Shown: positions 1 through 64,000 of the stretch, piece by piece
How the letters are laid out: every line of letters starts with the position of its first letter
Numbering within the stretch: position 1 is the first letter of the stretch
Notes under the pieces: model-generated
The model's input: only the letters and a program-made list of their open reading frames with translations
Database searches by the model: none
Told to the model about the DNA's origin: nothing
Made by a program: the position numbers and the translations under genes
Source of the DNA: Christiangramia portivictoriae DSM 23547
Lineage (GTDB): Bacteria; Bacteroidota; Bacteroidia; Flavobacteriales; Flavobacteriaceae
Assembly: GCF_000423045.1 (NCBI RefSeq)
Contig: NZ_AUHF01000001.1
Location: 186,001 to 250,000 of the forward strand
DNA length: 64,000 nt
Reading direction: 5' to 3'

Positions 1-112
1 CGGGAATCTTATGCCCGTGGTCGCTGCGATCCTTATGCCGCTAAGCTCCATAAGCATCGTGATCTTTACAACGCTCGCCACTCAAATTCTATCAAAAAAG
101 CTTAAAAAATAA
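1..112 (+). CDS. ccoI: C-terminal end of a copper-transporting P-type ATPase (CcoI/FixI), partial
   Basis: The window opens inside a gene. The frame starting at base 2 reads without a stop to TAA at 110-112 and gives 36 residues. The tail contains MPVVAAILMPLSSISI followed by a lysine-rich end, which is the usual last membrane segment of the cbb3-oxidase-associated P1B-type ATPase. This protein exports copper across the inner membrane for the oxidase active site. It lies directly upstream of ccoS and the oxidase genes, which supports the call. Only the last helix is visible, so catalytic motifs cannot be checked. Confidence 0.75.
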   Translation, partial: GNLMPVVAAILMPLSSISIVIFTTLATQILSKKLKK

Positions 113-128
113 AATAAAATCTCAAAGC

Positions 129-140
129 TGACAATCGTCA
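129..140. promoter_or_regulatory. TGAC-N4-GTCA inverted repeat upstream of ccoS, possible CRP/FNR-type site
   Basis: A perfect 4+4 inverted repeat, TGAC AATC GTCA, sits between the ccoI stop and the ccoS start. Half-sites separated by four bases are typical of CRP/FNR-family operators, and cbb3 operons are commonly oxygen-regulated. The repeat is followed by six T, so a very weak terminator hairpin is an alternative. No clear TAnnTTTG box was found here. Confidence 0.3.
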
Positions 141-190
141 TTTTTTAGAGCCTTTCCTCGAAATACTTTTACACCCAGATTAACAGAATA

Positions 191-385
191 ATGAGCATTA
201 TCTACATGTTACTGGCTATTAGTGTTGTGGTGGCCATCATCTTTTTCGTAGCCTTTATAGTTTCAGTCAGGAAAGGCCAGTATGATGATGTATATACACC
301 CTCTGTACGAATGCTTTTTGAAGATGAACTTGTTAAATCTCCAGCGAAAGAAAATCAACCCGTCAATAAAGAGAAATTTAATTAA
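191..385 (+). CDS. ccoS: cbb3-type cytochrome oxidase maturation protein CcoS
   Basis: A 64-residue protein with one N-terminal membrane helix (about residues 4-25), followed by a short soluble tail containing GQYDD. Size, helix position and placement between ccoI and ccoN fit CcoS, which is needed to load heme and copper into the CcoN subunit. The ATG at 191 is the first good start. The stop lies 2 bp before the oxidase start codon, so the two genes are co-transcribed and probably translationally coupled. Confidence 0.85.
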   Translation: MSIIYMLLAISVVVAIIFFVAFIVSVRKGQYDDVYTPSVRMLFEDELVKSPAKENQPVNKEKFN

Positions 386-387
386 TT

Positions 388-2583
388 ATGGATCTACAGC
401 AATTCTATTACGATAATAAGATCGTAAAGAAATTTATCATTGCCACCATGTTCTGGGGCATAATTGGTATGAGCGTTGGCTTACTGCTCGCTTTTATGTT
501 CATTTTTCCAAATATAACCGAAGGTATACCCTGGCTTAGCTTTGGTAGATTAAGGCCGCTGCATACCAACGCGGTAATCTTCGCATTTGTAGGGAATGCT
601 ATCTTCGCCGGGGTATACTATTCTACCCAGCGTCTTTTAAAGGCGAGGATGTGGAGCGATGCCCTTAGTAATATCAACTTTTGGGGATGGCAGCTTATAA
701 TCATTGGAGCAGCGATCACTTTGCCATTAGGGTATACTTCCTCTAAAGAGTATGCAGAACTGGAATGGCCTTTTGATATTGCGATCGCCGTGATCTGGGT
801 AGCCTTTGGTGCCAATCTTATTGGTACGATGATTAAAAGGAGACAACGCCACCTGTATGTGGCGATCTGGTTTTATCTTGCCACGTTCGTAACCGTTGCT
901 GTACTCCATATCGTTAATAATATTGAAATTCCTGTAAGCGCTTTAAAAAGTTATTCTTTTTATTCAGGTGTTCAGGATGCCCTTGTACAATGGTGGTACG
1001 GGCATAATGCCGTAGCATTCTTCCTTACTACTCCTTTCCTTGGATTGATGTATTACTTTGTTCCAAAGGCTGCAAATCGTCCTGTATATTCTTACCGACT
1101 ATCGATCATTCACTTCTGGTCGCTGATATTTATCTATATCTGGGCTGGACCTCACCACTTACTATATACATCTTTGCCAGATTGGGCACAAAACCTTGGA
1201 GTTGCCTTTTCTGTAATGCTACTATTCCCATCATGGGGTGGAATGATCAATGGTCTGCTAACGCTTCGTGGAGCCTGGGATAAAGTTAGAGTAGACCCTG
1301 TATTGAAATTTATGGTGGTGGCAATTACCGGGTATGGAATGGCAACTTTTGAAGGTCCCATGCTTTCCCTTAAGAATGTAAATGCCATCGCACATTTTAG
1401 TGACTGGATCATTGCACACGTACATGTTGGAGCACTGGCATGGAATGGTTTTATGACCTTCGGGATGATCTACTGGCTGGTACCAAGATTGTTCAAAACA
1501 AAACTATATTCACTTAAACTGGCGAATACACATTTCTGGATAGGAACGCTGGGAATTATCATTTACGCATTGCCAATGTATGTTGCGGGATTCGTACAGG
1601 CTTCTATGTGGAAACAGTTCAATCCAGATGGAACCCTAACCTACGGTAACTTTCTGGAAACAGTTACGCAGATCATTCCAATGTACTGGATGAGAGCTAT
1701 TGGTGGAAGTTTATACATCGTAGGTGCTTTCGTAATGCTTTATAATATTGTAAAAACGATACGCCAGGGTAGTGCTGTGGAAGATGAACTTGCTGAAGCT
1801 GCAGCATTGCAACCGGTGACCAGCAAAAGAACTGCTGGTGAAGCTTACCACAGCTGGCTTGAAAGAAGACCTGTAAAACTTACCATTTTTGCTACCATCG
1901 CTATTCTTATTGGAGGTATTGTGCAAATAGTTCCATCATTAATGGTGGATGAATATGTACCGGTAATTTCCAGTGTAAAACCATACACACCTCTGGAATT
2001 GGAAGGCCGGGATCTTTATATACGGGAAGGTTGTGTTTCCTGTCACTCGCAGATGGTACGACCTTTTAGAAGTGAAGTGGAACGCTATGGAGAATATTCG
2101 AAAGCTGGTGAATACAGGTATGACTTCCCATTTCTTTGGGGAAGTAAAAGAACCGGACCAGATCTTCATAGGGTGGGTATGAAATATTCAGATAACTGGC
2201 ACCTGAATCATATGTACGATCCTCAAAGTACTTCTTCAGGTTCTATTATGCCTTCTTATACCTGGCTAATTCAGGATGAACTTGACAAATCTGATACTGA
2301 AGATAAAATGCGTGCGATGCAAACTCTAGGAGTGCCTTATACAGATGAGGAGATCGAAAGAGCCCAGCAGTGGATGACAGAACAGGGAACTGAAATTGAA
2401 AAGAACCTTTATCAGGATCCAGATTTTGTTAAGAGTTATGAGGCAGATAAAAAGTTTGCTGTAGAGAATGGCGAGGAGTTCACAGAAATGAGAGATCGTG
2501 AAATCGTAGCTCTTATTGCATACTTGCAGCGACTGGGAACAGATATCAAAGCCGAAGATTTAAAACAAGTATCAACTAACTAA
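388..2583 (+). CDS. ccoNO: fused CcoN-CcoO subunits I/II of cbb3-type cytochrome c oxidase
   Basis: A 731-residue fusion. Residues 1 to about 490 are the multi-helix heme-copper oxidase subunit I (CcoN), with the histidine motifs RPLHTNAV, WYGHNAVAFF, GPHHLLYT and HVHVGALAWNG that bind the hemes and CuB. After a linker and another membrane helix (about 500-520), the CcoO part carries one heme c motif, CVSCH, at 549-553. The complex reduces oxygen to water at the inner membrane with high affinity. CcoN-CcoO fusion is known in Bacteroidota, whereas proteobacteria use separate genes. It is followed 11 bp later by ccoQ. Confidence 0.95.
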   Translation: MDLQQFYYDNKIVKKFIIATMFWGIIGMSVGLLLAFMFIFPNITEGIPWLSFGRLRPLHTNAVIFAFVGNAIFAGVYYSTQRLLKARMWSDALSNINFWGWQLIIIGAAITLPLGYTSSKEYAELEWPFDIAIAVIWVAFGANLIGTMIKRRQRHLYVAIWFYLATFVTVAVLHIVNNIEIPVSALKSYSFYSGVQDALVQWWYGHNAVAFFLTTPFLGLMYYFVPKAANRPVYSYRLSIIHFWSLIFIYIWAGPHHLLYTSLPDWAQNLGVAFSVMLLFPSWGGMINGLLTLRGAWDKVRVDPVLKFMVVAITGYGMATFEGPMLSLKNVNAIAHFSDWIIAHVHVGALAWNGFMTFGMIYWLVPRLFKTKLYSLKLANTHFWIGTLGIIIYALPMYVAGFVQASMWKQFNPDGTLTYGNFLETVTQIIPMYWMRAIGGSLYIVGAFVMLYNIVKTIRQGSAVEDELAEAAALQPVTSKRTAGEAYHSWLERRPVKLTIFATIAILIGGIVQIVPSLMVDEYVPVISSVKPYTPLELEGRDLYIREGCVSCHSQMVRPFRSEVERYGEYSKAGEYRYDFPFLWGSKRTGPDLHRVGMKYSDNWHLNHMYDPQSTSSGSIMPSYTWLIQDELDKSDTEDKMRAMQTLGVPYTDEEIERAQQWMTEQGTEIEKNLYQDPDFVKSYEADKKFAVENGEEFTEMRDREIVALIAYLQRLGTDIKAEDLKQVSTN

Positions 2584-2594
2584 AACCTGAGACC

Positions 2595-2807
2595 ATGTTG
2601 AAATTCGTAAAAGGTCCATTGGAAAGTATAGAAGGGGTAGCGATCTATCCCATTATCTCACTGCTTATATTCTTCATCTTTTTCACTGCGCTCTTCTGGT
2701 GGGTGTTCACTGCTAAAAAGGATTATATCAGGAAAGTGAGCGACATTCCATTAGACCAGGAAGATGAACTAATGATGCCCATCATCGTAAAAGATAACAA
2801 ATCATGA
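2595..2807 (+). CDS. ccoQ: CcoQ-like small subunit of cbb3 oxidase
   Basis: A 70-residue protein with a single membrane helix (about 17-40) and a charged, acidic C-terminal tail. Its position between ccoNO and ccoP and its length match CcoQ/FixQ, a small subunit that stabilises the oxidase. Its last four bases overlap the ccoP start (ATGA), a sign of translational coupling. The sequence itself is poorly conserved, so the call depends mostly on context. Confidence 0.8.
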   Translation: MLKFVKGPLESIEGVAIYPIISLLIFFIFFTALFWWVFTAKKDYIRKVSDIPLDQEDELMMPIIVKDNKS

Positions 2808-3760
2808 AAAATACATTTTCAGTATTAAGAATTAGCGGACTTATCGCCTTGGCGATCATACTGGCAGAACTTACCATTGAAACCGGTGATAAATCTGTTT
2901 TGGAAGTCTATCCAATTTTCTGGCTTGTTCTTGGAGTGATCCTGCTTCTAGCGATTGCCATCGAAGTTTCGGTTGCAGCCCTGGACAAGACCTTATATAT
3001 GTCTTTAAAGCCCGATGATCGTGCAGCTTATGATGCAGCCGTAGCGGTAAGGGAAAAGAATCGTTTTGCCTGGTTCAAAGAAACTTACGACAAGTTACTG
3101 GACAAAAAGCCAATTGAAAATGAAGATGAGATCATTCTTGATCATAATTATGACGGCATCAAAGAGCTGGATAATAATCTTCCACCCTGGTGGCTTTATG
3201 GATTTTACGCCAGTATAATTTTCGCCGGAATTTACCTGGCAAGATACCATGTTTTCGATGGCGCTACTCAAAAAGACGAATACCTGGCTGAGGTTGCAGA
3301 AGCTAAGGCAGCGGTGGAAGCCTATAAAGAAAATGCCAAAGGCCTTATTGATGCTAATACTGTGGAGTTGCTTACAGGTACTGAAGATATCAATGCCGGG
3401 AAAGCAATTTTCTCAGGAAACTGTGCTGCCTGTCACAAAATTGATGGTGGAGGTGGAATTGGTCCTAACCTAACCGACTCTTACTGGATTCTGGGTGGTG
3501 GTATCAAGAATGTTTTTAATACAATTTCTGAAGGAGGACGTGCTGGAAAAGGGATGGTATCCTGGAAAACCGATCTAAAACCTGAAGAAATTGCTCAGGT
3601 TGCCAGTTATGTGTTGAGTTTGCATTCCACAACTCCTTTAGACCCAAAAGAACCTGAAGGTGAACTATGGGTAGATCCAGATGCGAGAGTGGATGAGGTT
3701 AAGGTAGAAGCAATAGATTCAGCTTCTATTGAAATAGAAATGAGTTACGAGGAAGAGTAA
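2804..3760 (+). CDS. ccoP: CcoP, c-type cytochrome subunit III of cbb3 oxidase (single heme motif)
   Basis: A 318-residue membrane cytochrome. Two N-terminal helices (about 8-60) are followed by a FixP-like N-terminal domain with NNLPPWWLYGFY and a third helix (about 125-148), then a cytochrome c domain. Only one CxxCH is present, CAACH at 207-211, whereas the well studied proteobacterial CcoP has two. The likely role is passing electrons from periplasmic donors to CcoNO. The C-terminal 40 residues are strongly acidic. The start overlaps ccoQ by four bases. Confidence 0.9.
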   Translation: MKNTFSVLRISGLIALAIILAELTIETGDKSVLEVYPIFWLVLGVILLLAIAIEVSVAALDKTLYMSLKPDDRAAYDAAVAVREKNRFAWFKETYDKLLDKKPIENEDEIILDHNYDGIKELDNNLPPWWLYGFYASIIFAGIYLARYHVFDGATQKDEYLAEVAEAKAAVEAYKENAKGLIDANTVELLTGTEDINAGKAIFSGNCAACHKIDGGGGIGPNLTDSYWILGGGIKNVFNTISEGGRAGKGMVSWKTDLKPEEIAQVASYVLSLHSTTPLDPKEPEGELWVDPDARVDEVKVEAIDSASIEIEMSYEEE

Positions 3761-3772
3761 AATCTACATATT

Positions 3773-5194
3773 TTGGAAAAAGAGGAGCACGAAAGGTTTA
3801 GGGATAGTATAGGCACGGTTACTCCAGAAGGTAAACGTTCCTGGGTGTATCCCAAAAAACCTGATGGTAGATTATATAAATATCGGCAGTGGGTAAGTTA
3901 TTTTTTACTGGCGATACTTTTTACAGCTCCTTTTTTAAAGATCAATGGGAATCAATTTCTCATGTTCAATGTACTGGAACGCCGCTTCAATATCTTCGGA
4001 ACAATCTTTTGGCCGCAGGATTTCTATCTTTTCGTTTTGATGATGTTGATAGGAGTGGTTTTCGTTGTTTTATTTACGGTAGCCTTCGGAAGAATATTTT
4101 GTGGCTGGATATGTCCCCAAACGATCTTTATGGAAATGGTTTTCCGAAGAATCGAATATTGGATTGAAGGAGATAGGGGCAAACAGATACGACTGGACAA
4201 GCAGCAATGGAACGCTGAAAAGATCAGGAAAAAGACAACCAAATGGTTTATCTTCTTTTGGATCTCCTTTCTAATCGCCAATGTATTTCTGGCTTACCTT
4301 GTAGGGAGTGATAGACTGCTTCTTTACATTGAGGAAGGTCCGCAGGCACATCTTAGCACCTTGATCTCCTTGCTGCTTTTTACGGGAGTCTTCTATTTTG
4401 TATTCGCCTGGTTCAGAGAGCAGGTGTGTATTATAGCCTGTCCTTATGGAAGGCTTCAGGGTGTACTGCTGGACAATAAATCTATTGTGGTTGCTTACGA
4501 TCATAAACGTGGAGAAAAGGAAGCGGGTAGAGCGAAATTCAGAAAAAACGAAGATCGTGAAGCCAGCGGGAAAGGTGACTGTATCGATTGTTTTCAATGT
4601 GTGCAGGTTTGCCCTACAGGAATAGATATTCGAAATGGAACCCAATTGGAATGTGTGAACTGCACAGCTTGTATAGATGCCTGTAATCATATGATGGATG
4701 CGGTGGATCTTCCGCAGGGATTGATTAGATATGCAAGTGAAGAGAATATAGAGAAGCAAAAGAAATTCAGGTTTACTCCGCGTATCAAAGGCTATGCTGC
4801 AGTTTTATTTATTCTCGTTACGGTATTAAGTGGCATGTTGTTTTTAAGAAGTGATGTGGAAGCCAATATTCTCAGGTTACCCGGCCAGCTTTATGAACAT
4901 AAAGATGGAAATATCATTAGCAATGTGTACACCTTTAAACTTATAAATAAAACTTCTGGGGATTACGATAATGTAAGGTTTGAAATCAAGTCACATCCCG
5001 GAACTATACGTACCGTTAAAGGGAAATCTATGAGAATTCCTGCGAACGGCATGGCCGAGGGAACCTTATTTGTGGAAATTAACCAGGCAGCACTGGAAAA
5101 TGAAAAAGATAAGATCGTTATCGAGGTTTATAATGGAGAACAACTAATAGAAACTACCGGTACCTCGTTTTTGGGACCAAGGAGTTACCACTAA
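3773..5194 (+). CDS. ccoG: cytochrome oxidase accessory protein CcoG (FixG/RdxA)
   Basis: A 473-residue polyferredoxin with several membrane helices. Visible motifs are FCGWICPQT and IIACPYGRLQG in the membrane part, then two 4Fe-4S clusters, CIDCFQCVQVCP and CVNCTACIDAC, then a further helix and a C-terminal immunoglobulin-like domain. CcoG is thought to reduce copper during cbb3 assembly. The start is TTG at 3773: there is no ATG or GTG that keeps the N-terminus, and the TTG lies 12 bp after the ccoP stop. Confidence in the family is high and in the exact start moderate. Confidence 0.9.
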   Translation: MEKEEHERFRDSIGTVTPEGKRSWVYPKKPDGRLYKYRQWVSYFLLAILFTAPFLKINGNQFLMFNVLERRFNIFGTIFWPQDFYLFVLMMLIGVVFVVLFTVAFGRIFCGWICPQTIFMEMVFRRIEYWIEGDRGKQIRLDKQQWNAEKIRKKTTKWFIFFWISFLIANVFLAYLVGSDRLLLYIEEGPQAHLSTLISLLLFTGVFYFVFAWFREQVCIIACPYGRLQGVLLDNKSIVVAYDHKRGEKEAGRAKFRKNEDREASGKGDCIDCFQCVQVCPTGIDIRNGTQLECVNCTACIDACNHMMDAVDLPQGLIRYASEENIEKQKKFRFTPRIKGYAAVLFILVTVLSGMLFLRSDVEANILRLPGQLYEHKDGNIISNVYTFKLINKTSGDYDNVRFEIKSHPGTIRTVKGKSMRIPANGMAEGTLFVEINQAALENEKDKIVIEVYNGEQLIETTGTSFLGPRSYH

Positions 5195-5206
5195 TCACTA
5201 GAAATT

Positions 5207-5656
5207 ATGAAGATAAATTGGGGAACCGGAATTGTAATTGGAATGCTCGCATTCATTAGCTTCATCATGTACTTTGTCGTCACCATGATGAGCAGTTCAG
5301 ACTATGATCATTATCTTGTGGTAGAGGACTATTATAAGGCAGAGCTGCATTATCAACAGGATATAGATGCGCAGGAAAATGCCTTTGCGCTCAACGAACA
5401 GATCAGCCTTGAAAGAAGGGGTGAAAGTTTGATAATAATTTTCCCTGAAGGGATTGACCTGGAAAACATGATGGGTATGGTAAGCCTGTATAGGCCTTCC
5501 AACAAGAAACTTGATTTTAGTATTCCCTTTTCAGAAATTAAAAGTTCTGAATTTAAGATCCCAGCAGATCAACTTGTGAATGGCAGATGGAATGTAAATG
5601 TCACCTGGAAGAATGATGAGAAGGAATTCATGTATAAAACTGAAATAGTCTACTAA
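5207..5656 (+). CDS. ccoH: FixH-family assembly protein (CcoH)
   Basis: A 149-residue protein with one N-terminal membrane helix (about 6-30) and an extracytoplasmic beta-rich domain. The segment DHYLVVEDYYKAELHYQQDID is typical of FixH family members in Bacteroidota. CcoH contacts the oxidase during assembly. It lies between ccoG and a SafE-like gene, with 12 bp upstream and zero bp downstream (TAA immediately followed by ATG), so it belongs to the same operon. Confidence 0.85.
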   Translation: MKINWGTGIVIGMLAFISFIMYFVVTMMSSSDYDHYLVVEDYYKAELHYQQDIDAQENAFALNEQISLERRGESLIIIFPEGIDLENMMGMVSLYRPSNKKLDFSIPFSEIKSSEFKIPADQLVNGRWNVNVTWKNDEKEFMYKTEIVY

Positions 5657-6361
5657 ATGCTGTTTTCTGCGCTCATATTTGGATTACTTGGAAGCTTCCA
5701 TTGTATTGGTATGTGTGGGCCCATAGCATTTTTACTTCCTCTGGACAGGGAAAATAAATTCAGGAAATTCCTGCAGATCTTTCTGTATCACTCTGGCCGT
5801 CTTTTTTCCTACGGAATTATAGGGCTGGCGTTCGGATTTGCCGGGAGAAGTCTGTCTCTATTTGGGCTCCAACAGCAATTATCTATCATCATCGGGATCA
5901 TTATGCTGTTTCTTGTACTTATTCCGAAGAAAAAACTAGGTAGATTCAATCCTGAAAATGCCAATTTCAAAGTAGTGAAGGACCTGAAAAACTACCTTGG
6001 CAAGGAATTGAAAAAGAAAAATCCGGACACCTATTTTACCGTTGGTTTTTTGAACGGTTTCTTACCCTGCGGACTCGTATATATGGCAGTTTTTGGAGCG
6101 GTTGCCGGAGGTAGCGCACTATACGGTAGCCTATATATGGTCATTTTTGGAATTGGAACCATCCCGTTGATGACCAGTGCGATCTGGTTGAGTAACGTGA
6201 TTTCTGTAAAAAACAGAATATATATTCGTAAGCTAATCCCTGTTTTTATAGCTATCATCGCCATACTATTTATCATTAGAGGAATGGGGCTTGGTATTCC
6301 TTACCTCTCCCCGGGAGAACCTATCATGAAAATAGGCGCAGTCATGGAATGCCAACCTTGA
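5657..6361 (+). CDS. sulfite exporter TauE/SafE-family membrane protein (cbb3-associated)
   Basis: A 234-residue protein with about six membrane helices. The N-terminus contains FHCIGMCGPIAFLLP, the Cys-rich first helix found in the SafE-like proteins that close cbb3 oxidase operons in Bacteroidota, where a role in copper handling or oxidase biogenesis is suspected. A second feature, NGFLPCGLVYMA, repeats the pattern in the second half, as expected for a pseudo-duplicated transporter fold. It starts directly after the ccoH stop and is the last gene of the operon. The transported substrate is not known. Confidence 0.75.
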   Translation: MLFSALIFGLLGSFHCIGMCGPIAFLLPLDRENKFRKFLQIFLYHSGRLFSYGIIGLAFGFAGRSLSLFGLQQQLSIIIGIIMLFLVLIPKKKLGRFNPENANFKVVKDLKNYLGKELKKKNPDTYFTVGFLNGFLPCGLVYMAVFGAVAGGSALYGSLYMVIFGIGTIPLMTSAIWLSNVISVKNRIYIRKLIPVFIAIIAILFIIRGMGLGIPYLSPGEPIMKIGAVMECQP

Positions 6362-6639
6362 AAAACTGCTGTTTGGACTTATCCCGAGACCAGGCAGAAT
6401 TCTCCTACTGTCTCCATAACTTCCTTCTTCATAATTAAAACTTTCAGGAAATCATTCAGCTTTAAGTTGAACGTATCTCCTGCGGAAGAAATCCTGAACA
6501 ATTTGGTCAAACTTTATCTAAAACCATTGATCCAGACCGCGTTCTCAGGTAGATACTTAATGAAATTCTGTAGATAACTGCAAAAATCTTCTGTCTTTTG
6601 GCAGTAAAACTACGATATGTAGAAAATTTACTTACTTTT
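6362..6639. other. intergenic stretch, no gene seen
   Basis: No reading frame here looks coding on either strand, and no clear terminator for the oxidase operon was found. A weak hairpin (CTGCAAAA / TTTTGGCAG with one bulge) lies at about 6577-6603. The right end leads into the first alginate-locus promoter. Confidence 0.5.
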
Positions 6640-6670
6640 TTTGCAGGGCTCATAATTACCGCTATATTTG
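6640..6670 (+). promoter_or_regulatory. promoter of alginate unit 1 (TTTG-N19-TATATTTG)
   Basis: TTTG at 6640-6643 and TATATTTG at 6663-6670 are separated by 19 bp, an exact match to the Bacteroidota consensus (TTTG at -33, TAnnTTTG at -7). Transcription should start around 6675-6678, giving a leader of only about 20-25 nt before the PL6 start codon. Confidence 0.75.
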
Positions 6671-6691
6671 GTAAACCAGATTGGTAAACCA
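6669..6691. promoter_or_regulatory. operator array 1: two TGGTAAACCA palindromes 13 bp apart
   Basis: TGGTAAACCA occurs at 6669-6678 and again at 6682-6691. The first copy shares its TG with the last bases of the -7 box, so a bound protein would block the promoter and transcript start. TGGT-N2-ACCA resembles known operators of FadR-subfamily GntR uronate regulators (UxuR/ExuR type). The same geometry recurs at 14060 and 21818. Confidence 0.75.
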
Positions 6692-6698
6692 TTTTTAT

Positions 6699-9011
6699 AT
6701 GCGCATTTTCACTTCTTTTCTTTTACTTATTGCATTCCATTTAAGTTATTCTCAAACTACTCAAAGCAGCGGAATAACAAAGGTTCAGAACATTTCGGAT
6801 TTAAACCTGGCAATAAAAAGTGTGGGTCCTGGTGATACCATACAAATGGAAAATGGGGTCTGGAAAAATGTAGAAATAGAAATCAAGGCGAGTGGTGCGA
6901 AGGAGCTTCCTATAGTAATCATGGCCCAGGAAAAAGGTAAGGTATTTCTGGAAGGTCAATCTAATCTTAAAATTGGCGGTGATTATTTGATCGTAGATGG
7001 TTTATACTTTAGGAATGGTCACACACCTTCAGGTTCAGTAATTCAGTTTAAGGTAGACAATGATCATATTGCAAATAATTCAACACTCACCAACTGTGTG
7101 ATCGAAAATTATACGCAGTTAAGTAGGGAAACTCAGGACCACTGGATCGAATTCTGGGGGAGAAATAATACGATGGAGTACTGTTACCTGGCAGGCAAAT
7201 CTAATTCCGGACCAACCTTGAGAGTTTACTTAAAGGGAAATGAAAACATCAATACGCACCATAATATTACCAATAATTTTTTTGGGCCAAGGCCTAGAAA
7301 AGGTGGGCCTCACGCCGAAACTATGCAGATAGGTTCCAGTGAAACTTCCATGACACCGGCTTATGTAAATGTTTCCAATAATTTATTTTACAGGTGTAAT
7401 GGTGAGGTGGAGATCATATCCAGCAAATCTAATTTCAATACTTTCAGTCATAACGTATTCTTCGAATCTGAAGGTTCCCTGGTTTTAAGACACGGCAATT
7501 ACGCTACGATCGATGGAAATATCTTTATTGGAAACGATAATTCAGAATTTATTGGAGGGATTCGAGTAATCAATACCGGACACTGGATCACTAATAACTA
7601 TTTCTATAAGCTGAAGGGTGCCGAGTTTAGAAGTCCGCTCGCAGTAATGAATGGAATTCCAAAATCCCCGTTGAACAGATATAACCAGGTGACCGATGTG
7701 GTTGCGGCTTATAACACGTTTGTTGATACTAAATCTCCGTGGCATTTCAGTGTAGGCTCAAACACAGATAAAAGTGATGTGCTTCCAGCTACCGAGATCA
7801 GGTCTGCAAGACCGGAAAGAGTCATCGTAGCTAATAATCTCATATACGGTAATCGGGAAGAGACAACACCTATAGTCGCTTACGACACGGTTGACGGGGT
7901 AAGTTTTAAAAATAATATTCTTAGTTATGAGAATAAAGGTGAGATCCAGGATGCAGGTATCGAAACCAAAGAATTTAAACTTAAAAAAGTTTCAGCACAC
8001 TTGATAGTTCCTCATCAGAAGTTCACAGATGTCTACGAAGGATTCGATTTTAAGAACATCACCAAAGATTTGTTTGGTAAGCCTCGGAAGGACAATAATC
8101 AAATAGGAGCCTTCCTAACTCCAGTTTCAAATGATACAAAACTTTTCGATAAGAACAATTATGGTCCATCCTGGTTTAAGTCTGAAAAGACCGCTGCTCC
8201 AGAACGTATTGTGAAGGTTAATAATGCACAAGAGTTTCAGAACAAGTTAGCGAATGCAGCATCAGGAGATATTCTTGAACTGGCTTCCGGAAATTATAAA
8301 ATAGACAGATCGCTGGTTATAGATAAAGATCTGACGATTAGATCTAGAAACAAGAACAATAAAGCAAAGCTGAAGTTTAGCACGAACCAGGATAATCCTG
8401 CCTTTAGATTAAAACCTCGGGCAGGCCTACGAATCGAAAACCTGGAAATTGAGGGTAATACCGGGAATAATGCATTCCAAACGCAGGATAAGGAAATGTC
8501 TGCAGCTTTCAATTTGTGGATCAGCGGTTCTAAGATCAAAAAATTTGATCAGATTTTAAAGGTATCTAAAGGTGCTTTCGCAGATACTATTTCTATAGAA
8601 AATTGCAATTTTAAAAATCTCAACGCCGGATTAAGTCTTGCTGAAGAAACTGATGATAAGGGAGAGTACAATGCAGAATTCGTGCTCGTAAAGAATTCCA
8701 CTTTTGAGCAGATAGAAACAGAAGTTTTGAATTATTATCGTGGAGGTTACGATGAATCTACCATAGGCGGAAGCCTTATATTTAGTGGGAATACGGTTAA
8801 GAACTCAGCAAATTCCAAAGATTCAGAAATTTTATTGAGAACCCGTGGAATCGTAAACCTGGAACTTGCTGGTAATACCTTTGTTGATAATCAGGTAAAG
8901 TTCATTGCGATCCTCTGGGGCGCCAAAGGACAGGAACCAGTCAATAATACGGTGGAAAATAGCGGTGAGATCAGGATCGAAGAAAACCTGAAACAGAAGT
9001 TGATGTACTAA
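6699..9011 (+). CDS. secreted PL6-family alginate lyase (two beta-helix domains)
   Basis: A 770-residue protein with a signal peptide (about 1-19, MRIFTSFLLLIAF...). The N-terminal domain (about 25-390) is a right-handed beta-helix of polysaccharide lyase family 6. The catalytic pair is visible: Lys243 in IISSKSN and Arg264 in LRHGN, 21 residues apart as in chondroitinase B-type enzymes. The C-terminal part (about 500-770) is a second parallel beta-helix, making this a large two-domain PL6. It cleaves alginate by beta-elimination. The start is the ATG at 6699; a TTG at 6681 lies inside the operator. It is first in a four-gene unit. Confidence 0.9.
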   Translation: MRIFTSFLLLIAFHLSYSQTTQSSGITKVQNISDLNLAIKSVGPGDTIQMENGVWKNVEIEIKASGAKELPIVIMAQEKGKVFLEGQSNLKIGGDYLIVDGLYFRNGHTPSGSVIQFKVDNDHIANNSTLTNCVIENYTQLSRETQDHWIEFWGRNNTMEYCYLAGKSNSGPTLRVYLKGNENINTHHNITNNFFGPRPRKGGPHAETMQIGSSETSMTPAYVNVSNNLFYRCNGEVEIISSKSNFNTFSHNVFFESEGSLVLRHGNYATIDGNIFIGNDNSEFIGGIRVINTGHWITNNYFYKLKGAEFRSPLAVMNGIPKSPLNRYNQVTDVVAAYNTFVDTKSPWHFSVGSNTDKSDVLPATEIRSARPERVIVANNLIYGNREETTPIVAYDTVDGVSFKNNILSYENKGEIQDAGIETKEFKLKKVSAHLIVPHQKFTDVYEGFDFKNITKDLFGKPRKDNNQIGAFLTPVSNDTKLFDKNNYGPSWFKSEKTAAPERIVKVNNAQEFQNKLANAASGDILELASGNYKIDRSLVIDKDLTIRSRNKNNKAKLKFSTNQDNPAFRLKPRAGLRIENLEIEGNTGNNAFQTQDKEMSAAFNLWISGSKIKKFDQILKVSKGAFADTISIENCNFKNLNAGLSLAEETDDKGEYNAEFVLVKNSTFEQIETEVLNYYRGGYDESTIGGSLIFSGNTVKNSANSKDSEILLRTRGIVNLELAGNTFVDNQVKFIAILWGAKGQEPVNNTVENSGEIRIEENLKQKLMY

Positions 9012-9042
9012 GTAACCATCTAACCTTTTAAAAATTACTATT

Positions 9043-11295
9043 ATTAAATCATTCACTATATCTGGAATTCTCAAAAAGATCCCGATACTTTTCGGGCTCC
9101 TTATCGCATTGCATGTTCAGGCTCAGGATATACCGGCAGATAAGATCATCGCAACGACAGATCTTTCAACCTATTTAAATACTGAAGCCAAAAAAAACCT
9201 GGGAGAAGATATAACTGAAGCTAAGCTTGCCGGGTACTTCAGAGAAAAATTTCAACAACGTTATTTCTATAACTGGAAGAATCTAAGTTCCAAATTTGAA
9301 GAGTATAATTCAGTTTACCCAGAAATTAAAGCACATCACCTGCAACGAGCCGAGGATCATTTGTCAAAATATACCAGCGCAACCACCTGGAAATTACCTT
9401 TCAATTATCTAAACGGGCAGCCTGTGGATGCCTATGCATTGCGACATCTGGCGCGACAGCATAAAATGGTTGATATCGCTTTGCTATATAATTACAGCAA
9501 TCAGGATTCTCAATATCTGGAATATTTTACCTCGCAGATGAATTCTTTAAACAATGCTTTAGAGGCTGGAAATTATGAAACTATTGAAGATGGAAATGGA
9601 GTTTACGAAGCTTTTCGTTCCGGCTACCGGGTATTGAACTGGCTACAAATTCATAATATGTTCCTGGGAGAAAAGGAATATTCAGATAAAGATCAGCTAA
9701 CTACAATAGCAACCTTGTTACAACACGGGCAGCACCTGTACGAGAACAACCAGGAATTTAATCCAGGGAATCACCAAACCAGGGGAATGTCTGCTCTGGC
9801 CATGCTCAGTATTTTATTCAGAGATTTTGAAGGTACACAGGAGTGGTATGCTCATTCCATGCGATTATTACAGGAACATCTTTCTGCAGAAATAAATGCT
9901 GATGGTTTTCAATCAGAAAGAACTGTGCATTATCATATGAGTGATATTAAAAATTACTTTTATGTATATCAGTTAGCACGGAATACTCAGCTTGAGGTAG
10001 ACAGCGTTTGGGAAGAAAAACTGAAGTTTCTATTTACTACTCTGGCAAAGATTGCCTATCCAGACGGTTCAGCTCCTGTTTTTTCAGATGATACCGATGC
10101 TCCTTGGGCTGAGAAAAATGACATATCCGGAGCGATGACTTTAGGATATTTGTTGTTCGACGAGCCGCAATTAGGATTTTTTGCCACAAATAAGGTAGAT
10201 CCCGATATGTTCTGGTATCTAAGTAAAGAGCAGCTGCTTCGTCTTGAAACTATAGAAAAACAAGATCCCGAATTTGGATCACTGGAATTCCCGGATACCG
10301 GATATTATATCATGCGTGAGGGTTGGGAAAAGGGAGATATGATGATGGCAATTTCAGCCGGAGTTGATGACGAAAAGCCAGATCACCAGCATGGTGATGT
10401 GCTTGGAATCCAGGCGATGGCCAATGGAAAAGTACTATTGCCTAATTACCAGGTTCGATACTATCTCGAAGATCTTGAACTATTCAAAAATTCCCTGGTT
10501 AAGAATGTCGCCCTGGTGGATGATGAGCTTCAGGGAAAAGATTACCGTTCCAATAAAGGGGGAAGCGGATTTGGAAAATTTGGAAAATTACCAAAGCCCC
10601 AAACTCAGGTTTTCAAAACTTTGAAAGAGCTCGATCTGTTTGTTGGAACCCACGATGGTTTCAAAAATGTGGGGGTGGATTATGCCAGGAAGGTCATTTT
10701 TGTAAAAAACGATTTCTGGATCGTGGTGGACGAATTTGCTTCGGAAACTTCTCATGATTATAAACAGATCTGGCAGGGACACTATACTTTAGAAATTAAG
10801 ACAGGACTGCTTCGTTCCACTTTTGAGGATGGATCTGGACTGGATATTTTTCAGCTTAAAAATATCGACGGGATAGAAAGTTCTGGTGCAAGAGGAAAGC
10901 AATGGTCTGTTGTAAATAAGGAAGCTGCCCAGAATCACCGTTTTCTTACTATTCTACAGCCTTTTAGAGTATTTGATGCCAGAATAGATGAAGATTCAGA
11001 TTCTCCGGTCATAGCTGGCTGGGATTTAAATGATCCTCGCTGGAAAATAGCCGGGGAAGAGGCAACAGCTGTCACTAAATATACGAAAGGATTCTTCTTT
11101 TCTACGGAAGGCATTACGCTAGATACTTTGGAATTGATTTTTGAATCACCATCAGACATTTATATTGAAATGAAGAAGGGACAACTTCATTTGCAATCAC
11201 TGGAAGGAAAATCGATAAACGTACAAATAACTAAAGATTCAAAATTACTGAAGAAATTAAAAATTGCTCCAGGGGAGAATACGGTGATCAATTAA
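9043..11295 (+). CDS. heparinase II/III-fold polysaccharide lyase, probable alginate lyase
   Basis: About 750 residues. An N-terminal alpha/alpha-toroid domain is followed by a C-terminal heparinase II/III beta-sandwich. Likely catalytic residues (numbered from 9043) are Asn243 in PGNHQT, Tyr297 in VHYHM and the His of DHQHGD (448/450), the Asn-Tyr-His arrangement of the heparinase III-like lyases. The family (PL12, PL39 or other) cannot be fixed by eye; context argues for alginate. The start is a problem: the only standard codon, TTG 9109, cuts the signal peptide, which is intact only from an ATT at 9043. The start given here is an inference. Confidence 0.75.
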   Translation: MKSFTISGILKKIPILFGLLIALHVQAQDIPADKIIATTDLSTYLNTEAKKNLGEDITEAKLAGYFREKFQQRYFYNWKNLSSKFEEYNSVYPEIKAHHLQRAEDHLSKYTSATTWKLPFNYLNGQPVDAYALRHLARQHKMVDIALLYNYSNQDSQYLEYFTSQMNSLNNALEAGNYETIEDGNGVYEAFRSGYRVLNWLQIHNMFLGEKEYSDKDQLTTIATLLQHGQHLYENNQEFNPGNHQTRGMSALAMLSILFRDFEGTQEWYAHSMRLLQEHLSAEINADGFQSERTVHYHMSDIKNYFYVYQLARNTQLEVDSVWEEKLKFLFTTLAKIAYPDGSAPVFSDDTDAPWAEKNDISGAMTLGYLLFDEPQLGFFATNKVDPDMFWYLSKEQLLRLETIEKQDPEFGSLEFPDTGYYIMREGWEKGDMMMAISAGVDDEKPDHQHGDVLGIQAMANGKVLLPNYQVRYYLEDLELFKNSLVKNVALVDDELQGKDYRSNKGGSGFGKFGKLPKPQTQVFKTLKELDLFVGTHDGFKNVGVDYARKVIFVKNDFWIVVDEFASETSHDYKQIWQGHYTLEIKTGLLRSTFEDGSGLDIFQLKNIDGIESSGARGKQWSVVNKEAAQNHRFLTILQPFRVFDARIDEDSDSPVIAGWDLNDPRWKIAGEEATAVTKYTKGFFFSTEGITLDTLELIFESPSDIYIEMKKGQLHLQSLEGKSINVQITKDSKLLKKLKIAPGENTVIN

Positions 11296-11376
11296 GCCTG
11301 ATTTCTATCAGTAAATTTCGATAAAATAAGTCCGCTTTAACCGACAGTTTTGCTACTAAGATTCTAAAAACATTAT

Positions 11377-13620
11377 ATGAAAATAAATCCTTCAGTACTT
11401 TATCTATGCACATTTTTACTCGCGTTCAGTGCTACGACTTATGCTCAGAACCACAATTCAGAAAAACCTGACCAAACAGCGATCGTAAAACAGCAGCTGG
11501 AGGAAAATTCCCTGTTCGATAAAACCCTTCAGAAGATAAAGAAAGAGGTAGATGCAGAAATTGCTAAGGGTATAGATGTGCCTGTTCCAAAAGATCTCGC
11601 GGGCGGCTATACCCATGAAAGGCATAAAAAAAATTACGCAACAGCACAAAACGCTGGTGATCTTTACAGAATTGAAAAGGATGAGAAGTATGCGATCTAC
11701 ATCAAGGAAATGTTAATGCAATATGCGGCGATGTTTCCAGAACTGCCATTACATCCTGAAGAAAGATCCTATGCCAGAGGGAAATTATTCTGGCAATCTC
11801 TGAATGATTCTAACTGGCTTGTTGCAATGAGCCAGGCTTATGGTAGTATTTACGACTATCTCGATAAAAAAGAGAGAGATCAACTGGAAAAGGATCTTTT
11901 CCTGCCATACGCCGACTTCCTTTCTCTTGAAAACCCAAAATTCTTCAATAGAATTCATAATCATAGTACCTGGGGAAATGCCGCTGTTGGGATGATTGGG
12001 CTGGTCATGAATAATGACGAACTCGTCAATCGTGCCTTATACGGAATGAAAAACACTAATATTTCTGAAGATGCTCGTGATGATGATGGTGGGCGTATCC
12101 TGAAACAGGGACAGAAAGCTGGTTTCCTGGCAAATCTTGAAGAAGCTTTTTCTCCATCTGGTTACTACACTGAGGGACCTTATTACCAGCGCTATGCTAT
12201 GTATCCATTTATCATGTTTGCCAAGGCGCTTGAAGATAAAAGACCAGACATTAAGATATTTGAACATAAAGATGGAGTGCTAATCAAAGCTGTAAATGCT
12301 ATACTAAATCTAACAGATGCAGATGGTGATTTCTTTCCATTGAACGATGCTCAAAAAGGAATGTCTATTTACAATCAATCAATCGTGATCGCTGTAGATG
12401 CAGCTTACTATTATGGCGATAGATCACCTGGCCTACTTTCTGTAGCACAAAAGCAGGGTAGAGTGACTCTTGATGAGGCCGGTAAAGCTGTGGCACAGGC
12501 AATTCAATCTGGAGAAATTCAGGATTTCGAAAAAAGTTCCTTGAACCTTTCAGATGGTCCGGAAGGAAATAAAGGCGGGATCACCATCCTACGACAAGGA
12601 AAACCGGGAAACAATTATTCGCTGGTTTATAAATACACATCGCAGGGAGATAGTCATGGTCATTATGATAAGCTTTCATTTTCATTTTATAATGAAGGAG
12701 AAGAAATCATTCAGGATTATGGATTTGCAAGATTTGTGAATATAGAACCTAAGAAAGGTGGAGGATATTTAAAAGAAAATACCAGCTGGGCAAAACAAAG
12801 CATTGCTCACAATACGATTGTGCAAAATGAAACTTCTCATTTCGATGGTGATTTCGATACAGGAAGCAAATACAATCCTGAGTTATATTTTTCAGATTTC
12901 ACTTTGAATGACATTAAAATCGTAAGTGCTATAGATACAAATGCATATCCCGGAACAAAAATGCATCGTACAATGGTCATGCTGGAAAATGAGCTTTTTC
13001 AGAATCCCGTGATTCTGGATATTTTTAGACTAGAGGGAGAGAAAGAAAATCAATATGATCTACCATTCTATTATCAGGGACAGATCATCGATACCAATTT
13101 CGAGATCAATATGCCAGAGCAGTTGCAGAAATTAGGAAGCAAAAACGGATATCAGCATTTATGGGTTGAGTCCCGTGGTAAGGCAGGTGAGTCTAATACT
13201 AAGTTTACATGGTCCAATAACAGGAGATTTTATACGCTTACTCAGGCTCTGGGAAGTAAAGATCGCGTTATACTGGGGAGAATTGGAGCCACAGACCCTG
13301 AATTCAATCTAAGACGTGATCCGGTATTTATTAGTCGGAAGGAAAAGGCAAAGGATGCATTATTCATTACCGTATTGGAACCACATGGAAGTTATGATCC
13401 TGTGACTGAGTTGGGAAAAAATAGTTTTAGCCAGGTGAAGGATCTAAGAGTAATTACAGATACTCCAGAATATACAGCTGTACAGATCACGGGACACAAC
13501 GGCGAACGAATTTTATTTCTTATGAGTAATGAGGAAACTTCTGTAGATGAACAACATCAATTAATCATAAATAAAGAGGAGTTCAAATGGGATGGACCCT
13601 ATACAATAATCAATAAATAA
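11377..13620 (+). CDS. PL17 exo-acting oligoalginate lyase
   Basis: A 747-residue protein with signal peptide (about 1-23, ending TTYAQ). It closely resembles Alg17C-type PL17 enzymes: GGYTHERHKKNY near residue 75, RIHNHSTWGNAAVGM with catalytic Asn195/His196, TEGPYYQRY with catalytic Tyr270, and SHGHYDK in the C-terminal heparinase II/III domain. PL17 enzymes release unsaturated uronate monomers from alginate oligomers; these rearrange to DEH. Compared with Alg17C as I remember it, there is an insertion of about 15 residues, rich in Asp and Gly, between Asn195 and Tyr270. It lies just upstream of kdgF, which handles the released monomer. Confidence 0.92.
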   Translation: MKINPSVLYLCTFLLAFSATTYAQNHNSEKPDQTAIVKQQLEENSLFDKTLQKIKKEVDAEIAKGIDVPVPKDLAGGYTHERHKKNYATAQNAGDLYRIEKDEKYAIYIKEMLMQYAAMFPELPLHPEERSYARGKLFWQSLNDSNWLVAMSQAYGSIYDYLDKKERDQLEKDLFLPYADFLSLENPKFFNRIHNHSTWGNAAVGMIGLVMNNDELVNRALYGMKNTNISEDARDDDGGRILKQGQKAGFLANLEEAFSPSGYYTEGPYYQRYAMYPFIMFAKALEDKRPDIKIFEHKDGVLIKAVNAILNLTDADGDFFPLNDAQKGMSIYNQSIVIAVDAAYYYGDRSPGLLSVAQKQGRVTLDEAGKAVAQAIQSGEIQDFEKSSLNLSDGPEGNKGGITILRQGKPGNNYSLVYKYTSQGDSHGHYDKLSFSFYNEGEEIIQDYGFARFVNIEPKKGGGYLKENTSWAKQSIAHNTIVQNETSHFDGDFDTGSKYNPELYFSDFTLNDIKIVSAIDTNAYPGTKMHRTMVMLENELFQNPVILDIFRLEGEKENQYDLPFYYQGQIIDTNFEINMPEQLQKLGSKNGYQHLWVESRGKAGESNTKFTWSNNRRFYTLTQALGSKDRVILGRIGATDPEFNLRRDPVFISRKEKAKDALFITVLEPHGSYDPVTELGKNSFSQVKDLRVITDTPEYTAVQITGHNGERILFLMSNEETSVDEQHQLIINKEEFKWDGPYTIINK

Positions 13621-13627
13621 ATAGAAA

Positions 13628-13972
13628 ATGAAAGATTTAGGAACGAGCAAGGAATTCATGAAAGCACAGGAAATCGAATGGGAAACCGTTGGTGAAGGTG
13701 TGCGAAGACAAATTATGGGATATGATGATAAGATCTTACTGGCTAAGGTACATTTTAAAGAAGGAAGAGTTGGACCAATGCATGAGCATCATCATTCACA
13801 AGTAACTTATGTGGTAAGTGGAAAATTTGAGCTAACTATTGGCGATGAAACAAAGATGATGGAAGGCGGTGATTCGTTTTATATACCACCTCATAAAATG
13901 CATGGCGCTATTTGTAAAGAAGAAGGTGTGCTGATAGATGTCTTCAGTCCAATAAGAGAAGATTTCTTCTAG
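13628..13972 (+). CDS. kdgF: KdgF-like cupin, unsaturated uronate ring-opening protein
   Basis: A 114-residue single-domain cupin. Metal-binding residues are visible in MHEHHHSQ (His52, His54, Gln58) and in PPHKMHGA near residue 92. KdgF converts the cyclic 4,5-unsaturated uronate made by alginate or pectin lyases to the linear keto form, feeding DEH to the reductase. It starts 7 bp after the PL17 gene and has no signal peptide, which suggests a cytoplasmic or shared role. It is the last gene of unit 1. Confidence 0.88.
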   Translation: MKDLGTSKEFMKAQEIEWETVGEGVRRQIMGYDDKILLAKVHFKEGRVGPMHEHHHSQVTYVVSGKFELTIGDETKMMEGGDSFYIPPHKMHGAICKEEGVLIDVFSPIREDFF

Positions 13973-13991
13973 GAATTATACTGAATTATAG

Positions 13992-14034
13992 ATCTGATAA
14001 AAAAAAGGATAATTTTTTGTCAGATTAATTTTTT
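13992..14034 (+). terminator. AT-rich intrinsic terminator of alginate unit 1
   Basis: A 13-bp stem (13992-14004 with 14013-14025, one G-T pair) encloses an 8-nt loop and is followed by TAATTTTTT. It closes the PL6-to-kdgF unit just before the next promoter. Its T tract overlaps the expected -33 position of that promoter. Confidence 0.65.
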
Positions 14035-14061
14035 ACTTAACAATAAAATAACATATATTTG
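14031..14061 (+). promoter_or_regulatory. promoter of alginate unit 2 (TATATTTG -7 box)
   Basis: TATATTTG at 14054-14061 is a full match to TAnnTTTG. The -33 position (14031-14034) reads TTTT, a partial match, so the promoter may be weaker than promoter 1. The transcript would have a leader of about 265 nt before susC. Confidence 0.65.
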
Positions 14062-14095
14062 GTAAACCAGTTTGGGAAACCAATCTGGATAACCA
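14060..14095. promoter_or_regulatory. operator array 2: three TGGTAAACCA-like palindromes, 13-bp phase
   Basis: TGGTAAACCA (14060-14069), TGGGAAACCA (14073-14082) and TGGATAACCA (14086-14095) start exactly 13 bp apart. The first copy begins six bases into the -7 box, as at array 1. The second and third copies are degenerate in the left half-site. Probable binding site of the GntR protein encoded at 21869. Confidence 0.75.
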
Positions 14096-14119
14096 ATAAA
14101 AGTTATTTTTGGAATGGTC

Positions 14120-14217
14120 AAAAAAATAAAGGATAGGTGCACGCCTATCCTTTAAAACTTAAACTTCATTTGAGAGAAGTCGTTTAAACCATGTCTATTA
14201 CTCAATAGTAAACATGA
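14120..14217 (-). ncRNA. candidate antisense small RNA opposite the susC leader
   Basis: Read on the minus strand, about 97 nt run from a TATCTTTG -7 box (14229-14222) to a strong intrinsic terminator: an 11-bp stem (14127-14137 with 14144-14154), 6-nt loop, then seven U from 14126 to 14120. Near the 5' end is a second hairpin, with arms at 14190-14199 and 14204-14216 and a 3-nt bulge. The U tract exists only on the minus strand, where no other gene could use this terminator for 14 kb. Cis-antisense RNAs next to susC genes (DonS in Bacteroides fragilis) repress their polysaccharide loci, and the layout is the same. Ends are estimates. Confidence 0.6.
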
Positions 14218-14221
14218 ATTG

Positions 14222-14251
14222 CAAAGATACAATTTCATAAGTAACTACATA
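14222..14251 (-). promoter_or_regulatory. minus-strand promoter of the candidate antisense RNA
   Basis: On the minus strand the -7 box is TATCTTTG (14229-14222), matching TAnnTTTG, with a partial -33 box TATG (14251-14248) 18 bp upstream. The start would fall near 14217. Confidence 0.5.
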
Positions 14252-14331
14252 GACATTTCTAGCAACCATTGTCTGTCAATACTTTTTCTCGGTTAGGACT
14301 ATTTAAATCAATGTAACTAAATTAAAAACTT

Positions 14332-17300
14332 ATGAACTTGAAGAAAACAGCAATTTTCTTAGTGGCGCTACTATGTCATTTGGCTCTGATTGCTCAGGAA
14401 AGTAATGCACTTTCAGGTACTGTGACCTCAGAGGGAGATGCAGTTCCTCTGGCTGGAGTTAGCGTGATGATCAAAGGTACAACGACCGGGGTTGTAACCG
14501 ATTTTGACGGTAATTACGAAATCGATGTAGTAGATGGGAACGTGTTGCAGTTCTCCTATCTTGGCTTTGTAAGCCAGGAAATTACGTATAATGGTCAGCA
14601 AACTTTGGATGTTGTCATGGCCTCAGATTCTCAATTACTTGACGAGACAGTAGTAATTGGGTATGGTACCAGAAAGAAAAGTCACCTTACCGGTGCAGTT
14701 TCCAGCGTGGTAAACGAAGATCTTGACCAATTACCTGTAGCACGTGTGGACGATGCACTTGTTGGACAGATTTCCGGGGTGAACATACAGGCCACCGATG
14801 GTCAGGCTGGTGCTGCCCCTACCATTAGAATCAGGGGTACAGGTTCTTTAACCGGTAGCTCGGCTCCATTGATTGTTGTAGATGGGCTGGTAGTAGACAA
14901 TGACTTCCTGGGGAGTTTGGATATGAGCGAGGTTGAATCTTTTGATGTTTTAAAAGATGCCGCTTCAGCCGCTATCTATGGTTCCCGAGGAGGAAACGGG
15001 GTGATCCTGATTACCACCAAACAGGGTAAGGAAGGGAAAACTGTATTTAGTTACCAGGGATATAGCGGTTATAAGGAAGCAAGACAAAGTGATGCGTATT
15101 ATTTTTCTGTTGCTGAAACTGCTGCGGCAGAACTTGCTGCAACCGGAGAACTTTCTCCAAGAACACAATACATACAGGCAATTGGTATTGATCGTGACTG
15201 GCAGGATGATATCTTCGACGGTGGTTTGATCCAGAATCATTCTTTAAGTGCACGTGGAGGATCAGAAAATACCAAATTCAGTATTTCTTTAGGATACCTG
15301 CATGATGAAGGGGTATTATTAACAGATGATTACAAGAGATATAACCTAAGACTGAAACTAGACACCAAGGTAAGCGACAAGTTTAGGTTTGGTGGTAACC
15401 TTGCACCATCTTATACAGATACCAGACGTTTTGATGGATCTACTCATGATATATTACGTCAGCCGCCATGGTTGCCAATCTACCATGATGAGAATACCAT
15501 TCAGTTCGTAGATAGAAATGTATATCCAGATGTTGAGGTTGGTGATTATGCTGTACAAAGACACTTCGATAATTATGATCTTTTTGGAGATGGAACTTTA
15601 ATAGATATTAGCGATACCTCCAATACGAATCCAGCTGCCAAAGTTCTGGAAAGAGATAGAAATGATTACAAATTCAAAGTATTTGGAAATTTCTATGCAG
15701 ACTATGAGATCATGGACGATCTTAATTTAAGAACAACACTTTCCGGAGATTATCAGCATACCATGCGTGATAGATGGCAGGGAGTTCTCGCGAGCCGTAA
15801 CGGTGCATCAGATGCCAGTTACAATGTGGAGAACGAACGTGCGATCCACCTGGCTTCTGAAACGTATCTTACTTATGATAAGACTTTTGGAAAACACGAA
15901 TTTGATGCTGTTGCCGGAATCACTTTCGAGCAGTGGGATTATGAAGGTAGCTACTCCTTAGGAACCGGTTATACTTCAGATTTAATTAAAACCTTATCTG
16001 CAGCTACAGTTGCTTCAGAAATAGACTCGTGGGTTTATGATGAAAGATTCCAGAGTTACTTCGCGAGACTAAACTGGGCTTATGCAGATAAATACCTGGC
16101 ATCTTTCAGTTATAGAAGGGATGGAAGTTCTGTATTTGGTTCTGATTCCAAATACGGTGATTTCCCGGCCATTTCATTAGGTTGGGATATCGCTGAAGAA
16201 AATTTCCTGAAAGACAACGACTTCCTTAGTAGTTTCAAATTCAGGGTAAGTTATGGTTTCACGGGGAACAAGGATCTTGACACTAATTCAGACATTATAG
16301 ATCTTTACCCTTCCTTACCATTGCTGGGACCATCTTCAGCAACCATTGGTGGAGCAGTACAACCAGCTTTTGTCGCTCTTAACATTGCGAACCCAGATCT
16401 ACAATGGGAAAGATCCAAGGAAATAAATCCAGGTCTTGATTTTGGATTCCTGAAGAATAGAATTACCGGATCTATAGATTATTACAAAAGAACCAGTGAC
16501 CAGTTATTACTTTTTAACCCGATCTCTGCTTCTACCGGATTTAGAAATGCCCTTGTAAATATAGGAGAGGTGGAAAACAGTGGTCTTGAGGTGGAACTTC
16601 GCACCAGGAATTTCGCTAACTCCAATTTTGGATGGAACACAACAATTCTTGCTTCCAGAAATAAAAATGAACTAACAGATTTTGCAGATTCTAACGGACA
16701 GATTGGGCTGGTAGATGACAAAAGAGCTGCAGAATGGATCAACCTGGAAGGTCAGCCAATTTCATCTTTTTATGGATGGGTTGTAGACAGAGATATTCCC
16801 AGAGAACTTCGTGAAAGACCATATTTCCCGATTGGGGCAGAAGCTCAGGATGTATATGTAAAGGATCTAAATGGTGATGGTGTTATTGATGATGATGACA
16901 AGACAATTCTTGGAAACCCATACCCAGATCTTATCTGGAGTTTGACCAATGACTTTAGAATAGGTAACCTGGATATAAGTTTCCTTTTCCAGGGAAGTCA
17001 TGGTGCTGAGGTTAGAAACATGGGAGATCAGTATATCTTCAATCACTTTAATAGTGGAGCAGATTTTGACCCGGCGATCACACCAGATCAGGATTTCATC
17101 AGGGAAAAGATCTTTACAGATGATATCGTACAGGACGCTTCGTATGTTGCTCTTAGAAACCTGAATGTTGGTTACAATATTCCGGTAGAGGTTACAGGTA
17201 AACTGGGACTGAAGAGCTTGAGGATTTATGCAGCAGGGCAGAACCTGAAGTACTGGACGGCTGATGATTATACTGGTTTTAACCCAGAAAGTATCGATAA

Positions 17301-17385
17301 CACCTCGCCAACAACCTATGGGTATCAAAGAGCAGGTTCACCAATTTTCAGAACCATATCTATTGGGATCAATGCCGATTTTTAA
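14332..17385 (+). CDS. SusC-like TonB-dependent outer-membrane transporter for alginate oligomers
   Basis: A 1017-residue protein with signal peptide (about 1-22). An N-terminal carboxypeptidase-regulatory-like domain (about 26-105, LSGTVTSEGDAVPLAG) is followed by a TonB-box region and plug (ETVVIGYGTRKKSHLTGAVSS, about 108-230) and a large beta-barrel ending in the terminal Phe (INADF). SusC proteins import oligosaccharides with energy from TonB. Substrate is inferred from the adjoining lyases. Translation starts after a leader of about 265 nt that overlaps the antisense RNA. The susD gene follows 27 bp downstream. Confidence 0.93.
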   Translation: MNLKKTAIFLVALLCHLALIAQESNALSGTVTSEGDAVPLAGVSVMIKGTTTGVVTDFDGNYEIDVVDGNVLQFSYLGFVSQEITYNGQQTLDVVMASDSQLLDETVVIGYGTRKKSHLTGAVSSVVNEDLDQLPVARVDDALVGQISGVNIQATDGQAGAAPTIRIRGTGSLTGSSAPLIVVDGLVVDNDFLGSLDMSEVESFDVLKDAASAAIYGSRGGNGVILITTKQGKEGKTVFSYQGYSGYKEARQSDAYYFSVAETAAAELAATGELSPRTQYIQAIGIDRDWQDDIFDGGLIQNHSLSARGGSENTKFSISLGYLHDEGVLLTDDYKRYNLRLKLDTKVSDKFRFGGNLAPSYTDTRRFDGSTHDILRQPPWLPIYHDENTIQFVDRNVYPDVEVGDYAVQRHFDNYDLFGDGTLIDISDTSNTNPAAKVLERDRNDYKFKVFGNFYADYEIMDDLNLRTTLSGDYQHTMRDRWQGVLASRNGASDASYNVENERAIHLASETYLTYDKTFGKHEFDAVAGITFEQWDYEGSYSLGTGYTSDLIKTLSAATVASEIDSWVYDERFQSYFARLNWAYADKYLASFSYRRDGSSVFGSDSKYGDFPAISLGWDIAEENFLKDNDFLSSFKFRVSYGFTGNKDLDTNSDIIDLYPSLPLLGPSSATIGGAVQPAFVALNIANPDLQWERSKEINPGLDFGFLKNRITGSIDYYKRTSDQLLLFNPISASTGFRNALVNIGEVENSGLEVELRTRNFANSNFGWNTTILASRNKNELTDFADSNGQIGLVDDKRAAEWINLEGQPISSFYGWVVDRDIPRELRERPYFPIGAEAQDVYVKDLNGDGVIDDDDKTILGNPYPDLIWSLTNDFRIGNLDISFLFQGSHGAEVRNMGDQYIFNHFNSGADFDPAITPDQDFIREKIFTDDIVQDASYVALRNLNVGYNIPVEVTGKLGLKSLRIYAAGQNLKYWTADDYTGFNPESIDNTSPTTYGYQRAGSPIFRTISIGINADF

Positions 17386-17412
17386 TCAAAGAACTTTTTT
17401 AAAGATATTATT

Positions 17413-18837
17413 ATGAACAAAAAAATATACTTAATCCTTGGAATCACGATCCTTACAATGGTTTCGTGTGGAAAAGACTTCCTGGAACCTGAGCCTGAGT
17501 CGGCAATTTCTGCTGAAGGTTATTTCCAGAACAGTGAGCAGGTGGAAACTGCAGTAATCGGGATGTATGACGCCATTCAGGGTGTGAATTCAAATGACCT
17601 GGATGACAACTTTAGTATCCAGAGAGAGTTTTATATTACTGAAATGCGTAGCGATAACACCCGTACAAAATCTCGTGAGGGTGAAGCAGCGCAATTCGAA
17701 AACTACCGGGTAACCACCAGTAATGGAATTGTCACCAATTACTACATCAGTTACTTCGAGATCATTTACAGAGCAAATCTTGTTCTGGCCAATCTTGAAG
17801 CTGCTAGTGAGGAAGATGTAGCACAGTTTGAAGCTGAAGCCAAATTTGTAAGAGCTTATGCTTATTTTAACCTGGTAAGATTATTTGGTCCGGTACCGTT
17901 AATAGATCGGCTTATTGGTCCGCTGGAAAAAGAAATAGCATTTACGAGAGCTTCTGAAGGAGCTATCTACGACCTTATTATTTCAGATCTAAATACTGCC
18001 ATCTCAGGACTGGACAATTCTTCCAGAAACAGGGCGTCCCAGGCAGCTGCACAAACATTGCTGGCAAAAGTGTACTTAACAACCGGTTCAAATTACACCG
18101 AAGCTCAGACGCTACTTGAATCTGTGATCAATAGTGGAGACTATTCGCTGGAATCTAATTTTAAGGATGTCTTTTATAATGAAAGCAATAGTGAAGTAAT
18201 CTACGCAGTAGGTTATACTTCAGATATCACTTCAGATAGCCAGAACTTTTCTGCTGAAATGCTGAACTCTGTAGGTAGAACCAGTGGAGTGAATTATGTG
18301 ACTGAAGATGCCAGAGCAGCACTGGATGCAAATGGAGGAAATAGAACTGCATTTTCTTACAGACAGGACCAGGCGCAGCCAACTCAATACCAGGTGGCAA
18401 AATATATTCCTAATGGTGATAGTGACCTTGGCATTGAACCAACCTCAAGCAACCCGGAACTTGCCGGAAATGACTGGATCGTTATTAGATATGCAGACGT
18501 TCTATTGCTACACGTAGAAGCGATTCTTGCAGGAGGACAGGAAACCAGCTCTACCGCAGCTCTAAATTCTTTCCAGAAAATTCGTGATAGAGCGGGTCTA
18601 ACAGATACTGTTACCAGCATTACCAAGGAAGATCTTCTGGAGGAGAGAAGAGTAGAACTTGCTTTTGAGAATCATAGATTTTTTGACCTGGTAAGATTTG
18701 GAGTGGCGCAGGAAGTGCTGTCTGAATTTGCACAGGAAAACGGATATGATTTTAGTGCGACCGATCTTTTGTTGCCTATTCCGCAGAGAGAGATCAACCT
18801 GAGCAATGGTCTTATGGAGCAAAATCCTGGTTATTAA
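17413..18837 (+). CDS. SusD-like outer-membrane glycan-binding lipoprotein
   Basis: A 474-residue RagB/SusD family protein. The lipoprotein signal ends at Cys19 (LTMVSC), followed by GKDFLEPEPE, a usual start for SusD proteins. The helical TPR-like core contains AKFVRAYAYFNLVRLFGPVPL, and the C-terminus carries LLEERRVELAFENHRFFDLVRFG, both characteristic. It should sit as a lid over the SusC barrel and capture alginate oligomers at the cell surface. It lies between susC and a PKD lipoprotein in unit 2. Confidence 0.92.
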   Translation: MNKKIYLILGITILTMVSCGKDFLEPEPESAISAEGYFQNSEQVETAVIGMYDAIQGVNSNDLDDNFSIQREFYITEMRSDNTRTKSREGEAAQFENYRVTTSNGIVTNYYISYFEIIYRANLVLANLEAASEEDVAQFEAEAKFVRAYAYFNLVRLFGPVPLIDRLIGPLEKEIAFTRASEGAIYDLIISDLNTAISGLDNSSRNRASQAAAQTLLAKVYLTTGSNYTEAQTLLESVINSGDYSLESNFKDVFYNESNSEVIYAVGYTSDITSDSQNFSAEMLNSVGRTSGVNYVTEDARAALDANGGNRTAFSYRQDQAQPTQYQVAKYIPNGDSDLGIEPTSSNPELAGNDWIVIRYADVLLLHVEAILAGGQETSSTAALNSFQKIRDRAGLTDTVTSITKEDLLEERRVELAFENHRFFDLVRFGVAQEVLSEFAQENGYDFSATDLLLPIPQREINLSNGLMEQNPGY

Positions 18838-18852
18838 TGTCTAATAATTAAA

Positions 18853-19860
18853 ATGATAAAGATGAAATTCAATATTTATAAGTTTCAGTTGAAGAGGGTC
18901 CTTTATGTTTCGATTTTGTTACTGGCAGGACTTACTGTCTCCTGCGATTACGAGTATGATCTGCCGGAAGAAGGTTCCATTGCAGATAAGACTCCACCTT
19001 CAGCCAATTTTAGCGCCTCGCAGAGCGATGATGATTTCTTAACCTTCAGTTTTGCGAATTTATCCAATAGCGCGACAGACTATATGTGGGATTTTGGGGA
19101 TGGTAATACCTCTACAGAACTTGATCCTATGAATACTTTTCCAGATGAAGGGATTTATACAGTAACATTAACTGTTTCAGATAAACTTGGAGTTACAGAT
19201 ACCTTTACTTCCGAAGTACTGGTAGAAGAGCCACCAGTTCCGGCAGCAATAACACCAGAAATTGGCGAAGCAGATTTTGAGGATGGAAGCGATGCCTGTG
19301 GAGATGGCCAGGACGGTAGAGATTGCTGGAGATTAAGTGGGGCAAGTATTCACCAGATCACAGGTTCAGACGGTCGTGGAGGTAGTCAGGCTGCAAAATA
19401 TCCTGAAAGTGCTACCAATGCAAGACAATCCTACCAGGCGCTTACAGTATCTCCAAACACCAAGTATATCCTGACCTTATTCTATGCCTTAACCGGAGAA
19501 GGAGATTCTATTCGAGCTTCTGTGATCGACGGGCAATTAGGAAATTTTGATGAATTTGCATCGGCTACGTTATTAGCTCAGGAAAGCGGAACCAAGGTGG
19601 ATGGTAAAGGAAATTACAATGCCCTGATCGTTGAATTTGAAACAGGTGCTAACGGCGAGATCTCTATCTTATTCGATTCAAATAACAGTTCTGATGCTTA
19701 TATCGATGATGTATCCATGATTCCTGTAGTTGAAGAGGATACTGAAGAAGGAGAAGAATCTGATGGTGATGCTGAAGAAGAAACCGAAGGTGATTCAGAA
19801 GGAGAAGGTTCAGGGGAATCTGAAGGTGAAGGTGAGAGCGAAGGGGAAACAGGAGCATGA
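18853..19860 (+). CDS. PKD-domain surface lipoprotein, probable alginate-binding protein
   Basis: A 335-residue protein with lipoprotein signal to Cys31 (LTVSC). A PKD domain (about 45-125) shows the hallmark MWDFGDGNTS and YTVTLTVSD. Residues about 135-285 form a beta-rich domain that looks like a carbohydrate-binding module (WRLSGASIHQI, ALTVSPNTKYIL, YIDDVSMIPV). The last 45 residues are almost only Glu, Asp, Ser and Gly. Position after susD suggests a surface glycan-binding protein. An upstream in-frame ATG (18853) and one at 18862 are both possible. The stop overlaps the next start (ATGA at 19857). Confidence 0.75.
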   Translation: MIKMKFNIYKFQLKRVLYVSILLLAGLTVSCDYEYDLPEEGSIADKTPPSANFSASQSDDDFLTFSFANLSNSATDYMWDFGDGNTSTELDPMNTFPDEGIYTVTLTVSDKLGVTDTFTSEVLVEEPPVPAAITPEIGEADFEDGSDACGDGQDGRDCWRLSGASIHQITGSDGRGGSQAAKYPESATNARQSYQALTVSPNTKYILTLFYALTGEGDSIRASVIDGQLGNFDEFASATLLAQESGTKVDGKGNYNALIVEFETGANGEISILFDSNNSSDAYIDDVSMIPVVEEDTEEGEESDGDAEEETEGDSEGEGSGESEGEGESEGETGA

Positions 19861-20771
19861 TCAAATTCTTAGGTGTTTACACCAGAAAAATATGCTTATT
19901 TGGAATTGCGGCAGGAACTGCCTGGACTTTTACTCAGTGTAAAGCTCCTGCCGTATCTTCAAATGTAGACGATTCCATATCCAATACTGCTGATAATTTT
20001 AAGCTTTCAAAGATTGATCTAAGTCACTGGAAGCTAACTATTCCTGAAGGCGAAGGTAAAGGTGGTGCCATTAGTGTGGAACCTCCGGAGATTTTAAATT
20101 ATGCAGAGAATGAAACCTTAAAGCCATTCATGTATAATGACTCCACTTCCGGCGCTCTGGTCTTTTATGCATATCCAAGTAATGCCACGACTGCAAATAC
20201 CAAGTATTCCAGGTCTGAGCTCAGGGAACAGATGGAACCTGGAAATGATGATGTGAACTGGACTTTTAAGGACGGCGGCAATCTCAAAGCCAGGATTGCA
20301 ATGGAGGATGTTAGCAGGGATAAGAATGGAAAATATCATAAGGTTATCATATTGCAGATTCATGGCAGATTAACCGATGAGCAGAAAGCTGAAATTGGAC
20401 AGAAAGACAATAACGCGCCTCCAATCCTCAAAATTTACTGGGATAAAGGTAAAATCAGAGTCAAAACCAAGGAACTTAAATTCCTGGAAACACAGCCCAA
20501 AGGTTTGCTGTATGATGAAGCCTGGGGAGACGATGAGGGTTTCAGCTTTAAGGAGGAAGTAGGTTTTAAAAAGTTTGATCTGGAAGTTGTTGTTTCTGAA
20601 GGTAAAATGCTAGTCTCTCTAAACGATAATGAATTTAAAGTATATGAGAATATCCATATGCAGAAATGGGGAGTCTTCGAAAACTACTTTAAAGCAGGGA
20701 ATTATTTGCAAACCCGGGACGAAGGCGCTTTCGCCAAAGTTAAATTTTACGAATTAAATGTTACTCATTAA
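19857..20771 (+). CDS. PL7-family alginate lyase, first copy
   Basis: A 304-residue protein. All three PL7 signature blocks are present: RSELREQ (119-125), QIH (167-169) and YFKAGNYLQ (from Tyr277), holding the catalytic Arg, Gln, His and Tyr. The QIH form is usually associated with activity on G-containing blocks, rather than QVH. The N-terminus ends a hydrophobic stretch at Cys28 (TFTQC), a possible but unorthodox lipobox. The start overlaps the PKD gene by four bases. It is paralogous to the next gene over its full length, evidently a tandem duplication. Confidence 0.92.
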   Translation: MIKFLGVYTRKICLFGIAAGTAWTFTQCKAPAVSSNVDDSISNTADNFKLSKIDLSHWKLTIPEGEGKGGAISVEPPEILNYAENETLKPFMYNDSTSGALVFYAYPSNATTANTKYSRSELREQMEPGNDDVNWTFKDGGNLKARIAMEDVSRDKNGKYHKVIILQIHGRLTDEQKAEIGQKDNNAPPILKIYWDKGKIRVKTKELKFLETQPKGLLYDEAWGDDEGFSFKEEVGFKKFDLEVVVSEGKMLVSLNDNEFKVYENIHMQKWGVFENYFKAGNYLQTRDEGAFAKVKFYELNVTH

Positions 20772-20772
20772 T

Positions 20773-21684
20773 ATGATTTTTAACTTCGAACGCTACAACA
20801 TCTTGATATTATACCTGTGCAGCATGAGCCTGGTTTCCTGCCAGAAAGATGACAGCGTTGCAGATGAGCCAGAAACTCCAGTGATAATTGGTGGTGAAGA
20901 GCCGGAAGAACCTGTTGTAAAGGACTATAAGTTACCGGAAATTGATTTAAGCAACTGGAAAGTTACCCTTCCTGTTGGTAATCCTTCAGAAGTAGAGCCG
21001 CCGGAGATTTTCGATTATGCAACGAACGAGAATCTTATACCGTTTATGTATAATGATTCTACAGATGGTTCTCTGGTATTTTATACCTATCCTGAATCAT
21101 CTACTGCGAACTCTTCTTACTCCAGAACAGAGTTACGGGAACAAATGGAACCAGGAAGCAATGATAAGAACTGGACTTTTGAAGAAGGAGGACGCATGCG
21201 CGGAACCTTAGCTGTTCCAGATATTTCCAGGGATGCTGAAGGTGATTTTCACAGAGTGATCATCATGCAGATCCATGGGAGATTAACCAATGCACAGCGT
21301 GACCAGATTGGAGAAGATGATAATAACGCACCACCAATTCTCAAAATTTATTGGGATGATGGGAAGCTAAGAGTCAAAACGAAGATCCTTAAGGATTTAA
21401 ATGCTTCAGAAGAGGAAATTTTACATACCAGCGCCTGGGGAGATGATGAAGGTTTCAATTTTTCAGAAAGAGTAGATACAGATCCATTTACACTGGAGAT
21501 AATTGCTTCCGAAGGAAAAATAGAAATTATTCTGAACGATGATGAAAAGGTGATCTATGAGAGTATACACATGAAAAAGTGGAATGTTTTTGAGAATTAT
21601 TTTAAGGCTGGAAATTATCTGGTAACGACAGATGAGAACGCCTTTTCGAAGGTTAAATTCTACGAACTTGAGGTAACTCACTAA
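20773..21684 (+). CDS. PL7-family alginate lyase, second copy (lipoprotein)
   Basis: A 303-residue protein with lipoprotein signal to Cys23 (SLVSC). PL7 blocks: RTELREQ (118-124), QIH (166-168) and YFKAGNYLV (from Tyr276); the last block has Val where the family and the neighbouring copy have Gln. The ATG at 20773 is preferred: an in-frame ATG at 20758 lies inside the previous gene and would add five residues before the signal. The two PL7 copies align along their whole length but differ in the N-terminal tether, so they may act at different places or on different block types. Confidence 0.92.
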   Translation: MIFNFERYNILILYLCSMSLVSCQKDDSVADEPETPVIIGGEEPEEPVVKDYKLPEIDLSNWKVTLPVGNPSEVEPPEIFDYATNENLIPFMYNDSTDGSLVFYTYPESSTANSSYSRTELREQMEPGSNDKNWTFEEGGRMRGTLAVPDISRDAEGDFHRVIIMQIHGRLTNAQRDQIGEDDNNAPPILKIYWDDGKLRVKTKILKDLNASEEEILHTSAWGDDEGFNFSERVDTDPFTLEIIASEGKIEIILNDDEKVIYESIHMKKWNVFENYFKAGNYLVTTDENAFSKVKFYELEVTH

Positions 21685-21744
21685 GCATGGATAACATATT
21701 GTTTGAGTTGGTCTTAGTGTTGCTTCCGGCTGAATAGTCGGCAG

Positions 21745-21775
21745 GACCACTAATTAATCCAAATTGGTCTTTTTT
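21745..21775 (+). terminator. possible weak terminator of alginate unit 2
   Basis: GACCA (21745-21749) can pair with TGGTC (21765-21769), followed directly by six T. The stem is only 5 bp with a 15-nt loop, so efficiency is doubtful. Confidence 0.35.
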
Positions 21776-21811
21776 AAAGGCTTAATGCTTTCCAGCTCAG
21801 ATTATTTTTTA

Positions 21812-21840
21812 TAAATTTGAATAACCAGATTGGTTAACCA
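21812..21840 (+). promoter_or_regulatory. promoter and operator array 3, upstream of the GntR gene
   Basis: The -7 box TAAATTTG (21812-21819) is followed by TGAATAACCA (21818-21827) and TGGTTAACCA (21831-21840). The two operator units start 13 bp apart and the first begins six bases into the -7 box, exactly as at arrays 1 and 2. The regulator would therefore control its own gene. The -33 position reads TTTC. Confidence 0.7.
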
Positions 21841-21868
21841 GTTTTAAAGCATCTTAGAAATTCGGCAA

Positions 21869-22579
21869 ATGAATGTAGACGGATATACGAAAATCGAACT
21901 TCAGCAGCAAACGCGGAACGAGATCATTAGTAATATAAGAGAGTATATAAATTTCAAGAATCTCGAGCCGGGTGATAAATTGCCTTCTGAGAGAATGCTT
22001 TCTGAAAAATTTGGTGTTAGCCGAAATAATCTCAGGGAAGCCATCCAGACTCTGGAGTTCTACGGAATATTACAAAGTGTACCTCAAAGCGGAACCTATC
22101 TGGCAAACATTGGAGTGGTTGCCCTTAATGGGATGATCTCAGATATATTGAGTCTGGCAGATCCAGATTTTAAATCACTGGTGGAAACCAGGATTCTTCT
22201 GGAACTCAAAACAGTTCGTTTAGCAGCGCTAAGGCGTACTGAAGAGCAACTGGAACACATGAAAGAGACTCTGGAGGCATATACAATCAAAGCCGAGAAT
22301 GGGGAAGATGCCGTACAGGAAGATCTTTTATTCCACCTGGCAATTGCGAAAGCCAGTGGAAACAGTACTATGAACACGTTCATGCTTACCATTACTCCAG
22401 AGATCATCACGAATTTCGCAAAATATCATGTTTGCGATGAAAATCAGGCATTTTTAGGGATCGAAGAACATAAAGCTATTCTGGATGCTATTGAAGCTAG
22501 AGATCCGGTAAAGGCAAAGGAACAGATGAAAATTCACTTCAAAAGTTTATATAAGTATTGCTATAACGTAGACATCTGA
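21869..22579 (+). CDS. GntR-family (FadR subfamily) regulator of the alginate locus
   Basis: A 236-residue regulator. The N-terminal winged helix-turn-helix (about 12-80) shows LPSERMLSEKFGVSRNNLREA and a wing with PQSGTYLA; the C-terminal FCD ligand-binding domain (about 95-225) is all-helical with FHLAIAKASGN and EHKAILDAIEARD. FadR-subfamily members bind TGGT-N2/3-ACCA palindromes as dimers and respond to sugar acids. The arrays at 6669, 14060 and 21818 match such sites, so this protein probably represses all three units until an alginate breakdown product (DEH or KDG) appears. The inducer is inferred. Confidence 0.85.
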   Translation: MNVDGYTKIELQQQTRNEIISNIREYINFKNLEPGDKLPSERMLSEKFGVSRNNLREAIQTLEFYGILQSVPQSGTYLANIGVVALNGMISDILSLADPDFKSLVETRILLELKTVRLAALRRTEEQLEHMKETLEAYTIKAENGEDAVQEDLLFHLAIAKASGNSTMNTFMLTITPEIITNFAKYHVCDENQAFLGIEEHKAILDAIEARDPVKAKEQMKIHFKSLYKYCYNVDI

Positions 22580-22778
22580 TAATGTTGGGATTGCACGCTC
22601 CCTTCAGATGTTAATTGAGAGAAAAGTTTAAACCGGGATTACTTGATATACCTTCCATTAAAGCTATATCCTCATTCCGTATTAATTAAAAATAAACCTC
22701 CATGGGTTCAAAATCTATGGTACCAGGGATCTTTTTCCTGAAATCGAGTCTCGCTTACTGGCTTTAAATTTTAATAAT

Positions 22779-24065
22779 ATGAAATTAAAAGGTTTAAGAT
22801 GGTGGATTATTGCCTTGATCGCATTGGCTACCATCATCAATTATATAGATAGAACGGCATTTGGCGTCATGTGGCCCGAGATGGGAAAAGACCTTGGGAT
22901 GGATGAGTCTGATTACGCAGTAATGCTGAACGTCTTCATGATTACCTATGCACTTGGTAAATTTCTTTCAGGTAAATTATACGATCAAATTGGTACCCGG
23001 CTTGGATTTATATTCTCAATCACCTTGTGGTCTGCAGCAGCTATTCTGCATGCTTTCGCTCGAGGTCTGGTTTCACTTTCTTTAGTAAGAGCGATGCTTG
23101 GGTTTGGTGAAGCAGGAAACTGGCCTGGTGCGGTTAAAAGTAATGGAGAATGGTTCCCGGTGAAGGAAAGGGCTATAGCTCAGGGAATCTTTAATGCCGG
23201 TGCTTCCTTAGGAAGTGTGGTAGCACCAGCTCTAATCGCCTTTTTATACGCACAATTTGGCTGGAGAACAACTTTTATCATTCTGGGTTTACTTGGTTTT
23301 GTATGGATCATACCCTGGTTTATCATTAACAAATCAACTCCTAAAAAACATCCCTGGTTAACAGAGAAAGAACGGAATCTAATTCTTTCGGGAAGGATCG
23401 AGCCAGATGAGGTGAACGAAAAGGAAAAAGGAATGTCTGTTGCCAAAATATTAAGTTATAAAGAACCCTGGGGAGTTCTGGTTTCACGATTCTTCATAGA
23501 ACCTATCTGGTGGCTTTTCGTAGGATGGATGCCATTATATTTAAATTCTGAATTTGGCTTCAGCATTGAAGAAATTGGTTCTACCATATGGATCTCCTAC
23601 TTGGGAGGTATGGCAGGTAGCCTTGCCGGAGGATGGTTTTCTGGAACACTTATGGATAAATATTCTCTTGACTTCGCACGTAAATTATCAATACTTATAG
23701 GTGGTGCCCTTATTTTCTTAGGCTTAATGGGAATTATCTTCCTGGTAGATGGCGATAATGCAATGACATTTATCTATATCGTATCCATCGTACTTTTTGG
23801 ATTCCAGTTCGCCATAGGAAACATTCAGACGCTATCGAGCGATCTTCTGAAGGGGCCTTCAGTTGGAACGCTTGCAGGTCTTGCGGGAACAGTTGCGGCG
23901 GTTTCAGTAATTATCATGAACTGGCTTATTCCACAGATCACAGAGATCTCTTATACGCCGGCCTTTATAATCATTGCAATATTAGCTCCGCTCGCGGTAC
24001 TATCGATCTATATCCTGATAAGGAAGATTGAACCAGTTGAAATTGAACACACGAATAACTACTAA
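22779..24065 (+). CDS. MFS transporter, ACS/hexuronate family, probable uronate or DEH importer
   Basis: A 428-residue protein with 12 predicted membrane helices. NYIDRTAFGVMWPEM in the first helix region and GFGEAGNWPGAVKSNGEWFP after helix 4 are hallmarks of the anion:cation symporter family that includes ExuT-like transporters. It should bring unsaturated uronate or DEH across the inner membrane for the reductase encoded next. It lies 199 bp downstream of the regulator gene; no promoter matching the consensus was seen in that gap, so it is probably read from promoter 3. Confidence 0.85.
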   Translation: MKLKGLRWWIIALIALATIINYIDRTAFGVMWPEMGKDLGMDESDYAVMLNVFMITYALGKFLSGKLYDQIGTRLGFIFSITLWSAAAILHAFARGLVSLSLVRAMLGFGEAGNWPGAVKSNGEWFPVKERAIAQGIFNAGASLGSVVAPALIAFLYAQFGWRTTFIILGLLGFVWIIPWFIINKSTPKKHPWLTEKERNLILSGRIEPDEVNEKEKGMSVAKILSYKEPWGVLVSRFFIEPIWWLFVGWMPLYLNSEFGFSIEEIGSTIWISYLGGMAGSLAGGWFSGTLMDKYSLDFARKLSILIGGALIFLGLMGIIFLVDGDNAMTFIYIVSIVLFGFQFAIGNIQTLSSDLLKGPSVGTLAGLAGTVAAVSVIIMNWLIPQITEISYTPAFIIIAILAPLAVLSIYILIRKIEPVEIEHTNNY

Positions 24066-24087
24066 TAATCTTAAATACTATTGAATT

Positions 24088-24852
24088 ATGAATGACTCAA
24101 ATCAAAAAATAGCGGTGATCACCGGAGCAACGGGTGGAATTGGTTTTGCCGTTGCTAAAAGACTAGGACAGGATGGATATACAGTGATCCTGAACGGAAT
24201 TCAGGACGATCATGGTGCTGAAAAAATAGAAGAACTTAAGAAAGAAGGTATCACTGCAGAATATTATGGTTTTGATGTTACTGATGAAGATGCGGTGAAT
24301 GCTAATATTGCCAAAATTGGTGAAAAGTACGGTAAGATCGATGCGGTTATAAACAACGCTGGTGGTCTTGGTGGAAGATCCAGATTTGAAGAAATGACTA
24401 CTGAGTTTTACAGGTCTGTTATGGCACTTAACCTTGATTCTGCATTCTTTGTTTCAAGAGCTGCTATTCCATTTCTGAAAAAAGGAGATCATCCAACTAT
24501 TATTAATTACACTTCGAATGCGGGATGGAATGCTGGTGGCCCTGGTGCTGGTATCTACGGAACTTCAAAAGCAGCAGTACATACTTTAACCAGAGCACTT
24601 GCTAAGGATCTAGCTGAATACGGGATTCGAGTAAATGCAGTTTCTCCGGGAACTATCGATACTCCTTTCCACTCACAGATCAAATCAACTAAACCTGAAG
24701 TATTTGCTTCCTGGAAAGACAATATCATGTTAGGTCGTTTGGGACAGCCAGAAGATGTAGCCTCAGTAGTATCATTCTTAGTGAGCAAAGATGCTGCATT
24801 CCTGACTGCTGAAACCGTTCAGGTTGGTGGAGGACAGGCTCTCGGAATTTAA
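24088..24852 (+). CDS. SDR-family oxidoreductase, probable DEH reductase
   Basis: A 254-residue short-chain dehydrogenase. Visible are the cofactor motif TGATGGIG near residue 13, NNAGG near 90, and the catalytic Ser143, Tyr157 and Lys161 (YGTSK). The C-terminus has the SDR ending GGGQALGI. In this place, between uronate importer and KDG kinase, the expected reaction is reduction of 4-deoxy-L-erythro-5-hexoseulose uronate (DEH) to 2-keto-3-deoxygluconate (KDG). Cofactor preference cannot be read safely. The gene follows the transporter by 22 bp. Confidence 0.85.
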   Translation: MNDSNQKIAVITGATGGIGFAVAKRLGQDGYTVILNGIQDDHGAEKIEELKKEGITAEYYGFDVTDEDAVNANIAKIGEKYGKIDAVINNAGGLGGRSRFEEMTTEFYRSVMALNLDSAFFVSRAAIPFLKKGDHPTIINYTSNAGWNAGGPGAGIYGTSKAAVHTLTRALAKDLAEYGIRVNAVSPGTIDTPFHSQIKSTKPEVFASWKDNIMLGRLGQPEDVASVVSFLVSKDAAFLTAETVQVGGGQALGI

Positions 24853-24924
24853 TAATAAAAGAAAGTTAGTAAAAGTAGAGCCAGTAACTTTTCATAGGAA
24901 ACTACTTTTCAGAAATCAATATTT

Positions 24925-25944
24925 ATGAAAAATATCGTAGCCTTCGGAGAAATGCTCATGCGGCTATCGCCACCAGAGAATTTACGCTTTTTTCAGGCAA
25001 GCTCATTCGATGCCTCCTATAGTGGCGCCGAGTTCAATACTATGGCATCCCTGCAACGATGGGGTTTACCCACGCAGTTTGTAACAAAACTACCGGCTAA
25101 CGATTTTGGAGATAAAGCGATTTCTGAGATGAGCAGGTATCAGGTTGGAAGCAAATATGTAGCCAGAGGAGGAAACCGACTCGGGATTTACTTCCTGGAA
25201 AAAGGTAGCGCCATAAGACACAGTAAGGTTATATATGATCGTGCTGAAAGTGCAGTGGCTCAAATTGAAGAAGGTGAGATTGACTGGAAGCAGGTCTTTG
25301 CGAATGCATCCTGGTTTCACTGGTCTGGTATTACTCCAGGAATTTCAGAATCAGCAGCGAGGGAATGCCTTAAAGCCTGTAAAGTAGCCAGTGATTTGGG
25401 ATTAAAGATTTCCTGTGATCTCAATTACAGATCTACTTTATGGAAATGGGGTAAAAATCCTGAGGAGATACTGCCAGAAATTTTAAGTATCACCAACGTG
25501 ATTCTTGGAGATCTGGCAACATTGTATAAAATGCTTGGGAAACGGGAAATCGAACCCGACTACTTGAAGCCTGAAACATTAGGCAATTATTACGATGAAG
25601 TTCTGGAGGTTTGTAAAGTGCTGGAATATCTGCCTACGACATTAAGATATTCTATGAGCGCTTCTCACCAGAAGATTGGTGGAATTATGTATGCAAAAGG
25701 AGAGCTCGTCACATCAGTTAACAAGGAAATTCTTCCTGTGGTGGATAGACTTGGAACCGGTGATGCTTTTATGGCCGGAATCATTTATGGGCTACACACT
25801 AATTTAGGTCTTCAAAAAACGCTCGATTTTGCGGTAGCTACGAGCGCTTACAAGCATACCATGAGTGGGGATATTAATATTGCCAGTCTCGATGAGGTTC
25901 ATGCGATCATGGACGGAGAACTTTCAGCATTAATTAAAAGATGA
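24925..25944 (+). CDS. kdgK: 2-keto-3-deoxygluconate kinase (PfkB family)
   Basis: A 339-residue carbohydrate kinase of the ribokinase/PfkB type. The N-terminus FGEMLMRLSPP and the motif YSGAEFNTM fit KDG kinases, and DRLGTGDAFMAG near residue 275 contains the catalytic Asp and anion hole. It phosphorylates KDG to KDPG with ATP. The 72-bp gap before it holds no recognisable promoter. It lies 7 bp before the aldolase gene, so the kinase and aldolase are made together. Confidence 0.9.
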   Translation: MKNIVAFGEMLMRLSPPENLRFFQASSFDASYSGAEFNTMASLQRWGLPTQFVTKLPANDFGDKAISEMSRYQVGSKYVARGGNRLGIYFLEKGSAIRHSKVIYDRAESAVAQIEEGEIDWKQVFANASWFHWSGITPGISESAARECLKACKVASDLGLKISCDLNYRSTLWKWGKNPEEILPEILSITNVILGDLATLYKMLGKREIEPDYLKPETLGNYYDEVLEVCKVLEYLPTTLRYSMSASHQKIGGIMYAKGELVTSVNKEILPVVDRLGTGDAFMAGIIYGLHTNLGLQKTLDFAVATSAYKHTMSGDINIASLDEVHAIMDGELSALIKR

Positions 25945-25951
25945 TCATATA

Positions 25952-26623
25952 ATGGCAAAATTATCAAGACTTCAGGTGTACGAAATTATGGGGACTACAG
26001 GTATGGTTCCTTTATTCAGTCATCAGGATGTGAAAACTTCAAAAGAGATTATCAACGCCTGCTACAAAGGTGGTGCGAGGGTTCTCGAGTTCACTGCAAG
26101 AGAGTATAATGCTCATACTGTATTTGAAGAAATTTCAACCTACATCCGGGATAATTATCCAGATATGGCTATTGGAATCGGTTCGGTTACCGATGCCGCT
26201 TCTGCATCTCTTTTTATTCAATTAGGTGCAGATTTTATCGTAACTCCTGTTTTTAGAGAAGACATAGCTGTCGTTTGCAACCGCAGGAAGATCGCTTTCC
26301 TTCCTGGTTGTGGATCGCTAACTGAAATTTCGAAGGCCGAAGAAGCCGGTTGTGAGATCGTTAAACTTTTCCCGGGAGCGATATATGGACCAGAATTTAT
26401 CAAGGCGGTCAAAGGTCCGCAACCATGGACGAGTATCATGCCAACTGGCGGGGTTGCTCCAACAAAGAAGAGCCTTACCAAATGGTTTGAAGCTGGTTGT
26501 ACTTGTGTGGGAATGGGTTCCAAATTGTTCGTAAAAAACGCGTCTGGAGAATTTGATCTGGATAAGATCGAATCTGTCACCAGAGAGTGCTTACAAACCA
26601 TTAAGGACTTGAAAAATAACTAA
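25952..26623 (+). CDS. eda: KDPG/KHG aldolase
   Basis: A 223-residue class I aldolase of the Eda family. Key residues are visible: the catalytic Glu in LEFTAREYN, the substrate loop TPVFREDIAVVCNR, GCGSLTE, and the Schiff-base Lys138 in IVKLFPG. It splits KDPG to pyruvate and glyceraldehyde 3-phosphate, the last step of the alginate pathway. Length is typical. An FBPase gene follows 37 bp later, linking the products to gluconeogenesis. Confidence 0.92.
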   Translation: MAKLSRLQVYEIMGTTGMVPLFSHQDVKTSKEIINACYKGGARVLEFTAREYNAHTVFEEISTYIRDNYPDMAIGIGSVTDAASASLFIQLGADFIVTPVFREDIAVVCNRRKIAFLPGCGSLTEISKAEEAGCEIVKLFPGAIYGPEFIKAVKGPQPWTSIMPTGGVAPTKKSLTKWFEAGCTCVGMGSKLFVKNASGEFDLDKIESVTRECLQTIKDLKNN

Positions 26624-26660
26624 CCAAACTCAATATCCTTAGGGACCAATCTGTAGCTTT

Positions 26661-27665
26661 ATGGAAAGACATTTTACACTAGGAGAATTTATTATAGAGA
26701 ATCAAAAGGATTTTCCATACGCTAAAGGTGAACTAAGTGCCTTATTAAGCTCTATAAAACTAGCCGGTAAACTCGTTAACCAACAAATTAATAAAGCAGG
26801 TCTTGCGGAAATTCTAGGTAAGATAGGAAAGCAGAATGTTCAGGGAGAAGCTCAGGCTAAACTTGATGTTATTGCCAATGATATATTCATCGATACTTTC
26901 AGGAACAGGGGCGAAGTGTGCGGACTTGGTTCAGAAGAACTGGAAGATATAGTCATTTTTGATGACGAGATTCATCGCGACTCCAAATATATTATCCTCA
27001 TAGATCCCCTGGATGGTTCCTCTAATATTGATGTTGATATTACCGTAGGTACGATCTTCAGTATTTATCGAAGAGTATCTCCAGTTGGCGGGCCAGTCAC
27101 TCCCGAAGATTTTCTTCAGCCAGGAAGTAAACAGGTTGCTGCCGGATATATTATTTACGGGACTTCAACAATTCTCGTCTATACCAGTGGAAATGGCGTA
27201 AATGGATTTACGTTCGATCCTGGAATTGGCTCTTTTTTTCTCTCTCATCCCAATATTAAATTTCCGAAGAAAGGAAACACCTATTCTATTAATGAAGGGA
27301 ATTACGTGCATTTTCCAGATGGAATAAAGAAGTATTTGAAATGGGTTCAGGAACTAAATGAAGAAGAAAACAGGCCGTTCACGTCCAGATACACAGGTTC
27401 ACTAGTGGCAGATTTTCATAGAAATATGCTTCTGGGAGGAATTTATTTATATCCGCAGGGAACTACGGCTCCTCAAGGTAAATTACGACTCTTATATGAG
27501 AGTAATCCAATGGCCTTTCTAACGGAACAAGCTGGTGGGAAGGCTACTAATGGTTCTGAAAGGATTCTGGATATCAAACCCCGTGATTTGCATCAGCGTG
27601 TGCCATTTATCCGCGGAAATGTAGATATGGTGGAAAAAGCTGAAAGTTTCTTATCTCAATTTTAA
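26661..27665 (+). CDS. fbp: class I fructose-1,6-bisphosphatase
   Basis: A 334-residue enzyme. The metal and phosphate motif [12 protein letters not shown] is intact, together with GLGSEELED upstream and [13 protein letters not shown] near residue 245. It hydrolyses fructose 1,6-bisphosphate to fructose 6-phosphate, the committed step of gluconeogenesis. In an alginate locus this makes sense, because the pathway delivers only pyruvate and triose phosphate, and cells must rebuild hexoses. It may or may not be the only fbp of the genome. No frameshift or unusual feature is seen. Confidence 0.92.
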
Positions 27666-27708
27666 TCTGGGATTTAAGAGCGAGGATGGACTGAAAATGC
27701 TGGAAATT

Positions 27709-28686
27709 ATGAAAAAATCGATTACACTTCGTGATATTGCTGAGTCGCTAAATCTCTCTGCAAGTACAGTATCCAAGGCGCTCAATAATAGTCCTGAAAT
27801 TAGTGAGAATACCAAAAAACGGGTTCATGAAGCGGCAGCGCTTAAGCACTACATCCCAAATGTTTCCGCCCAGATCCTGAAAGGTTATAAAACTAAGAGC
27901 ATAGGCGTGGTGATGCCAACGCTTAATTCCAAATTCTACACAGATGCACTTAATGCTATCGAGCAGCAAACCGACGAGCGAAATTACAGGTTGATCCTAT
28001 GCATTAGTAATGAATCTTACCATAAAGAAGTAAGTTGCGTAAATAAACTGGTGCAGTCACAGGTTGATGGCATTATCATATCACCTTCCGTAGAAACCTA
28101 TCAAAAAAAGAAGTTTTCACATCTTACTTCTGTACAGGATTTTAAAAAAGCACTTGTGCTATTCGATCGTATTTCAGATAACATTGAGTGCGACAAGATC
28201 TCAATTAACCTGGATCTCATGGTAGAACAACAAATTTTAAAGCTACATAAAGGTGGTTATAAAAAAGTTGGTTTTGTTGCGAGCTGTATGGATGAAGATG
28301 CATTGAATAAATGCAAAACCGGTTATTATAATGCAATTGAAAACATCGGGCAGCCGGATCTTTTTTTTAATGCTGAAGCTGGTACCGGTTCAAAAACTTA
28401 CAAACACTTTATTCAGAAAGAGCTTCCTGATGCAGTAATCGTATGTGATGCACTACTAGCGTTAGAAATTGAAGAATTGAGCTCCATCCGAAGCAAACGC
28501 AACAAAGAAGTTGAAGTAGTTTGTATCAACCAGGGCAACACTTTGCAAATGTCATCTTCTAAAATAAGATTTCTATCTCAAAATGGATCTGAACAAGGCA
28601 AGATTTCAGCAGACCTTATGATGGATCGTGTTGAAGGTCTCTTATTTCCAGAACCAATGCAATTTGTTCTGGAATCTGCCGTATAA
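27709..28686 (+). CDS. LacI-family transcriptional regulator
   Basis: About 325 residues. The N-terminal helix-turn-helix begins with ITLRDIAESLNLSASTVSKALN and contains the hinge helix region (NVSAQILKG), followed by a periplasmic-binding-protein-like sensor domain (SIGVVMPTLNS, QSQVDGIIISPS). The ATG at 27709 gives the usual MKKxIT start; an in-frame ATG at 27697 would add four residues. It ends the alginate locus and gives it a second regulator next to the GntR protein. Its ligand may be a central metabolite or sugar; no LacI-type operator was identified. Confidence 0.85.
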   Translation: MKKSITLRDIAESLNLSASTVSKALNNSPEISENTKKRVHEAAALKHYIPNVSAQILKGYKTKSIGVVMPTLNSKFYTDALNAIEQQTDERNYRLILCISNESYHKEVSCVNKLVQSQVDGIIISPSVETYQKKKFSHLTSVQDFKKALVLFDRISDNIECDKISINLDLMVEQQILKLHKGGYKKVGFVASCMDEDALNKCKTGYYNAIENIGQPDLFFNAEAGTGSKTYKHFIQKELPDAVIVCDALLALEIEELSSIRSKRNKEVEVVCINQGNTLQMSSSKIRFLSQNGSEQGKISADLMMDRVEGLLFPEPMQFVLESAV

Positions 28687-28695
28687 ATCAGGATA

Positions 28696-29082
28696 TTACG
28701 GTATATCATTATTGATCTCGATCCAGTAGGAATCAGGATCCTGAAAATAGATCTGTTTGATCCCATCATCCCTTACATAGTATTTTTCCGGGGTTCCCAG
28801 CCAGTCGGAATATGGAATTTTTAATACATTAAGATGCTCAATTACCGACTCGAAATTAGCTGTAGAAAATGCGAAATGTATCGCTTTATTTGTTTTGATC
28901 TCGGCATCAGGTCGCGGTATTAGATGCAATTGCCTGCCTTCACCAATCGAGAGCCAGCGAGTTCTGGAATTCGAAGCCGTATTCTCGATCTCTTTAAACT
29001 GAAACACTTTCTGATAAAAATCGAAAGACTTGTCGACGTCCCGGACAGAAAGAGCGAAATGATTAAGTGAAAACTGATGCAT
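28696..29082 (-). CDS. VOC-family (glyoxalase/bleomycin-resistance fold) protein
   Basis: A 128-residue protein of two beta-alpha-beta-beta-beta units. The first unit has NHFALSVRDVDKSFDFYQ and the second IHFAFSTANFESVI, ending with FQDPDSYWIEIN, whose Glu is the usual metal ligand. Members include glyoxalase I-like lyases and resistance proteins; the substrate cannot be told. It is convergent with the LacI gene, with a 9-bp gap and no visible terminator. Confidence 0.8.
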   Translation of the reverse strand: MHQFSLNHFALSVRDVDKSFDFYQKVFQFKEIENTASNSRTRWLSIGEGRQLHLIPRPDAEIKTNKAIHFAFSTANFESVIEHLNVLKIPYSDWLGTPEKYYVRDDGIKQIYFQDPDSYWIEINNDIP

Positions 29083-29400
29083 TGTTTATATTTTTCTGAA
29101 GCCTTAATTTATAAAATTTATACTGTAAAAGAATTGCTAAAAATGCGTTGAAGGTTTTGCTGATCAAGTCAATTATTTATTGAAACAGTGATGGCTATGT
29201 ACAATTAGTAAAGAAACTGATATAAAAATCGAAGATCACAAATTGCCATTCTATGACTGGAATATATGTTTTTACAGTCAAAAGAGGACAACTACAATTA
29301 TAGGTTAAGCGTTGCCCGCATAAAGGCAGTGTAATGGAAAAAATAGACCTCAATTCTTAAGGGGTAAATGTATCTATGAGTCTGTTACAATCTGCACGAC
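29083..29400. other. intergenic stretch, no gene seen
   Basis: AT-rich, with no convincing reading frame, terminator or promoter. It separates the VOC gene from the end of the response-regulator genes, both on the minus strand. Confidence 0.5.
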
Positions 29401-29805
29401 TTAAATACCCCTAGACCTCACGATATCCAGTTCTGCTAGTTTCTCCCGCGTAAGTGGTTTTCTAATAACTTTCTTTACATAGGAATGTGAATTCACCTTC
29501 TCTATTTCAGCTGTATTATTAGAAAAGGTAAGTATAAATACCGTTATGTTATAATGAATTCCATTTTCCTGTAATTTATCCAGTAATTGGAGTCCAGACA
29601 GAACAGGCATATTAAGATCGAGAAATATGAGGATTTCTTTTACATCTTCATCCATACTTAGAAGTCTATCCAAAGCACGGGTAGAATCGTCATATCTCTC
29701 CAGAAAATTTTCAGGAAAATATTCCTGAAGTAAAAGTTTCTGGATTGTATGGATGATCGTGTCATCATCGATTACAAAGATTCTATCGAATTTCATTTTA
29801 GCCAT
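29401..29805 (-). CDS. single-domain response regulator (second in pair)
   Basis: A 134-residue receiver domain without an output domain. The acidic pocket VIDDD, phospho-acceptor Asp in FLDLNMPVLSG, conserved Thr in ILTFS and Lys in RKPLT are visible. Its ATG overlaps the stop of the preceding regulator gene by one base (TAATG), so the two are translationally coupled. It probably takes or passes phosphoryl groups from the kinase encoded upstream, or acts by protein contacts. Confidence 0.85.
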   Translation of the reverse strand: MAKMKFDRIFVIDDDTIIHTIQKLLLQEYFPENFLERYDDSTRALDRLLSMDEDVKEILIFLDLNMPVLSGLQLLDKLQENGIHYNITVFILTFSNNTAEIEKVNSHSYVKKVIRKPLTREKLAELDIVRSRGI

Positions 29806-30203
29806 TAGCTTTCCATTCTTTCAATAAGCTCTACAAGTGCAGGCATGGTGATGGGTTTGATTAAATAGTTCTTTACCGCATTATAATCAGAAGCTTTTTG
29901 CCTGTCGGCTTCATTGATACTGCTGGTCAATATATAGATGGTGATCTGTTTTTCTATAGACAATTTAGTAAATTCATCTAAAAATTTCCAGCCATCCCAT
30001 ACCGGCATGGTTAGATCCAGTAGGATGATCTCCGGTAAAGTTTTCTTGCTTTCCCAGTCTTGTTTGAGTCCGTCAAAGGCATCCTTTCCATTATGATAGA
30101 TCTGTATATTGTCTATATAGCCAGAAGATTCCAGGTATCTTTTCGAAAGGTAGATATGTACCGGATCATCTTCGATCAGGCAGGCTAAATTAATTTTGCT
30201 CAT
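29805..30203 (-). CDS. single-domain response regulator (first in pair)
   Basis: A 132-residue receiver domain only. Motifs: LIEDDP acidic pocket, LLDLTMPVWDGW with the phospho-acceptor Asp, ILTSS and LIKPI with the conserved Lys. The length of the alpha4-beta5 region and the Trp-containing DGW resemble Rcp1-type regulators that partner GAF/PAS kinases. The gene starts inside the last 14 bp of the kinase gene, indicating co-expression. Confidence 0.85.
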   Translation of the reverse strand: MSKINLACLIEDDPVHIYLSKRYLESSGYIDNIQIYHNGKDAFDGLKQDWESKKTLPEIILLDLTMPVWDGWKFLDEFTKLSIEKQITIYILTSSINEADRQKASDYNAVKNYLIKPITMPALVELIERMES

Positions 30204-32220
30204 TAGGTAATTTGATTATAAATTTTGTTCCAACATCTACTGTACTTTCAATATCAATAGAGCCGTTCATACTTTCAATTTGATTTTTCACTAAAAATAA
30301 ACCTACACCTCTTGCATCTTCGTGCTTGTGAAAGATCTTGTACATTTTAAATAAGTCTTTGCGATGCGTATCCAGGTCGATACCAATCCCGTTATCTTCA
30401 ATTTCGATCCTTATCTCTTTGTTGATATCCTGCTTTGCTGTGATCCTGATCATACTGTCTCTGTTTGGTGAAGCGTATTTGATCCCATTAGTAACCATGT
30501 TTAGCAGGATACTTTCCACATAGGCTCTAAGTCCAAATACCCGGACTGTGTCTTCAACATCCACTAGAATTTCAACTTTTCCAGCTTTGGTAAGAGGTTC
30601 CACGCTTTCAATGATTTTATCCACTGCAGATTTAAGTTGAACAACCTGGAAATCTTCCTGCCCAGATACATTCACTTTTACAATGTCGTTGAGATCATGA
30701 ATGGTTGATTCGAGGTTGCCGGACGCTGTTTTAAGATGCTTGAAAGGTTCTTCAATTTTGATCTCAGGGTTTGATTCACTCAGGAAATCAAGTAAAAGTG
30801 AGATACCACTGGAGTGAGAACGTAAATTATGCGAAACGATATGTGCGAAATTCTTTAATCGGTCATTTTGCTTCTCAGTTATCGCAAGTAGTTTTTCGAT
30901 CTTTTTGAGATTTCGTTCCTGTAATTTCTCATTTCTTTTTTGTTCAGAAATATCCTCGATAAAGCTCCAAATGACTTTCCTGCCATTTGGATCCCTGGCA
31001 AGTACACCTCTTAGTAAGACCGGATATCTGGTTCCATCTTTTCTGATATACTCTTTTTCATAAGGTCCATAGCTACCTGTAGCATCCAGGCCTTTTAAAA
31101 GCTCCTTCTCCGTTTCCAGGTATTTTTCTGGTGTAAGCTGGAAATAGGTAAGATTTAAAAATTCCTCCTGGCTATAGCCTGTAGGTTCCACAATCTTCTT
31201 ATTCACTTCAATAAAAGCCCCGGTCTCGTAATCATTCAGAGCGATACCTATGGGGGAAAGATCATATAAGGTTTCAAGAAGTTTCTCTCTTAACTGGACC
31301 TCAACATCCACTTTCTTTTTCTCAGTAATATCACGGTGCAGGCCATACATTTTGGTTGGTCTTCCAGAGGCATCTCTTTCAAATATCTTTCCCTGGCTGG
31401 AAATCCAAAGAAACTCCCCGTTTTTATGTTTTATTCTGAATTCACTGCTGAACTTTTTCTTCTTTCCATCAAAATGTAATTGTACCTGTTGCTGAAGCGC
31501 ATACAGGTCATCAGGATGCACAATGGTTCTCCATGAATCCACCATTTTGTTGGGGAAATCACGGCGGGAATATCCCGAAATCTGGTACCAGACATCACTG
31601 AAGGTCATCTGGTCGTTAAGAATATCCCAGTTAAAAGTAGCGGTTTCAGTTCCTTCGATAATAAAATTATATCTGGTTTGCTCCTCAAGCAGGTTTTCAT
31701 TCAGGTGTTTCAACTCCTTGGTCTTTCGGGAAAGCTCGATCGACTTCATCACCTGCTTTGCTACCTTCTTCAGTTTATCTATTTGTTCTTCTGAAAAGCT
31801 TTTAGGTTCAAAATCTATGGTGCATAAGGAGCCTATGGCGTAACCGGCAGAATTAGAAAGCGGAACACCTGCATAGGAAAGCAGAGGATTTTCACCCGTA
31901 ACAAAAGGATTATTGCTGAATCTTTCATCTTCCCGTGCATCTTCTACCACCATAAAACCTTCCGAAGAGCTGATAGTATGAGCGCAAAAAGTGAATTCTC
32001 TCGGGAACTCCCTTGTTTCCAGGTCCATGCCGTAAGCCGACTTGATATACTGTGTATTCTCGCCAATTAAAGTGATCAGGGCACTGGGAGTTCCACAAAT
32101 TTCAGCAGCCATAGCACTCAGGAAATCAAGGTCTTCATCATCTATTCGCAACTGTGGCTTATATTTTTCGACTTCCAGATTTCTTCTCTGGTCGTTCTTA
32201 GGAGTAGGAAAATTCTTCAT
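30190..32220 (-). CDS. GAF-PAS-PAS sensor histidine kinase
   Basis: A 676-residue kinase without membrane helices. Domain order: GAF (about 25-170, FCAHTI, LLSYAGVPL, GSLCTID), PAS/PAC (about 185-305, GYSRRDFP, HPDD, HRDITE), second PAS/PAC (about 315-430, SPIGIALND, EDISEQKR), a dimerisation helix with HIVSHNLRSH, and a HATPase domain (N-box TNGIKYAS, DNGIGID, GVGLFLV). It is a soluble sensor whose ligand is unknown. Two single-domain response regulators follow in overlapping frames, forming one signalling unit. No output gene lies nearby. Confidence 0.88.
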   Translation of the reverse strand: MKNFPTPKNDQRRNLEVEKYKPQLRIDDEDLDFLSAMAAEICGTPSALITLIGENTQYIKSAYGMDLETREFPREFTFCAHTISSSEGFMVVEDAREDERFSNNPFVTGENPLLSYAGVPLSNSAGYAIGSLCTIDFEPKSFSEEQIDKLKKVAKQVMKSIELSRKTKELKHLNENLLEEQTRYNFIIEGTETATFNWDILNDQMTFSDVWYQISGYSRRDFPNKMVDSWRTIVHPDDLYALQQQVQLHFDGKKKKFSSEFRIKHKNGEFLWISSQGKIFERDASGRPTKMYGLHRDITEKKKVDVEVQLREKLLETLYDLSPIGIALNDYETGAFIEVNKKIVEPTGYSQEEFLNLTYFQLTPEKYLETEKELLKGLDATGSYGPYEKEYIRKDGTRYPVLLRGVLARDPNGRKVIWSFIEDISEQKRNEKLQERNLKKIEKLLAITEKQNDRLKNFAHIVSHNLRSHSSGISLLLDFLSESNPEIKIEEPFKHLKTASGNLESTIHDLNDIVKVNVSGQEDFQVVQLKSAVDKIIESVEPLTKAGKVEILVDVEDTVRVFGLRAYVESILLNMVTNGIKYASPNRDSMIRITAKQDINKEIRIEIEDNGIGIDLDTHRKDLFKMYKIFHKHEDARGVGLFLVKNQIESMNGSIDIESTVDVGTKFIIKLPNEQN

Positions 32221-32677
32221 TGGTTACTGGAGTTGGGGCTCAACATTAAATTCCTAAAACTAAAACATTTATTTTGAAACCTACCGTCAAATTTGGAGGC
32301 TATGGTAAATTTAGTTGAAATACGCTCTGTATTTAAGGTTTATTAGGACAGCAGGTGTACAAATTCAATAGTACAATCACTGAAACCAGGCATTTAATGA
32401 CCTGTATTGCTTGAGTGGCAATTGCAGCCACAAATCGAAATATCAATGTAGTGAATTGATATCAAGCCTTTAATTGCTTATTTTTGAGGGTGTAAAGAGA
32501 ATTTTATGTCTCTGTTTTTCAGGGTGATGCTTAGATCAAATTTTAATTCTAAACTGATCTTTACGTATTTACGTAAATATTTCAGAAATTCACTCGCTAA
32601 CGAATGACGTTATGTTCATTTAATAGTATGTGTTTTCAGGTTTAAGGCCTGATGCTTTAGGTGTTATACTTTTAATT
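32221..32677. other. intergenic region with one promoter-like box and tandem TTTACGTA
   Basis: The start codons of the kinase and the small plus-strand gene face apart across 457 bp. A hairpin GTGGC/GCCAC lies at 32415-32431. TATTTTTG (32479-32486) matches the -7 consensus on the plus strand and would give a leader of about 185 nt. Two head-to-tail copies of TTTACGTA occupy 32560-32575. No gene is seen. Confidence 0.45.
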
Positions 32678-32968
32678 ATGAGCCGTTTGAGAATTTTGCT
32701 TCTTAGCTTAGGTCTATTCTGTGGAATAGCCACATCGGCTTATGCCCAGATGTCACCTCCAGAACCACAAGCTCAGGATAGCGGTCGTAGAGGTCCCCCT
32801 TGTGATCCGGGTAATGGAAATGGAAATGGTCCCGGTGGTAATGGAAATGGGAATGGCGTTCCTCCACCAGTAGGACTGTGCCTTCCTATTGACGACTATG
32901 TATATATCTTAATGGGAGCAGGTCTGATTGTTGGTTGTTACCAGTTTAGGAAATTCGATCTGGTTTAG
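32678..32968 (+). CDS. small secreted protein with a PID-CTERM-like sorting tail
   Basis: A 96-residue protein: signal peptide (about 1-24, ending AYAQ), a Gly-Asn-rich middle (GNGNGNGPGGNGNGNG), then LCLPIDDY, a hydrophobic helix and a short basic end (RKF). A Pro-Ile-Asp motif before a C-terminal helix matches what I remember of the PID-CTERM family of small Bacteroidota proteins, thought to be processed by a dedicated sorting enzyme. The ATG at 32678 is chosen because it directly starts the signal peptide; an earlier in-frame start at 32630 would bury it. It converges with ribE, overlapping by four bases. Confidence 0.6.
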   Translation: MSRLRILLLSLGLFCGIATSAYAQMSPPEPQAQDSGRRGPPCDPGNGNGNGPGGNGNGNGVPPPVGLCLPIDDYVYILMGAGLIVGCYQFRKFDLV

Positions 32969-33552
32969 GAAAGTTCAGTAATTCGCTTTACGTACTTGCC
33001 AATCACATCAAACTCAAGATTTACAAGATCTCCTTTTCCAAGATTCTTAAAAGTAGTATGCTCATAGGTATAGGGTATGATTGCTACTGAAAATTCTTCT
33101 GGCTTGCTATTGACTACGGTTAGACTTACACCATTTACGGTGATCGATCCCTTTTCGATTGTAAGATTTCCAATTTCAGGGTCGTATTTAAAGGTATAGT
33201 GCCAGCTACCCTCTGTTTCTCTTACTTCGGTACAGGTTGCTGTCTGGTCCACATGTCCCTGTACGATATGCCCATCAAGACGTGCGCCTAGTTTCATTCC
33301 GCGTTCGAGATTAACAGGATCCCCCTTCTTCAGATTTCCTATATTCGTCTTGTTTAGGGTTTCCTGAACTGCAGTAACTGTATAGGTATCATCTTTAATG
33401 GAAACCACGGTTAGGCAAACACCATTATGAGAAACACTCTGGTCTATCTTTAATTCCGGAGTCATTTCCGCAGCTATCGATAAATTCACATTCCCTTCCC
33501 GCTTTTCTACAGCAACTACTTTTCCAATTTCTTCTACAATCCCTGTGAACAT
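32965..33552 (-). CDS. ribE: riboflavin synthase alpha subunit
   Basis: A 195-residue protein built of two homologous lumazine-binding beta-barrel domains. The N-terminus MFTGIVEEIGKV is diagnostic, and the pairs NGVCLTVV/NGVSLTVV and GHIVQGHVD fit. It converts two molecules of 6,7-dimethyl-8-ribityllumazine to riboflavin. It stands alone here and not in a rib operon. Length is typical. Confidence 0.95.
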   Translation of the reverse strand: MFTGIVEEIGKVVAVEKREGNVNLSIAAEMTPELKIDQSVSHNGVCLTVVSIKDDTYTVTAVQETLNKTNIGNLKKGDPVNLERGMKLGARLDGHIVQGHVDQTATCTEVRETEGSWHYTFKYDPEIGNLTIEKGSITVNGVSLTVVNSKPEEFSVAIIPYTYEHTTFKNLGKGDLVNLEFDVIGKYVKRITELS

Positions 33553-33613
33553 GCTATTCTATAATAATGGTTACATTTGTGTGTAAAATTAAAATATTAT
33601 ATCGGGAAAGTTT

Positions 33614-34660
33614 ATGAAACAGGAGGAAATGATCAAACTGGGGATTAGTATTGGGGATCTGAATGGGATTGGAAGTGAGATTGTATTAAAGACTTTCGAC
33701 GATGCAAGGATGCTGGAATTTTGTACTCCCATCATATTTGCTTCTTCAAAAATCATCAATTTTCTTAAAAAACATTATAAGCTTTCGTTGAACTTCCAGG
33801 GAATCGATGATCCTTCCAAGGCAATTGATGGGAAGATCAATGTGGTAAACGTCTGGAAGGAGAACGTAAATATCAGGTTTGGTGAGGAAAGTAATGAGAT
33901 TGGCAGCTTCGCTTTTAAATCTCTAGCGGCGGCTACTTCAGCTTTAAAACAGGATAAGATCGATGTGCTGGTAACCGCGCCTATCAATAAGTCCACCATA
34001 CAGTCTGATGATTTTAAATTTCCGGGGCATACAGATTACCTGGCCAGGGAACTTGGAGGAGAAAGTCTAATGTTCATGATCACCGATAACCTGAAGGTTG
34101 GTTTGCTTACAGATCACGTAGCTTTAAAGGATATTGCATCTGTGATCACTCCGGAGCTCATCGTTTCCAAGATTAATACCATAAGTAAAACATTGAAACA
34201 GGATTTCCGGGTTCAGAAACCTAAGATCGCGGTGCTGGGTATAAATCCGCATAGCGGCGATAATGGCGTTATAGGTAAAGAAGATGAAGAGACATTAAAG
34301 CCTACGATCCAGAAATTAAGAGATAAAGGACAATTGGTTTTTGGTCCATATTCTGCAGATAGTTTCTTTGGTTCCAAGAATTACAAGAACTTTGACGCCG
34401 TAGTGGCTTCTTATCATGATCAGGGTCTGATTCCTTTTAAAACGCTTTCTTTTGGAAGAGGGGTTAATTTTACTGCAGGCCTTAACAAAGTAAGAACTTC
34501 TCCAGATCATGGAACTGGATTCGATATTGCCGGAAAAAATGAGGCTAATATCAATTCCTTCAAAGAGGCTGTATTTAAAGGTATCGAGATCTTTAAAGCC
34601 CGGGAAGAGTACAGGCAACTTACCGAAAATCCATTGAAGAAACAGGGCAGGAAGATATAA
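33614..34660 (+). CDS. pdxA: 4-hydroxythreonine-4-phosphate dehydrogenase (PdxA)
   Basis: A 348-residue enzyme of vitamin B6 synthesis. Motifs: GISIGDLNGIGSEI at the N-terminus, LVTAPINKS, GHTDYLA with a metal-binding His, YHDQGLIPFK and TSPDHGTGFDIAG near the C-terminus. It oxidises 4-phosphohydroxy-L-threonine with NAD. The ATG at 33614 is the first start after the divergent ribE start 61 bp away, so the two genes share a promoter region. Confidence 0.95.
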   Translation: MKQEEMIKLGISIGDLNGIGSEIVLKTFDDARMLEFCTPIIFASSKIINFLKKHYKLSLNFQGIDDPSKAIDGKINVVNVWKENVNIRFGEESNEIGSFAFKSLAAATSALKQDKIDVLVTAPINKSTIQSDDFKFPGHTDYLARELGGESLMFMITDNLKVGLLTDHVALKDIASVITPELIVSKINTISKTLKQDFRVQKPKIAVLGINPHSGDNGVIGKEDEETLKPTIQKLRDKGQLVFGPYSADSFFGSKNYKNFDAVVASYHDQGLIPFKTLSFGRGVNFTAGLNKVRTSPDHGTGFDIAGKNEANINSFKEAVFKGIEIFKAREEYRQLTENPLKKQGRKI

Positions 34661-34703
34661 ACAAAAATTTGTTTATAAAAAGAACATAATTCATTAATTT
34701 TTA

Positions 34704-34711
34704 TATCTTTG
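34704..34711 (+). promoter_or_regulatory. -7 box of the yceD-rpmF promoter (TATCTTTG)
   Basis: TATCTTTG followed by GCACCCG lies 45 bp upstream of yceD. This is the full TAnnTTTG consensus in the form usual for Bacteroidota ribosomal and housekeeping operons. No good -33 TTTG lies at the ideal distance. Confidence 0.6.
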
Positions 34712-34755
34712 CACCCGCCTTAACGGAAACGTGAGGCACTCAAAACTGAGGAGAG

Positions 34756-35289
34756 ATGAGGAAATTAGCGGAGTTTACAATCCCTTTTAAGGGGTTAAAG
34801 CTAGGGAAGCACCAGTTTGAGTATGAGTTAGATAACAGGTTCTTTGAACATTTTGAGTACGAGGAATTCAACAGTGCAGATGTAAAGGTCGACCTGCTGT
34901 TTGAGAAGAAAAGCACCATGATGGAGCTTACTTTCAATGCGGGAGGAACAGTGAACGTTAATTGCGATCTTACCAATGAGCCATATGATCAACCAATAGA
35001 GAACTCGCTTTTCCTGGTGATCAAATTTGGCGATGAATTCAACAACGACGATGAAGATTTGCTAATTATTCCCCATGGAGAATATGAGGTAAATATCCAG
35101 CAATATATTTATGAGCTGGTGGTATTAGGAGTACCGGCAAAAAGAATTCATCCGGGTGTTGAGGACGGCACTTTGGAGTCTGATGTACTTGACAAGTTGG
35201 AAGAACACAGTTTGAAAAATCAGAAAAAGAGAAATGAGGATGATATAGATCCTCGCTGGGACAAATTAAAAAATTTATTAAACGAATAA
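34756..35289 (+). CDS. yceD: DUF177/YceD-family protein
   Basis: A 177-residue acidic protein. The middle segment NAGGTVNVNCDLTNEPYDQPIE and the C-terminal DPRWDKLKNLL are typical of the DUF177 family. The gene is adjacent to rpmF in most bacteria. A role in ribosomal or 23S rRNA biogenesis is suggested for plant relatives, but the function in bacteria is not settled. It is 13 bp from rpmF. Confidence 0.85.
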   Translation: MRKLAEFTIPFKGLKLGKHQFEYELDNRFFEHFEYEEFNSADVKVDLLFEKKSTMMELTFNAGGTVNVNCDLTNEPYDQPIENSLFLVIKFGDEFNNDDEDLLIIPHGEYEVNIQQYIYELVVLGVPAKRIHPGVEDGTLESDVLDKLEEHSLKNQKKRNEDDIDPRWDKLKNLLNE

Positions 35290-35302
35290 TTAATAGGAAG
35301 CC

Positions 35303-35500
35303 ATGGCACATCCAAAGAGAAAAATCTCGAAAACCAGAAGAGATAAGAGAAGAACACATTATAAAGCTTCAGCTCCAAAAGTTGCTGTAGATGCTGTAAC
35401 AGGTGAGGCACACTTGTATCACAGAGCTCACTGGCACGAAGGTAAACTTTACTACCGTGGTCAGGTATTAATCGATAATACAGAAGAAGTAGAGGCTTAG
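35303..35500 (+). CDS. rpmF: 50S ribosomal protein L32
   Basis: A 65-residue basic protein beginning [20 protein letters not shown]. It is the Cys-free version of L32, lacking the zinc-binding CxxC pairs of some bacteria. It is preceded by yceD and followed by an intrinsic terminator, the standard arrangement before the fatty-acid genes. Confidence 0.97.
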
Positions 35501-35530
35501 AAAAGTTCTGGAGCTTCAAGAATTACAGGA

Positions 35531-35555
35531 AACTCTCACGTTGTGGGAGTTTTTT
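35531..35555 (+). terminator. intrinsic terminator after rpmF
   Basis: AACTCTCAC (35531-35539) pairs with GTGGGAGTT (35543-35551) with one G-T pair and a 3-nt loop, followed by a T run. It separates rpmF from fabH. Confidence 0.85.
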
Positions 35556-35679
35556 GTTTTTAGTTGATTAAGTCCTAAAAAGACCTTAATTTGCACGCCG
35601 GTTTGATTAATATTTAGTAATTTTCAAAGAATGAAGATTTTATATTTCCTGCCGAAAAGGGTGAATTAAATCCAAATTT

Positions 35680-36678
35680 ATGAGCAAAATCACAGCAGCG
35701 ATCACAGCTGTAGGTGCTTATGTACCTGAAGATATTTTGACCAACAAAAAGTTGGAAGAATTGGTGGATACCTCAGATGAGTGGATCCTTAGCAGGACAG
35801 GAATCAAAGAAAGACGAATACTTAAAGATCCCAGCCTGGGAACTTCATATTTAGCCATCGAGGCAGCCAAAGATTTGATCAATAAAGCAAATCTTGACCC
35901 GGCAGAAATAGACCTTATCATTTTAGGAACAGTATCACCAGATATGCCAGTTGCGGCATCTGCAGTTCATGTGGCATCACAGATAGGAGCGGTAAACGCA
36001 TTTGGATATGATTTGCAGGCTGCGTGTTCCAGTTTTCTTTACGGGATGTCTACCGGAGCGGCCTATATAGAATCTGGAAGATATAAAAAGGTTCTGGTTA
36101 TTGGTGCAGACAAGATGTCCTCGATTATCGATTATACAGATAGGACCACCTGTATCATTTTTGGAGATGGTGGTGGAGCAGCTCTGCTGGAGCCTAATTA
36201 CGAAGGACTGGGATTACAGGATGAACTTTTAAGATGCGACTCTATTGGTCGTAACTCTCTTAAAATTGTCGCCGGAGGATCTCTAATGCCACCTTCTGAA
36301 GAAACGGTAGCTAAAAAACTTCATTATGTACAGCAGGATGGAAAAACTGTTTTCAAGTTTGCTGTATCAAATATGGCGGAGGTAAGCGCCCAGATCATGG
36401 AAAGAAACAACCTCATCAATAAAGATGTGGATTGGCTGGTCGCGCACCAGGCAAATAAGCGAATTATAGACGCTACTGCCAAGAGAATGAACCTTACAGA
36501 CGAGGACAAGGTATTGATGAATATCCATAGATATGGAAACACCACTTCAGCAACCTTACCTTTATTACTTAGTGATTACGAAAAACAATTTAAAAAAGGA
36601 GATAATTTAATATTTGCCTCTTTTGGAGGTGGCTTCACTTGGGGAGCTACTTACCTTAAATGGGCTTATAACTCATAA
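35680..36678 (+). CDS. fabH: 3-oxoacyl-ACP synthase III (FabH)
   Basis: A 332-residue condensing enzyme. The catalytic triad is visible: Cys in [11 protein letters not shown], His in VAHQANKRI and Asn in [10 protein letters not shown]. It condenses acetyl-CoA with malonyl-ACP to start fatty-acid synthesis. It lies 17 bp before accB, so initiation and malonyl-CoA supply are co-expressed. Confidence 0.96.
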
Positions 36679-36695
36679 AAACCAACACCAATATT

Positions 36696-37199
36696 ATGGA
36701 TTTAAAGGAAATTCAGAATCTGATTAAATTTGTGGCTAAATCTGGCGCAAGTGAGGTTAAACTTGAAACAGGTGATGTAAAGATCACTATTAAAACAGGT
36801 TCAGACGATAAGGAAACTACCATAGTACAACAGGTTCCTATGGGAGGACAGCAAATTCAGCAAATGCCAGCTCAACAGCAGGCACCCGCACCTCAGGCAC
36901 CCGCTCAGGAAGCGGCACCTGCAGCAGAAGAAAAACAAACCGCAGGTGATGATTCTAAATATATCACTGTGAAATCTCCAATTATTGGAACATTCTATAG
37001 AAAACCTTCTCCAGACAAGCCAACATTTGTAGAGGTAGGTGACACTGTAAAAGAAGGAGATGTGCTTTGTATCATTGAAGCAATGAAACTTTTCAACGAG
37101 ATCGAAAGTGAAGTGTCTGGTAAGATCGTGAAAGTACTGGTAGACGATTCGTCTCCTGTAGAGTTCGATCAGCCACTTTACCTGGTAGATCCGTCATAA
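36696..37199 (+). CDS. accB: biotin carboxyl carrier protein of acetyl-CoA carboxylase
   Basis: A 167-residue protein. An N-terminal domain (about 1-45) is joined by a Pro-Ala-Gln-rich linker (about 46-88) to the biotinyl domain (about 90-167), with the biotin acceptor Lys in EAMKLFNEI. It carries the carboxyl group between AccC and the carboxyltransferase, whose genes are not in this window. Confidence 0.96.
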
Positions 37200-37223
37200 A
37201 TTACTGCCCATTTTAACACCTGC

Positions 37224-37241
37224 AAGCCCATTTACGGGCTT
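37224..37241 (+). other. short hairpin between accB and accC
   Basis: AAGCCC (37224-37229) pairs with GGGCTT (37236-37241) across a 6-nt loop. No T tract follows, so it is not a clear terminator; it might affect mRNA processing or the accB:accC ratio. Confidence 0.4.
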
Positions 37242-37264
37242 CAGAACTTTAAAAGCAACTAGGT

Positions 37265-38614
37265 ATGTTTAAAAAAATATTGATTGCAAACAGGGGAGAG
37301 ATCGCACTTCGTGTGATTCGTACCTGTAAGGAAATGGGAATTAAAACGGTAGCGGTTTATTCTACTGCAGATGCTGAAAGTCTACATGTTAGATTTGCAG
37401 ATGAGGCGGTTTGTATTGGACCTGCACCCAGTAACCTTTCCTATTTAAAAATTTCAAATATTATCGCAGCAGCAGAGATCACCAATGCTGATGCAATCCA
37501 CCCGGGATACGGATTTCTTTCTGAAAATGCCAAGTTTTCGAAGATCTGTGAAGAACACGACATCAAGTTTATTGGTGCCTCTCCAGAGATGATCAGTAAA
37601 ATGGGGGACAAGGCAACTGCCAAAGCTACGATGAGAGCTGCTGGTGTACCTTGTGTTCCGGGATCTGAAGGAATTCTTGAAGATTTTACCGAATGTAAGA
37701 AACTTGCCAAAGAGATTGGATATCCAGTCATGCTGAAGGCAACTGCCGGTGGTGGTGGTAAGGGAATGCGTGCGGTATGGACAGAGCAGGAGCTGGAACC
37801 AGCCTGGGAATCTGCCCGTAAAGAAGCAGCCGCATCTTTTGGAAACGACGGGATGTATATGGAAAAGCTTATTGAAGAGCCGCGCCATATTGAGATCCAG
37901 ATTGTAGGAGACAGCAGCGGGAAAGCCTGTCACCTTTCTGAAAGAGATTGTTCTGTACAAAGACGTCACCAGAAACTTACCGAAGAAACTCCGTCACCAT
38001 TCATGACCGATACACTTCGTAAGAAAATGGGTGATGCCGCTGTAAAAGCTGCTGAATTCATTAAATATGAAGGAGCAGGAACGGTAGAATTCCTTGTAGA
38101 TAAGCATAGAAACTTCTACTTCATGGAAATGAATACCCGTATTCAGGTAGAGCATCCAATTACAGAGCAGGTGATCGATTACGATCTTATTCGTGAACAG
38201 ATCCTGGTAGCATCTGGAGTGCCAATTTCCGGAAAGAATTATATCCCGCAATTACACTCCATCGAATGTAGAATTAATGCGGAAGACCCATATCATAACT
38301 TTAGACCATCACCGGGGAAGATCACCAATCTTCACGCACCTGGAGGTCATGGAGTGCGTATCGATACTCATGTTTACAGTGGTTATGTGATCCCTCCAAA
38401 TTATGATTCGATGATCGCTAAATTGATCACTACCGCTCAAACCAGAGAGGAAGCGATCAATAAAATGAAGCGAGCACTCGACGAATTTGTGATTGAAGGT
38501 GTAAAAACCACGATTCCATTCCATAGACAGTTAATGGATCATCCAGATTATATCGAAGGAAATTATACCACAAAATTCATGGAGGATTTCAAAATGAAAC
38601 CTCTTGAAGAATAA
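37265..38614 (+). CDS. accC: biotin carboxylase subunit of acetyl-CoA carboxylase
   Basis: A 449-residue ATP-grasp enzyme. [15 protein letters not shown] opens the protein; the glycine-rich loop [17 protein letters not shown] and [14 protein letters not shown] with the catalytic residues are intact. It carboxylates biotin on AccB using bicarbonate and ATP. It ends with a strong terminator 10 bp downstream. Confidence 0.97.
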
Positions 38615-38623
38615 AAAAAAACG

Positions 38624-38648
38624 AACCCCGGAAATTCCGGGGTTTTTT
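38624..38648 (+). terminator. intrinsic terminator after accC
   Basis: AACCCCGG (38624-38631) pairs with CCGGGGTT, a 5-nt loop between, followed by six T. It closes the fabH-accB-accC unit. Confidence 0.92.
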
Positions 38649-38690
38649 ATGCGATAGTTTTTGTAATTTGAACACAAACTTAAAACGCGC

Positions 38691-39812
38691 ATGAATTTTT
38701 CCTTCTGGGAATATGAATCCTGGATCAACAATATCGATTACTGTATCGTTGGAAGTGGTATCACGGGATTAAATTGTGCTCTGGAAATACGAAAAAAACA
38801 ACCTTCGGCAAAGATCCTTATCCTGGAGAAAGGAATTCTCCCTGAGGGTGCCAGTACCAAAAATGCCGGTTTTGCCTGCTTCGGAAGTATTTCTGAAATT
38901 CTCGATGATCTTAAAACACTTTCTGAAGAAGAAGTGATCACTTTGATCCAAAAACGTTGGGATGGTTTGAACCTTCTGCGGAAGAATCTGGGTGACAGGC
39001 AGATCGATTTTCAGCAGAACGGGGGATACGAACTATTTACCGAAGCAGATAGTGCGCTGTACGAACAGAGTATGAGTGCAATCAGCAGCGTCAACAAACT
39101 ATTGACACCTGTCTTTGGAGAGTCAGTTTTCAGTGAAACCTCGAATAACTTTCGCTTCAGCAATATCAAGCCCAGACTCATCTATAACCGGTTCGAGGGA
39201 CAGATCGATACCGGCAGAATGATGCAAATGCTTTTAAAAAAGGTCCATACCGAAAACATCAGAATCCTGAATGGTATGGAAGTTATCTCATTCACTGATG
39301 GAAATTCGGCAGTAGAAGTGATTACCAATCAATTCAAATTTTCAGTAAAAAAACTAATCATTGCAACCAATGGTTTTGCTTCAAGGCTGGGTCTTGAAGA
39401 AGTAAAGCCAGCCCGGGCTCAGGTTTTGATCACCAAACCAATCGAAAATCTACACCTTCAAGGTACTTTTCACCTGGACAGAGGGTATTTCTATTTCAGG
39501 AATATTGATAACCGGATACTGTTTGGAGGCGGACGTAATCTTGATTTTACCGGAGAGGAAACCGATATTACAGGAACAACGAGTTTAATTCAGAACAAAC
39601 TAAGAGCTTTACTAAAATCCTGCATTCTGCCCGATACAGCTTTCGAAATAGATCGCCAGTGGAGCGGGATCATGGGAGTTGGTGCTACCCGGCAACCGGT
39701 AATTAAAGCAATTTCCAGTAATGTTTTTTGTGGAGTAAGACTCGGTGGTATGGGTATCGCCATTGGGAGTCTTGTAGGTCGAGACCTGGCTAACTTAACT
39801 TTGAATTCATGA
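38691..39812 (+). CDS. FAD-dependent oxidoreductase (DAO/glycine-oxidase-like)
   Basis: A 373-residue flavoprotein. The dinucleotide motif CIVGSGITGLNCALE (about 18-32) is followed by ILEKG, and ASTKNAGFACFGS fits DadA/MnmC-C-like amine oxidases. The C-terminal GGMGIAIGSLVGRDLA closes the FAD site. The substrate is unknown. The last four bases overlap the start of mtgA, so they share a transcript. Confidence 0.8.
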   Translation: MNFSFWEYESWINNIDYCIVGSGITGLNCALEIRKKQPSAKILILEKGILPEGASTKNAGFACFGSISEILDDLKTLSEEEVITLIQKRWDGLNLLRKNLGDRQIDFQQNGGYELFTEADSALYEQSMSAISSVNKLLTPVFGESVFSETSNNFRFSNIKPRLIYNRFEGQIDTGRMMQMLLKKVHTENIRILNGMEVISFTDGNSAVEVITNQFKFSVKKLIIATNGFASRLGLEEVKPARAQVLITKPIENLHLQGTFHLDRGYFYFRNIDNRILFGGGRNLDFTGEETDITGTTSLIQNKLRALLKSCILPDTAFEIDRQWSGIMGVGATRQPVIKAISSNVFCGVRLGGMGIAIGSLVGRDLANLTLNS

Positions 39813-40480
39813 TCAAAAGATTTTTCATATTCCTTTTCAAGATACTTCTTGGACTATTCATTTTTAGCATCGCTATTGTAGTCATCTATAAATGGGTGCC
39901 GGTTCCTTTTACGCCTTTGATGGTAATACGTTATTTTGAGAATCCGGAGGAGAACATTGAGCACGACTGGGTTACGATGGACGAGATTTCAGGCCACCTT
40001 CAAAAAGCAGTTATCGCCAGTGAGGATCAAAACTTTCCAACACACAGCGGCTTTGACTTTAAAGCGATCAAGAAAGCGATGGAAGACAATCGCAATGGCC
40101 GAAAAATTCGCGGAGCAAGTACCATATCCCAGCAAACAGCCAAAAATGTTTTTTTATATCCGGGCAGAACCTGGTTCCGGAAAGGTCTGGAAGCTTATTT
40201 CACTTTCCTGATCGAAATGATCTGGGGAAAAGAACGAATTCTAGAAGTCTATTTGAATAGTATCGAAATGGGCAAAGGAATTTATGGTGCACAGGCTGCT
40301 TCGATACACTGGTTTGGCAAGGATGCTGCAAAGCTCGGAGCTTATGAAGCTGCAGCTATTGCTGCTGTATTACCCAATCCAAGAGTATATCGTGCAAGTC
40401 CCGCATCTTCTTTTATTACCAATAGAAAAAACTGGATCGTAAAGCAAATGCAAAATCTTGGTAAACTCAGCTTAAACTAA
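39809..40480 (+). CDS. mtgA: monofunctional peptidoglycan glycosyltransferase
   Basis: A 223-residue GT51 enzyme with one N-terminal membrane helix (about 5-28). Motifs: ASEDQNFPTHSGFD with the catalytic Glu, RGASTISQQTAKN and ERILEVYLNSIEMGKGIYG. It polymerises lipid II into glycan chains; the absence of a transpeptidase domain makes it MtgA. It is coupled to the upstream oxidoreductase gene. Confidence 0.93.
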   Translation: MIKRFFIFLFKILLGLFIFSIAIVVIYKWVPVPFTPLMVIRYFENPEENIEHDWVTMDEISGHLQKAVIASEDQNFPTHSGFDFKAIKKAMEDNRNGRKIRGASTISQQTAKNVFLYPGRTWFRKGLEAYFTFLIEMIWGKERILEVYLNSIEMGKGIYGAQAASIHWFGKDAAKLGAYEAAAIAAVLPNPRVYRASPASSFITNRKNWIVKQMQNLGKLSLN

Positions 40481-40933
40481 ATGGAAACGCTTAAACAAGA
40501 GCTGCTGGAAAAATGTGAGCAATTTATACAGCAAAAAACAACTGCACTACAGGATGCGATGCAGGGTTTAAAACAAGACCTGGAAAATGAATCCAAGAGC
40601 AGTGCCGGAGACAAGTTTGAAACCGGCCGTGAAATGATCAATATTGAGTGGAACAAGCTGAGCAATCAATTACAGCAATATGAGCAAATGCAGTCTGTAT
40701 TAAACCGGATATCCCTGCAAAGCGCTACTGGAACCATTAAAACAGGAAGTCTAGTCTTTACTGATAAGGCGAATTATTTTATTTCTATTCCAGCCGGAGA
40801 ATTGATCGTTCAGAGTACAAAGATCTATGCGATTGGCAGTAAGGCTCCTGTTGCCATTGCCATGCTGGGAAAAACTGAAAATGAGAGTTACACATTTAAT
40901 CAGCAAAGTGTTCGCATTGAAAAGATTATTTGA
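40481..40933 (+). CDS. conserved Bacteroidota protein with GreA/GreB-like layout
   Basis: A 150-residue protein: an N-terminal coiled coil (about 1-75, with SSAGDKFETGREM) followed by a small beta-rich domain (about 88-150, TGSLVFTDKANYFISI). This arrangement resembles transcript-cleavage factor GreA, and relatives are often misnamed 3-oxoacyl-ACP synthase. It starts directly after the mtgA stop and overlaps the convergent ABC gene by 8 bp. Function unknown. Confidence 0.6.
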   Translation: METLKQELLEKCEQFIQQKTTALQDAMQGLKQDLENESKSSAGDKFETGREMINIEWNKLSNQLQQYEQMQSVLNRISLQSATGTIKTGSLVFTDKANYFISIPAGELIVQSTKIYAIGSKAPVAIAMLGKTENESYTFNQQSVRIEKII

Positions 40934-41891
40934 GTCGACTCTCCAGCACGCCTTCTCTCAGTTTAAATTTAAGCTTCTGCCCGGTAGCTATTTCTTTATG
41001 ATGATTAAGCAATACGGTTCTGCTGCCCGCTAAAATCTCAATAAGAAATGATTCTCCTTTAAAATACGAATTTTGAACGATAGCTTCTGTACCAGCATTG
41101 GCGACTTTTAATTCATGGGGATACACCACGATCTTTTGCCTGCTTTGATGATTAGGGTTTATCAGTTTCACGGGAAGATGGTTTACATCTCCAAAAAGAC
41201 TGGCAACATAAACATTAGGAGGTTGCTGGTATAAATCTTCAGGATTGCCCTGAGCATAGATGCTGGAATTTTTTAGAACAAAAGTCCTGTCTGCAAATGC
41301 CAGGGCGTCGGTACTGTCATGCGTGGCGATAATACAGGTAATTTGCTGTTCCTTTAGGTAGGCAAAGAGTCTTCTTCTCAATTTATTTTTTCTGAAGTGA
41401 TCAATATGGCTAAAGGGTTCATCAAGCAATAGAATTTCAGGTTCTTTCGCGAGTGCCCTGGCCAGAGCGATTCTTTGCTGTTGTCCGCCACTCAGCAATT
41501 TCGCTTTTCTATCAGCGAGATCGGTCATTTCCACGACTTCCAGTAATTCTTTGATTCGGCGTTTCTTCTTTACCGGATAGAAGTTGCTTAGATATTTCCC
41601 AATATTTTCAGCAGCGCTTAGGGGTAACATCAAATTAAAATCCTGGGCCAGGTATTTTATAAAGTCTTCTCCAGGCACCAGGTTATAATTAGGACCCAAA
41701 AGCTCTTTGTTTTTCCAGGTAATCCTGCCTTCTGTATGAAGCAGGCCATAAATGAGCTTGAGTAAAGTGCTTTTTCCACAGCCGCTTTCACCAATGATTG
41801 AAATGTTCTCAGCCTGATCTATTTTCATACTGATGTTCTTCAATACTGGTTCTGTATCATAGGTGAAGGAGACGTTCTTGAGCTGAAGCAT
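40926..41891 (-). CDS. ABC transporter ATP-binding protein with TOBE-like tail
   Basis: A 321-residue ATPase. Walker A GESGCGKST, signature LSGGQQQR, Walker B ILLLDEP and the His switch IIATHDST are all intact. Residues after about 235 form a TOBE-like regulatory domain, as in iron, sulfate or polyamine importers. No permease or binding-protein gene is next to it, so its partner and substrate are unknown. Confidence 0.88.
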   Translation of the reverse strand: MLQLKNVSFTYDTEPVLKNISMKIDQAENISIIGESGCGKSTLLKLIYGLLHTEGRITWKNKELLGPNYNLVPGEDFIKYLAQDFNLMLPLSAAENIGKYLSNFYPVKKKRRIKELLEVVEMTDLADRKAKLLSGGQQQRIALARALAKEPEILLLDEPFSHIDHFRKNKLRRRLFAYLKEQQITCIIATHDSTDALAFADRTFVLKNSSIYAQGNPEDLYQQPPNVYVASLFGDVNHLPVKLINPNHQSRQKIVVYPHELKVANAGTEAIVQNSYFKGESFLIEILAGSRTVLLNHHKEIATGQKLKFKLREGVLESRLK

Positions 41892-41995
41892 AGGTTAAAT
41901 TCTTGTTGAAATTATCATAATGACCGTATTCGAAAATGGCTATTTCCGTAACTTATTTTAAAGCTAAAGAACATAAATAAGAATAGAATCATCGA

Positions 41996-42592
41996 ATGCA
42001 AAAAATAGTCGTTTACGATCTCAATAAAACCTTATATCAAAAATCTTCCAAAGATGAGTTCTTCAAATTTGTATGCTATAAGAATGGGTATAAATTGATA
42101 AGACTTGCCCAGCTAGGCTGGATGAAAATGCTGGGAAACATGCGCATGGTAAGTAAAACCGATTTTAAAGAGAATTTTTACAACTATCTTAAAAACCTGG
42201 ATCCGGAAACAGTCACCAGGTATGCGCGACAATTCTGGAACCTGGAATATCCGGAATATTTCAGAAGTAAAATGCTGGAAGATATTGAGAAGTTTGAGAA
42301 GCAGGGCATCAAAGTATTTGTGGTCACCGGTGGCTTTGAAGTTTATACGAAATACCTGGAGGAAATTCTTCCGGTTAAGGTATTAGGAACCAGAACCATT
42401 TTTAAGGATGGAAATTATACGATAGACGGCAAAGCCTGTAATGATGCAGAGAAGATAAGGAGACTGGACGAAGCACTGGGAGCGTATGAAATTCTGGAAG
42501 CTTATTCAGATGATGATGAAGAAATCCTGCATAAAGCTGATAAGGGATTCCTGGTAGATGAAGATTCCGGTAAATTAGAACGAGTGAATTAA
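41996..42592 (+). CDS. HAD-superfamily phosphatase-like protein (IB type)
   Basis: A 198-residue protein of the haloacid dehalogenase fold with a helical cap (about 20-85). Motif I is VYDLNKTL: the nucleophile Asp is kept but the usual second Asp is Asn. Motif II is VVTGGFE, and SDDDEE near residue 168 supplies motif III/IV acids. Phosphoserine-phosphatase-like members are the closest by layout. The D-to-N change makes ordinary phosphatase activity uncertain. Confidence 0.75.
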   Translation: MQKIVVYDLNKTLYQKSSKDEFFKFVCYKNGYKLIRLAQLGWMKMLGNMRMVSKTDFKENFYNYLKNLDPETVTRYARQFWNLEYPEYFRSKMLEDIEKFEKQGIKVFVVTGGFEVYTKYLEEILPVKVLGTRTIFKDGNYTIDGKACNDAEKIRRLDEALGAYEILEAYSDDDEEILHKADKGFLVDEDSGKLERVN

Positions 42593-42610
42593 ACCTTTAG
42601 TGGTTGAAAC

Positions 42611-42643
42611 AAAAAAGCGCGGCTTCTCTGCCGCGCTTTTTTT
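42611..42643. terminator. bidirectional intrinsic terminator
   Basis: GCGCGGC (42617-42623) pairs with GCCGCGC (42630-42636) with a 6-nt loop, flanked by six A on the left and seven T on the right. It serves both the plus-strand HAD gene and the minus-strand oligopeptidase gene. Confidence 0.92.
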
Positions 42644-42664
42644 ATGTCCAGAATTTCAAAAATA

Positions 42665-44821
42665 TTAATCTTTTGGAAGCTCTTTCATTTCATTTGGAAG
42701 CGCTTCAAAGCCCATATTATACAAGGTAAAACCAAAGATATCTGCATATTCTTCGATGATCTTACTGGTGGGTTTCCCTGCACCATGACCGGCATTGGTT
42801 TCAATTCTTATAAGCGTTGGGTTGCTGCCTTCCTGCTTATCCTGTAACTCTGCGGCGAATTTAAAAGAATGCGCAGGAACTACCCGGTCATCATGATCAC
42901 CTGTAGTGACAAGCGTCGCAGGATATTCGGTACCTGCCTCCACACTATGTACCGGAGAATAGTTATAGAGATACTGGAACATTTCTTTATTATCTTCCGC
43001 AGTACCATAATCATAAGCCCAACCGGCGCCGGCAGTAAACGTATGGTATCTCAACATGTCCATAACTCCAACTGCAGGTAGTGCAACTTTCATAAGACCT
43101 GGTCGCTGAGTCATGGTCGCTCCTACCAGCAAACCACCATTAGAGCCACCTCTTACAGCAAGATAATCGCTGGAAGTATAATCATTGTCGATCAGGTATT
43201 CTGCAGCGGCGATAAAATCATCAAATACATTCTGCTTTTTAAGCTTGGTACCTGCATCATGCCATGCTTTCCCATATTCACCACCACCACGAAGGTTAGG
43301 AACAGCATAAACACCGCCTTGTTCCAGCCAAACGCTCATTGCGGTGCTAAAACCAGGAGTGAGGCTCACATTAAATCCTCCATAACCATAAAGGATCGTT
43401 GGATTCTTCCCGTCAAGCTGAGTTCCTTTCTTGTAGGTAATGATCATTGGGATCTTAGTTCCATCCTTTGATTCGTAGAAAACCTGTTCGCTGGTAAATT
43501 GTTCCGGATCAAAATCTATGTCTGGTTTATTATAAACTTCAGAAGTACCATTTTCAATATCGTATTTATAAATAGTTCCCGGAGTTACGTAATTTGTAAA
43601 GCTATAGTAAAGCACATCCTTGTCTTTCTTCGCTCCAAAACCTCCGGCAGAACCTACACCAGGAAGTTCTACTTCACGCACAAGCTTCCCGTCATAATCA
43701 TATTGCTTTACTTTTGAAATGGCATCAACCATATACTCTGCAAAGAAATAACCACCACCGGTTGAAGGACTCAGTACATGCTCGGTTTCCGGGATAAAAT
43801 CTTCCCAGTTCTCCGGACGTGGATCGCTCGCATCCACGGTTACGATCTTCTTATTTGGGGCATCAAGATTGGTTACGATAAATAATTTGCTGTCCTCGTT
43901 TTCGATCACATAAGAATCGGTGTTCTGATTATCCAGTATTGTAACCAGTTCCGGAGTTTCCTTCTGAAGGTCCATCATATAGAGCTCTCCACCAGAAGTT
44001 GAATTACGAGCTGAAATGATAAGGTACCGATTATTTTCAGTAACACTTCCTCCTACATAACGACGCTTTTGTGCTTCAGAATTTCCGAAGATGATCTGGT
44101 CGTCACTTTGTGGCGTTCCCAGTTTATGATAATATAATTTATGCTGATCTGTCTTTGCTGAAAGTTCACTTCCATCTGGTTTGTCGTAACTGCTGTAATA
44201 AAAACCTTCATTGCCTTTCCAGCTAATTCCGCTGAACTTTACATCTTTAATGGTATCGCCTAATATTTTCTTATCATCAGCATTCATGACAATGATCTTT
44301 CTCCAGTCGCTTCCACCTTCAGAAATAGCATAGGCCAGTTTCTTTCCATCTTCGGAAAAGCTCATTCCTGCGAGGGAGGTAGTGCCATCTTCACTGAATT
44401 TGTTGGGATCCAGAAATACTTTGGCTTCCGCTTCTTCAGATTCACGACGATACAGCACACTTTGATTCTGAAGTCCGTCATTCTTGAAGAAATAGATCTT
44501 CTCGCCTTCAGTAAAAGGAGCGCTCAGTTTTTCATAATCCCATAATTTGGTAAGACGTTCCTTCAGTTTATTTCTGTACGGAATATTCTCAAGGTAATCG
44601 AAAGTCACCTCGTTCTGTCTTTTTACCCAGTTCTCTGTTTCCTCACTACGGTCATCTTCCAGCCAGCGATATGGATCTTTGACTTCGGTTCCAAAATAAT
44701 CGGTTACAGTATCAACTTTTTTGGTTTCAGGATAGTTCAATTTGCTTTGGTTTTGACTTTGTGCACTCAGCGACCCGGCAACCAGGCCAAGTCCTACAAT
44801 GCCAGAATAGATTTTCTTCAT
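42665..44821 (-). CDS. secreted prolyl oligopeptidase (family S9A)
   Basis: A 718-residue peptidase with signal peptide (about 1-20, ending LSAQ). An N-terminal propeller domain (about 75-430, starting [15 protein letters not shown] and DPYRWLED) gates the C-terminal alpha/beta-hydrolase. Catalytic Ser is in [11 protein letters not shown], Asp in GDHDDRVVP and His in NAGHGAGK. It cuts short peptides after proline. A periplasmic location is likely. It is downstream of asd on the same strand but separated by a terminator. Confidence 0.93.
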
Positions 44822-44856
44822 ACGATTCTTGCTTTAGAATGTCTAAAATAAGAATT

Positions 44857-44889
44857 AAAAAGCCTGAATCTTTACAGTTTCAGGCTTTT
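44857..44889 (-). terminator. intrinsic terminator after asd
   Basis: AAAAGCCTGAA (44857-44867) pairs with TTCAGGCTTTT (44879-44889), loop of 11 nt. On the minus strand it is followed by TTAATTCTT. It separates asd from the oligopeptidase gene. Confidence 0.75.
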
Positions 44890-44912
44890 AAGTAAAATTT
44901 TAAAATTGTGGA

Positions 44913-45902
44913 TTATAATAGTTTCTGCTCCAGTAAATATTCTGCGATCTGCACCGCATTGGTGGCCGCGCCTTTACGGAGATTATCTGCAACGATCCAC
45001 ATATTCAGCGTATTTGGCTGGCTAAGATCTCTACGTAATCTACCTACAAAGACATCGTCTTTTCCTTCCGCATAAATTGGCATGGGATAGGTGTTTAATT
45101 CCGGGTTGTCCTGAACGGTGATTCCTGGGAAATCACTCAGGATCTTTCGTACATCAACTACATCGAAATCTTTCTCGAACTCGATATTCACAGATTCTGA
45201 ATGTCCTCCAACCACCGGAATACGAATCGCAGTTGCCGTTACGTTCACCGAGTCATCCCCAAGAATTTTCTTGGTTTCGTTCGTTAATTTCATCTCTTCT
45301 TTGGTGTATCCATTGTCCTGGAAAACATCACAATGTGGCAATGCATTCTTATGAATTGGATAAGGATAGGCCATTTCTTCTTTCTTACCGGCATATTCGT
45401 TCTCCAGCTGTTGTACGGCTTTTACTCCGGTTCCGGTAATGGACTGGTATGTTGAAACCACGACCCGTTTGATCTTATACGTATCGTGCAGCGGCTTTAG
45501 AGCCATTAATAACTGTATCGTGGAACAATTAGGGTTCGCAATGATCCTGTCTTCTTTTGAAAGCAGGTTCGCATTGATCTCCGGGATCACCAGCTTATGT
45601 TTTGGATTCATTCTCCATGCTGAAGAATTATCGATCACCGTAGTTCCTGCGGAAGCAAATTTTGGAGCCCATTCCAATGAAGTGTCTCCACCAGCTGAAA
45701 ATATGGCCACTTCCGGTTTCATGGAAACTGCGGTTTCAAGGCTTACCACTTCAAACTCCTTTCCATTGTAGGCTATTTTCTTGCCTACAGATTTTTCAGA
45801 AGCTACAGGAATAAGTTCGGTAAGTGGAAAATTACGTTCTTCCAGTACTTTCAGCATTACGCTTCCTACCATCCCGGTTGCTCCAACTACAGCTACTTTC
45901 AT
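44913..45902 (-). CDS. asd: aspartate-semialdehyde dehydrogenase
   Basis: A 329-residue enzyme. The N-terminal Rossmann motif VGATGMVGSVML, the catalytic Cys in ANPNCSTIQ and the active-site His region VVGGHSESV are present. It reduces aspartyl phosphate to the semialdehyde for lysine, threonine, methionine and cell-wall diaminopimelate synthesis. Single-gene unit with its own terminator. Confidence 0.96.
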   Translation of the reverse strand: MKVAVVGATGMVGSVMLKVLEERNFPLTELIPVASEKSVGKKIAYNGKEFEVVSLETAVSMKPEVAIFSAGGDTSLEWAPKFASAGTTVIDNSSAWRMNPKHKLVIPEINANLLSKEDRIIANPNCSTIQLLMALKPLHDTYKIKRVVVSTYQSITGTGVKAVQQLENEYAGKKEEMAYPYPIHKNALPHCDVFQDNGYTKEEMKLTNETKKILGDDSVNVTATAIRIPVVGGHSESVNIEFEKDFDVVDVRKILSDFPGITVQDNPELNTYPMPIYAEGKDDVFVGRLRRDLSQPNTLNMWIVADNLRKGAATNAVQIAEYLLEQKLL

Positions 45903-46019
45903 ATTTTGCTTTCTTTAAAAGATGAATTACAAAGTTATCGCTTGCAAATTATTCTATCTGCCTCCTTTCTGAAAATTTAAGCTGTTTTAAAAAAATTGCA
46001 CCAATTTTAGATTATTGTT

Positions 46020-46049
46020 AAAAAAAGACCCCTGGTTTTTGCCAGGGGT
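46020..46049 (-). terminator. intrinsic terminator after mscL
   Basis: ACCCCTGG (46028-46035) pairs with CCAGGGGT (46042-46049), 6-nt loop. On the minus strand seven T (46026-46020) come shortly after the stem. It ends the mscL transcript before asd. Confidence 0.9.
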
Positions 46050-46087
46050 TTAGTTAAGAATGAGTAATGTAGCGGTAAGCGTACGTC

Positions 46088-46510
46088 TTAAATATTCCTT
46101 TTTCTTAGTTCGTCACGAATTTCAGTAAGTAAAACCTCTTCTTTTGTTGGTCCTGCTGGAGCTGCAGCTTCTTCCTTCTTTTTAGTTTTTTCATAAGCTC
46201 TTAAAAAAAGAAAAATGAACAGACCAACAATGATGAAGTAGATAACCGCCTGTATCACATTTCCATAGGTAAGAATTGCGGCTTCAGCTTCCTGAGCGGC
46301 TTCCAGGCTTTCATACTCCACACCATCCAGGGCAATGAATTTTTGGGTAAGATCCACACCACCGGTAATCAAACCAATGATAGGCATGAAAATATCTGCC
46401 ACTACAGATGAAATCACTTTGTTGAATGCAGCGCCAATTACCACAGCGGTTGCCAGTGCTACAATATCCTTCTTCAAAAGGAATGCTTTAAAATCTGAAA
46501 AAAAGCTCAT
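46088..46510 (-). CDS. mscL: large-conductance mechanosensitive channel
   Basis: A 140-residue protein with two membrane helices (about 15-42 and 75-100). [33 protein letters not shown] at the N-terminus is written here only in part: the key stretch is [17 protein letters not shown], the channel pore helix. The C-terminus is a charged helix ending [12 protein letters not shown]. It releases solutes on osmotic down-shock. Confidence 0.95.
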
Positions 46511-46571
46511 AGAATATAGTTGTTAGTTGATTTTCAAATTTATATAAATTTTGAGAAGTCTTCCCAATTAT

Positions 46572-47681
46572 TTATTCCGGGATCACCAGGCGTGTCACTC
46601 TTCTCTGAATACCGGTGATCAATTCATAAGAAATAGTGCCTCCGGCTTCAGCAAACTTTACCGGGTGCTGAGGTCCTCCAAAAACGATCACTTCATCGCC
46701 TTCTTCACATGATATACCCGTAACATCTACCATGATGATATCCATGCATACATTGCCGGCAATTGGCGCGTATTTTCCGTTTATGATCACTCCAGCCTTG
46801 CCTTTTCCATAGATCCGGTTGATCCCATCAGCATGTCCAACAGGAAGTGTAGCGATACGTGTAGGTTTTTCTACTTTAAAGGCGCGATTGTAACCAACGG
46901 TATCCCCTTTATCAAGACTCCTTATCTGCGAAATGATTGTTTTTAAAGTAGAAACCGGTCTTAGTTCTGGATCTATATTTTTATCATTCCCATAACCATA
47001 TAATCCAATCCCGCTGCGCACCATGCTAAAGGCTGCTTTTGGGTAGTTGAGCACTCCGGAAGTGTTGCAGATATGCAAGATAGGTTCATAGTCCAGGCCT
47101 TCGATCAACTCCCAGGTCATCTTTCTGAAAAGATCTATTTGTCCTACGGTAAAATCTCTTTCTTTCCAGTCTTCACTGGCAGCCAGATGTGAAAATACAG
47201 ACGCTATCTTTAGACTCTCCGTGTTCTGAATGATATCCCTGACATTTTGAATTTCAGGCTGATCGAATCCCAGCCTATTCAAACCTGTGTTCAGCTTGAT
47301 ATGAACAGGATAGTTCCTTTGGTTTTTAGATTCAGCAATTTCTACGAAAGAACGTAAGATCTTCTCGCTATATAGATTAGGCTCCAGGCAATGTTCAATA
47401 ATATCTTCGAAATGGGTGAATTGTGGATGCAGTACTAGAATAGGTTTGGTAATCCCATTCTTCCGTAGATGTATTCCTTCTTCCACATAAGCAACCGCGA
47501 AATAATCAGTGCCAAGTTCTTCCAGTTTTCTGGCAATGATCACTGAATCATTTCCATAGGCAAAAGCTTTTACCACTGAAAGGAATTTTACTCCATCGTC
47601 AATCTTTGCTCTTAAATATCTGTAATTGTGCGCCAGTGCTCCGAGATCAATCTCCAGAACGGTCTCTTTGGCTTTAGGCAT
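46572..47681 (-). CDS. alr: alanine racemase
   Basis: A PLP enzyme of about 369 residues. The cofactor Lys lies in [10 protein letters not shown] (the family usually has KADAYG), and the second catalytic base Tyr in VGYNRAF. It makes D-alanine for peptidoglycan. The ATG at 47681 gives [13 protein letters not shown] and an 8-bp overlap with tdk; an earlier ATG at 47702 would overlap tdk by 29 bp. Co-transcription with tdk is likely. Confidence 0.93.
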
Positions 47682-48318
47682 TTTCTTTGGTCTTTTTAGC
47701 ATTCAGTTCTTCGGCATTCACATCAAGTTTTTTTACGCGTTCACGCAACATGGCTTTATAATATGCAGCCCGACTCAATGGTTCATATTCTTCAGTCTCT
47801 CCAAGAAATACCAGGTCGTCGTTGATTGCTTTTCGATAACTGAACTGGGCAAGATTTCCGGTTCTGGTGCAAACCGCATGCACTTTGGTTACATACTCTG
47901 CAGTAGCCATCAAATTGGGCATGGGTCCAAATGGATTCCCCTTAAAATCCATGTCCAGACCGGCCACGATCACTCGAATTCCCTGGTTGGCAAGATCATT
48001 ACAAACGGTGACGATCTCATCATCAAAAAATTGTGCCTCATCGATCCCGATCACGTCACAGCCATCTGCAAGCAAGCGTATGTTGGAAGCAGAGGGCACC
48101 GGTGTAGACCTTATTTCATTGGAATCGTGAGATACGACCATTTCCTCGTCATACCTAACATCGATCGCAGGTTTGAAGATCTCAACATTTTGTTTGGCGA
48201 ATTTTGCGCGTTTGAGTCGGCGTATCAATTCTTCCGTTTTTCCGGAAAACATTGACCCACAGATAACCTCAATCCAGCCAAATTGCTCTTCGTGATTTAC
48301 TGTATTTTCGAGAAACAT
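47674..48318 (-). CDS. tdk: thymidine kinase (type II)
   Basis: A 214-residue kinase. P-loop [21 protein letters not shown] and [13 protein letters not shown] are intact. The C-terminal lasso domain normally has a four-Cys zinc site; here only the first Cys (VCTRTG) is left and the second pair reads SRAAYY, so the zinc is probably absent. It salvages thymidine. It overlaps alr at its 3' end. Confidence 0.93.
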
Positions 48319-48507
48319 TTTGTATTTTTCAAATCGAAACGGGAAATACCTCTTTCGTATAAAGGTGGAACAAATTTATTAAAAATACAACCCGGAGAAA
48401 GAGCGAATCATGAAAGTTATGAAATGAGTAGTAACCTGATTTGTCTGCCTGAAAACTATAAAATAAGAATTTCTTCTGACTGGTAGAAAACATATAAAAT
48501 TAAAGTG

Positions 48508-49317
48508 ATGAAAAAGAAAATTGAAGCAGAACTGGCGGAAATCGCTGAAAAAATCCTTCAGAATAAAGGACATTTTACTACGATGGAGCTCAAGGAACAT
48601 GCTTTGCATCTATATGAAAAACTGACTGTTCTGGCTTTTACTGAAAAACATCTTTCCGAAGAAGTTCCGCAGCAATCCGAAGAAATTCCGCACCAAAAGG
48701 AGATCGTGAAAAAGGAAGAAGCAATTGCTCCAGAGCCTCAGGTACAAGACCTGCCTGAACCACCTGCGCAATTATCTGCTTACGATGAATTTTATCCGGA
48801 TGGAACTGAATTTAATGAGGATACAGACGCGATCACAGAACCGAATACTGAAAAGATTAAAGATATCGTAGCGCAAATGCCTCCTGAAAGTCAGTCGGTA
48901 GATCTTTTTATGAATCATATCAACGATGCGCCTGAAGTTTCGAATTCGGCACCCTATTCACAACAGGTCGAAGAGAAGAAAGATTTCAGAAATATAGGTG
49001 TGGATTATGATAATTTGCCAGATTTTGAACCGGTAAAACACGTTCCGGCCAACGATAAACCAAGGTCCCTTAATGACCGACTGAAGAAAGGCATCAATAT
49101 CGGCTTAAATGAGCGTCTTGCTTACATCAAACATCTTTTTGGCGGAGATACCGCAGATTACAATCGTGTACTTTCACAGTTAAATACCTTTACCAGCCTG
49201 GAAGAAGCTTTGAAGTTCATCAACCTGGTCGTAAAGCCGGATTATAACAACTGGCAGGGGAAGGAAGCTTATGAAGAACGTTTTAGAACTCATATCGAAA
49301 ACAAGTTCGGAAAATAG
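48508..49317 (+). CDS. conserved hypothetical protein
   Basis: A 269-residue protein I do not recognise by function. Residues about 1-50 are helical and charged, 55-160 are low-complexity, rich in Glu, Pro and Gln and probably disordered, and 175-269 form a compact domain with LNDRLKKGINIGLNERLAYIKH and LVVKPDYNNW. Proteins of this layout are common in Flavobacteriia upstream of rsmI. The ATG at 48508 is preferred over the GTG one codon earlier. rsmI starts 3 bp after the stop. Confidence 0.7.
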   Translation: MKKKIEAELAEIAEKILQNKGHFTTMELKEHALHLYEKLTVLAFTEKHLSEEVPQQSEEIPHQKEIVKKEEAIAPEPQVQDLPEPPAQLSAYDEFYPDGTEFNEDTDAITEPNTEKIKDIVAQMPPESQSVDLFMNHINDAPEVSNSAPYSQQVEEKKDFRNIGVDYDNLPDFEPVKHVPANDKPRSLNDRLKKGINIGLNERLAYIKHLFGGDTADYNRVLSQLNTFTSLEEALKFINLVVKPDYNNWQGKEAYEERFRTHIENKFGK

Positions 49318-49320
49318 ATC

Positions 49321-49995
49321 ATGATGGGTAAACTATACCTGGTTCCCACGCCAATCGGGAATCTTGAGGATATCACCTTGAGAGCGATTCGTATTTTAAA
49401 AGAAGTGGATCTCATCCTGGCTGAAGATACCCGTACCAGTGGAAAATTACTGAAGCATCTGGGTGTACAGACTCCCATGCAGAGTCATCACATGCATAAC
49501 GAACATAAAACAGTAGATCATATTGTTTCCAGAATCAAAGCTGGAGAAACCCTTGCATTGATTAGTGATGCGGGAACTCCGGCAATTTCAGATCCCGGGT
49601 TTTTGCTTACCAGGGCTTGTGTGGATGCGGGAATTGAAGTAGATTGCCTTCCGGGAGCCACGGCATTTGTCCCGGCGCTGGTAAATAGCGGACTCCCTAA
49701 CGATAAATTCGTATTCGAAGGTTTTTTGCCAGTCAAGAAAGGAAGACAGACCAGGCTTAAGATCCTTGCTGAAGAAACGCGTACGATGATCTTTTACGAA
49801 TCACCGCATAAATTGCTCAAAACTTTAGGCCATTTTCAGGAATATTTTGGCGAGGAACGTCGCGTTTCCATATCCCGTGAGATCACCAAAATGCATGAAG
49901 AAACCATTCGGGGGAGTATCCCAGAAGTACATGCCCATTATACGGCAAATCCTCCAAAAGGTGAACTGGTGATGGTGGTTGCTGGAAAAAGCTGA
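49321..49995 (+). CDS. rsmI: 16S rRNA (cytidine(1402)-2'-O)-methyltransferase
   Basis: A 224-residue tetrapyrrole-methylase-fold enzyme. LYLVPTPIGNLEDITLRA, LAEDTRTSGKLL, LISDAGTPAISDPG and CLPGATA are characteristic. It methylates C1402 of 16S rRNA at the decoding centre. Either ATG of the doublet at 49321/49324 may be used. A uracil-DNA-glycosylase-like gene follows 2 bp later. Confidence 0.95.
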   Translation: MMGKLYLVPTPIGNLEDITLRAIRILKEVDLILAEDTRTSGKLLKHLGVQTPMQSHHMHNEHKTVDHIVSRIKAGETLALISDAGTPAISDPGFLLTRACVDAGIEVDCLPGATAFVPALVNSGLPNDKFVFEGFLPVKKGRQTRLKILAEETRTMIFYESPHKLLKTLGHFQEYFGEERRVSISREITKMHEETIRGSIPEVHAHYTANPPKGELVMVVAGKS

Positions 49996-49997
49996 AT

Positions 49998-50567
49998 TTG
50001 AAAGAACTATTAAGCAGCATACGGGATTGTAAAGTTTGTAAGGAACATTTACCACTAGGCCCCAGGCCTATCATTGAAGCAACGCCAAAATCAAGGATCA
50101 TACTTATTAGTCAGGCGCCGGGAAGAGTGGTGCATGAATCTGGAATTGCCTGGAAGGATCAAAGCGGTAAAAAACTGCGGAAATGGCTGGGCGTAGATGA
50201 TGATACATTCTATGATCAGGATAACTTCGCCATTTTGCCAATGGGTTTCTGTTATCCCGGGAAAGCGCAAACCGGAGATTTGCCGCCTAGAAAAGAATGT
50301 GCTCCTCTCTGGCATGAAGAAGTACTTCAACATTTAAAAAATGTGAAGCTGAAGATTCTTATTGGTGCTTATGCTTCCAATTATTACCTCGGAAAAAAGA
50401 ATAATCTTACGGCTAAGGTTCATGAGTATGAGCAATATCTTCCCGAATACTGGCCTTTGCCGCATCCCTCTCCTGTAAACCGATTTTGGAGAATGAAGAA
50501 TCCTGAATTTGAATCGGCCATAGTGCCTACACTTCAGCAGAAGATCAGGTCGATAATAGGAGAATAG
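49998..50567 (+). CDS. uracil-DNA glycosylase-superfamily protein
   Basis: A 189-residue protein. The UDG fold motifs are ISQAPGRVVHESG (GxAPG type, active-site loop) and HPSPVNRF near residue 158. CKVC near residue 10 plus later Cys residues could bind an Fe-S cluster as in family 4/5 enzymes, but the spacing is not typical. Start is TTG at 49998, 2 bp after rsmI; no ATG or GTG start is available in a suitable place. Probable DNA repair role, substrate unproven. Confidence 0.8.
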   Translation: MKELLSSIRDCKVCKEHLPLGPRPIIEATPKSRIILISQAPGRVVHESGIAWKDQSGKKLRKWLGVDDDTFYDQDNFAILPMGFCYPGKAQTGDLPPRKECAPLWHEEVLQHLKNVKLKILIGAYASNYYLGKKNNLTAKVHEYEQYLPEYWPLPHPSPVNRFWRMKNPEFESAIVPTLQQKIRSIIGE

Positions 50568-50621
50568 CACCCATAGATTAGAAGCATAAATTTATTACTT
50601 TCGGCTGAAATTTGAACGACC

Positions 50622-52322
50622 ATGAAGACGCGCTGGACCCTGAAACCAAAACCCGATCCTATCACAGCTCAGGCTCTCGCCGAAAAGCTTGGAACCGGAC
50701 TCGCAATTTCAAAATTACTGGTTCAGCGAGGAATAACCACTTTTGACGAGGCGAAAAAGTTTTTCAGACCACAGTTGGATGATCTGCATGATCCTTTCCT
50801 GATGAAGGATATGGACAGAGCAGTCGCCAGAATAGAACAGGCGATGGAAGCCGGAGAGCACATTATGGTCTATGGAGATTATGATGTGGATGGCACTACG
50901 AGTGTTGCGCTTATGTCTTCTTTTCTGAAATTCAGATATCCACATGTGACCACATATATTCCAGACAGGTATGCTGAAGGTTACGGCGTATCCTACAAAG
51001 GAATCGATTATGCTGAAGATAATGACGTAAGTCTTATAATTGCTTTAGACTGCGGAATCAAAGCGATCGAGAAAGTAGCTTACGCAAAGATAAAAGGAAT
51101 CGATTTTGTGATCTGTGATCATCACCGCCCTGGTGCCGAAATGCCAGAAGCTGCCGCAGTACTGGATCCTAAGAGGAGTGATTGCCACTATCCATATGAC
51201 GAACTGTGCGGTTGCGGAGTTGGTTTCAAATTGATCCAGGCGATCACCAGGAAGAATAATGAACCCGAAGAAACCTTGCTGCCATATCTTGATCTGGTCG
51301 CAACGGCTATTGGAGCAGATATTGTACCCATCACTGGTGAAAACAGGATTCTCGCTTATCATGGATTGCATGTGATCAATGTTGCCCCGCGTAAAGGAAT
51401 TCAAAGTTTGCTGGGCGAACGTAAAAATGTAAGTATTACAGACGTTGTTTTTATGGTGGCGCCAAGAATCAACGCGGCGGGCAGAATGAAGCATGGTCTG
51501 CACGCAGTAAACCTGCTCACCGAAGAAGATGAAGCGATCTCTGCAACGTATGCTGAAGAAATAGAGACTTATAACACAGATCGCAGAAGTACAGATAAAA
51601 GTATTACAGAAGAAGCGAAACAGCAAATCCTGGATCTTCAGGAAGAAAACCGACTAACCACCGTGGTCTACGATGAACAGTGGCACAAGGGAGTGATTGG
51701 AATCGTGGCTTCCAGGTTAACTGAAACCTGGTATCGCCCAACGCTCGTTTTCACAAAGAGCGGGGAACGTCTTGCTGCCTCCGCTAGGTCTGTAAAAGGT
51801 TTCGATGTTTATGAAGCCCTGGAAGCCTGCAGTGAACATATTGAGCAATTTGGGGGTCATAAGTACGCAGCGGGATTGACCCTGCTCGAAGCCGAATATG
51901 ATAATTTTAAAAGAAAGTTTGAGGAGGTCGTTTCAGAAACGATCGACCGGCAGTTGCTTACACCTGAAATTAACATTGATGCCGAGTTAGAGCTGAAAGA
52001 TATAACACCAAAATTCTACCGGATCCTGAAGCAATTCGCTCCTTTTGGACCTGGAAACATGTCGCCGGTTTTTCTTGCGCGAAACTTAACCGACACCGGC
52101 TTTGGAAAATGTGTGGGTACAGATAAAACTCACCTGAAATGCCAGGTAAAACAGGAAGGTTCAAACATCAAGTTTGATGTGATTGGCTTTAATCTTGGTA
52201 AAAAACTGAACTTGATAGAGCAGGGTAAGAAGTTCGATGCTGTTTTTAGTCTCGATGAAAATACCTGGAATGGCAATACCACGATTCAGCTTAGGCTGAA
52301 GGATATACGAGAAAGTGTTTAG
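50622..52322 (+). CDS. recJ: single-stranded-DNA-specific exonuclease RecJ
   Basis: A 566-residue DHH/DHHA1 nuclease. Metal motifs: YGDYDVDGTTS, ALDCGI, CDHHRPG, and in DHHA1 the GGHKYAAG loop near residue 412. It degrades single-stranded DNA 5' to 3' in recombination and mismatch repair. Length is standard. Its last four bases overlap the convergent LpxH-like gene. Confidence 0.96.
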   Translation: MKTRWTLKPKPDPITAQALAEKLGTGLAISKLLVQRGITTFDEAKKFFRPQLDDLHDPFLMKDMDRAVARIEQAMEAGEHIMVYGDYDVDGTTSVALMSSFLKFRYPHVTTYIPDRYAEGYGVSYKGIDYAEDNDVSLIIALDCGIKAIEKVAYAKIKGIDFVICDHHRPGAEMPEAAAVLDPKRSDCHYPYDELCGCGVGFKLIQAITRKNNEPEETLLPYLDLVATAIGADIVPITGENRILAYHGLHVINVAPRKGIQSLLGERKNVSITDVVFMVAPRINAAGRMKHGLHAVNLLTEEDEAISATYAEEIETYNTDRRSTDKSITEEAKQQILDLQEENRLTTVVYDEQWHKGVIGIVASRLTETWYRPTLVFTKSGERLAASARSVKGFDVYEALEACSEHIEQFGGHKYAAGLTLLEAEYDNFKRKFEEVVSETIDRQLLTPEINIDAELELKDITPKFYRILKQFAPFGPGNMSPVFLARNLTDTGFGKCVGTDKTHLKCQVKQEGSNIKFDVIGFNLGKKLNLIEQGKKFDAVFSLDENTWNGNTTIQLRLKDIRESV

Positions 52323-53077
52323 AACACCAGTTTCTCCAGTTTAAGATCTGTTCCGTCAAACTGCGCAAAGGTGTAATGATTGATCCAATCACCAGTATTG
52401 ATGTAGGTTGCTTTCCCGTCCAGATCGATTTCCATGGGTAAATGCCGGTGACCAAAAAGAAAGTAATCATAATCTTTTTGCTCCAGTTTACGCTTGCAGT
52501 ATTGTATTAGCCATTCTTTCTCTTCGCCTAAGAATTTCATATCCTCTTCTCCCGAGATCGCTTTGTTTTTTACTGAAAAATACTGAGCTAAAGGCACTCC
52601 AAGATCAGGATGCAGCCAGCGGTAAAACCATTTGGAAAGGGGATTGGTAAAGACCTTTTTCATTCTTTTGTAACCATGATCTCCGGGTCCTAAACCATCT
52701 CCATGACCAACTAAAAATTTCTTTCCTGAAAACTCAAATTCCTGCGGCTTATGATAAACTGGAATATTTAATTCCTTCTGAAAATAATCCTGCATCCATA
52801 AATCATGATTTCCTACAAAGAAATAAATGGGAATTCCTGAATCTCTGATTTCGGCTAGCTTGCCCAGTGTTCGTACAAAGCCTTTTGGAATCACGTGTTT
52901 ATATTCAAACCAGAAATCGAAGAGGTCTCCCAGGAGAAAAATTGCTTCTGCATCCTGTTTGATCTCATCAAGCCATTTCACAAACCTGGCTTCTCGAGGT
53001 CGGCTTTCTTCCTGAGTAGGCGCACCAAGATGATTATCACTGGCGAAATATAACTTTTTTCCCGGGGAAACTTTCAT
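52319..53077 (-). CDS. lpxH: UDP-2,3-diacylglucosamine diphosphatase-like metallophosphatase
   Basis: A 252-residue calcineurin-like phosphoesterase. Metal-binding motifs in order: ASDNHLGAP, LGDLFDFWFEY, GNHDLWM, GHGDG and FGHRHLPME. These fit LpxH, which cleaves UDP-2,3-diacylglucosamine in lipid A synthesis; Bacteroidota relatives carry N in place of the second His in the first motif (SDNHLG instead of SDxHLG). Convergent with recJ. Confidence 0.85.
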   Translation of the reverse strand: MKVSPGKKLYFASDNHLGAPTQEESRPREARFVKWLDEIKQDAEAIFLLGDLFDFWFEYKHVIPKGFVRTLGKLAEIRDSGIPIYFFVGNHDLWMQDYFQKELNIPVYHKPQEFEFSGKKFLVGHGDGLGPGDHGYKRMKKVFTNPLSKWFYRWLHPDLGVPLAQYFSVKNKAISGEEDMKFLGEEKEWLIQYCKRKLEQKDYDYFLFGHRHLPMEIDLDGKATYINTGDWINHYTFAQFDGTDLKLEKLVF

Positions 53078-53213
53078 GCTTTACAACTTATAGCGAAGAT
53101 AGAAATTCTACTGAAACTTCATTTTTAATATAAGACTTAAAGCATTCTAAAAACGCATCGCCAGAAGCTCAGAAATTATTATTTTAGAGATTAAACCCAT
53201 AAATATTGCTAAT

Positions 53214-53585
53214 ATGAAATTTACGAAACTATTTTCAATCGCTTTTTTAATGATTTGTGGTTTAATGAGTTATCAGGTAAATGCCAAGAATATTGACAAT
53301 AATCCTAAAGTTGGGGACCGTCTTCTCATTCAGACTCCAAAAAATACTACTTATTCGGCTGTGAATATGCCAAAGCTTAACTTCGTTGTGAAGAAAGGTG
53401 GAGTGGCTAATTATAAGTCGGCTCAAAACACCCTGGTGGAAGTTGTAAAAATCACCCAGAACAAGAAAGGTGAAAGCATTGTAACACTACAGCGGGTAGA
53501 TGGCGCTAAGATCCTTGGTCTAAGGAAATCTGTAAGTGCCAATTATGACAAAGCTCTGCAACTGGGAGAATTGAAAAAGTCATAA
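53214..53585 (+). CDS. small secreted hypothetical protein
   Basis: A 123-residue protein with a clear signal peptide (about 1-24, ending VNAKN). The mature part is basic and beta-rich, with VGDRLLIQTP and VVKKGGVANYKS. I recognise no family motif. It is monocistronic, between divergent lpxH and the structured element at 53596. Probably a periplasmic protein of unknown role. Confidence 0.7.
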   Translation: MKFTKLFSIAFLMICGLMSYQVNAKNIDNNPKVGDRLLIQTPKNTTYSAVNMPKLNFVVKKGGVANYKSAQNTLVEVVKITQNKKGESIVTLQRVDGAKILGLRKSVSANYDKALQLGELKKS

Positions 53586-53595
53586 ATCAGGATTT

Positions 53596-53670
53596 GCGCA
53601 AAGGATAGTAGCGAAAAGCTCCCGTTTTTCACGGGACTTGCAGCGAATAGCCCGACCCGAAGGGATGCGC
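53596..53670 (+). ncRNA. structured intergenic element, possible dispersed repeat or RNA
   Basis: GCGCA (53596-53600) pairs with TGCGC (53666-53670) to close a 75-nt element containing a hairpin CCCGT/ACGGG (53621-53635) and CCC-GAA-GGG (about 53656-53664). It is GC-rich against an AT-rich background. Its wording (AAAGGATAGTAGCG, GCAGCGAATAGCCCGACCC) resembles intergenic elements I remember recurring in Flavobacteriia genomes, perhaps the flavo-1 class. The strand is uncertain. Confidence 0.4.
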
Positions 53671-53671
53671 C

Positions 53672-54124
53672 CTAAGCATTATCGCTGGCGTACCACTCTG
53701 CAAAAGAAGTTTCAGTTTCCTGTAATTTCAAGGAGTGAAGCTGGATATGATCCGGCAAATGTTTAGAGATTTTACCGGCAAAATCGATCACCATATTCTC
53801 ACTTGTAGGCTGGTAATCGACCAGGATCACATGATGACCGCGTGATTTGAGCTCTTCTGCCAGTTCCAGATGTGGTGTATTCCTGTTGAACACTGTTGCA
53901 TGATCGAACTGGTCCACAATTTCAGACTTTACGATCCTTTTTAGATCCCCAAAATCGATCACCATTCCTAATTTCACATGCTCAGGATCTGTAATAGGTT
54001 CCCCGATAACGGTAACTCCCAGTTTATAGGAATGACCATGTACGTTACGACATTTACCATCGTAACCATACAGGGCGTGACCGGTTTCAAAAGTGAATTG
54101 CTTGGTGATTCGAATCTTGCTCAT
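53672..54124 (-). CDS. queD: 6-carboxytetrahydropterin synthase (QueD/PTPS family)
   Basis: A 150-residue protein. Zinc-binding His residues lie in FETGHALYG and NVHGHSYKLG; DFGDLK and DQFDHATVFN complete the active site. There is no Cys next to the first His pair where classic QueD has a catalytic Cys in CxxxHGH: here it is CRNVHGH, so Cys is present five residues before the last His. It acts in queuosine precursor synthesis. The structured element lies directly after its stop. Confidence 0.9.
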   Translation of the reverse strand: MSKIRITKQFTFETGHALYGYDGKCRNVHGHSYKLGVTVIGEPITDPEHVKLGMVIDFGDLKRIVKSEIVDQFDHATVFNRNTPHLELAEELKSRGHHVILVDYQPTSENMVIDFAGKISKHLPDHIQLHSLKLQETETSFAEWYASDNA

Positions 54125-54141
54125 TACGCAGTTATTTTGTG

Positions 54142-54208
54142 CAAAGATAATTGGAATTTTTAAGCCCTAATTTTTAACACCAACGAATTGAATTAAAATT
54201 TACATTTG
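54142..54208. promoter_or_regulatory. divergent -7 boxes for queD and the oxygenase gene
   Basis: CAAAGATA at 54142-54149 is TATCTTTG on the minus strand, 18 bp before the queD start. TACATTTG at 54201-54208 is a plus-strand -7 box, 15 bp before ATG 54224. The latter shows that the TTG at 54206 is not the start of the downstream gene. Confidence 0.55.
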
Positions 54209-54223
54209 CGAAATTTTTCGCAC

Positions 54224-54877
54224 ATGATCCTTCAAGAACAGGAGTTATTTGAACAGCTGGATTTCGAGCTTAATGAGCTTTATGAAACCATCATTAATGG
54301 CATCTCTCAGCAAAATTATAGTATTGTTGATGGGTTTTTTAATGCTGCTGAGGTGGACCTTTTAAGGTCATCACTTATAGCCAAACATAAGGAAGACGCA
54401 TTTAAAAAGGCTGCCATCGGGAATAGAACCAACGAGCTTATTGAAAAATCTGTTCGGGGTGATTTTATTTTGTGGATGAATGAAGCTACAGCAGAACCTG
54501 CAGAATCCATATTTTTTCAAAAGGTAAACGATCTGGTGCGATACCTGAATCGTACCTGCTTTATGGGAATTCTACACAAAGAATTTCATTATGCCTTATA
54601 TCCGGAAGGTACTTTCTATAAGCGGCATCTTGATACGTTCCAAAATGATGGAAGACGGAAATTGTCGATGGTATGTTACCTCAATAATGAGGACTGGACT
54701 CCTGAAAATGGCGGAGAACTGAGTATTTATACGTCTAGGAATGGACAGGAGGAGGAAGTGAAGATCTATCCTTTGCCCGGGAGAATGGTGATTTTTGAAA
54801 GTCAGGAACTGGAACACGAAGTTAAAACTGTGAAGGTTCCAAGGCTGAGCATTACAGGCTGGTTAAAAACGAGGTAA
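54224..54877 (+). CDS. 2-oxoglutarate/Fe(II)-dependent oxygenase (prolyl hydroxylase-like)
   Basis: A 217-residue protein. Iron ligands are visible in YKRHLDTF (HxD, about residue 133) and LEHEVKTV (distal His, about 198), and the 2-oxoglutarate Arg in RLSITGW. The layout matches P4H-type oxygenases of the PiuC/EGL-9 relatives. The substrate is unknown. ATG 54224 is chosen over TTG 54206, which lies in the -7 box. It converges, with no gap, on the tiny-protein gene at 54878. Confidence 0.82.
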   Translation: MILQEQELFEQLDFELNELYETIINGISQQNYSIVDGFFNAAEVDLLRSSLIAKHKEDAFKKAAIGNRTNELIEKSVRGDFILWMNEATAEPAESIFFQKVNDLVRYLNRTCFMGILHKEFHYALYPEGTFYKRHLDTFQNDGRRKLSMVCYLNNEDWTPENGGELSIYTSRNGQEEEVKIYPLPGRMVIFESQELEHEVKTVKVPRLSITGWLKTR

Positions 54878-54988
54878 TTACTTTTTAGACTTTTTGTAAA
54901 GTACGACTACTATAAGAATGATCGCGAGAAGGATCCAAAATCCCATTCCGCTTAAAAAACTTAGAAATTCCCAGGTATCATTTTCCAT
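54878..54988 (-). CDS. tiny 36-residue single-helix membrane protein
   Basis: ATG at 54988 to TAA at 54880-54878 encodes 36 residues: an acidic start (MENDTWEF), one hydrophobic helix (about 15-30, ILLAIILIVVVLY) and a lysine tail (KKSKK). The ATG overlaps the stop of the upstream 59-residue gene in a TAATG junction, which argues strongly for real translation. Topology with the basic end in the cytoplasm is likely. Function unknown. Confidence 0.65.
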   Translation of the reverse strand: MENDTWEFLSFLSGMGFWILLAIILIVVVLYKKSKK

Positions 54989-55167
54989 TAGTTCCTGTAT
55001 TTTCGATTGTTACGAACTCTCCAGCGGTAGCGTGCGTAAAGGAATATGAGTATTAAAAATAAAATTGCCAGTAGATACCACAGGTTTTCGGTGATGAATT
55101 CTTGAAATGTCCAGCCCCATTCCTGAGCCTCGTTTGCATCCTTATCTTTTGGGAGGTGTTCCTGCAT
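54988..55167 (-). CDS. tiny 59-residue single-helix membrane protein
   Basis: ATG at 55167 to TAA at 54990-54988 encodes 59 residues: an acidic amphipathic start (MQEHLPKDKDANEAQEWGW), one helix (about 30-45, LWYLLAILFLILIFLY) and a strongly basic tail rich in Arg and Lys. It overlaps the upstream 61-residue gene by 26 bp in another frame and shares TAATG with the downstream 36-residue gene. No family recognised. Confidence 0.65.
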   Translation of the reverse strand: MQEHLPKDKDANEAQEWGWTFQEFITENLWYLLAILFLILIFLYARYRWRVRNNRKYRN

Positions 55168-55327
55168 TGGGTGTGTTTTTAACGTATTTCCACATGAAAA
55201 TTCCAGCGATCAATCCAATTACCAGGGCTATCAATAAATAAATATTCTCGCCTAGAAATGTTCCTATGGAGTAGCCCATCTCGTAAGCTTCATCTTTTTG
55301 CGGTTGGATAGATTGGATCGAATTCAT
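55142..55327 (-). CDS. small 61-residue single-helix membrane protein
   Basis: A 61-residue protein: a polar start with QPQKDEAYEMGYSIG, one helix with Gly residues (about 30-48, IYLLIALVIGLIAGIFMW) and a basic Pro-rich end. It begins directly at the stop of the enoyl-CoA hydratase gene (TAA then ATG) and is followed by two more tiny membrane-protein genes in overlapping frames. Similar short proteins with an EMGYxIG segment occur in Bacteroidota as far as I recall, without known function. Confidence 0.7.
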   Translation of the reverse strand: MNSIQSIQPQKDEAYEMGYSIGTFLGENIYLLIALVIGLIAGIFMWKYVKNTPNAGTPPKR

Positions 55328-56095
55328 TTATTTTCTGAATTTTGAAAGCGCATTTTTCGTAAAATCTGAAAGTACCAGCTCTCCGGAAACAGCAGCTCTT
55401 TCTTCCAGTAGTTGCGGCCAGTGATTGGTATCTTTCCAGAGGATCTTTTTCATTTCTGTAAGCGCCTGTGGGTTGTAAGAGGCAAGCTTTTCAGTAAATA
55501 TTGAAATCTCCCTGTCCATGTCTTTAGTGGATTCAAATACCCGTGCGAATAGGCCTTTTTCTTTCGCCCAATAGGCATTCTTCCATTCATGTGCAGCCAG
55601 AGTAAGTTCTGCCAGGGCAGCGGTGCCCATTTTTCTTTCCACGGCCGGAGCGATCACAAAAGGACCAATTCCAATGCTCAATTCTGAAAGTTTGATGGAA
55701 GCGGCTTCCGTAGCGAAAGCATAATCACAGGCAGCGGCAAGTCCCACACCGCCACCAACAGTTTTGCCATGAATTCTTCCTACGATTGGTTTTTTACAGA
55801 CTCTCATCGCATTGATGACTCCTGCAAAACCTGAAAAGAATTTCTTCCCGTCTTCCAGGTTGTCGATCTGGATGAGTTCATCAAAAGATGCACCGGCACA
55901 AAAAGCTTTTTCACCTTCAGATTTTAGAATGATCACAGCTACGTCGTTATTTCCAGAAAGACTATGGATCTCATCTTCCAGTCTTTTCAGGAGAATCGAT
56001 GGAAAAGAATTACTGGCTGGATGGCCAAATTCCAGGGTAGCTATATTCTGAACTATGCTGGTAAACAAACTTCCGTTCTCGCGGGTGGTATTCAT
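55328..56095 (-). CDS. enoyl-CoA hydratase/isomerase family protein
   Basis: A 255-residue crotonase-fold protein. AFCAGASFDELI contains the first oxyanion-hole residue, and GKTVGGGVGLAAACDYAFA the second. In the position of the catalytic Glu pair of hydratases the sequence reads LSELSIGIGPFVIAP, so at least one Glu is kept. The physiological substrate is unknown. It is first in an operon with three tiny membrane-protein genes. Confidence 0.85.
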   Translation of the reverse strand: MNTTRENGSLFTSIVQNIATLEFGHPASNSFPSILLKRLEDEIHSLSGNNDVAVIILKSEGEKAFCAGASFDELIQIDNLEDGKKFFSGFAGVINAMRVCKKPIVGRIHGKTVGGGVGLAAACDYAFATEAASIKLSELSIGIGPFVIAPAVERKMGTAALAELTLAAHEWKNAYWAKEKGLFARVFESTKDMDREISIFTEKLASYNPQALTEMKKILWKDTNHWPQLLEERAAVSGELVLSDFTKNALSKFRK

Positions 56096-56151
56096 ACTGT
56101 ATTACGATTTTACTCAAATGTAAGATTTCTGAATATATCTGCTGATGCTCT

Positions 56152-57501
56152 TTAGACTTCTTTGTGAAGATATTTTCTGCGGAAGTAGATCACCAAAGTA
56201 CTGCTTCGAATGAGCATCCATATGAAGAACGCGATCCAGATTGCATAGAGTTTCAGTCCGAAATGATCTGCAAGCAGCAGGGCTGGAGTAAAGCCCAGGA
56301 ACGTGGCCACCAGTAATACATTCCGCAGATATTTTGCTTCTCCAAGTCCCTTGAAGATTCCGTCGAACATAAAGGCGATCGCATTTACGGGTTGCATGAT
56401 CAAAACTATCCAGAATACCGAGGCGAACAAGGCCAGAACGCTGGCTTCTTTATTAAATAGCAGGCCTATCTGATCATACAGGGCAAAACAGATTCCCATG
56501 AGAATAAGCGCGATGAGCACCGCATATTTACTGATTTTTTTACTTAATTCCCACAAGTTCCTGTAATCGCGTGCGCCCAGTAATTTACCACCAATCGCAT
56601 TCCCAGCATTGGCATAACCGTCAATAAAAAAGCTGAAAAACAGCCAAATGTTCATAAGAATACTCTGTGCAGCAATGTAATTTTTACCGTAATCTGTCGC
56701 ATACGCATTCGCCAGGTAGATTGCAAAATTAAGAGCAGCCGTTCTAACGAAAAGGTTTGCTGCCATAAGCAGCAAGGGTTTCATCTGGGGATTGATCTTA
56801 CGACTCAACTTTAAATGAAATGGTGTTTTCCTGAAGTAAAACCAGAGCGCCATCACAAGCATGGTTGCCTGCGCAGCGAGACTTGAATAGGCGGCACCTT
56901 CAAGATGCAGAGCCGGTACCAGGCCGTCGACTCCATAAACCAATATATAATCCAGGATGATATTTACCGCGGCGCCGGTTAAGCTACATTTCATTGCCCA
57001 AAGGGTATTTTGTAGTCCCCGAAAGACGCCAAATATGGCGAAAGTTACCAGCGTAAGAGGATAGCCAAGTGCCCTGATCTTATAGTAACTTTCAGAATAT
57101 TGTAGAATAAGACCATCAGCATTATACGCGCTAAAGATCGTTTCAGCAAAGAACGCTGTAGTTGCGTAAATGACCAGACTGAAAATAAAATTAAATAGAA
57201 TGGTTTGCGGCACCAAGGTTTTTACCGCATGTAACCGATTTGCTCCCAGATGTTGAGAAACGGTAGCTGAAATCGCAGTTTTGGTTTGAGCTACGATCCA
57301 GATGATCGCAGAAAGGAAGGAGCCTACAATACCCGCTGCGGCAAGAGCTTCAATAGAATTCTCCTCCACATTGCCAATAACGGCAATATCGGTTAAAGAG
57401 ATTAAAGGCTCTGCGATACCAGCTATAATCGCCGGGATTGCGATCCTGTTAATATTACTAAAACTTATAGAATTTGCGAGCTTTGACCTCATATTCAACA
57501 A
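56152..57501 (-). CDS. MATE-family efflux transporter (DinF-like)
   Basis: A 449-residue protein with 12 predicted membrane helices in two halves. NRIAIPAIIAGIAEPLISLTD at the N-terminus and the matching second-half segment fit the MATE fold, nearest the DinF branch; FRGLQNTLWAM is typical. It exports cationic compounds or drugs with a proton or sodium gradient. Start at 57501, with a second ATG nine bases later. It follows a GNAT gene by 17 bp. Confidence 0.9.
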   Translation of the reverse strand: MLNMRSKLANSISFSNINRIAIPAIIAGIAEPLISLTDIAVIGNVEENSIEALAAAGIVGSFLSAIIWIVAQTKTAISATVSQHLGANRLHAVKTLVPQTILFNFIFSLVIYATTAFFAETIFSAYNADGLILQYSESYYKIRALGYPLTLVTFAIFGVFRGLQNTLWAMKCSLTGAAVNIILDYILVYGVDGLVPALHLEGAAYSSLAAQATMLVMALWFYFRKTPFHLKLSRKINPQMKPLLLMAANLFVRTAALNFAIYLANAYATDYGKNYIAAQSILMNIWLFFSFFIDGYANAGNAIGGKLLGARDYRNLWELSKKISKYAVLIALILMGICFALYDQIGLLFNKEASVLALFASVFWIVLIMQPVNAIAFMFDGIFKGLGEAKYLRNVLLVATFLGFTPALLLADHFGLKLYAIWIAFFIWMLIRSSTLVIYFRRKYLHKEV

Positions 57502-57518
57502 ATATAGAAGCCTTTAGA

Positions 57519-58019
57519 TTACAATAGCAACTCGTAACAATGAAAAGGTGCATCGCTTTGCATGGGAAAATAAATATCGTCCAGTCGCTGGTATCCCCTC
57601 GTTTGGTAAAATCTGTGATTTCGCTTATTTAAACTAAAGGTATCGAGTCTAATAGATTCGTAATTCTGTTCCCGGGCGAAATCTTCGGCAAAATTCATTA
57701 ATTGCTGTCCCAAACCGCTACTCCAGTAATCTGGATGCGTGGCTAACCGGTGAACATATAGATTGTTCTCGGTTTCACTATTCCATTCTATGGCTTCATA
57801 TTCTAAATCTTTTACCGCGCTCAGTACGATAATTCCCAGAATATTGTTTTTTGAAACCAGCTTGAATAATTCCTGATTTTCAATATCCTTTCGCAATTTT
57901 TTCATGGATGGGTAGTGCTCATTCCATTGATAAATGCCCAGACTAATCATAGCCCTGGCACAGGCTTCCGTAAGCATTTTTATTTCCTTCAGGTCGCTAA
58001 TTTTGGCTTTTTCGATCAT
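57519..58019 (-). CDS. GNAT-family N-acetyltransferase
   Basis: A 166-residue protein. The acetyl-CoA-binding motif A is in HRLATHPDYWSSGLGQQLM (Q/RxxGxG/A type, here SGLGQQ), followed by DTFSLNKRNHRFYQTRGY, the motif B region. The acceptor molecule is unknown. It lies upstream of the MATE gene on the same strand and is probably co-transcribed. Confidence 0.88.
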   Translation of the reverse strand: MIEKAKISDLKEIKMLTEACARAMISLGIYQWNEHYPSMKKLRKDIENQELFKLVSKNNILGIIVLSAVKDLEYEAIEWNSETENNLYVHRLATHPDYWSSGLGQQLMNFAEDFAREQNYESIRLDTFSLNKRNHRFYQTRGYQRLDDIYFPMQSDAPFHCYELLL

Positions 58020-58064
58020 CTTCTCTTAAAAGAAATAAACATTTTCATATTTCTGAAAAATCAT

Positions 58065-58072
58065 TACATTTG
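58065..58072 (+). promoter_or_regulatory. -7 box of the tRNA-Ala promoter (TACATTTG)
   Basis: TACATTTG followed by C lies 9 bp upstream of the mature tRNA 5' end, the usual place for a Bacteroidota tRNA promoter. Confidence 0.65.
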
Positions 58073-58081
58073 CTCAGCTAT

Positions 58082-58155
58082 GGGGGATTAGCTCAGCTGG
58101 CTAGAGCGTTTGGCTGGCAGCCAAAAGGTCATCGGTTCGACTCCGATATTCTCCA
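58082..58155 (+). tRNA. tRNA-Ala (anticodon GGC)
   Basis: A 74-nt cloverleaf: acceptor GGGGGAT/ATTCTCC with two G-T pairs, D stem GCTC/GAGC, anticodon stem TTTGG/CCAAA with loop CTGGCAG (anticodon GGC), variable AGGTC, T stem ATCGG/CCGAT with TTCGACT loop, discriminator A. CCA is not encoded. Confidence 0.95.
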
Positions 58156-58160
58156 CAAAA

Positions 58161-58190
58161 AAACCACTGGATTCCAGTGGTTTTTTGTTT
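58161..58190. terminator. terminator after tRNA-Ala, usable from both strands
   Basis: AAACCACTGG (58161-58170) pairs with CCAGTGGTTT (58174-58183), 3-nt loop, T-rich on the right and A-rich on the left. It ends the tRNA transcript and the convergent hydrolase gene. Confidence 0.88.
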
Positions 58191-58196
58191 TAAGGA

Positions 58197-59090
58197 TTAA
58201 TCGTTATCAGCATATTCAGCATAAAGATCCTCTGCATCAGCATTTAAGAACTCGATCGTTTTGTTGATCACATGTCTAAATTCCTTTGGCAGTTCATCTT
58301 CATCTTTCCATGGATGAGAGACTCCGAAGACATGATCAGCATTTTCTACCAGCAAAAGTTTCGGGGCAGGACTCCATTCAAAAAGATTTCCGGCCTCTCC
58401 AATAGACACACTTGTATCGCTGCTTCCATGAGCGATTAAATGTGGAATCGCCAGTTTTTGAGCAGCTTTTTTAATATTTAGCTTCTCTTTATTTTCTTTA
58501 AAATTCTTGTAGAACTGGTAGTGGTGAGGCAACTGCTGTCCTGTTCTTGAATTAACTATGTACTGCACGCCTTTTTTCTCCCATGCTTCCAGCTTTTTGC
58601 CTTCCGGAAATCGCGAACCAAAATCTGAAACTGATGCCAGCGTGATAAGTTTAGTGATTCTTTTGTCCTGAGCCGACTTCAATACGGTTATTCCACCACC
58701 TCTGGAGTGTCCTATTAAACTGATATCTGAAGGGTCCAGGTGTTGGCCAAATTTAAATGTTGGTAGTAAAAGTGAGTCGATAACAGATTGTAGATCGTCT
58801 AATTCGATCATGTAATTGTTATCCCCAAATGCTTCAATCTGGTAAAATTGCGTTGGATTTTCAGGACTGGTACCATTGTGACTAAAATTAAATTTCACAA
58901 AGAAATATCCTGCTTCCGCAATTAATTCGCCCATTTTATCCCAGGCACCCCAGTCTTTAAATCCTTTGTAACCGTGGCAGAAAATTACTACCGGTTTTGG
59001 TTTTCCATCATCCTTAAAAATAAGATCCATTGGAATGGGCTTGTCATGACGACCTTCGATGATGATATTTTTCTCCTTAGAAACTTCCAT
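58197..59090 (-). CDS. alpha/beta hydrolase (dienelactone-hydrolase/esterase-like)
   Basis: About 297 residues. FCHGYKGFKDW supplies the oxyanion region, GHSRGGG the nucleophile Ser, and HVFGVSHPW probably the catalytic His, with an Asp between. No signal peptide, so cytoplasmic. The ATG at 59090 overlaps the upstream nuclease gene by 14 bp; the earlier ATG at 59114 would overlap by 38 bp. The substrate is unknown. Confidence 0.82.
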   Translation of the reverse strand: MEVSKEKNIIIEGRHDKPIPMDLIFKDDGKPKPVVIFCHGYKGFKDWGAWDKMGELIAEAGYFFVKFNFSHNGTSPENPTQFYQIEAFGDNNYMIELDDLQSVIDSLLLPTFKFGQHLDPSDISLIGHSRGGGITVLKSAQDKRITKLITLASVSDFGSRFPEGKKLEAWEKKGVQYIVNSRTGQQLPHHYQFYKNFKENKEKLNIKKAAQKLAIPHLIAHGSSDTSVSIGEAGNLFEWSPAPKLLLVENADHVFGVSHPWKDEDELPKEFRHVINKTIEFLNADAEDLYAEYADND

Positions 59091-61827
59091 AATGTGATTT
59101 GATTTCTTTTTCAATAAATGGAATTTCCGGGTTGCAGATCTCCATTATTAATTTTTTTAGTTCTTTCTGAAAATTCTCCAGCGTTTCTTCCTTTATCAAA
59201 GAATCCGGTTTTTTGTCAGTTTTTAGCTGAAATTTGAGAAATCCGGACCTAAGATTTTTGAAAGAAATAATCCCTGCTTCAGCGGGGAATTTAAGATCTT
59301 TCTCAAGGGATATCAAGGTAGCGTAAGTTAAAACCTGAAAGCTTTTTGCGAATTTGTCATAATCTTTTGTTATTTCATTCCAGTCTTTGACGATAAGATC
59401 CTTTGATTCAACTTTTCCTGTTTTATAATCAACAATTCGCGTCACTCCATTAGCCTTTTCTACCCGGTCCACCTTACCTCGCAAATACACGGGAAAACTT
59501 AATTCATCCATAGGTAGCAGCACCTTGAGGTCTTTTTCTATCTGTAAAATCTGTATGTCGGTACCACTCTCTAACCTCTTAATTTCGAAGTTGAGAAAAT
59601 TGCGCATATACCTTTTAGCCACTTCGAAGATCAGGAGATTTCGCCCTTTATCTAAGGGTGCCTTGCTATAATTCGCTGCAAATTCCCGGGCTATTTGATC
59701 ATTAGCCTGCTTTTTAAATTTAAGGATTAGCTCCAATGACAATAATTCACTTTCCAGTGGTTTATAAAGATTTTCCAGCGCATTATGCACTACGGTCCCC
59801 AGGGTATTGAAGGCTACTGTTTCCTCTACTTCTTCCTGGTCTCTTACTCCAAGTACATATTGATGATAGAAATCCAGCGGATTTCTCATGTATGTGGTCA
59901 ATGCGGAAGGTGAGAATCCTGAGCCTGCAAGATTCCTGATCCTTTCCATCATTTGCGGAGTCTTTTCTACCTCCCTTAATTTCTTTTCACTTACCGGTAC
60001 CATTGGACTAACCAGGTGCTGGGAAATGTGATGAGATGGGAAGCTTTCTATTTCCAACTGAGTAATAAACCTCGATTTTTCTCCGGAATTGAGACCATCT
60101 GCTTCCGTATTGTACAATAGAAAAACCTTTTTCGCCCGCTGAAGTAGTCTGTAAAAGTGATAGGTGTAAACGGCATCTTTCTCCCTATAGGTGGGCAACT
60201 TGTATTCCTGTTTTAGATCATAAGGAATAAATGAGTTGTCAGATTTTCCTGCAGGTAAGGTCCCTTCATTTAAAGAGGTGATGATCACGGTTTCAAAATC
60301 CAGCGCCCTCGATTCCAACATTCCCATTAGTTGCAAGCCTTTAAAAGGTCTTCCCTGGAAATCCAGTGTTTCGGTACTTACCATCTCCTTATAGAAATCA
60401 TATAAGGATTTGATAGTTTTAATATGTCTGAACTTTTCATTCAGAGTTTCCAGTTTATTAAAGAGCAGGTAGAAATGGTACAAAAACTCCAATGAAAGCG
60501 TATCATCTTTTGCCTCTAATTGAGTTTTAAGAATTTGTATCAGTTCCTGCACGTCTTCAGAAAACCTGGTGACCGAATCGTTTTTCGGTTTAAAACAAAG
60601 ATCAGCGATTCTTCTGTTTTCATCTGTAAACGCTGCCAGAATCTCCTCCGGCCTTAGATATACAAGATTATCTTTATTGATTTTTCGAATTAGCCTGTCT
60701 GCATCATTTGAAATGATCTCAAACAATGCCGGATGGTTTATGATTCCAAGAATATCTTTATAATAATAGTCCTTGCCGCCGGAGATATGGATTTGAAAAA
60801 TGTTCTCAAAAAGCGAGCTTACAGGAGCATTATCGACTGGAAAACCCATGGTCACATTCAGATCATTGATATGGGCTGGTAGTGAATTTAGAACAGGAAG
60901 CAAAAGGTCTTCTTCGCCAAGAACTATCGCTGTATTCTCCAATTCTTCGGAAGTAAGCTCGGTGATTATCTCTCCTAGATATTTCGCCTGGCCAATATTC
61001 TTAGGTACGCCAATGAGTTTTATTTCTTTTTCTTCGGAATACTTATTTGAAAATTCAGGCCTGGAATTCTCCTGGTAAAATTTCCAGTTTTCGAGGTATT
61101 GTCGCAGGAACAAAGAAGCACCGTGTGCAGGATCATGATAAAAATATCCATCAAGATCCCAGAAAACTTCAGCATGACCCTTTTCCAGCATAAACTGAAT
61201 GATATGCTGTTCCGAAGCATTTAGAGCATTGAATCCAATAAACACATGCTTTGATGTGATATTGGCAGAATATTCCTCGATATTTTCTGAAGCTTTTCTG
61301 TAAATAAGTCCTTGGTATCCTTGTTGTTTCTCAAGTAAGCTGCCGGATAGGGATTCATAATATTCCGGAAGCCTTTTCCAGAAAGCCAGGTATTTTTCTA
61401 TCAATTCTGTTTTCTCCTGCTGGAGATACCAGTGTTTGATATCCTGTATGCCCGATAAATAATCGAAGAAAGGTTTGTGATTTATGAGATACCGGTCTAT
61501 TTCATTAAAATCGTGAATGAGACTCTGGGCCCAGGTGACAAATGTTTCGAATGTTTCCTGTTCTTCTACAGGAGTCAGTTCTTTATAAACATTATAAAAT
61601 TCGAAAAGTGTGACGGTATTGTCTATTCCCTGTAGATTCGAAATGACCTCTGTAAACTCTTCAATACTATAAATCGTAGGTGCGAAGATGGTTTCATCTA
61701 TGATTGCAGCCAGTTCTTTAAGTAGATAAGCTCCGGCTCGTTTGCTGGGAAGAATAATGACCAGCTCCGAGATATTTTGATCTGGAGTTCTGAGTTTCCC
61801 CAGGACTTCGGAAATGAATGATTTCAT
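59077..61827 (-). CDS. AddB/RecB-like PD-(D/E)XK nuclease-helicase family protein
   Basis: About 916 residues. The N-terminus has a degenerate P-loop (LPSKRAGAYLLKEL), the middle a UvrD-like inactive helicase fold (ALDFETVIITSLNEGTLP), and the C-terminus a nuclease domain with VDYKTGK and FQVLTYA. These mark a Bacteroidota AddB-like protein that pairs with an AddA helicase, not in the window, to process DNA ends. The start at 61827 is preferred because the ATG at 61854 lies inside the ompA terminator hairpin. Confidence 0.85.
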   Translation of the reverse strand: MKSFISEVLGKLRTPDQNISELVIILPSKRAGAYLLKELAAIIDETIFAPTIYSIEEFTEVISNLQGIDNTVTLFEFYNVYKELTPVEEQETFETFVTWAQSLIHDFNEIDRYLINHKPFFDYLSGIQDIKHWYLQQEKTELIEKYLAFWKRLPEYYESLSGSLLEKQQGYQGLIYRKASENIEEYSANITSKHVFIGFNALNASEQHIIQFMLEKGHAEVFWDLDGYFYHDPAHGASLFLRQYLENWKFYQENSRPEFSNKYSEEKEIKLIGVPKNIGQAKYLGEIITELTSEELENTAIVLGEEDLLLPVLNSLPAHINDLNVTMGFPVDNAPVSSLFENIFQIHISGGKDYYYKDILGIINHPALFEIISNDADRLIRKINKDNLVYLRPEEILAAFTDENRRIADLCFKPKNDSVTRFSEDVQELIQILKTQLEAKDDTLSLEFLYHFYLLFNKLETLNEKFRHIKTIKSLYDFYKEMVSTETLDFQGRPFKGLQLMGMLESRALDFETVIITSLNEGTLPAGKSDNSFIPYDLKQEYKLPTYREKDAVYTYHFYRLLQRAKKVFLLYNTEADGLNSGEKSRFITQLEIESFPSHHISQHLVSPMVPVSEKKLREVEKTPQMMERIRNLAGSGFSPSALTTYMRNPLDFYHQYVLGVRDQEEVEETVAFNTLGTVVHNALENLYKPLESELLSLELILKFKKQANDQIAREFAANYSKAPLDKGRNLLIFEVAKRYMRNFLNFEIKRLESGTDIQILQIEKDLKVLLPMDELSFPVYLRGKVDRVEKANGVTRIVDYKTGKVESKDLIVKDWNEITKDYDKFAKSFQVLTYATLISLEKDLKFPAEAGIISFKNLRSGFLKFQLKTDKKPDSLIKEETLENFQKELKKLIMEICNPEIPFIEKEIKSHYGSF

Positions 61828-61836
61828 AGCCCTAAA

Positions 61837-61867
61837 ATAAAAAACGCCCCGCAATGCGGGGCGTTTT
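61837..61867 (-). terminator. strong intrinsic terminator after the OmpA gene
   Basis: AAAACGCCCCGC (61841-61852) pairs with GCGGGGCGTTTT (61856-61867), 3-nt loop. On the minus strand the stem is followed by a T-rich run. It lies in the gap between the OmpA stop and the nuclease start. Confidence 0.92.
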
Positions 61868-61888
61868 CTTATATGAATAATTCACTAA

Positions 61889-63313
61889 TTAGTTCATTGA
61901 CTCTTCACCAGATTTGTTTTTCATCTCTTTGTCTTTGTCAAGAGAGATTTCAACACGTCTGTTATCCTGTCTTCCTTTTGCAGTACTGTTAGTAGCAATT
62001 GGTTGAGTTTCACCATATCCTTCAGAAGTCAATCTGTTAGATGGTACACCATTCTCTTCAAGGAAAGTAGCTACAGAAGCAGCACGTTCTTTAGAAAGAT
62101 TCATGTTATAAGAATCACTTCCTGAGCTATCTGTGTGACCACCAATGTGGAAGATAGTTTGTGGGTACTCATTCATGATATCAACGATAGACTTAAGAGC
62201 TTCTTCAGATTCAGATCTGATAGTTGCTTTATTCAAGTCAAATAATACAGTCTTAGAGTATTCGTTAAGTTCTGAAATTACTTCAGCAGTAGGCTCTGGA
62301 CATCCGTTAGATGCAGCAACACCAGCTACTTCAGGACAGTCATCATCCTTATCAAGGATTCCGTCACCGTCAGTATCAGGCCATGGGCATCCGTCGTTTT
62401 CAGCTGGACCAGCTTCTTCTGGACACTCATCTTCATCATCTCTTACACCATCACCATCAGCATCAGGACAACCGTTCATTTCAGCAAGACCTGCAACTTC
62501 TGGACAATCATCATCAGGATCAGCTACACCATCACCGTCAGAATCAGGACATCCGTCAAATTCAGCAAGACCAGCTTCGTTAGGACATGCATCCTGACGA
62601 TCTTCGATCCCGTCACCATCAGAGTCTGGGCATCCGTTAAATTCAGCAAGACCTGGTTGTTCTGGACACTCATCATCTTTATCGTATATTCCATCACCGT
62701 CAGTATCAGTTCCACCGAACATGAATTTGACACCAGCAGCATGCTGGAAGTGAGAAGCCATTTCAGCTTCAAATACGTGCTTGTACTTAGATTCTACAGT
62801 AAGAGCGATGTTATCTGAAAACCAGAAGTTCAATCCTACTTTACCGTTAAGAGTTGCAGCATCAAGGTTAGAGATATCTTCTCCATCCTGATCACCTATC
62901 CAGGTATAACCACCACCAACTCCAACAACAGGATCAATCCACCCGTCATTAAGTAGTGCTCTAAGGCTATAATCTAATCCAAGGTCAACACCGTAGTAAG
63001 AAAGATCCTGAACACCTCTGTCACCATATTTATCGATCTGGTTGATAGTACCACTCAATTCTCCTACAAATCCAGCTCCAATATATCTGGACACAGAAAG
63101 CTTGGAAACCGATGGAAGAATATTCCAGTGATCTCCGGTATCAAAATACTGGTCGAACCATCCACCTAGAGGAGCATCCTCACCGGTTGGATAAAAATCG
63201 ACTGCATTGGCACCAATACCAATTGCCCATGGGTTGTCAGCATCCTGTGCTTGAGCTGTAGTAAAGCCCAAAAACAGCAAAGAAGCCAATACAATTTTGC
63301 TAAGATGTTTCAT
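61889..63313 (-). CDS. OmpA-family outer-membrane protein with thrombospondin type-3 repeats
   Basis: A 474-residue protein: signal peptide (about 1-22), an N-terminal beta-barrel domain (about 25-205), five calcium-binding TSP3 repeats (about 208-345, DxDGDGxxDxxDxCP, each with NGCP or DGCP spacing) and a C-terminal OmpA/peptidoglycan-binding domain ([22 protein letters not shown]). It links outer membrane and peptidoglycan. A consensus promoter suggests abundant expression. Confidence 0.93.
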
Positions 63314-63347
63314 ATTTAATAGTTTAGTTTTAAGTGTTAATAGTAAG

Positions 63348-63378
63348 CAAAAGTATATGCTTAATGCATATTAACAAA
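63348..63378 (-). promoter_or_regulatory. promoter of the OmpA gene (TTTG-N19-TACTTTTG)
   Basis: On the minus strand TTTG (63378-63375) and TACTTTTG (63355-63348) are 19 bp apart, an exact consensus match, with a leader of roughly 30 nt. Confidence 0.75.
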
Positions 63379-63494
63379 AGTAAAAATAATAAAGTTTTCT
63401 TAATTAGAGCGGGATTCCAAAGGGTTTCCAGCTTTGTGATTGACTGGTTTTCAATGAATTCGAGCTTCTTCGATCATTAAATAAGAAGTTAATT

Positions 63495-64000
63495 TTAGCC
63501 AATCACACCTAATTCCTTACCTACTTTAGTGAAAGCCTGGATCGCCTTATCTAGATGTTCCTTCTCATGGGCAGCAGATAATTGAACTCTAATTCTTGCT
63601 TTTCCCTTTGGTACAACCGGATAGAAGAAGCCTATCACATAGATCCCCTCTTCGAGCAACTTGTCTGCCATATCCTGGGATAATTTCGCATCATGAAGCA
63701 TTACCGGTACAATGGCGGCCTCGCCATCAATGATCTCAAATCCTGCATCTTTAACACCTTTTTTGAAGTAATCAGTATTCTCCTTTAACTTTTTTCTCAA
63801 ACTGGAATCATTTTCCAGCATATCAAACACTTTGATCGAGGCGCCAACAATTGCAGGTGCCAGTGAATTTGAAAACAAGTATGGTCTCGATCTTTGTCTT
63901 AATAGTTCAATGATCTCTTTTTTGGCCGTCGTGTAACCTCCCATGGCGCCACCAAGTGCTTTTCCTAAAGTACCGGTGATGATATCAACTCTTCCCAGTA
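63495..64000 (-). CDS. kbl: glycine C-acetyltransferase (2-amino-3-ketobutyrate CoA ligase), partial
   Basis: The C-terminal 168 residues of an alpha-oxoamine synthase; the gene runs off the right edge. The PLP Lys is in [16 protein letters not shown], and [35 protein letters not shown] are typical of Kbl. It converts 2-amino-3-oxobutyrate and CoA to glycine and acetyl-CoA in threonine breakdown. Other family members (BioF, serine palmitoyltransferase) are less likely. Confidence 0.9.

Follow-up and report, generated by a model that had tools for sequence, protein, structure and literature searches.

The minus strand of the susC leader in an alginate locus of Christiangramia portivictoriae DSM 23547 very probably carries a genuine antisense small RNA (sRNA) gene. 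The gene lies in a 64,000-nucleotide stretch of contig NZ_AUHF01000001.1 (positions 186,001 to 250,000), referred to here as the window and numbered from its first letter. An earlier sequence-only reading had proposed a candidate antisense sRNA at this position; comparison with related genomes bears out both the gene and its strand, and the scope proved larger than had been claimed, the element being a conserved family and not a local oddity. Sequence comparison establishes the predicted gene together with its strand and anatomy and links it to alginate-type leaders, and our best reading is that the family is widespread in Flavobacteriaceae and specific to such leaders. Flavobacteriaceae are important degraders of algal polysaccharides, and alginate is one of the main polysaccharides of brown algae.

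The predicted antisense gene and the alginate locus

The predicted features of both strands are collected in Table 1. Both transcription starts were placed from TAnnTTTG -7 boxes, which span positions -12 to -5 (PMC9723704); this puts the start of the sRNA near 14217 and gives it a length of about 98 nt, folded into three hairpins (SL1 to SL3). The minus-strand -7 box, 11-bp stem and seven U described in the sequence-only reading are indeed present at 14229-14120. SL3, running from 14154 to 14127 on the minus strand, consists of 11 pairs closed by a 6-nt loop and followed by T7, and the loop of SL2 is UCUC in the window and CCCUCC or similar in many relatives. SL3 was the sole terminator-like site within 13600-14800, where 0.6 sites were expected by shuffling, so that the terminator scan is not significant by itself. 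Folding of the 132-nt minus strand gave -33.8 kcal/mol (z -3.9), and the plus strand of the same stretch also folds well (z -4.4); because both strands fold well, a single sequence leaves the strand undecided and it is the comparison with relatives that decides it. Five minus-strand ORFs of at least 90 aa were found between 14154 and 28.7 kb, all of them wholly or mostly inside plus-strand ORFs, and the first one not placed in this way lies at 28696-29082, in agreement with the earlier statement that no minus-strand gene exists within 14 kb. The terminator loop region also contains the palindrome GTGCAC (14137-14142), which recurs in many relatives; this recurrence exceeds the needs of a terminator, and a loop-loop contact or a protein site is possible.

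Table 1. Predicted features of the antisense sRNA gene and of the surrounding alginate locus in the window.
Feature	Position	Strand	Basis or remark
Oligoalginate lyase-like gene, alginate-locus marker	11377..13620	+	PF05426, PF07940; NF042990 666.8 bits, under 1400 cut-off
Sense -7 box TATATTTG of the susC transcript	14054..14061	+	TAnnTTTG pattern, fused to operator repeat
Three tandem TxTGGnnAACCA repeats, likely GntR/FCD operator	14058..14095	+	Overlap predicted sense start
Predicted susC leader, 266 nt	14066..14331	+	Box spacing
Predicted antisense sRNA, about 98 nt	14120..14217	-	Box spacing and T-tract end
Terminator T tract, seven U	14120..14126	-	T-rich minus side in 47 leaders
SL3, intrinsic terminator hairpin, loop CGUGCA	14127..14154	-	Terminator scan, folding, alignment
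SL2, ACUUC...GAAGU hairpin, pyrimidine-rich loop	14162..14181	-	Alignment and folding
SL1, 5′ hairpin	14189..14217	-	Sequence variable, minus-strand fold kept
Antisense promoter -7 box TATCTTTG (TAnnTTTG)	14222..14229	-	Pattern; kept in relatives
susC (SusC/RagA TonB-linked outer-membrane protein)	14332..17385	+	TIGR04056, 786.7 bits
susD	17413..18837	+	PF07980
GntR/FCD regulator, likely operator reader	21869..22579	+	PF00392, PF07729

On the sense side, the predicted sRNA is complementary to positions about 55-152 of the 266-nt susC leader, leaving the last 114 nt ahead of the susC ATG uncovered. The earlier proposal of an RNA of about 97 nt complementary to this leader stands as to length and complementarity, limited to that part of the leader. 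The sense and antisense promoters face each other, their predicted starts being about 150 bp apart in the window. The susC leader and alginate context named in the sequence-only reading were confirmed by TIGR04056, PF07980, the lyase domains and the leader positions of the matches in other genomes. The alginate PUL encodes a chondroitinase-B-family lyase, which we take to be PL6-like, two heparinase-type lyases, the second of them oligoalginate-lyase-like, and a cupin, SusC, SusD, the GntR/FCD regulator, an MFS transporter, an SDR, a sugar kinase and a KDPG-type aldolase. The likely binder of the TGG..AACCA array is a GntR/FCD protein. A 29-base piece of the susC promoter-operator (14058-14095) has a 93% identical copy where the PL6-like lyase gene starts (6663-6691), and the operator copies at these two places likely outline the regulon of the GntR/FCD protein encoded at 21869-22579.

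Conservation in relatives and the strand under selection

A DNA search of the family matched 102 of 397 genomes, the listed pieces falling mostly at the operator and at window positions 14120-14180. From 80 loci of SusC relatives we obtained 74 usable leaders, which together with the window formed a set of 75; six loci (L022, L024, L046, L070, L071 and L087) were left out for lack of a usable start or upstream sequence. The terminator hairpin was present by pattern in 47 of the 75 leaders, and in 57 once covariance-model matches were added; the model search for extra leaders covered 33 of the 80 loci and counted 13 minus-strand leader matches, including four weak ones (L068, L072, L073 and L075, E 0.0004 to 0.0053). 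A minus-strand -7 box lay 78-116 nt from the start of the hairpin in 44 of the 47 leaders, where dinucleotide shuffles gave an expectation of 2.0, and a box in the opposite orientation was found in none of them (1.1 expected). The T tract, which in the window had been assigned to the minus side (T7), was likewise one-sided in these leaders, with a mean of 9.6 T in the 12 nt flanking the stem on the minus side versus 5.7 on the plus side. The three leaders without a box (L040, L041 and L068) have degenerate hairpins and fall outside the 44-row alignment A2, and all structure counts below rest on 44 of the 47 leaders.

A covariance model, R1, was built from these 44 rows using the RNA without the -7 box. 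It matches the window, itself one of the rows, at 14119-14221 with 83 bits, and gave matches at E <= 0.001 in 98 of the 397 sampled family genomes. For the analysis of context we placed 93 loci, made up of 91 of the 104 listed family matches (the 13 weakest being left out) and two from a sample of the order, and 82 of these, window included, scored at least 47 bits and are referred to as strong matches. Since strong matches are relatives and not independent trials, P values are indicative, and the counts are to be read in that light: the exact box occurred in 66 of the 82 (2.8 expected) and a box with at most one mismatch in 80, the 16 without a perfect box including 14 with a single mismatch. 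For the 67 strong matches whose core is not identical to any in the 75 leaders, the box was present in 52, where 2.3 were expected. The sequence-only reading was to be abandoned if promoter and terminator were lacking in close relatives. When this comparison was run, all three other congeners with a homologous leader turned out to be strong matches, and conservation of promoter and terminator reaches well beyond the genus.

Across the 44 leaders, mean pairwise identity was 0.88 in SL3, 0.72 in SL2 and 0.80 in the box region, and the sense promoter-operator reached 0.79 (42 leaders). The linkers and the stretch between box and ATG stayed within 0.03-0.05 of shuffled values, so that operator, SL3, SL2 and box form islands of conservation; a 20-bp core of the terminator palindrome is strongly conserved. 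The profile of the 44 minus-strand promoters consists of TAnnTTTG, as required by the choice of rows, with a T-rich run from -5 to -3 and a frequent G directly before the box. The one element of the sequence-only reading to fall away was a "-33-like TATG", which has no conserved counterpart in these 44 related promoters, where no position upstream of -9 rises above 0.43 bits.

The proposal that relatives be inspected for compensatory changes in the hairpins was also followed, and six of the 17 consensus pairs in the 44-row alignment were found to have changed on both sides. When G·U pairs were mapped on the SusC tree, about 25 origins (41 cells) were counted on the minus strand versus one (1 cell) on the plus strand, in a test that leans toward the minus strand in that its pairs were predicted on the minus-strand alignment. 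For SL3 alone, which in the window is fully paired on either strand, the origins numbered 17 and 0, respectively. The folding energy of SL1 is independent of the pairs used in the G·U test: its mean MFE was -7.8 kcal/mol on the minus strand, -3.1 kcal/mol on the plus strand and -2.8 kcal/mol after shuffling, and in 40 of 44 leaders the minus strand was lower in energy, the plus strand staying near the shuffled level. The hairpin earlier described at the predicted 5′ end is a fold that is kept on the minus strand. The G·U asymmetry and the SL1 energies agree in indicating that selection is acting on the minus-strand RNA. A small peptide encoded within the sRNA was considered and rejected, as an ATG ORF of at least 15 codons occurs in only 18 of the 44 leaders and that of the window has 5 codons; by eye, no peptide was shared across the 44, some being common to close relatives.

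Distribution and genomic context of the sRNA family

In 79 of the 82 strong matches, the window included, the leader opposite the sRNA belongs to a SusC-like ORF. The remaining three (L155, L179 and L209) lie opposite a gntR leader, the gene product being 63-72% identical to the GntR/FCD protein of the window, and just upstream in L179 and L209 stands a gene related to the cupin of the window (46-67%); with this arrangement the mRNA of the regulator itself would come under the sRNA. In 81 of the 82 strong matches an operator-like repeat fused to a TAnnTTTG box was present within 150 nt, the exception being L218. Four strong matches were found in 24 congeneric genomes, three of them with this SusC and the fourth (G011) with the same leader followed by a SusC only 38% identical to that of the window. 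Together with the gntR cases, G011 implies that the sRNA tracks the alginate-type leader and not one susC sequence. In loci L076 and L082 an alginate-type leader with the sRNA stands before a SusC with only 36-38% identity to that of the window, as though susC were swapped behind a retained leader.

Within this genome, the search for a minus-strand terminator preceded at 40-200 nt by a box gave nothing in the 16 other SusC-like leaders (12 scoring above and four below the family cut-off, with starts set at the longest ATG frame and only 147 nt available for one of them). The median length of leaders that carry the sRNA is 323 nt. Nine leaders lack the sRNA and retain a recognisable promoter-operator; five of these are 107-172 nt long and four are 276-320 nt, indicating that loss of the sRNA is often, but not always, accompanied by shortening of the leader.

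Most genomes with a match have one strong copy. Second copies of the element (L202, L203 and L226) were noted in genomes G259, G271 and G049. In G259 and G271 the weaker of the two copies lies opposite another SusC leader; its -7 box is damaged, consistent with a duplicate in decay whether the RNA acts in cis or in trans. A distant version of the sRNA (45-47 bits) was seen in L218 and L220 opposite a more divergent SusC leader, which is located directly behind a GntR relative (52-53% identical) and is without the usual operator array. In the order and phylum samples (296 genomes each), in which the rows listed are almost all Flavobacteriaceae and other families are thinly represented, the sole match outside the family was in G468 (E 3.5e-5); having no SusC beside it, this match was treated as noise. 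Eleven of the 93 placed matches score below 47 bits, and the eight of these without an adjoining SusC are probably due to chance.

Proposed role and relation to known systems

The account that we favour, with moderate confidence, is that of a self-standing cis-antisense sRNA which silences leaky susC transcript and forms a threshold switch together with GntR control. The antisense switch is probably repressive. We infer expression of the sRNA, steady activity of its promoter, the part played by GntR, repression, decay of the duplex and threshold behaviour. Without alginate, the sense promoter would be kept off by the GntR/FCD regulator acting at the TGG..AACCA array, and the sRNA, produced steadily from its own promoter, would pair with leader positions 55-152 of leaky susC transcripts and silence them. 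Silencing would most likely proceed via cleavage of the duplex or early loss of the transcript, as the sRNA stops short of the start codon by 114 nt and cannot cover that codon. Alginate products would lift GntR repression, sense transcripts would come to outnumber the sRNA, and sense transcription passing over the sRNA promoter would switch the locus sharply on.

Several observations count against this account. No -33 element is conserved, 16 of the 82 strong matches are without a perfect box, four of the nine leaders without the sRNA match the others in length, and the RNA falls short of the translation start. The primary sequence of SL2 and SL3 is conserved beyond the needs of an RNA acting purely in cis, and the damaged box of the weaker copies in G259 and G271 would leave the cognate gene without an sRNA. 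The sequence conservation of SL2 (0.72) and SL3 (0.88), between linkers that are not conserved, makes a trans or protein-bound role possible. That the sRNA is mainly trans-acting, through the pyrimidine loop of SL2, the loop of SL3 or a protein partner, and that the induced alginate leader serves as a sponge titrating it, appears unlikely to us. Such a role is consistent with the same RNA being found opposite gntR leaders in three of the 82 strong matches and with the FopS sRNAs of Bacteroides, which act in trans on susC start regions (PMC11697453), but 81 of the 82 strong matches sit within an alginate-type leader, and pairing with the start regions of the 57 window ORFs, a weak test confined to the window, was no better than for shuffled sRNA. 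On a similarly tentative footing, the two roles could be joined, with a cis threshold for alginate uptake, SL2 and SL3 reporting to other genes, and the induced leader as sponge; in this joint reading the sRNA would be kept in the GntR-controlled alginate leader whatever the first gene. Sensing of brown-algal sugars would then be coupled to wider control.

The face-to-face promoters with predicted starts about 150 bp apart could also suggest that the act of antisense transcription alone matters, through interference between convergent promoters, and that the RNA has no role. We consider this improbable, given that interference needs a promoter and a terminator only, whereas the RNA hairpins are under selection, including SL1, whose sequence drifts while its fold is kept. 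Hairpins working in the plus-strand susC mRNA leader as a stabiliser, attenuator or riboregulator would accord with the good folding of that strand in the window (z -4.4), and are very improbable in view of the single plus-strand G·U event set against 25, the near-shuffled energies of SL1 on the plus strand, the T tract on the minus side and the conserved minus-strand -7 box. A riboswitch or attenuator in the sense leader was rejected on the same G·U counts and SL1 energies, which revealed no conservation of plus-strand structure. We give equally little credence to the palindrome being a DNA site for a protein, or the terminator merely halting stray antisense transcription: the strong conservation of the 20-bp core and the GTGCAC in the loop would be accommodated, but the G·U-only drift, the T tract, SL1, SL2 and the narrow range of distances to the box would be left unexplained.

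At the sRNA locus, Rfam returned no match at gathering score, a level reached in the window by a tRNA alone. Six Rfam matches within 13900-14400 were all far below their cut-offs and were rejected as evidence of a known RNA family; none of the six is FopS, for which a model is reported to have been deposited (PMC11697453) that may or may not be in the copy searched. A search of mostly open-access literature, PMC5613140 and PMC10294740 included, showed neither RNA-level control of an alginate locus nor an antisense RNA opposite the susC leader of an alginate locus or of a marine flavobacterium, which does not prove absence in print. The element offers a test set of 98 sampled family genomes, a strand-resolved structure and exact coordinates.

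Antisense and "Rfp" RNAs have been described in Flavobacterium psychrophilum, a member of the same family with the same TAnnTTTG promoters; in contrast to the present case, the parts of that study covered here mention none opposite the leader of a SusC or alginate gene, and there the PUL antisense RNAs of Bacteroides are named only as a starting point for similar studies (PMC9723704). FopS and GibS, described with RbpB in B. thetaiotaomicron, resemble the sRNA found here in being Bacteroidota sRNAs aimed at PUL transcripts, and FopS is reported to be multicopy, to act in trans on the susC start region, and to have a single-stranded 5′ seed and one terminator hairpin (PMC11697453). The present sRNA, by comparison, has one strong copy in most genomes with a match, a cis arrangement and three hairpins, and in place of pairing with the start-codon region its perfect overlap stays 114 nt away from the susC ATG.

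Having its own promoter and terminator is taken here as a defining trait of a DonS-type antisense RNA, and the sRNA of the window has both, the -33 part of the promoter not being conserved. DonS-type antisense RNAs repress PULs in Bacteroides (PMC7366714, PMC10994844), with reported lengths of 78-128 nt (PMC7366714), and such RNAs are reported at 15 PULs in B. fragilis, with 32 antisense RNAs in B. thetaiotaomicron (PMC10994844, PMC9723704). As with DonS, a small RNA is here encoded opposite the start of a susC-led PUL, and the 98 nt predicted in the window falls inside the reported range. The present sRNA differs in belonging to another order of Bacteroidota, in being found at one of 17 SusC-like leaders in its genome compared with the 15 PULs and 32 antisense RNAs reported in Bacteroides, in being conserved in sequence and fold across many genera, and in its tie to a GntR-type operator array, sometimes opposite gntR and not susC. 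A conserved antisense sRNA of this kind would extend DonS-like control of susC beyond gut Bacteroides. The best reading is of an element that resembles DonS in position but forms a conserved three-hairpin family tied to one regulon.
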